Below, piece by piece: positions 1 through 21,972 of a stretch of DNA of 21,972 nt. Within the stretch, counting starts at the first letter, position 1, and each line of letters starts with the position of its first letter. The stretch is taken from positions 1 to 21,972 of the IMG/VR virus record IMGVR_UViG_3300000318_000088, one strand, 5' to 3'. The translations under genes were made by a program, and so were the position numbers. The notes beneath the pieces are model-generated. The model ran no database searches. It worked only from the letters and a program-made list of their open reading frames with translations, and had not been told where the DNA came from. This DNA is from a virus.

Positions 1-474
1 TTAGCCGTTGATGAAGTTATCAAAAACGAATGCTTTAATGTCAAGCGTAATAGCAATAGCTTTTTCTGCAATTGCCTCTGCTTTATCAGGAAGCACGCCT
101 GAATCTTTTATGACTTCGATTATCTGAGCTTTTTCGTCATCAGTAATAGTATCTTTCAACTCAGCAGGAATCTTGCTGATCCCTGAAATTGCAGCAGGCA
201 GTTTCATAATTGGATCTGCAAAATTAAGCGAATCAGCTATCGTTATTTTACCGTCATCTGCTAACGAATTTTTTATAGCTTTAGCGGTTGATACGGCAAA
301 CTTTACTACGCCGACTACTCCATCAATTCCTTCTTTATTTTCTGGCATTTTCTCTACTCCTTCCATTGTTGTTTTTATTGTGCCACCCATTGATGGCGTT
401 GGTATCTTTTCCGCCGGTTGTACTGGCAGATTAAGAAAATCATTTATTAAATTTCTATCAATTTCATCTGGCAT
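1..474 (-). CDS. Hypothetical phage protein, alpha-helical, 157 aa
   Basis: This is a complete gene: its TAA stop is the first three bases of the window. The start is supported by GGAG six bases before the ATG. Residues 1-45 are Pro- and polar-rich and look disordered. Residues 48-155 alternate short hydrophobic helices with acidic turns, for example a helix ending KNSLADDGK and a later TDDEKAQIIEVIKDSG. The upstream neighbour, three bases away, encodes a one-TM protein, so the two are almost certainly co-translated. I have an impression, not verified, that this helical region resembles small proteins found beside holin-like genes in other phages. No catalytic motif is visible. Its function is unknown. 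Confidence 0.75.
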   Translation of the reverse strand: MPDEIDRNLINDFLNLPVQPAEKIPTPSMGGTIKTTMEGVEKMPENKEGIDGVVGVVKFAVSTAKAIKNSLADDGKITIADSLNFADPIMKLPAAISGISKIPAELKDTITDDEKAQIIEVIKDSGVLPDKAEAIAEKAIAITLDIKAFVFDNFING

Positions 475-477
475 TGA

Positions 478-765
478 TTACTCCGTTATTTGTTGGTAAT
501 CTACATTTTGTTTTTTCATTAATGACTTTAGATTTAATTGAAGTTCGTACATTATTCTTAAAGTCTTTTTGTCGCCGTCATCGCGCGTTACGCCATGTTG
601 CTCAATGTCAGTTACGCGTTTTTCTAAATTTCCAAACGCGTTATATGTTGCGCCAAACGCAAACACAATCGCCGCGATGTAAATAAGTATGGTCCAGATT
701 AACTGCGTGTTCGTAATTATCCGAACTCCGCGCGTTTCCATTTCATCTTTAAATTTATCTGACAT
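478..765 (-). CDS. Small single-TM phage protein, possibly holin-like
   Basis: This 95-residue protein has a polar N-terminus, one hydrophobic segment at about residues 20-42 (LIWTILIYIAAIVFAFGATY), and a charged, probably coiled-coil C-terminal half that contains a VTDIEQHG stretch. One TM followed by a short coiled coil suits a small phage membrane protein. A holin or a lysis accessory protein is possible, but one-TM proteins of this size are too generic for a firm call. It lies two bases after the tail-completion-like gene and three bases before the next gene, in the leftward late unit. The ATG is preceded by no strong Shine-Dalgarno, so translation may be coupled to the gene before it. 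Confidence 0.7.
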   Translation of the reverse strand: MSDKFKDEMETRGVRIITNTQLIWTILIYIAAIVFAFGATYNAFGNLEKRVTDIEQHGVTRDDGDKKTLRIMYELQLNLKSLMKKQNVDYQQITE

Positions 766-767
766 AA

Positions 768-1475
768 TTAAGCCTTGATATAATTTGCAATTAGTATATC
801 GTCTCTATTTGGCGCGCTTGCCACAACTATCTTGCGCGCTTCAATTGAGTATCCCGCGCCTCTTGATAATACCGCCCCGTTAAATATTATTTCGTCTGTC
901 ATCTCTATAATATCTTCAGGAAGGTAATATTCACAATTCATTTCGTCTTTATCCCCAATCAGTTCAATATCTGTTTTGAAGAATGCCGGCAACACATATT
1001 GGAAATCTGGACCTATGCCAAAAGCGGCTTCGTAATAATCTGCTAACAATGTTACATGCGCAGCTCCTAATAGTTCAGGCGCTTCAACCATGTCGTCAAT
1101 TCCGCATTCTTTTATCCGGAATGTTTTGCCTTTATAGCGTTGTTCAAAGTATCTTCTGTTTTTACCAAGCACATATTTAACATCCGCTAAGGCTTCGCGT
1201 AAATAGTGTAGCATTTCATCTTTATCTTTGCCATAGCGGGAAACGATAAAGAAATAGACATTGAATTGAGGCGTGTCATATGAACTATCCAACGAGCTAT
1301 TTGAAGCCGGATCGTCATATATATTTATCATTGATGTTATTTCTTCCGGAATTTTTTCATCATTCCAGATACTAACAACTTCGCCGGCGTCGGTTTTATA
1401 ACCCTGGTCTTTTCTTATTTGTTTTATCTTTTGCCGGAGCTCAAGTATATATGCTTCGTGTAATGTTAATGCCAT
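768..1475 (-). CDS. Probable head-tail connector or tail-terminator-like protein
   Basis: The protein has 235 residues and no signal peptide or TM segment. It lies directly after the FII-like head-tail joining gene. Lambda places its tail-attachment and tail-terminator genes (Z, U) at this point, so a neck or tail-terminator role is inferred from position. The sequence has an N-terminal helix (about residues 5-22) and then alternating strands and helices, with a long helix around MLHYLREALADVKYVLGK. The C-terminal part is beta-rich. I see no diagnostic motif and do not recognise the family. The start ATG follows an A-rich stretch (AAAGAAATAAA) instead of a canonical Shine-Dalgarno. Confidence 0.7.
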   Translation of the reverse strand: MALTLHEAYILELRQKIKQIRKDQGYKTDAGEVVSIWNDEKIPEEITSMINIYDDPASNSSLDSSYDTPQFNVYFFIVSRYGKDKDEMLHYLREALADVKYVLGKNRRYFEQRYKGKTFRIKECGIDDMVEAPELLGAAHVTLLADYYEAAFGIGPDFQYVLPAFFKTDIELIGDKDEMNCEYYLPEDIIEMTDEIIFNGAVLSRGAGYSIEARKIVVASAPNRDDILIANYIKA

Positions 1476-1476
1476 T

Positions 1477-1764
1477 TTATTTCTTTAATATTATTACTGT
1501 TAAACCTTCGCCGTCCGGTTGTTTTGACGACACTTTATATATTTTGTTATTTATTTTTATTAGATCATTCTGCTTTAACATCTCTGCAATTTCTTCGTCT
1601 ATTGTGGCCTGCGGCGCCGTTTCGTCAAAAAGCATATCTGCAAGTTTTGCCGCTTCATACTGGTCTTGGAATATTATCTCAATTTGTTTGTCGCCATATC
1701 CAGGCAGGATTGCATACATTTTGCCACCCTGCCCAAATGGCATGTTCTTCAGAAGATCGTTCAT
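1477..1764 (-). CDS. Head-tail joining protein, gpFII-like (probable)
   Basis: This 95-residue protein is small and beta-rich: helix DQYEAAKLADMLFDE, an acidic middle, then strands around LIKINNKIYKVSSKQPDGEGLTV. The final strands have the look of small phage head-tail adaptors, in which a basic hairpin carries an internal parameter-like turn. Position agrees with lambda FII, after the capsid and accessory head genes and before a tail-completion-like gene. It overlaps the end of the preceding gene by TAATG, and AGGAG lies upstream of the ATG. The assignment rests mostly on size, fold impression and order. A profile search would be needed to confirm it. Confidence 0.6.
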   Translation of the reverse strand: MNDLLKNMPFGQGGKMYAILPGYGDKQIEIIFQDQYEAAKLADMLFDETAPQATIDEEIAEMLKQNDLIKINNKIYKVSSKQPDGEGLTVIILKK

Positions 1765-2249
1765 TATTCTCTCCTGTAAGCATATATGGCAAATTCAAAA
1801 CTTGTATTTGCATTCCCAGTTGTGCCAACCACTTTTATTTTATATCGCCAATATTTTTTCCCGTTAAGATCAAATGTTTTATAAATTTCGGTATTAACGC
1901 TATCGCTTGCTAAAAGAGTATCTATATTATTAAAATCACCGTCCTTAAAATTACTGCCTTGTACATAAAGCGTAATTTTCCGTGTCGATGATGATGTTCC
2001 GCTTAATTTTGCGCCAAATGTTAGGGGATATGTATACCAATTTTCATTGTCACAATTAGTAAGAAAGAATTCATTGCTCTGATATGATTCGTTCGTATCG
2101 ACAGAGCCGTCGAACTGAATAACCTTGGCTCCGTCTTCATTTTTTATATTTGCGTTTGTTTGAAAACCGCCCGCTAACGCTGCATTTGGAGCTATAAACA
2201 TGATTGCAACTAAGCCGATAATCCATAAGAACCTATATCTTTTTCCCAT
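1764..2249 (-). CDS. Exported beta-rich protein inside the head-gene cluster
   Basis: The N-terminus is a textbook Sec signal peptide: positive KRYR at residues 3-6, a hydrophobic core at residues 8-20, and an ALA-GG cleavage site, so the mature protein would begin near residue 27. There is no Cys after the cleavage site, so it is not a lipoprotein. The mature 135 residues are polar, rich in Asn, Ser, Thr and Tyr, and look like a beta-sandwich. A very strong AAAGGAGG precedes the ATG, and the gene overlaps its upstream neighbour by TAATG, so it is well expressed with the head genes. Virion assembly proteins act in the cytoplasm, so a signal peptide here is unexpected. I do not recognise the family. 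It could be an envelope-acting lysogenic or late factor. Confidence 0.8.
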   Translation of the reverse strand: MGKRYRFLWIIGLVAIMFIAPNAALAGGFQTNANIKNEDGAKVIQFDGSVDTNESYQSNEFFLTNCDNENWYTYPLTFGAKLSGTSSSTRKITLYVQGSNFKDGDFNNIDTLLASDSVNTEIYKTFDLNGKKYWRYKIKVVGTTGNANTSFEFAIYAYRRE

Positions 2250-2464
2250 TATTTTTTCCCTCCTTTAACTGTATCCCCATTTACCCCATCTGAAGCCGCA
2301 TCGTCAGTAGCTTCAACTGCAAGTCCATTACTAATTAGAAATCTTGCATCTGCTGAAGGTATCGACGCAGGAGCCTCTTTGGTATCTTTGGGACCAACTT
2401 CATTTAACTTATATATGAAAGTAGACAAATATCTTACTTTCATAAATTTATCTTGCTTTGCCAT
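2249..2464 (-). CDS. Small accessory head protein (FI-like position)
   Basis: The protein has 71 residues. Residues 8-52 form a compact core (KVRYLSTFIYKLNEVG, then DARFLISNGLAVE), followed by an acidic and glycine-rich tail ending GGKK. A small core in which the polypeptide ends with a residue pattern like A-x-x-L-I-x-x-G-x-A is common in short phage proteins encoded just after the major capsid gene. The position corresponds to FI in lambda. AAAGGT precedes the ATG by a suitable distance. The next gene starts in its stop codon (TAATG). The role in DNA packaging or head completion is inferred from position only. Confidence 0.65.
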   Translation of the reverse strand: MAKQDKFMKVRYLSTFIYKLNEVGPKDTKEAPASIPSADARFLISNGLAVEATDDAASDGVNGDTVKGGKK

Positions 2465-2533
2465 TGATTTACCTTTTGGTTTTTGGTTAATATTTATTTT
2501 TACGAGCTATTAGTAAAAAAAAATGAAAAATAA

Positions 2534-3754
2534 TTATGAAAAATTAGGGACCTTAACTGTGCCGATTGTTCTTCTATTCAGCAAATCATGAGACCAGAAC
2601 GGAATTATTTTAACTCCGCCATCATCCTGCAAACGATTAATCTGAATTTCAAAAGCGCCCCACGTCGCTACAATAATTTCGGATGGATCAATAATAGACA
2701 GTGTATTCGCCGGCATTTGTTTTGTAGCAAAAGACGCTCTAGATATTAGTCCGTCTTTATCCCATAGTTTGGCAACTTGCCCTGCTTCTATTTTTCTTTT
2801 ACGTAATGCGCCTTTAACAAGCGGGGTTGTCAAAAATATAGCTTTATCAAGGTCGACATTAGCATCTTCTAACATCGTTTCTAGATCGACCGCTGAGTCA
2901 AAACCGAAATTAGCGCCGTCATAAATCCTAACGCCATTTCCATTTAATAACCCCATTATTTCTATATCACCGCCAGCTCCCTGTATCATAGCCAAATCAG
3001 ATCGTAATTTTATCTGATTGATTATATCATTCATCACGATTCCTTCCATTTCCGGAGTTGTTTGTAAAGCCGTTTGCCGCGAATATTTTACAAGACCAGA
3101 GGCAGTTTTTGGCGTCATAATATCAGACCCGAAATTAATTTCGCTTTCTGTCGCTACACCGCCCTCGCCAATATAAAATCCTTGCGAACTTGACGTTTTT
3201 CTTGGAAATTCTAAATTCCCGACAACACCGCTAATCATTTGACCATTTAGGATGTTACCGATAACCATTTTATTATATAACAGATCTAAAAAATTTCCAG
3301 TCATTAACTGTGTGGCAACTAATTTATCCGCAGTGCCTGTGCCGATCGTTATTTCTCTTTTGAGATAATCATGCGCTATATAACGTCCGCGTGGGGCAAC
3401 GCCCATCCTTTTCTCGATTTCGTTTGAAGCCTCTATCTCTACCCCTGCAAGCGATGGATCTCCATGATATTCAGCGCGTACTAGGTTCCAGATGTTGTAT
3501 CTTTTTAGATCGCTTTTGGGCATATCTAAATCTGAAACCGGCGGAGCATATTGTTCTTTCTTACCGAGGCGTGTAACAATTTCTCCGTTCATTCTTTCAA
3601 TTGACCAACCTTCGTCTTGAGCTTTTTCGCTCAAACTATCTACATCTGCAATTCGTCCATTGAATTGCTTTGCTATTGCCCTTATCTCTTTGCGTCTATC
3701 TAAATCCGCTCTAAGAATTTGTTCAGGCGTTTGCTGGGTTTCATCTCCTGGCAT
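2534..3754 (-). CDS. Nested capsid product from an internal in-frame start
   Basis: At residue 231 of the fusion there is an ATG (MPGDETQQ) preceded by AAGGAGG with a 5-base spacer. This is a better ribosome binding site than the one for the full-length protein. Initiation here would give a 406-residue product with the delta segment and the capsid domain but no protease. It would supply many capsid subunits per protease-bearing subunit, in the same way that lambda makes Nu3 from inside gene C. The site sits exactly at the end of the polar linker, at the domain boundary. This is inference from sequence. Expression has not been shown. Confidence 0.7.
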   Translation of the reverse strand: MPGDETQQTPEQILRADLDRRKEIRAIAKQFNGRIADVDSLSEKAQDEGWSIERMNGEIVTRLGKKEQYAPPVSDLDMPKSDLKRYNIWNLVRAEYHGDPSLAGVEIEASNEIEKRMGVAPRGRYIAHDYLKREITIGTGTADKLVATQLMTGNFLDLLYNKMVIGNILNGQMISGVVGNLEFPRKTSSSQGFYIGEGGVATESEINFGSDIMTPKTASGLVKYSRQTALQTTPEMEGIVMNDIINQIKLRSDLAMIQGAGGDIEIMGLLNGNGVRIYDGANFGFDSAVDLETMLEDANVDLDKAIFLTTPLVKGALRKRKIEAGQVAKLWDKDGLISRASFATKQMPANTLSIIDPSEIIVATWGAFEIQINRLQDDGGVKIIPFWSHDLLNRRTIGTVKVPNFS

Positions 3755-4444
3755 TTCAGCCTCCTTTTTTATTGTTATTGTTGAACTATTTTTATTTTCA
3801 GTTTCGTTTGTTTGCTGCGCTTTTTGCGCAATGAGTTCCTGCAACTTTTTCATAAGCTCTTCATCAATTACTCCTTTGCCTAACAACGCATTTTTATCGG
3901 CGCCGACTGGCGTAAGTGATTCTTCCTTAGGCGTCCATTTTGTTCTTACAAAAAGATCAAGTCCGTCAGCGAATATATTTGCTATCTCTTTATTGCCAAA
4001 AAACATTTGCTTTGCGCCTGGAGGAAGTACTATTGTATATTCGTCATAGGTCTGGTATCCTACTGAAAGACCGCGCAAATGCCCTTCCTTCGCAAGAGTA
4101 AGTTCGGGTTCTGCTATAGTAGAAAATGTTAAATCGCCTCTTAAATTTGAGCCATCAACTTTTATATTATGCACAGAACCTTTTATATTAGTTGCGACAG
4201 CTCCATATCTGTTATGGTTATCAAGCAAAGGCAAATAATCATCCGGAGGAAGTTCGCATCCTTCCATTAATAATACTTCGCGTATTAATTCGCATCGGTT
4301 CCAGTCAAAAACTATTGCCGGTTCTTCTGTCGTAAGAATGCCGGAAATGGTCCTGTTTTTTTCGTCAATATTCTGCGGCGCAATTGCAGCGGATCTTGAT
4401 ACCCAGCCAATATGTTCTGCATCTTTATTTTTTTTATTAGGCAT
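2534..4444 (-). CDS. Fused HK97-type prohead protease and major capsid protein
   Basis: This 636-residue protein joins two functions that most phages encode separately. Residues 10-200 resemble the HK97-family prohead protease (U35 type), with candidate catalytic His77 in LLDNHNR and Ser127 in LRGLSVGY. Residues 205-230 are a polar, Asn/Thr-rich linker. Residues 231-305 look like a delta or scaffolding segment, and residues from about 310 form an HK97-fold capsid domain, with features such as GGVATESEINFG and a C-terminal VATWGAFEIQINRLQ stretch. I chose the ATG at 4444 and not the in-frame start at 4489: it overlaps the portal stop by ATGCCTAA and has AAAGG upstream. A second strong start lies inside the gene at 3754. 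The protein should cleave the delta region during shell maturation. Confidence 0.88.
   Translation of the reverse strand: MPNKKNKDAEHIGWVSRSAAIAPQNIDEKNRTISGILTTEEPAIVFDWNRCELIREVLLMEGCELPPDDYLPLLDNHNRYGAVATNIKGSVHNIKVDGSNLRGDLTFSTIAEPELTLAKEGHLRGLSVGYQTYDEYTIVLPPGAKQMFFGNKEIANIFADGLDLFVRTKWTPKEESLTPVGADKNALLGKGVIDEELMKKLQELIAQKAQQTNETENKNSSTITIKKEAEMPGDETQQTPEQILRADLDRRKEIRAIAKQFNGRIADVDSLSEKAQDEGWSIERMNGEIVTRLGKKEQYAPPVSDLDMPKSDLKRYNIWNLVRAEYHGDPSLAGVEIEASNEIEKRMGVAPRGRYIAHDYLKREITIGTGTADKLVATQLMTGNFLDLLYNKMVIGNILNGQMISGVVGNLEFPRKTSSSQGFYIGEGGVATESEINFGSDIMTPKTASGLVKYSRQTALQTTPEMEGIVMNDIINQIKLRSDLAMIQGAGGDIEIMGLLNGNGVRIYDGANFGFDSAVDLETMLEDANVDLDKAIFLTTPLVKGALRKRKIEAGQVAKLWDKDGLISRASFATKQMPANTLSIIDPSEIIVATWGAFEIQINRLQDDGGVKIIPFWSHDLLNRRTIGTVKVPNFS
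3754..3766 (-). promoter_or_regulatory. Strong internal Shine-Dalgarno within the capsid fusion gene
   Basis: On the minus strand AAGGAGG (3766-3760) is followed by five bases and an in-frame ATG (3754-3752). It matches the anti-Shine-Dalgarno perfectly. It lies in coding sequence, where such a match is normally avoided, at the junction between protease and capsid domains. Confidence 0.75.
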
Positions 4445-6029
4445 TTTGTTTACCTTTACCCTTTTTGTTATTTGTTTGTTCGTCTGCAAATGCGGCGTCT
4501 GGTATTACTACGTCGCCAAATGCAAGCCCTCTTGCGTCCATCATTTGTTTTTCTTTTTGTAGTTGATCGAGATGCTCTTCGAGATCGACCCCCTTAGTAG
4601 CCAGATATTCCTCAAGAGAATCCATGCCAACGCTTATGCCAAGTTTCCATGCAGATTTATCTTTTAGCGGATCCACCCAATCGCCTTTGTGTCCATAAAA
4701 TACAGGGGCATTAAACTTATCGAACTTAACAATAGGCAGCGCTACGCTGTCATTTTTGAAGTACCCGTTGAGTATGGCAGATTCAAGAAAGTCCTTAAAT
4801 GAAGGTTCCAATAAATCTTCCCGCAGATCCGTTTGCTGATCGGAATACCCAAGACGGCTATCGAGTAATCCATGCCGTATTGAAGTATAATTAACGTCGC
4901 TTAGATCGCTTGATAATGTTGGATAGTCAATATCTCCCATACCGGACGCTATTTCTTTTGTAACACGGGCGGTATATTGCTCATATTCATTTTGAGGGTA
5001 TGCGGGATCATAAGGGACGGCCTCATAACCTTCAGGAACGATATAAGTTTCGCCGGGCGAGACGTTTTGATAAATTACTTCTTCGCCTGCTTCTATGCCT
5101 TCTTCGCCTGCTATATCTGGGTCTATGGTTTCGGTTACTGTATCGGTTCTACGCTGTAGCATTAGCACTTTACATGCTGCCGATTTAGCATTGTTCAAAG
5201 CATTATCCTGATATGCCTTTAGATTATATAATCTATTACCTATTGCGACTAACTGAGTAACGCCTCGCAACTGGCCTATATATTCGCGGTTGAATAAATG
5301 ATAAATCTGATCAGCAGAAATACGTTGATATTCTTTCCGGATTGGCATTGGCGACATCTCGTCTTCGATCTTATATGAAGTAAACCAGTATGCAACCTTG
5401 CGCTGATTGGCATCAAGCTCAACGCCCATGCAGATTATATTTCCATTAGGCAGCTTTTTATTAAGCGTTTCGTCAAGCAAAGTCGCGTCGATTGGCTGTA
5501 GCGCATAACCAAACGGATTTATATTCTTACTTGTATATACTTTTTTAAGAAATACTTCGCCGTCAATAAACTTTGCGCGGATGATTAATTTTAATAATTG
5601 CCTTAGAGTTAAATCCTGCCTGATTGTGCAATACTGCTTGCGGGTCCAAAGCCAATAAGCGTCTTGAATTATTTTATTTGCAAGGTCGTCATATTCTTTT
5701 CCCCATTTGCCGTCTTTGTCTTTAACGTAACTAAATGCTTTATTTCTTAACACAAATCCTTCCGGACCAACAATATTCTTTTCAAATGTGCGAAGCGCTT
5801 TTTTTATAAGAGGATCGTTCTGTGCAAGTTCCCGCGCTTTTGCGCGTATGCTTGCAAGCCCCATTCTTATATCCCAATTGTAATTATTACGCGAGCCAAA
5901 GAATCCGGCAGATAAACGCGATGAATGAGCCATTTCATAAGCGCGCTTATTTATTTTTTTTATTCCAGTAGCAGTTGTTTTTATAAAACTATTGCGGAAT
6001 GAAGTCGCTATATTGCTGAATAACCCCAT
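4437..6029 (-). CDS. Phage portal protein, lambda gpB family
   Basis: The 530 residues match the usual length of lambda-type portals, which form the dodecameric DNA channel at one capsid vertex. Family-typical stretches are visible. Near the N-terminus RAKARELAQNDPLIKKAL leads into NIVGPEGF (about residues 63-95). A central IYHLFNREYIGQLRGVT follows, then EIASGMGDIDYPTLSSDLS and NYTSIRHGLLDSR. The C-terminal DWVDPLKDKSAW and MDSLEEYLATKGVD segments are also typical. The start overlaps the gpW-like gene's stop by TAATG, with AGAGG upstream, and the stop overlaps the capsid fusion start. The gene order connector, portal, protease/capsid agrees with lambda W-B-C-E. Confidence 0.92.
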   Translation of the reverse strand: MGLFSNIATSFRNSFIKTTATGIKKINKRAYEMAHSSRLSAGFFGSRNNYNWDIRMGLASIRAKARELAQNDPLIKKALRTFEKNIVGPEGFVLRNKAFSYVKDKDGKWGKEYDDLANKIIQDAYWLWTRKQYCTIRQDLTLRQLLKLIIRAKFIDGEVFLKKVYTSKNINPFGYALQPIDATLLDETLNKKLPNGNIICMGVELDANQRKVAYWFTSYKIEDEMSPMPIRKEYQRISADQIYHLFNREYIGQLRGVTQLVAIGNRLYNLKAYQDNALNNAKSAACKVLMLQRRTDTVTETIDPDIAGEEGIEAGEEVIYQNVSPGETYIVPEGYEAVPYDPAYPQNEYEQYTARVTKEIASGMGDIDYPTLSSDLSDVNYTSIRHGLLDSRLGYSDQQTDLREDLLEPSFKDFLESAILNGYFKNDSVALPIVKFDKFNAPVFYGHKGDWVDPLKDKSAWKLGISVGMDSLEEYLATKGVDLEEHLDQLQKEKQMMDARGLAFGDVVIPDAAFADEQTNNKKGKGKQNA

Positions 6030-6541
6030 TATAAATACCTCTCAAGAATTCTTTTCGGCTTTCTAGTTGTTTTGCCGGAATTGATTAAAGCGATATGCAG
6101 CTCTTTGCGTAGTTTTGCTATGTCCTTGAAAGTGTATTTCCTATTATTCCATTCGAGAATATCTACTTCTTTAGTGGATAGCTGTAGAATCAAATCGCGC
6201 AGGTTATCAGCTACTGTCTCCCAATAATTTCTTGAATCTTGCGAAGATGAAAGAAGCGATTGAATTGTTATACTGCCCCAGCCGCATACGCTTGAAGAGG
6301 AATCTTTTTTTAAAATAAATTGATATGAATATTCCCCGGCAGGTAATGTTTTTGTAGTTTCGGCGGATACGGCAAATAAAAATGAACTGTCTGATGCCTC
6401 TCCTGGAATAATCAGCGCTTCATTATTCTTAAATTTTAGCGTTAGTTTTAGCTCCCAACCGTCAGAAGGCCTTTTGCCTTCCAGCGTTTCCGTCCAGCGC
6501 CAATCTGTGCCGTTGAATAATGACTGATTTATTATATTCAC
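6029..6541 (-). CDS. gpW-like head-tail connector fused to an N-terminal beta domain
   Basis: The last 60 residues (from about 110) have the gpW pattern: helix VADNLRDLILQLSTK, a short beta hairpin around ILEWNNRKYTF, then helix KDIAKLRKELHIALINSG. gpW is the roughly 68-residue lambda connector that plugs the filled portal. The first 105 residues are a beta-rich domain with DGWELKLTLKF and LPAGEYSYQFIL. This resembles a small stand-alone phage protein type often encoded near the packaging genes. The start is a GTG. A four-codon ORF (ATG at 6552, reading MSVE) ends with its TGA overlapping this GTG, so translation may depend on re-initiation. The next gene is the portal, as W precedes B in lambda. 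Confidence 0.75.
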   Translation of the reverse strand: MNIINQSLFNGTDWRWTETLEGKRPSDGWELKLTLKFKNNEALIIPGEASDSSFLFAVSAETTKTLPAGEYSYQFILKKDSSSSVCGWGSITIQSLLSSSQDSRNYWETVADNLRDLILQLSTKEVDILEWNNRKYTFKDIAKLRKELHIALINSGKTTRKPKRILERYL

Positions 6542-6613
6542 TCTACGCTCATTTTATTTTGTTTTTCCTGAGCGTAAATATTAAATATTAATCATCCTTT
6601 GTATACGAGGAAA

Positions 6614-6632
6614 AACGAGGAAAAACCTCGTT
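6614..6632 (-). terminator. Hairpin between packaging and head modules, terminator-like
   Basis: AACGAGG and CCTCGTT form a perfect 7-bp stem around a 5-base loop. Read on the minus strand the stem is followed by TTTCC, a short T-run, so it could be a weak or partial terminator. It lies in the 123-bp gap between the 104-residue gene and the gpW-like gene. ACGAGGAAAA is also directly repeated here. It might act as an attenuator that grades late gene expression. Confidence 0.45.
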
Positions 6633-6664
6633 GACTTTTATTACTATTTTTATTATGAGTTGAT

Positions 6665-6979
6665 TTATATATCAAGAACGTAGTTTTTTCTTTGAACGGG
6701 CGGATTACTGCCAAGTTTTATTTTCTTTTTTTTCTTTGCTTCTTTTACTTCAATTTCCATAGAAGAAATAATTTGGTTCACTACTTCTTCGCTGCTTTTG
6801 CCAAGTTTTTTAGAAGCGGTCGTGATAGCGTTTCTATTGGCTTCGTCCAATATTATTATATTCCCAGAAAAATATTTTTCTGCAAGAAAATTAATTAAGC
6901 GCGTTGGATTTTCTACATTCAATAATTTTTCGCTATTGCTAATGGACATGTCTATTTTTTTTCTATATGCTTCCATCAT
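6665..6979 (-). CDS. Small helical protein between terminase and connector genes
   Basis: This 104-residue protein is not recognised. It is largely helical, with hydrophobic helices around residues 28-46 (LINFLAEKYFSG) and 50-72, then a very basic run (KEAKKKKKIKLG) near residue 80-90. A basic tail could bind DNA. The start overlaps the terminase stop by ATGA, with GGGGAG directly before the ATG pair, so expression is coupled to terminase. Its position matches where many phages carry small unassigned genes between terminase and portal. A 123-bp gap with a hairpin follows it. Confidence 0.7.
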   Translation of the reverse strand: MMEAYRKKIDMSISNSEKLLNVENPTRLINFLAEKYFSGNIIILDEANRNAITTASKKLGKSSEEVVNQIISSMEIEVKEAKKKKKIKLGSNPPVQRKNYVLDI

Positions 6980-8964
6980 CTCCCCGTTACGTAATTACTA
7001 TTACGCTTTGTTATAGCAACTTTCTTTTTAATTATTTTGCGCGATTCTTTTTCCGGAATATTTTTTACCGGCACAGGCAAATGTCCATTATCGATTGGTT
7101 CGACTTCTTTTTTTTGCGCCGCTATTTCAGCCGCGCGTTTATCAAGTTGCGCTTTTATTCCATGCATTTTACACATCGCATGTACAAACGCCCAGTAATT
7201 ATATACCCGGCAATCGAGCGCTTCGTTCCTTACAACTCCTTTTTTTTTCTCATATTCAATGTATTCTATAAAACCATTATTTTTTTTTATGCCTTTCTCG
7301 GCGTTAAGCATTTCAAAATAATGCGCGTCATTATATTTCAAATTGAAATGCATGAAGCGAGGTCCTGGTTCTGTCTCCGGTTTTAATGTTCTTTGTAGCC
7401 GTCCATAAATAGTTAACTTAGCGTCATTGGTTCCGACTAAATATAAATCAACAGTTTTTTTGTGAACTTTACTCGCCCCATATAGTAATTTTTTCCCATA
7501 ACGGCCAATACCTTTAACTGCAAATACTTTTTTATGCTTTCTATATCTTGCGTATTGATATACTGATTTGCTTGGACTTTGATATCCGCTATCGATTGCC
7601 ATCCTTGAAATATTAAGTTTTACTCCGTCATCTCGCGTAAATTTGAGATCATAAACCTTATCTAATTGCGCCTGTATATTCTTATCGTCGAAACTTCCAT
7701 ATATCGCCCCATAAACTAATGACCAGCATTCTTCATCAAGCCCCCAGCCTGCAATTTCATATTCAATTCTATCCTTTTGCACATCGACGCCCATGGTAAT
7801 AAATAATACTCCATTTGGCATAAGCGGATGTTCGTCTGTAAGATAATTTTCTCTTTTCTCAAGCAATCCGGTTTCGTCAATTTCCTCTGCTACTTCAGCG
7901 TTATACGTCCTTCCAAATACAAGATTGTGCAAAGTCTGCTGTTCTTCAGGATCGTCGCCGGCCTCGGCAATAGCCTTGGCAATTGTAGACAGGCTGCTAA
8001 GCGTAGAGTTTATTTCTGCAATCCAAAAACTTCTATGCGGTTTTCTCTCGGGATGTTCGGCAATCCATTTTCCACTTTGAAGTATTTTTTTTCTTTCAGC
8101 TTCGGTTATTATACAGCCATTAACGCAGGCGACAACGGCAGTTTCAAAATGATGATGAAATATTTTTCCAAATAAATCAACAGGATCCTTTTTCCAAATA
8201 ATGTTTTCTTCTTTTAATATTTGTTGCTCGCCACAGTGTGGACATTTTACGTAGAATCTTTCATTAGTTCCAGCTAACCGAAATTTTTCTATTCTGCTTC
8301 TGTCTTTTATTGTTGGCGTACTTGCGCGCACATGCTTGCTTTTATAACCAAAAGTCTGGGTTCTTTTTTCTGCGCGAACTACCGGATCTCCTTCTTTTGT
8401 TGAACCGATTTCGATAGAATCTATATCGTCGCTTATAACAATAGGAATGGACATCTGCCTTAATCCGTGAGGACTATTGGCCCCGACAAAAACTACAAAG
8501 CCGCCGTCAAATTTTTTATATAGCGTTGTGTTGTCGCTATCACGACTTTTCTTTTTACTTACCAAGGTCTTCAGTTCCGGAGTATCTTCAACCATAGGAG
8601 CGAATTTTGACTTTGAAAATTTCTTTGCCATGTCTATAGTCGGGGCCATAAACAACATTGACATTTTCATAATCTTAATGGCATAAGCCATCATGTTTTC
8701 AAGTATAGTGGTCTTAGCTATTTGTGCACTTCCCTGGATGGATATTTCTTCAACCTCCGGGTCGCTAAATGCATCCATTATCGCCTGGGCATGAGGAGTT
8801 CTTGAGCTGTAATATTTGCCTGCTTCGTTAGCAGTTTCAGGCAGAACGCGGATCTGGTCTGCAAGTTCAGTGACAGTAATATCCGACGGAGGCGCAATTA
8901 TATCGCGTCCGGCGTTTATGATTGACTGAATATTGTCAGGATATTTGTGCGTTAGCTCAAACAT
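6976..8964 (-). CDS. Terminase large subunit, lambda gpA family
   Basis: The packaging motor and nuclease, 662 residues, of GpA type. The ATPase part has a Walker A-like GSAQIAKTT (residues 78-86, Lys84) and a Walker B-like IVISDD (175-180). A CPHC (241-244) and C280/C284 pair form the zinc-ribbon-like insertion typical of GpA proteins, next to RFYVKCPHCGEQQIL. The nuclease part begins at ITMGVDVQKDRIEYEI with likely metal ligand Asp394, followed by MAIDSGY and NEALDCRVYNYWA. The family usually has G-K-T in Walker A, and here it reads A-K-T. The gene overlaps its small subunit by TAATG. GpA-type enzymes usually go with cos packaging. Confidence 0.93.
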   Translation of the reverse strand: MFELTHKYPDNIQSIINAGRDIIAPPSDITVTELADQIRVLPETANEAGKYYSSRTPHAQAIMDAFSDPEVEEISIQGSAQIAKTTILENMMAYAIKIMKMSMLFMAPTIDMAKKFSKSKFAPMVEDTPELKTLVSKKKSRDSDNTTLYKKFDGGFVVFVGANSPHGLRQMSIPIVISDDIDSIEIGSTKEGDPVVRAEKRTQTFGYKSKHVRASTPTIKDRSRIEKFRLAGTNERFYVKCPHCGEQQILKEENIIWKKDPVDLFGKIFHHHFETAVVACVNGCIITEAERKKILQSGKWIAEHPERKPHRSFWIAEINSTLSSLSTIAKAIAEAGDDPEEQQTLHNLVFGRTYNAEVAEEIDETGLLEKRENYLTDEHPLMPNGVLFITMGVDVQKDRIEYEIAGWGLDEECWSLVYGAIYGSFDDKNIQAQLDKVYDLKFTRDDGVKLNISRMAIDSGYQSPSKSVYQYARYRKHKKVFAVKGIGRYGKKLLYGASKVHKKTVDLYLVGTNDAKLTIYGRLQRTLKPETEPGPRFMHFNLKYNDAHYFEMLNAEKGIKKNNGFIEYIEYEKKKGVVRNEALDCRVYNYWAFVHAMCKMHGIKAQLDKRAAEIAAQKKEVEPIDNGHLPVPVKNIPEKESRKIIKKKVAITKRNSNYVTGR

Positions 8965-9500
8965 TAATCAGGCTCATCCTCTTTAGTTCCTTTTTCCTCA
9001 TATTCATGCATAACCTTTTCAATTTCGTCGTAATCGTTAATTTCAAATTTGGTCTTGGCTATATGGTCGCGGGTCTCATTAATCATATCGTTTATTTCAT
9101 TATACATGGCTCTATCGCCGCCAAGTTTACTTGTTATCCTGCTGCCAAGAGCTTCCATATTATTAATTATGACTTTCAGTTGCGAGCACCAGGCATCGCG
9201 GATTAAAGAATAATCGACCAATGCATTTTTTAACTTATCAAGTTTTAATTCCTTTTCCTGACGCGTAATTTTTAATATTTCTTTTTTTTCCTGATTCAAA
9301 GATTTATCTCCGGCTTTAAGTCCTTCAATTTCATTTTCTAAATCTTTCAATCTTAATCGGATGATAACAGGAAAATTATAATTACCGCGCCCGTCTTTTG
9401 GCGTAAGGCCTCGCGACTCCCATTCTTCAGTCCAGTTCTGTATGGTTCGCTCAGTCACTCCAAAATAATCCGCCACATATTTTACGTCTACGAAATCCAT
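8964..9500 (-). CDS. Terminase small subunit, Nu1-like
   Basis: This 178-residue protein starts with a winged helix-turn-helix of the kind that recognises packaging DNA: VKYVADYFGVTERTIQNW at about residues 6-23, followed by a wing near GRGNYNF. Residues 50-90 are a Lys/Glu-rich coiled coil that would support oligomerisation, and the acidic C-terminus (EEKGTKEDEPD) could dock the large subunit. It lies directly before the large terminase, with TAATG overlaps on both sides, which agrees with lambda Nu1-A. It is expected to bind cos/pac sites. The 285-bp non-coding region at 10477-10761 is a candidate location for them. Confidence 0.85.
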   Translation of the reverse strand: MDFVDVKYVADYFGVTERTIQNWTEEWESRGLTPKDGRGNYNFPVIIRLRLKDLENEIEGLKAGDKSLNQEKKEILKITRQEKELKLDKLKNALVDYSLIRDAWCSQLKVIINNMEALGSRITSKLGGDRAMYNEINDMINETRDHIAKTKFEINDYDEIEKVMHEYEEKGTKEDEPD

Positions 9501-9706
9501 TAGTTATTACCTGATAATTTTTCATAATCATAATTAACGCGCTCCTTAACTAATAGCTTCTCATAAAATCTGTTGCGTTTTTTTTGTTGAAAGGCTTTTA
9601 AAAGCGGTCGCATTATAATTTTAATACTGCTAAATAAACCTGTAAACTGTAAAATGAAGTCTGCTTTACAGCCTTTTGCGTCTTTTTTTATGCTGTTATT
9701 TCTCAT
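9500..9706 (-). CDS. Small basic hypothetical protein
   Basis: A 68-residue product is predicted if the ATG at 9706 is used. An upstream in-frame TTG at 9784 would add 26 residues, but has no ribosome binding site. AAGGAG lies 15 bases before the ATG, which is long. The protein is strongly basic, with a RPLLKAFQQKKRNRFYEK helix. The stop overlaps the small terminase start by TAATG, which is the best evidence that it is translated. Its function is unknown. It is the least certain gene in the packaging module. Confidence 0.45.
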   Translation of the reverse strand: MRNNSIKKDAKGCKADFILQFTGLFSSIKIIMRPLLKAFQQKKRNRFYEKLLVKERVNYDYEKLSGNN

Positions 9707-9831
9707 ATTTATATTTGTTAACTCCTTATTTTTGTTATACTTAACGAAACGAAACAGGTATATTTTTATAGCCTGACTACACAAATAACGGGGTGTTACG
9801 CCATCCGTAATTGCAATCGGCTGGAAAGAAC

Positions 9832-10476
9832 CTACCCTTCGCTGGAAAATCTCCTTCCTAATTCATGGTCTAAGCGTTTGTCAAACGCATCAAAGAATGT
9901 GTTCTGTAACATCTGGCGCGCTGGCAGATCTTCTTTGCTCATAAGATTGAAGACTGAAGGACCAAACAGTTCAACTATCTTTTCTTTCTTTGGATTCCTT
10001 GCCGAGGGTTCGCCTGTACGTATAAATACTCCAACATGTCCGTTCTTCATAGTCGCTAAGAACGCCTTACGCGAACCGTCATCGCTTCTATACGCATGGA
10101 AAGGTTGATCCTTGCGTACCTGCGCTAATACGCCGCCTGCGTTGCTGTACCGATTGTTAGACGTCTTTATCTTCCTATCTCCGCGTTTGCCTATCATCCT
10201 TAATGTCCTGCCTGCTTTAACTTCATATGCCTTAAACAATCGAAGTCCTAAGCCCTTGGACGTTACCGTTATCTCGCCGGTACAATCGTCATAATTAATT
10301 CGCGAAATGTATAACGTTTTATCCAAATCGCTTTTCGATATGTTATAAGACTGCCTTATTGATGCGGATGTTGCAGTCTTGGCCATATCAACCGCGCGTT
10401 TAAATGCTGATCTCTTTGCCCGCAGAACCATTGCGGCAAGAGTTTCGTTTGCGGAGTCTGTTATATTGTTTGGCAT
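9832..10476 (-). CDS. Minor tail protein, gpZ-like
   Basis: The 214 residues follow the gpZ pattern: an N-terminal basic helix with TATSASIRQSYNISKSDLDKTL (about residues 35-56), strands with GEITVTSKGLGLRLF, a central beta region FLATMKNGHVGVFIRTG, then a VELFGPSVFNLM motif and a long C-terminal helix ending DHELGRRF. In lambda gpZ helps make tails competent for joining to heads. The gene is preceded by AGAGG and heads the packaging module here. In lambda it lies downstream of the head genes. Its base composition is visibly richer in G and C than the AT-rich genes next to it, so it may have been acquired separately. The family call is good. The exact role is inferred. Confidence 0.75.
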   Translation of the reverse strand: MPNNITDSANETLAAMVLRAKRSAFKRAVDMAKTATSASIRQSYNISKSDLDKTLYISRINYDDCTGEITVTSKGLGLRLFKAYEVKAGRTLRMIGKRGDRKIKTSNNRYSNAGGVLAQVRKDQPFHAYRSDDGSRKAFLATMKNGHVGVFIRTGEPSARNPKKEKIVELFGPSVFNLMSKEDLPARQMLQNTFFDAFDKRLDHELGRRFSSEG

Positions 10477-10517
10477 ATTAACCTCTCTTTTATTTTGCTT
10501 CTGGTATCTGGTATGAG

Positions 10518-10549
10518 CATGGTAACATTGTTAAAATTCACTTACCATG
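10518..10549. repeat. 8-bp inverted repeat CATGGTAA / TTACCATG
   Basis: CATGGTAA (10518-10525) and TTACCATG (10542-10549) are perfect inverted copies separated by 16 bases. The right arm overlaps an ACTTACC heptamer and the left arm overlaps its near-inverse GGTAACA. The spacing would put equivalent faces about 24 bp apart. It lies 42-73 bp before the gpZ-like start, where an operator or protein-binding site would be placed. Confidence 0.6.
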
Positions 10550-10758
10550 TTCTAACCTTTTATTTTTACTATATTTATTGTTATATGGTATATAGAGTAA
10601 GTAGTATATATAAGGTAGAGAGAAAAAAGAACGGCGCACAATTTAAGCCGAATTTTACTTACCACTTACCAGAATACGAATTTAACCCCTTTGTTTATAA
10701 GGGTTAAATGTAAGGTAATTAAAGTTTATTCTCTCTTACCGCCTACTTACCTGTTACC
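10540..10758. repeat. Array of ACTTACC heptamers (iteron-like)
   Basis: Four exact ACTTACC copies occur at 10540, 10657, 10664 and 10745, the middle two directly in tandem. Near-copies are TCTTACC at 10734 and TGTTACC at 10752, plus an inverted TGTTACC at 10521-10527. Three of these sit in 25 bp at the right end, next to the helicase stop codon. Such clustering in one short non-coding stretch suggests specific protein binding. No function is demonstrated. Confidence 0.65.
10680..10709. repeat. 9-bp inverted repeat ATTTAACCC / GGGTTAAAT
   Basis: Perfect 9-bp arms at 10680-10688 and 10701-10709 enclose 12 bases. Neither strand has a T-run after the stem, so a terminator is unlikely. It lies in the middle of the heptamer array, between the tandem pair and the right-hand cluster. 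An operator or an origin hairpin are both possible. Confidence 0.6.
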
Positions 10759-10761
10759 ATT

Positions 10762-12159
10762 TCAAATAACATCATCATTCACCGGAACATTATTTTCATC
10801 AAAATATTTAGGTCCGTTTTCAAGATATTTAATTTCCCATAATTTACATGACTCTTTTTTATCCTGAACGTATTTGCTAACTTGCCTAAAGCCTAATTTC
10901 CGCAATACTTGACCAACGCGCCGCTTTGTCGATTCATTAACATTTATGCGATTGCTCTTGCCGGCAAGATAAACATTAATTGAAGTTGCATTTTCATATA
11001 CAACCCGACTGTCTAAACTCTGCCGAGCTACTTCATCGTTTGTTGGTTTTGCTATATATCCCATTATTAAATCCTGCTCAATTGAGACGTCTTGAAAACT
11101 ATTATTTCTATTCGTTATAACGTCTATATCATTCAAATCAAACCAATACTGAAAGTCATTTTTATAGTAATAAAAAGCCTGCTCATATATTAACCTAACA
11201 TCAAAGGCTTTATCAAACGCGATGTTATCCGTTTTAAAAATCAAAAAGCGCCTGCTGCCTGTTTCATCAGTCAGGAATTCATCATTATTTGTGCTACCGC
11301 AAAAGCTGGCTCTACGCCACATCTTTGTATCATATGCGTCGTAAGGACGCCTGGCGATCACTCTATCGTCTGTAAGGATAGTTTTCAGTACGCCAATGTC
11401 TGTGCGGTTAAACGTTGCAAGCTCGTCTAGATTAATCAGCATCTTTGTAGCCAGATAGACAAAATGATCTTTGCTTTCAAAGTTAAATTTTGATGAATAT
11501 AAATAATCCAATTGCATTTCTTTTGGAACTATATTATTCAGGAAAGTAGTTTTGAAGCGTCCTTGTTGGCCAACTAAAACAAAACAATGCTGATTAGTCA
11601 CCCTATCGTCAATCATTGAGCCAACCATTGCCACAAGCCATTTTTTGAATGTTGTAATAAACAGTTCCCTTTCTGATTCGTCAGATAACTTTATTTGGCT
11701 TAAATATTCTTTTATATAATCTTTCTGCCCATCATATTGTTTTAGACTAAATATAAATTCACGAAAAGGATCATATATCTGACTAATAAACTTGCTTTCA
11801 ATTAAGCTTTTTAGCGCATCTTTACCGACATTGTAATTGTGAAATTTTAGTTCGTTCTGAATATTTTTAAAATCTCTATCTGAGAAAAATTGAAAACTGT
11901 CTGAATCTTTATCTTGATATTCGACTGCATTCATTACTGTATTAAAACGGAATGTATAATTATTTATTAAATATGCCTTTACCTGGTCAGTTTTATATTG
12001 GATATTATTTCGGGGTTCTAAATCAAGCCCATATTGCTCTTTTATTAATTTTATAGTCTTTTGCAACAGCTCTGTTTTAGAATCTTTTTTTGTTTGCGGA
12101 GGCGCCTCTGCGACTGGAATATTTTCAAATTCCTCGCGTATATTATTTGCTTCAGGCAT
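10762..12159 (-). CDS. VirE/VapE-family ATPase, probable replicative helicase
   Basis: The 465-residue protein has the P-loop ATPase of the virulence-associated E family, common in phages and satellites as a replication helicase. Walker A is GQQGRFKTT (residues 197-205, Lys203). Walker B is MLINLDEL (240-247, Asp245-Glu246). A sensor-like GSTNNDEFL (288-296) follows, and a probable arginine finger in ETGSRRFLIF (Arg303-304). Residues 1-30 are polar and probably disordered; residues 60-190 are helical and typical of the family's region before the ATPase. It starts six bases after the ParB-like gene, with GGAA upstream. Together with the primase upstream it makes the phage's own replication set. 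No initiator is otherwise visible. Confidence 0.85.
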   Translation of the reverse strand: MPEANNIREEFENIPVAEAPPQTKKDSKTELLQKTIKLIKEQYGLDLEPRNNIQYKTDQVKAYLINNYTFRFNTVMNAVEYQDKDSDSFQFFSDRDFKNIQNELKFHNYNVGKDALKSLIESKFISQIYDPFREFIFSLKQYDGQKDYIKEYLSQIKLSDESERELFITTFKKWLVAMVGSMIDDRVTNQHCFVLVGQQGRFKTTFLNNIVPKEMQLDYLYSSKFNFESKDHFVYLATKMLINLDELATFNRTDIGVLKTILTDDRVIARRPYDAYDTKMWRRASFCGSTNNDEFLTDETGSRRFLIFKTDNIAFDKAFDVRLIYEQAFYYYKNDFQYWFDLNDIDVITNRNNSFQDVSIEQDLIMGYIAKPTNDEVARQSLDSRVVYENATSINVYLAGKSNRINVNESTKRRVGQVLRKLGFRQVSKYVQDKKESCKLWEIKYLENGPKYFDENNVPVNDDVI

Positions 12160-12165
12160 TATTAA

Positions 12166-13884
12166 TTATTCCGGTTTTGAGTATTTTGCTGTATATCTTT
12201 CTTTAATCCAAGTCCAGTTATAATCTTGTATTGTATCTGGAATAAATTTATCTGCTGGTATCCTATTTTGCTTCAAGACAAACTTATCAAAAGCCTTTAC
12301 TCTCTGTTCATTATAGTTTGTCCGTAATGCTTCTACCTGCTTATAACCGCTTGTATCGTTTTTAACTAAATTATGATATTCGCAAAATTCTAAAGCAGCT
12401 TCCGATTCTTCATCTCGTAATACATATTCTGCATTCTGCGTAGTTTTAGATAGTATTGCCATTTCGAGCAATAAGCCCAGCGCATTGTTCGTAGCCTGAA
12501 TGAGTTTATCGCATAATTTATCTTCTGGAATTCCGGGAGCATTGATATCAAATTCCTCTTCTTTTGGAATTTTATGATTCTCAATAATTATATTTTGCTG
12601 AGTTGCATTCAAAGTGCTATAAAATTTCTTACAAATAAACACAAGAATATCAACGCTATTAGCAATGGTTTCTGGGGCGATTCTTGAACATATTTGAGAA
12701 TACAATTTAACTTCTTCAACTCTTTCCGGACCGGCTATTATTTCCATTTTCCGCCAGAATTTTTCATCAGGCGTTGCAGTACGCATATCTTGAGACTTTG
12801 AATTAATTTTTTCTTTAGGGAAATGCAGATCGCAATTTCTGTTAGCGCAGATTATTAAAGCCTTCCCTATTTTATTTTGTTCATCCTCTCCTGCCGCGGT
12901 TATAACTGCGTTAACAGCATAATCGCAGTTATTATTTTTTCCAATTATTACATATTTATCTCTCGCAAGAAGCTTTTTCTCTTCCTCGTTTCGCCAATAT
13001 GTTAAAGTACTAACATGAATAGCCCCTACGCCAGCCTTATTAATGCAACGTTCCAGACTTACTTGTTTTTTTTGTGCAAAACATTCTGGATATGTACAAC
13101 AATCCTCTTTTTCAATTTCCGGAAATAAGTTCTTATTAAAACCTGTGCGTCTATTACAGTTTGTGCATGCAATCGGATTAACCGCATTTAAACTTTCATC
13201 TTTTGTATTAAATGGAGCTTTACGTAAATCAAGTAAAATATTGTTATTAACCCATCCTTTCAAACATTTTATCGACCCTGGTTCCTTTGTTTTTTGTTTG
13301 CCAAAATCAGTGTATTGCATATTAAAATCGCTGATAAATTCCAAAGCCTTTTCTTGATCTTCCGGCTGCAAACGGGCAATAATTAGCGCATGTCCCAAAT
13401 ATATTCTATTCTCCAAAAATGCTTTTTGCAAAGTTTCAGTTAAATCCAAAAGTTTCAATCGGCTATAAACATAAGCTTCGCTTTTACCAATTATTTCTCC
13501 AACTTTTTGAACGTCATAATTATTTACGTTCAGTGAGGTATTAGTTAAATTATGGAATCCATACGCTTCATCAAGCGGATGAACGTCTTTCCGCTGTAGG
13601 TTTTCAATAATCTGTATTTCAATAACCTCTTCATTAGTCAGTTCCCGTATTAAAACCGGAAGAACTTCTAAATTTGCTTTCAATGCTGCTCTGTATCTAC
13701 GTTCGCCGGCAACAACTTCATAACCGTCTTTTATTTTACGCACTATCAGCGGTTGTAAAATACCATGTCGTTTTATTGATTCTGCAAGTTCGTTAAGTTC
13801 ATCTTCATTAACATTCCTGCGCGGGTTTGTTTTGCTTAATTTGATATCTGATCTCTTAAGCAATTGATAAATATCTTTATTCAT
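12166..13884 (-). CDS. ParB-like protein with cysteine-rich C-terminal extension
   Basis: The first 150 residues are a ParB/Spo0J CTP-binding and DNA-binding module: TNPRR (19-23), GILQPLIVR (41-49), VVAGERRYRAA (57-67), ENLQRKDVHPLDEA (94-107), then a helix-turn-helix around VQKVGEIIGKSEAYVYSRLKLL. The family uses these to bind a parS-like site and slide as a CTP clamp. Residues 200-275 hold CTNC (240-243) and CC-x4-C (262-268), which resemble the zinc-binding extension of some plasmid and phage ParB proteins. The last 300 residues are unassigned. No ParA is encoded in the window. It sits between primase and helicase genes, so a role in replication or gene control is as likely as partition. 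The start is supported by AAGGA. Confidence 0.85.
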   Translation of the reverse strand: MNKDIYQLLKRSDIKLSKTNPRRNVNEDELNELAESIKRHGILQPLIVRKIKDGYEVVAGERRYRAALKANLEVLPVLIRELTNEEVIEIQIIENLQRKDVHPLDEAYGFHNLTNTSLNVNNYDVQKVGEIIGKSEAYVYSRLKLLDLTETLQKAFLENRIYLGHALIIARLQPEDQEKALEFISDFNMQYTDFGKQKTKEPGSIKCLKGWVNNNILLDLRKAPFNTKDESLNAVNPIACTNCNRRTGFNKNLFPEIEKEDCCTYPECFAQKKQVSLERCINKAGVGAIHVSTLTYWRNEEEKKLLARDKYVIIGKNNNCDYAVNAVITAAGEDEQNKIGKALIICANRNCDLHFPKEKINSKSQDMRTATPDEKFWRKMEIIAGPERVEEVKLYSQICSRIAPETIANSVDILVFICKKFYSTLNATQQNIIIENHKIPKEEEFDINAPGIPEDKLCDKLIQATNNALGLLLEMAILSKTTQNAEYVLRDEESEAALEFCEYHNLVKNDTSGYKQVEALRTNYNEQRVKAFDKFVLKQNRIPADKFIPDTIQDYNWTWIKERYTAKYSKPE

Positions 13885-13953
13885 ATCTCATTATTCCTTT
13901 TATGGCCTTAATAATTATTTCTATAATTTTTGGTATTTTACCGCAATAAAATA

Positions 13954-13993
13954 AATGCCGGGCGTAAAGCGCTAATTAATTAGCCCCGGCATT
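13954..13993 (-). terminator. Strong hairpin after the 96-residue gene, terminator-like
   Basis: AATGCCGGG (13954-13962) and CCCGGCATT (13985-13993) form a perfect 9-bp GC-rich stem. The right arm overlaps the gene's final codons. Between the arms is a perfect 14-bp palindrome, GCTAATTAATTAGC (13971-13984), offering a competing fold. On the minus strand the stem is followed by TATTTTATTG, T-rich but interrupted. It would separate the early small genes from the ParB-like gene. No gene lies in the rest of the 95-bp gap. Confidence 0.6.
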
Positions 13994-14270
13994 CCCGATC
14001 AACTATGTTTGTGATATTTTTAAAAGTGTCAGGAACCAAACGCTCATTAATCTGTTTATTTTCCACTGGCAGCTTGCCAAGCATATAATTTATTGCGGCA
14101 AGATGCTTTTTAATAAGCCCGCAATTCTTTAATAATTCGCGCATACCTTTAGCTTTACTTTTTATTACATTGCATCCTGATAGATCAGGGCAAATAAAAT
14201 CAAATGCCTTTGCAAGCTCTTCATCTGTCAGATTCATAAATCCGTCTATAATTTCATCTACATTTTTCAT
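13980..14270 (-). CDS. Small helical hypothetical protein
   Basis: The 96-residue protein is mostly helical and acidic at the N-terminus (NVDEIIDGFMNLTDEEL), with a CPDLSGC segment in the middle and a basic helix after it. I chose the ATG at 14270 because AAGGAG lies six bases upstream. The longer reading begins at a TTG that is part of that Shine-Dalgarno. It lies between the 83-residue gene and the ParB-like gene, and its final codons form part of a terminator-like hairpin. The function is unknown. Confidence 0.7.
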   Translation of the reverse strand: MKNVDEIIDGFMNLTDEELAKAFDFICPDLSGCNVIKSKAKGMRELLKNCGLIKKHLAAINYMLGKLPVENKQINERLVPDTFKNITNIVDRECRG

Positions 14271-14281
14271 AAGTTGCTCCT

Positions 14282-14533
14282 TCAAAAATTATACTTAATA
14301 TTATTTTCGTTTTTTGTTTTTTGGAAAAACTTAAAATCAGCTTTGCTATTGAATTCATAAATATTAGTAATGATTATGATTTTGAAATTAAGCGCCTGTT
14401 CTTTTGCGAAATCAGTTATAAATTCTTTTGTAGGAAAGCAATTCGCTGTAATGCTCATTTCGCCGTTTTTAGCGCCATCTGTATATGTTATAAGAAAATA
14501 TCTCTCTGCTTTTCGTTTTATTCTTCTTTTCAT
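14282..14533 (-). CDS. Small basic phage protein, conserved-looking
   Basis: This 83-residue protein has a basic N-terminus (KRRIKRKAERY), a strand YFLITYTDG, and a C-terminal part with KIIIITNIYEFNSKADFKFF. The layout (strand, short helix near PTKEFITDFAKE, strand, then E-F-x-S-x-x-D-F-x-x-F) recalls small early proteins found in many phages and integrated elements, but I cannot name a family. It overlaps the primase stop by TAATG and has AAGGAG upstream. The close coupling to primase suggests a replication accessory role, which is inference only. Confidence 0.65.
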   Translation of the reverse strand: MKRRIKRKAERYFLITYTDGAKNGEMSITANCFPTKEFITDFAKEQALNFKIIIITNIYEFNSKADFKFFQKTKNENNIKYNF

Positions 14534-15720
14534 TATGCTGCTCCTTTTGCAAAAAATTCATTTACGTCTTTTCCGGGCATTTTTTTTACATATAATTCCT
14601 GCTTCTGGTCCCGGAATATTTTTCTTAAATTTATGGGGCTATATCTTTGCAAGCCTTTGCTATCTATAAAATATCCGTCAATCATTTTTCGGCCGGCCTC
14701 GTCGCTATCGGGGCAGACGATGCATTTATAATTTTTCAGTTTTTCAAATTGTTTTTTTGCAGGAAAGTTACCTGAGCCTGGTATGCAGATAGAATTAAAC
14801 CCATTTGCGCGTAAGACTATAGCGTCAAATTCCCCTTCTGTTAAATATAAATTTTCCCCTTTGAGCATATTTTTTAGAACGTCAATACCCCAAAAACGTT
14901 TTGGCGTATTTACATTTAATGCGTCGTTACGCAAGCCTAAATATTTATTGCCGTCGGTTTTACTGTTATTTTCTATATCAAAATAACGGCCGCGCAGATA
15001 AACAATTTTGTAGTTGTACTGATATGGAATAATGATTCTATGCGCAAAGAAAATTAAATTGCCTTTTTCGTTATATAACCCGCTGCGGCGTAAATCGTCA
15101 ATATCAAATTGTTTCTTCATGTGGTTATTAACTTCAAAGTAATTTTTAAGCGAGAATAATTTTTGTTTTTCTATCATCATAGCGGAAATTTTTCTTTCTT
15201 CGGTAAGATATTTATAAGCCGCTGGATCCCAGCCTTTCTTAAGTACATAATAATATAATTCCGTAAATATCTTTGTATTGCTTTCAATGCGCATTAGGCG
15301 GACTTCGCGTAAAGCCTTTTCTTCAGTCATCCCCATGCCTATACGTTCGCAGTAGAGTTCATTTTCCATTGCGCTCATGCAGTCTATTATGCTTTCTTCT
15401 TTATAAGCGTATGGATTAAGAGCCGGCGCAAATGTTCTTTGCTTAATATTATCTCCGCCAAGCCCGGCCATGTTTTGTAGTTCTTTTATTGCAGTAGATT
15501 TATCAATCCTATTATACTCCGCATAAAAATCTATAACGTCCCCGCCTTCATTGCGCGAATAATCGTACCAGGTATTAGATTGTTTGTAAATTTTCAATGA
15601 GGCAGTTTTTTCTTCATGCGAAATACTTTTAACAAATCCGCTATTATTAATCTGTAAGCCGAATTTATTAAGCAGGAAGTCTATGCTTATTCTGTTTTTT
15701 ATTTCTTCAATTATATTCAT
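14533..15720 (-). CDS. DnaG/Toprim-type primase with degenerate zinc-finger domain
   Basis: The 395-residue protein has an N-terminal domain with the order of a CHC2 primase zinc finger (SHEEKTASLKIY at 34-45, then WYDYSRNEGGDVIDFYAEY), but the cysteines are replaced (Ser and Tyr). His35 remains. The Toprim catalytic part follows: LYLTEGEFDAI (291-301, Glu295), a GSGN turn (315-318) and CIVCPDSDEAGRKM (333-346, Asp338, Asp340). These metal-binding acidic residues are intact, so primase activity is likely. Without the zinc site it may recognise its template differently or rely on a partner. It starts one base after the preceding gene and couples to the next by TAATG. It belongs with the VirE-type helicase 2.4 kb away. 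Confidence 0.85.
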   Translation of the reverse strand: MNIIEEIKNRISIDFLLNKFGLQINNSGFVKSISHEEKTASLKIYKQSNTWYDYSRNEGGDVIDFYAEYNRIDKSTAIKELQNMAGLGGDNIKQRTFAPALNPYAYKEESIIDCMSAMENELYCERIGMGMTEEKALREVRLMRIESNTKIFTELYYYVLKKGWDPAAYKYLTEERKISAMMIEKQKLFSLKNYFEVNNHMKKQFDIDDLRRSGLYNEKGNLIFFAHRIIIPYQYNYKIVYLRGRYFDIENNSKTDGNKYLGLRNDALNVNTPKRFWGIDVLKNMLKGENLYLTEGEFDAIVLRANGFNSICIPGSGNFPAKKQFEKLKNYKCIVCPDSDEAGRKMIDGYFIDSKGLQRYSPINLRKIFRDQKQELYVKKMPGKDVNEFFAKGAA

Positions 15721-15721
15721 A

Positions 15722-15919
15722 TCAGTTAAAATTTATTCTCGACCATTCGCCGTTATCTTGTTTTATCGATGCGTCTGTTATAAAATATGCTCCGTTATTT
15801 TTTTCAAGCCTTTGTTTAAGCTTATATTGCGCATGTTTTAAGCTCACTCCATATACGTAATAATTTTCTTTATTCACACAAAACCTGAATAGTATAGATT
15901 TATTTTTTACTTCGCTCAT
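15722..15919 (-). CDS. Small hypothetical protein
   Basis: This 65-residue protein has strands around ILFRFCVNKENYYVYGVS and a basic helix LKHAQYKLKQRLEK, then a strand with AYFITDASI. I chose the ATG at 15919 because GAGG lies six bases upstream. The longer reading starts at a TTG that overlaps that site. It lies one base before the primase start. The function is unknown. Such small alpha-beta proteins are common in phage early operons. Confidence 0.65.
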   Translation of the reverse strand: MSEVKNKSILFRFCVNKENYYVYGVSLKHAQYKLKQRLEKNNGAYFITDASIKQDNGEWSRINFN

Positions 15920-15927
15920 AATAAACC

Positions 15928-16140
15928 TCAATTATTTTGTTTCTCCAGAAGATCGTAACCGTTATATTTATTTAATTTTTCTTCAGTCGTAATATTTGCA
16001 TCTATCAGATGTTTTATTATGGTCTTGGCCGCATTATTGCTTATCAGCATAGCCGCGTTGTGCGCGCTTGTATGAGAGCCCCAGGCGCGGACAAATTCGT
16101 TATCAATAATTTGTTCTATTTCAGAGATGATTTTTTGCAT
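15928..16140 (-). CDS. Small hypothetical protein
   Basis: This 70-residue helical protein contains IISEIEQIIDNEFVRAWGS, then AAMLISNNAAKTIIKHLIDA. It shows no motif I recognise. It overlaps the preceding gene's stop by TAATG and is followed eight bases later by the next start. Its place in a row of tightly coupled small genes is the main support that it is real. Confidence 0.65.
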   Translation of the reverse strand: MQKIISEIEQIIDNEFVRAWGSHTSAHNAAMLISNNAAKTIIKHLIDANITTEEKLNKYNGYDLLEKQNN

Positions 16141-16448
16141 TAGCTGACTCTATTTCTTAGGCTCATTTTTAGGAATGCGACATTTGGTTTTAAGCTTGCC
16201 TTAAGCCCGTCAAGTTCTATAAATTGTTTCTCCCTTAATTTCTGTTCTTCCGCCAATTTCATTGCAGTAATCTGATAATCTTTTATAAGAAAATTGTTCT
16301 TTCTTTCGTAAGAAGAGCATGTGTATTTTAGCTCTTCGATTTCATTCGCTAAATAATTATTCCTGATTAGCTGACCGCTTAAAACCCCTACCTTGTATGA
16401 AAAACATATTGCTGCAAGCAATGCGATGATAAAGTAAATATATTCCAT
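16140..16448 (-). CDS. Small membrane-anchored coiled-coil protein
   Basis: The 102-residue protein has one N-terminal hydrophobic segment (about residues 3-23: YIYFIIALLAAICFSYKVGV) and then a charged helix from residue 30 to 85, rich in Glu and Lys, that is probably a coiled coil. The short N-terminus with no basic residues suggests an inner-membrane anchor with the coiled coil in the cytoplasm or periplasm. AAGGAATAACGTT precedes the ATG. It begins after an AAAATAAA box. Function is unknown; Rz-like or i-spanin roles are unlikely because it lies among early genes. Confidence 0.7.
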   Translation of the reverse strand: MEYIYFIIALLAAICFSYKVGVLSGQLIRNNYLANEIEELKYTCSSYERKNNFLIKDYQITAMKLAEEQKLREKQFIELDGLKASLKPNVAFLKMSLRNRVS

Positions 16449-16486
16449 AACGTTATTCCTTTATTTTGTTTCTGATAATTTTAGAT

Positions 16487-16810
16487 TTACGCCGCATCTT
16501 CTTTTAATTGCTGACTAAAAACTCTTTGCCTTTCTTCTAAATGTTTTTTTATTTCGCCGTATAATATTTTTTTACTATTGTCTTCCATAACCGTAAGTTT
16601 TATAAGTCCGGTTTCTATATATAGACCGAAAAATTTTGATCTGTTCATCCTGAAAATTGACGCGGCTTCTTCTATTGTGTATGGAAAACATTCAAGACTA
16701 CGCAATAGCAATTTCTGTTCAAACTTATACATAGATAGTCTATTTTTCTGTTTGCTTTTTATAAGCCCGGTTATTTCGTCTGTTTCAATCGATGAATTCA
16801 ATTTTAACAT
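16487..16810 (-). CDS. Hypothetical protein, helix-rich, with HTH-like core
   Basis: The 107-residue reading starts at ATG 16810. Another in-frame start, TTG 16801, fits the GGAG upstream better, since GGAG lies directly against the ATG. Residues 40-75 (LLLRSLECFPYTIEEAASIFRMNRSKFFGLYIETGLI) look like a helix-turn-helix of the excisionase or DNA-binding-adaptor type, with IEEAASIFRMNRSKF as the recognition part. Charged helices rich in Lys and Glu flank it. It overlaps the 42-residue gene before it. A regulator or excisionase role is possible but unproven. Confidence 0.6.
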   Translation of the reverse strand: MLKLNSSIETDEITGLIKSKQKNRLSMYKFEQKLLLRSLECFPYTIEEAASIFRMNRSKFFGLYIETGLIKLTVMEDNSKKILYGEIKKHLEERQRVFSQQLKEDAA

Positions 16811-16913
16811 CTCCGTCTTTTTTATTTTCTTTTGCAATTTTATTCCATTTTGCAATGCGCATTCTGCGTTTAACAACAAGGACGATGGCGGTTATAATTA
16901 CAATCAGTTCCAT
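16785..16913 (-). CDS. Tiny single-TM protein, 42 aa
   Basis: ATG at 16913 is preceded by AGAGG with a five-base spacer and follows the previous gene's TAA by one base. The product starts MELIVIITAIVLVV, a short hydrophobic segment, then KRRMR and a Lys/Asp/Glu-rich tail. The basic residues after the hydrophobic part fit an N-out, C-in inner-membrane orientation. The same AGAGGTTAATATG context occurs before the gpZ-like gene. It overlaps the next gene's start by about 26 bases, in a different frame. Function is unknown. Confidence 0.6.
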   Translation of the reverse strand: MELIVIITAIVLVVKRRMRIAKWNKIAKENKKDGDVKIEFID

Positions 16914-16914
16914 A

Positions 16915-17328
16915 TTAACCTCTTACAACTTTTTTCATTTCGTCAATCTTTGCGTTTATATTTTCACGCATATCGTCTAAGCGTTTTTCCGCTGTTTTAC
17001 GTTCGTTATCTGTAAGTATGCCGTCTTTTATTTGTTCCTGCGTAAGTTTAATCAGGACGTCAAGTTCGTACCCAATAACGCCGGCAAATTCCAATACTTC
17101 ATTTCTTACCGCTGTACATTCCTCAACAGACGTCCGCATAACCTCTCCGTGCTTTTCTAAATATTTTATTATATTCTTTTCTAATACTTCATCGCATCTG
17201 TTTGCATGTAGCAAATTGTAATTAAATGTTTGCGCAGTTACGCCGCAATAAGCGGCTATATCAGCCTGGTTAATTTCCCTGTGTTCCCCCAGGAATCTAA
17301 ATATTTTGTATTGGAGCTCGCTTTTCAT
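16915..17328 (-). CDS. HTH regulator-like protein
   Basis: The 137 residues start with a helical DNA-binding-like domain: LQYKIFRFLGEHREINQADIAAYCGVTAQTFNYNLL (about residues 5-40), in which QADIAAYCGVTAQTFNY is a typical helix-turn-helix. The second half is helical and charged (DEVLEKNIIKYLEKHG, then ERKTAEKRLDDMRENINAKIDEMKK) and could dimerise as a coiled coil. It might control early lytic genes, as CII or Cro-like proteins do, but I cannot place it in a family. No strong Shine-Dalgarno precedes the ATG. It lies 64 bases after the ribbon-helix-helix gene. Confidence 0.65.
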   Translation of the reverse strand: MKSELQYKIFRFLGEHREINQADIAAYCGVTAQTFNYNLLHANRCDEVLEKNIIKYLEKHGEVMRTSVEECTAVRNEVLEFAGVIGYELDVLIKLTQEQIKDGILTDNERKTAEKRLDDMRENINAKIDEMKKVVRG

Positions 17329-17392
17329 TGCTTTTGTCCAAGATAATTTTATTAAACGTTTTTATTTTTACTTTGTAATTAAAAGTTCTTTC

Positions 17393-17611
17393 TCATTTTG
17401 TTTGAATCGGCGCTTGCTTATTATTAATCGAATTAACATAAGCGTTAGCTCCAAGAATCATAATTTCCGCTGCAACTCTAAATTTGCGTTTTTGCGTAAG
17501 TCCGCTTATTGCGCTTATCCTATCGCGAACTGATTTAGGAACATAAATATGTACTGCTTTTTCCTGCATCATATCCTCAATAGTCCCGCTTTCGTTATTT
17601 TCATTGTCCAC
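17393..17611 (-). CDS. Ribbon-helix-helix DNA-binding protein (Arc/MetJ type)
   Basis: The 72-residue protein has a disordered acidic N-terminus, a beta strand KAVHIYVPKSV (about residues 18-28), then two helices (RDRISAISGLTQ and RVAAEIMILGANAYVNS). This strand-helix-helix layout is that of Arc/MetJ-type repressors, which bind DNA as dimers through the paired strands. The start is GTG at 17611, supported by AAGGA seven bases upstream, since the nearby ATG at 17604 is out of frame. It has an AAAATAAAG box in its leader. It lies in the early unit and may be a secondary regulator. A TA antitoxin is possible, but no toxin is next to it. Confidence 0.75.
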   Translation of the reverse strand: MDNENNESGTIEDMMQEKAVHIYVPKSVRDRISAISGLTQKRKFRVAAEIMILGANAYVNSINNKQAPIQTK

Positions 17612-17643
17612 TTTACTTTCCTTCCTTGCTTTATTTTAACCAT

Positions 17644-17694
17644 GCGCAGACGCTTGTTTTTCCCGTCTGCGCTATTATTTTTTATTTTTTTTTT
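17644..17694 (+). terminator. GC-rich hairpin with T-tail reading rightward
   Basis: GCGCAGACG (17644-17652) and CGTCTGCGC (17664-17672) make a perfect 9-bp stem with an 11-base loop. It is followed on the plus strand by about twenty bases that are nearly all T. This is a classic intrinsic terminator, but it points against the leftward genes on both sides. On the minus strand no T-run follows the stem. It would stop rightward or antisense transcription. It lies in the 81-bp gap between the small gene at 17693 and the ribbon-helix-helix gene. Confidence 0.75.
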
Positions 17695-17902
17695 ACGGAG
17701 TAACCGTCTTATCTGCGCTCTGTCTCAGTATTGTTACATCGCTGCATTTAAATCCAATCATTCTTTTTGTCATATCCGGGGCTTGAGTTATCTGCGTGGA
17801 TAAATTTAATTTTCTTGCAGCTCTTACCGCATCGTCAAGCGGTTCAATAGCCGCATCTATAGCGGCCATGGCCGCAGTCTGTTCTGCTGTTGGTTCTGCC
17901 AT
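17693..17902 (-). CDS. Small hypothetical protein, Ala-rich N-terminus
   Basis: This 69-residue protein starts MAEPTAEQTAAMAAIDAAIEP, an Ala/Glu-rich helix, then a helix with AVRAARKLNLSTQ. The C-terminal part has RMIGFKCSDVTILRQSA. GAGAG precedes the ATG. It is separated by 230 bases from the next upstream gene, so it may have its own promoter. I do not recognise it. Its Ala-rich composition is unlike the Lys/Ile/Asn-rich neighbours. Confidence 0.6.
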   Translation of the reverse strand: MAEPTAEQTAAMAAIDAAIEPLDDAVRAARKLNLSTQITQAPDMTKRMIGFKCSDVTILRQSADKTVTP

Positions 17903-17953
17903 TTTATTTTCTCTCGATTATTTATTCTTAAATTTGTTTTTTTTACGAAGCTG

Positions 17954-18090
17954 TTTACATTTTTGCATTTAAGGCGGATGAAGATATCTTCTAAAAATTA
18001 ACTGCAAAATTGATTTTACAAATCTTCCCGGGTGATTACCCGCTTCCGGGAATAAGCGCGCTTCGCTTTGCATTTCTGCAAAAATGTAAA
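17954..18090. ncRNA. Candidate structured RNA or DNA element with nested inverted repeats
   Basis: Perfect 14-bp arms TTTACATTTTTGCA (17954-17967) and TGCAAAAATGTAAA (18077-18090) enclose 109 bases. Inside are a 12-bp palindrome GAAGATATCTTC (17980-17991), a stem TTCCCGG / CCGGGAA, an inner GGGT-gatt-ACCC, and AAGCG / CGCTT. This GC-rich core is unlike the AT-rich surroundings. It may be a regulatory RNA or a folded DNA element such as an origin. It also overlaps a 49-codon reading frame, so the choice is open. Confidence 0.4.
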
Positions 18091-18118
18091 AATTATTTAG
18101 AGCGTATTCGAAAAGCAT
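17969..18118 (-). CDS. Possible 49-residue protein in a structured region
   Basis: An uninterrupted minus-strand frame starts at ATG 18118, about 14 bases after the preceding gene's stop, and ends at TAA 17969. The first third is hydrophobic (MLFEYALNNFYIFA), then SEARLFPEAGNHPGRF and a basic helix. No convincing ribosome binding site precedes the ATG (only GCGAGC). The frame runs over the hairpins listed here. The sequence is more GC-rich than its neighbours. Either this is an unlikely small gene or a chance frame in a structured element. I lean to chance. Confidence 0.25.
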   Translation of the reverse strand: MLFEYALNNFYIFAEMQSEARLFPEAGNHPGRFVKSILQLIFRRYLHPP

Positions 18119-18132
18119 TTGTTAGCTCGCCA

Positions 18133-18417
18133 TTATCCATTAAGTTCTTCTTGTGTATAATCTGCTTCATCAAATAGCTCTTTTGAATTGAGCTCAAGAT
18201 ATTTGCCTAACCTTGCATATGAAGAATCAACTGCTTTTTCAGGAAATCCTCTATATAGCGTCCTAGCCGGGTAGCTTAATGGACATTCGTATGTATCGGA
18301 ATCCTCTACCACTATTACCCATCCAAAAATGTGTAATAGCATATTGACAAATAATAATAGCCCTGTGCTTCTAAATTCTGACCACGTTTTTTTTGTTAGA
18401 TTTTCTTTATGATCCAT
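18133..18417 (-). CDS. Conserved small phage protein with hydrophobic core, 94 aa
   Basis: The 94-residue protein contains a run WSEFRSTGLLLFVNMLLH (about residues 12-29) ending in FGWVIVVE, then YPARTLYRGFPEKAVDSSY and a helix LGKYLELNSKELFDEADY. The W-x-x-F-R-x-T/S-G-L-L-x-F-x-N-x-x-L-H-x-F-G-W pattern recurs in small early proteins of many tailed phages, from my memory of the family, but no function is known to me. The hydrophobic stretch could be a buried core, not a membrane span. AAAAGGAA precedes the ATG inside a leader that duplicates the one before the gene at 19045. It is likely early-expressed. Confidence 0.75.
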   Translation of the reverse strand: MDHKENLTKKTWSEFRSTGLLLFVNMLLHIFGWVIVVEDSDTYECPLSYPARTLYRGFPEKAVDSSYARLGKYLELNSKELFDEADYTQEELNG

Positions 18418-18470
18418 AGCTCTATTCCTTTTAAATATTTTTTTGTTATTTTATTATTACTTTATTTTAA
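18415..18470 (-). repeat. Duplicated gene leader, copy B
   Basis: From a start codon at 18417 back to TTAAAATAAAG (18460-18470) this is nearly identical to 19043-19097. Shared blocks are TTAAAATAAAGTAAT, AAAATAACAAAAAAATA, AAAAGGAA and AGCTATG. It contains the ribosome binding site. It is not accompanied by an obvious copy of the promoter found upstream of copy A. Confidence 0.7.
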
Positions 18471-18488
18471 TATTATTGGACTATCTCA

Positions 18489-18680
18489 ATGCAAAATGAA
18501 AATCGCCGGTTCACTGTAAAGGATATGAAAGAAGAACTTAGTCGGCATAAAGATGATTTTGAATTAATTTTTACCGAACCAATAACAGGCGATCAGTTAA
18601 TATTCCAAAGGTTAAAACAACGTGGCGACGATCTCGTTCAATGCGAATTTGATCCGCCGGAACCGGATATTCAATTTTGA
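18489..18680 (+). CDS. Small acidic ORF on the opposite strand
   Basis: This 63-residue frame runs rightward between two leftward genes. Its 3-prime end overlaps the end of the gene at 18671 by 10 bases. The protein has an N-terminal helix (FTVKDMKEELSRHKDDF), a strand-like ELIFTEP, then LIFQRLKQRGDDLVQCEF and an acidic, Pro-rich end (PPEPDIQF). Composition is that of a real, negatively charged protein and there is no better frame in this stretch. GGA lies eight bases before the ATG. It begins 18 bases from the duplicated leader. An inserted small moron or an anti-repressor-like factor are both possible. Confidence 0.5.
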   Translation: MQNENRRFTVKDMKEELSRHKDDFELIFTEPITGDQLIFQRLKQRGDDLVQCEFDPPEPDIQF

Positions 18681-19045
18681 GACTCTTTGGAAAATACTTT
18701 TGCTCTCGTTTTTATCTCAAGCGGAATCTGCTCGCCAAAACGTTCATTGCTAACAAGGACAGTAATTGCTCTTGCATCAGCTATGTCAATAATAAGAGCT
18801 AATAATGCCTCCGCCTGATTAATTAATCTATTTAATTCTCCGGGAAATACGCTTCTTTCCGAATTTTGTTTATAAGTGAGTTCTTTTATCCTTGCCTGCA
18901 CTTCTTTATCAAGTTTAGTTATTTCATCGTAATTAAGTTCGGCTGTTGCTATTTTGTTTTCAGTGATGTGTTCTGTTTCTGACCTTAATGTATTGCTTGT
19001 AATATCCGGTGGCTGGATTGCTGGTTTTACTTTTGCTGCGCTCAT
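18671..19045 (-). CDS. First gene of the leftward early operon, unknown function
   Basis: The 124-residue protein is encoded immediately after the strong leftward promoter, so it should be the first early protein made upon induction. Residues 1-45 are polar and disordered. Residues 48-115 are helical (EVQARIKELTYKQNSERS, then LNRLINQAEALLALIIDIADARAITVLVSNE), and the end is basic. I see no helix-turn-helix, so it is not obviously a Cro. AAGGA precedes the ATG. The stop overlaps the end of a small rightward ORF. Roles such as antitermination or host takeover are possible but unsupported. Confidence 0.7.
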   Translation of the reverse strand: MSAAKVKPAIQPPDITSNTLRSETEHITENKIATAELNYDEITKLDKEVQARIKELTYKQNSERSVFPGELNRLINQAEALLALIIDIADARAITVLVSNERFGEQIPLEIKTRAKVFSKESQN

Positions 19046-19097
19046 AGCTTGTTCCTTTTTGTTATTTTTTTGTTATTTTGTAATTACTTTATTTTAA
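19043..19097 (-). repeat. Duplicated gene leader, copy A
   Basis: This is the 5-prime leader of the gene at 19045. It is the near copy of 18415-18470. It lies just after the predicted start of transcription (around 19099), so it forms essentially the whole untranslated leader of the early transcript. Confidence 0.7.
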
Positions 19098-19105
19098 CAA
19101 TGGTA

Positions 19106-19134
19106 AATATATCAATCTGAAATATTTATGTCAA
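19106..19134 (-). promoter_or_regulatory. Leftward early promoter, sigma-70 type
   Basis: On the minus strand TTGACA (19134-19129) and TATATT (19111-19106) are separated by exactly 17 bases, close to the consensus. Transcription would start near 19099 and drive the early lytic genes. Operator 19108-19124 overlaps its -10 and spacer, so repressor binding would block RNA polymerase directly. Confidence 0.85.
19108..19124. promoter_or_regulatory. Repressor operator O2, imperfect
   Basis: TATATCAA-T-CTGAAATA matches the perfect operator at 19144-19160 in 15 of 17 positions. It covers the -10 and spacer of the leftward promoter. Its centre is 36 bp from that of the other site, so two bound dimers would be separated by three to four helical turns and could cooperate. 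Confidence 0.75.
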
Positions 19135-19143
19135 GTAAATTCG

Positions 19144-19160
19144 TATTTCAGTCTGAAATA
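19144..19160. promoter_or_regulatory. Repressor operator O1, perfect palindrome
   Basis: TATTTCAG-T-CTGAAATA is a perfect 17-bp palindrome with a single central base. It ends five bases before the repressor start codon and lies just upstream of the leftward -35. Binding there would affect the repressor's own transcription or translation, so it is the expected autoregulatory site. Confidence 0.8.
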
Positions 19161-19165
19161 ATTTT

Positions 19166-19573
19166 ATGGTGAATACTTTGTCATACCGGATCAAATCTAT
19201 CCGGAAAGAATTGAGACTGACTCAAAATCAGTTTAGTAATTTATTGGGCTTTACGTCAAATACAGCAGTTTCGTTGTGGGAGTCAAATGAACGAGAACCT
19301 GATTTAAAAACATTAATTGCAATTGCAAAACTTTGCAATAAATCTTTAGACTGGTTATTAACCGGCGAAGAACGAGAAACAGGCGGCTTTGTAATGGAAA
19401 ATAATCACATTGGTTACGGCGAGGGCAACAACGTAAACATTGGCGCAGGCAATAATATAGGAACTACGGCGCAGGATTATAAATTAAAACTTATAGAAAA
19501 AGAAAATAAATTTCTTAAACAACGGATTTCGGATCTGGAAAAATATATAGCAGTGTTAGAAAATAAAAAATAA
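19166..19573 (+). CDS. Phage repressor, XRE-type HTH with coiled-coil tail
   Basis: The 135 residues start with an XRE/Cro-C1 helix-turn-helix domain: IKSIRKELRLTQNQFSNLLG and FTSNTAVSLWESNEREPDLKTL (about residues 9-50), ending SLDWLLTGE near 67. Then come a Gly/Asn-rich stretch IGYGEGNNVNIGAGNNIG (about 81-98) and a charged coiled coil to the end. There is no LexA-like peptidase domain, so this is not a RecA-cleaved CI; induction would need another signal. The ATG has no good Shine-Dalgarno and operator O1 lies against it, so translation may be weak or leaderless. It stands opposite the leftward promoter, as a lysogeny switch repressor should. Confidence 0.88.
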   Translation: MVNTLSYRIKSIRKELRLTQNQFSNLLGFTSNTAVSLWESNEREPDLKTLIAIAKLCNKSLDWLLTGEERETGGFVMENNHIGYGEGNNVNIGAGNNIGTTAQDYKLKLIEKENKFLKQRISDLEKYIAVLENKK

Positions 19574-19605
19574 TATTGTGTGGGCATTAATCTCCGGGGC
19601 AGGGT

Positions 19606-19845
19606 ATGTTTTTTAATAACAATATCGGGAATGGAAGCGGGAACATGATACATATTAATTTTTGCAGCAAGGCGTGTAGGGAAAATACTGCAAGACATGA
19701 ACGATGCCTGATGGGAGAAATAACAAAGCGCGATAAACTACTTCTTGTATTATTCAAAATGGTCTGCAAAGAAAAATTAACAGACGAGCAGCTTAATGCA
19801 ATTTTAAAATGCCTGGGACTAATGATTTTGATAGTTCTTAATTAA
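19606..19845 (+). CDS. Small protein sharing a Gly/Asn motif with the repressor
   Basis: The 79 residues begin with NNNIGNGSGNMIHINF (residues 4-19), echoing the GNNVNIGAGNNIG stretch of the repressor upstream. A CSKAC pair follows at 20-24, then a helical part (MGEITKRDKLLLVLFKMVCKE) and a hydrophobic end GLMILIVLN. CCGGGG lies six bases before the ATG. Another start at ATG 19711 would give only the helical part. The shared motif suggests the two proteins interact or descend from one. A role in controlling the repressor is inference. I do not know the family. Confidence 0.6.
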   Translation: MFFNNNIGNGSGNMIHINFCSKACRENTARHERCLMGEITKRDKLLLVLFKMVCKEKLTDEQLNAILKCLGLMILIVLN

Positions 19846-19878
19846 ATAATTATTATAAATTAAATTTCGGGGGTTCTT

Positions 19879-20202
19879 ATGCGTGAATCAGGAGCTTTAT
19901 TAATCTTACTTGGCTTGTTTGGAATAATGGCGGGTTTCTATTTCGACGTAAATGTCGAAGTCAAAATAGATAACCCCTATCCGTCAACAAGCGTGTCTAC
20001 GGAAAAAGTCGCGAACATAGATAAAATGATGACGCGATCAAATATAGTAAATGCTTCGTTATGCGTGCTATTGATGGGCACAATATTAGTTGCGGCGGGT
20101 TTTGCCGCGGAACAGGTATCGGATTCAATAGCGAAATTAAGTCAGCTGGCAACGGAAAATAAAGAAACCGACCCAAATAACGTCAATACAAATAAAATAT
20201 AA
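19879..20202 (+). CDS. Two-TM membrane protein in the lysogeny unit
   Basis: The 107 residues hold two hydrophobic segments, about 5-21 (GALLILLGLFGIMAGFY) and 57-75 (VNASLCVLLMGTILVAAGF). A polar loop (residues 24-54) sits between them and would be periplasmic or cytoplasmic; the acidic C-terminal tail follows. CGGGGG lies before the ATG. It lies between the repressor and the integrase, so it would be made in lysogens. Superinfection exclusion or another membrane-level lysogenic function fits the position but nothing in the sequence proves it. I do not recognise it. Confidence 0.65.
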   Translation: MRESGALLILLGLFGIMAGFYFDVNVEVKIDNPYPSTSVSTEKVANIDKMMTRSNIVNASLCVLLMGTILVAAGFAAEQVSDSIAKLSQLATENKETDPNNVNTNKI

Positions 20203-20211
20203 GGGGGCTCC

Positions 20212-20778
20212 ATGCGTTATATTTTAATATTCTTCATTTTTGTTTTTTCGATACAAATATTTTCCGATGATGTATATTTTAAGGACAGATCCGTAATGCG
20301 GAATGTTCAGCTGATAGATAGTTCCGGATCTACATATAGTTTTACTACAAATTTCCGCACGTTAGCTACTTATACATGTTCAAAAGCTGCGGTTGACCAT
20401 ATTATATTTATTACTTTTGATTCCGCAAAGAGATCAACTAATGGAGTAGCAAACCCAGGCGAAATAATCAATAGGACTAATATATCTGATAATTCTAAGA
20501 ATCAGAACCATGCGCAGCTTACATTTTTATTGCCGATTGCCGCATTTCAGCTTATAGCCGCTTATAGTTGTTTTGCCGATGCGGGCGATATTAATTCCGA
20601 CGCTTTACAAGGGAGCGCTAAATCGGATGCCGAAAATACAAAAAGCAGAAAAACATTAATCGGCGCTTTGTTTGCAGTAACAGGCGTAATAACCGCTGTA
20701 ATAGGGCTTGGCGGCATAAGTTTTGACGCATCTCCTTCTTCAGTAGCGATGAATTATAAATTAAATATTAATTTATGA
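20212..20778 (+). CDS. Exported membrane protein with N-terminal signal, unknown function
   Basis: The 188 residues start with a signal sequence (MRYILIFFIFVFSIQIFS) with likely cleavage near Ser18-Asp19. A beta-rich part follows (VYFKDRSVMRNVQLID, SGSTYSFTTN) that resembles the start of host proteins carrying a small SH3-like domain. Two more hydrophobic segments lie at about 103-121 and 148-168. The linker between them is polar. AGGGGG precedes the ATG. It is nine bases after the two-TM gene, so the two are probably made together and may form an envelope complex. The host-like N-terminal part and the place in the lysogeny unit suggest a moron gene. The function is unknown. Confidence 0.65.
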   Translation: MRYILIFFIFVFSIQIFSDDVYFKDRSVMRNVQLIDSSGSTYSFTTNFRTLATYTCSKAAVDHIIFITFDSAKRSTNGVANPGEIINRTNISDNSKNQNHAQLTFLLPIAAFQLIAAYSCFADAGDINSDALQGSAKSDAENTKSRKTLIGALFAVTGVITAVIGLGGISFDASPSSVAMNYKLNINL

Positions 20779-20897
20779 ATAACAAAAAAATAAAAATTAC
20801 ATTCCTCCGGGCTAAAAACCCGGATGGAACTTTTACGGTTACTATAAAACAGAAAATAAAAATTACGCTGGTAAAAAGACATGGCATTTATTCGTAA
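20775..20897 (+). CDS. Possible 40-residue overlapping protein before integrase
   Basis: ATG 20775 overlaps the preceding stop as ATGA, and the frame runs to TAA at 20895-20897, overlapping the integrase start by 17 bases. The product is basic with a beta-hairpin-like core (ITFLRAKNPDGTFTVTI). Overlaps at both ends suggest translational coupling. It has no Shine-Dalgarno of its own. It is short and contains a GC-rich hairpin, so it may instead be untranslated leader. I give it less than even odds. Confidence 0.4.
   Translation: MNNKKIKITFLRAKNPDGTFTVTIKQKIKITLVKRHGIYS
20806..20824 (+). terminator. GC-rich hairpin upstream of integrase, attenuator-like
   Basis: TCCGGG (20806-20811) and CCCGGA (20819-20824) form a perfect 6-bp stem with a 7-base A-rich loop; further pairs extend it outward. 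CTTTT follows five bases after the stem. It could partially terminate read-through from the lysogeny unit into integrase. It lies within the 40-codon ORF, so it might merely reflect coding. Confidence 0.35.
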
Positions 20898-21972
20898 ATC
20901 CGAACGCACAAAATATTGGCGAATTTGTTGGTATGACGATATTGACGGAAAGCTGCATTCCGAATCTTCAAAAACTACAATTGAAGCTGAAGCAAAAAGC
21001 AAAGCAAAAAAAAAGACTCACGAACTGGCGCTAAAAATTCGTAATAGTAATTTAGTAAAACCAGGAGATGAAAAATTTAAATTTTCAGACGCTTTCAAAT
21101 TATTTCTTCAGCAGCACCAACACAAACCAAAAACGATTAAAGCCTATACAATTGCATTTAACCATTTCAAAGCCGCGGTAGACGACAAGCCATTGTATAA
21201 ATTTAACAAATTTGATAATTTCAATTTCAGGACTTACTTATCAAACAGGACTTTCCCTGTAATGAAAAAAGATAAAAACGGAAATTGGATTAAAGATCGC
21301 GATAAAATGTTAAGCGATAATTCAAAGGCAAATTATACAGAACATGTATTTGCAATTTTTGAATGGCTGCGCAAAAATGAATTTGTGTCCAGAAATTATA
21401 TACAAAAATTTGGCAAAAAGAAGTTAGAAGTAAAAATTATTCCGTATGAGGACCTGCAAAAAATATTTACCGATATACTAAAAACAAATAAAGAGCATTA
21501 TGAAATAATAAAAACAATCTTTCTTGCCGGTCTGCGCGCAACGGAAATTTTTAATATTAGAAAATCAGATATAAAAATAAAAGAAGGGATATTATCGCTG
21601 CAAAACGATAAAGGTAACCGAAGAGATAAAATTCCAATGATAGACGATCTGAAAGAGCATTTGGAAACGGTCATATCGCTTCATGCAGCCGCGCCATACG
21701 ACAAATTTCTATTTAAGGGCACATATGCAGGCATCAAATCGCTTTTCGCGCGCTCAAATGCTCGTTTGGGGTTGCATTACCATTTACATCAGCTCCGTTC
21801 TACGCGCGCATCTCAACTTGCAGAAATAATTTCAAATCCTCTTTTTCTGCAAATGTTTATGAGACATGAAAATATCCAGACGACATTAAAATATTACGTT
21901 AACTTAAACGTACAAAAGGCCCGCGAATCCATAAACCAAAATATGAAAGACGATAAAAAATTAGCCGTTTAA
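20881..21972 (+). CDS. Tyrosine-recombinase integrase
   Basis: The 363 residues make a phage-type integrase. Residues 1-60 look like an arm-binding domain (FIRKSERTKYWRICWYDD), residues 65-175 the core-binding SAM-like domain, and 185-355 the catalytic domain. Catalytic residues are visible: Arg219 in AGLRATEI, Lys244 in NDKGNRR, HQLR (His303, Arg306), His329 in MRHENIQTT, and the nucleophile Tyr338, nine residues after His329. All are present, so it should be active. It cuts and rejoins attP and attB. The window ends at its stop codon, so the adjacent attachment site is not seen. Expression is with the repressor, in the rightward unit. Confidence 0.92.
   Translation: MAFIRKSERTKYWRICWYDDIDGKLHSESSKTTIEAEAKSKAKKKTHELALKIRNSNLVKPGDEKFKFSDAFKLFLQQHQHKPKTIKAYTIAFNHFKAAVDDKPLYKFNKFDNFNFRTYLSNRTFPVMKKDKNGNWIKDRDKMLSDNSKANYTEHVFAIFEWLRKNEFVSRNYIQKFGKKKLEVKIIPYEDLQKIFTDILKTNKEHYEIIKTIFLAGLRATEIFNIRKSDIKIKEGILSLQNDKGNRRDKIPMIDDLKEHLETVISLHAAAPYDKFLFKGTYAGIKSLFARSNARLGLHYHLHQLRSTRASQLAEIISNPLFLQMFMRHENIQTTLKYYVNLNVQKARESINQNMKDDKKLAV

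Follow-up and report, generated by a model that had tools for sequence, protein, structure and literature searches.

The window, a stretch of 21,972 nucleotides of DNA, belongs to a prophage that lies on contig C2 in a bacterial genome of 4.17 Mb. On the minus strand, a gpA-type terminase gene and a lambda-family portal gene are followed by a fusion gene of 636 codons, which is single-copy in that genome (Table 1). A single-protein scan of viral contigs found no close relatives of the window prophage. The fusion gene carries protease, delta and capsid in one ORF, the arrangement of an S78 prohead protease/HK97 capsid fusion.

Table 1. The fusion gene and its nested start, in window coordinates.
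Feature	Position	Strand	Evidence
Protease-delta-major capsid fusion gene, 636 aa, ATG at 4444	2534..4444	-	ORF; PF05065 capsid E 6.7e-12; PHROG_617 E 2e-63
Weak Shine-Dalgarno AAAGGT before the start of the full-length fusion	4452..4457	-	Duplex energy -6.2 to -6.5
Prohead protease domain (S78-like), about residues 25-190	3875..4372	-	PF04586 matches in homologues; invariant H77 and S127; ordered in AlphaFold
Disordered linker, residues 211-235, containing the nested start	3740..3814	-	AlphaFold pLDDT < 50; next helix from residue 240
Nested Shine-Dalgarno AAGGAGG	3760..3766	-	Sequence; -11.6 kcal/mol; counterpart in 89/105 non-redundant fusions
Nested start codon ATG (Met231 in the fusion)	3752..3754	-	Sequence; in-frame ATG at the junction in 103/105 fusions
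Nested ORF for a delta-capsid protein of 406 aa, predicted to be the main precursor of the capsid	2534..3754	-	Translation; capsid candidate starts of unfused relatives give about 370-460 aa
Delta/scaffold domain, helical, about residues 231-371, removal expected on maturation	3332..3754	-	Helices 240-360, disordered 364-384; alignment with the R4C virion chain starts near residue 372
HK97-fold capsid domain, about residues 372-636	2537..3331	-	PF05065; 8gta R4C capsid E 3.5e-20; Foldseek top matches 8gta and HK97

The domains were assigned using profile searches and structure prediction. The match to PHROG_617 ('major head protein') is full-length, residues 24-605 aligning with 19-586 of 626. 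The NCBIfam model NF045541 (scaf_prot_MCP2) reached 91.1 bits (E 6.5e-26) over residues 26-301 only, short of its curated cut-off of 525 bits; the window fusion is a relative of NF045541 and not a member under its cut-off. PF04586 (Peptidase_S78) was matched by 8/15 aligned homologues and not by the window protein itself, and H77 and S127, the latter the predicted catalytic serine, are invariant across 39 sequences. The AlphaFold model, built on a 39-sequence alignment (mean pLDDT 80), gave an ordered protease, a disordered linker, the delta helices, a second disordered stretch and the capsid domain. Met231 lies within the linker, 9 residues ahead of the first delta helix. In the solved structure of the R4C virion the capsid chain begins at residue 362 of a 629-aa gene product, so the modelled mature shell protein lacks everything ahead of that residue, the nested N terminus included. 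Because the delta region is expected to be removed, mature virions are unsuited to reveal the nested N terminus by mass spectrometry.

At the junction of protease and capsid the preliminary description had placed an AAGGAGG followed, after 5 nt, by an in-frame ATG, which proved exact to the base. Read on the minus strand, the Shine-Dalgarno (SD) motif (3766-3760), the spacer CTGAA (3759-3755) and the ATG (3754-3752) stand in the context ...CAATAAAAAAGGAGGCTGAA-ATG-CCAGGAGATGAA... The ATG is in frame with the 636-aa ORF that runs from 4444 to the stop at 2534, and the 406-aa translation begins MPGDETQQ. It had also been claimed that the full gene has a weaker ribosome binding site than the nested start. 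For the window gene this is true: the SD:anti-SD duplex is -11.6 kcal/mol at the nested ATG, top among all 30 in-frame ATG, GTG and TTG codons of the fusion gene, versus -6.2 to -6.5 kcal/mol at the full-gene ATG. Only two of the 743 ATGs in the window (both strands, all frames) reach -11.6, the nested ATG and a gene start at 2249. The latter belongs to a head-operon gene (2249 to 1764, minus strand) with the SD AAAGGAGGG at -12.1 kcal/mol, which exceeds the nested SD; its product, unmatched in Pfam, has a signal-peptide-like N terminus. A search of the host assembly for the 16S rRNA 3' end found none, and the anti-SD was taken as canonical. In a search for the 16S end among the genomes of four family members only one (G007) matched, and the match examined was not a 16S end.

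Relatives were drawn from phage records, genomes of the same order and the same phylum, genomes of the species, and viral contigs. HMMs built for each of the two domains identified 272 fused ORFs, of which 105 were left after clustering at 60% identity. The junction was defined as about 62 codons, and an SD was counted if its duplex energy before an in-frame ATG was E≤-5.3. The preliminary description had named homologous fusions lacking both the Met and the SD as evidence against a nested start; both are present in 89/105 non-redundant (<60% identical) fusions (about 85%). At least one in-frame ATG occurs in 103/105 junctions (98%) and exactly one in 67, and ATG density is not raised. The named members carrying the nested SD and ATG include VP882, R4C, RcRhea, ep3, PT1, PPpW-3 and CRP-811. 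An SD of the counted strength before the ATG is missing in 16/105 fusions and the junction ATG itself in 2/105. Three fusions, L009 (S-LBS1), L110 and L153, keep the in-frame ATG without an SD; they may initiate independently of an SD or may have lost the nested start. In L257 and L291 the junction start codon is GTG after a good SD (GAGGA and AAGGAG, respectively), and GTG was excluded from the 89/105. The S78-type fusion of Salmonella phage PT1 (L015, 1763-3811) is annotated 'protease C / scaffold Nu3', even though the protein ends in the capsid domain.

Two controls were applied to the same genes. Among 895 other in-frame windows of equal length, 15.8% carry an ATG with an SD, and the junction itself gives 15.2% in frame +1 and 1.0% in frame +2. 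With a stricter SD (E≤-8.5) the figures are 28.6% versus 1.0%. An out-of-frame small gene at the junction was discarded, as neither alternative frame exceeds the in-frame background. P, S or T follows the nested Met in 54/89 cases and other internal Mets in 235/1408, and the nested residue 2 looks like that of a genuine N terminus.

Linkers rich in Lys and Glu and in A could yield AAGGAG-like codons near a Met as a by-product of their composition. Amino acids alone do predict about 49/105, and most of the SDs share one codon phase (64/20/5). When codons were shuffled synonymously with the amino acids and ATGs held fixed, 48.7±3.8 were expected (maximum 60 of 300) versus the 89 observed. The same DNA read in frames +1 and +2 gives only 15% and 1%, and composition leaves aside both the P/S/T enrichment at residue 2 and the conservation of synonymous sites at the junction. 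The composition reading is contradicted by the synonymous-codon and frame controls and we regard it as extremely improbable; chance was discarded by the frame, position and synonymous-codon controls.

Synonymous sites at the junction are unusually conserved. Using 62 independent pairs, synonymous codon identity was 0.83 at codons -9 to +3 and 0.63 far away, with a 95% interval of 0.16-0.24 for the difference, and the sliding-window maximum for the whole gene fell on codons -6 to 0 around the nested ATG. A bias from choosing the best ATG was discarded, since the effect persists with single-ATG junctions alone: there, synonymous identity is 0.80 versus 0.64 around other conserved internal ATGs, while amino-acid identity is 0.63 versus 0.85. 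The peak of synonymous-site conservation coincides with the lowest amino-acid identity. RNA structure also drops exactly at the nested start, where the mean 40-nt folding energy goes from about -9 to about -4 kcal/mol, although amino-acid composition explains much of this change (-5.2 in synonymous shuffles versus -4.2 observed).

Unfused relatives are present in the same bacterial order and phylum, and their capsid candidate starts mostly give proteins of about 370-460 aa, similar in length to the 406-aa nested product. In one of them (L031) the capsid ATG lies 1 nt past the protease stop and its SD lies within the end of the protease gene. Judged from these sequences, removal of a stop and joining of the frames would yield the present layout with the old capsid start retained. 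The nested start might then be a fossil, an SD and ATG inherited from the old capsid gene when the intervening stop was lost and no longer used. The part of this explanation that concerns origin is likely right, as the unfused locus has its capsid start at the matching place. A dead signal would decay, and the SD and ATG are kept by fusions <60% identical while nearby linker residues diverge, at the synonymous sites that are the most conserved of the gene. Disuse of the start is therefore very unlikely in our judgment.

The preliminary description had gone on to derive a low ratio of protease to capsid from the stronger nested ribosome binding site. The difference in strength stands for the window gene; across the family the median SD energies are -6.6 for the nested start and -6.3 for the best full-gene start, and the nested SD is the stronger one in 52/93 fusions. 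A stronger nested site as a family-wide rule was tested and is unsupported, and the ratio itself is inferred. That the full-gene SD is not generally weaker than the nested one would suit a different scheme, in which the protease-to-capsid ratio is fixed mostly post-translationally: every chain is made as the fusion, cleavage at the linker then releases the protease, and the internal SD serves only to cause pausing or to aid domain folding. The linker is disordered and the enzyme is a protease, which makes self-cleavage plausible. A pausing role has no need of an in-frame ATG 4-9 nt downstream, nor of start-like second residues or open RNA structure at that ATG, and we give this scheme little credence.

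A second type of fusion, with a ClpP-type protease, was examined using a search seeded with a Pseudomonas phage fusion. An in-frame ATG with an SD was present at the protease/scaffold junction in 12/12 representatives, a small set of Pseudomonas MD8/F10-like and Klebsiella prophages with conserved amino-acid context. The synonymous null is 5.8±1.6, and 0 of 500 shuffles reach 12. An NF045540 search of the phylum returned mostly host ClpP and zero fusions. At two loci (L313/L341 in G509 and L314/L347 in G452) capsids related to the family have genes of their own, downstream of a ClpP-type protease gene that is likewise unfused, an arrangement which suggests that protease modules were swapped ahead of one type of capsid.

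About 415 capsid subunits are required to build a T=7 shell, and R4C has 415 (PMC10276861). Made from the fusion alone, such a shell would bring in one protease per capsid subunit, a stoichiometry puzzle that the conserved internal start would resolve. Very probably one frame encodes two proteins, the 636-aa fusion and, by nested initiation, the 406-aa delta-capsid protein, with the fusion carrying the protease into the procapsid. That both products could be made, as had been proposed for the window gene, is supported by the Met and SD kept in homologous fusions. Initiation at 4444 would give the protease-delta-capsid fusion in minor or comparable amount. Initiation at the internal SD and ATG (3766-3752) would give the protein without protease, most likely the bulk supply. 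Driven by its delta domain, the 406-aa protein would assemble into procapsids, and the fusion would co-assemble with it via identical delta and capsid parts, so that the protease enters covalently. After assembly the protease would strip delta from all subunits, leaving a shell protein of roughly 265 aa. This scheme builds on what the sequences show, namely the signals, their nucleotide-level conservation, the arrangement of domains and the recurrence of the layout in two families of fusions that are unrelated; from these we infer ribosome initiation at the nested ATG, the protease:capsid ratio and the co-assembly step.

We think it likely that, across a very large set of tailed phages and prophages, the main shell protein is something other than the annotated protease-capsid fusion, and that this arose independently in two fusion families whose proteases are unrelated. 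Translation of the true major capsid protein would begin at a hidden start codon in the same frame, with the fusion acting as a covalent protease-packaging vehicle, a phage counterpart of Gag/Gag-Pol. For annotation, the internal start would then mark the beginning of the major capsid protein in VP882-, R4C- and MD8-like phages. It would also offer a simple and genetically tractable case of protease cis-packaging, with the same solution found with S78-like and ClpP-type proteases.

The VP882-, R4C- and MD8-like protease/major-capsid fusions (NF045541, NF045540) have the same architecture as the window gene; in MD8 the protease, scaffold and capsid protein are encoded by one gene (PMC8508860). 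No mention of an internal start in protease/major-capsid fusions was found in the open-access literature searched. Fusion and lambda-type nesting were already known; the major capsid protein itself as the nested product was not found in that literature and would be the new element. HK97 gp4 (protease) and gp5 (delta-capsid) show the same module order of S78 protease, delta and HK97-fold capsid, in two genes there and in a single reading frame here. Lambda C/Nu3 and Mu I/Z each yield a protease-free protein from an in-frame internal start, situated close to where the protease domain ends; this protein has its C-terminal part in common with the protease protein. The parallel with lambda C/Nu3 drawn in the preliminary description holds at the sequence level, as the window gene has an in-frame internal SD and start codon after its protease domain. 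The proteases of lambda and Mu are ClpP-like, whereas that of the window is S78-like, and their nested product is scaffold only, with the capsid protein encoded by a separate gene, whereas the nested ORF of the window comprises delta/scaffold and the whole capsid domain. In herpesvirus UL26/UL26.5 and retroviral Gag/Gag-Pol, a minor protease-bearing form co-assembles with an excess of a protease-free form sharing its sequence. Those systems use a nested transcript or frameshifting where the window gene has an internal SD, and UL26.5 is scaffold only.
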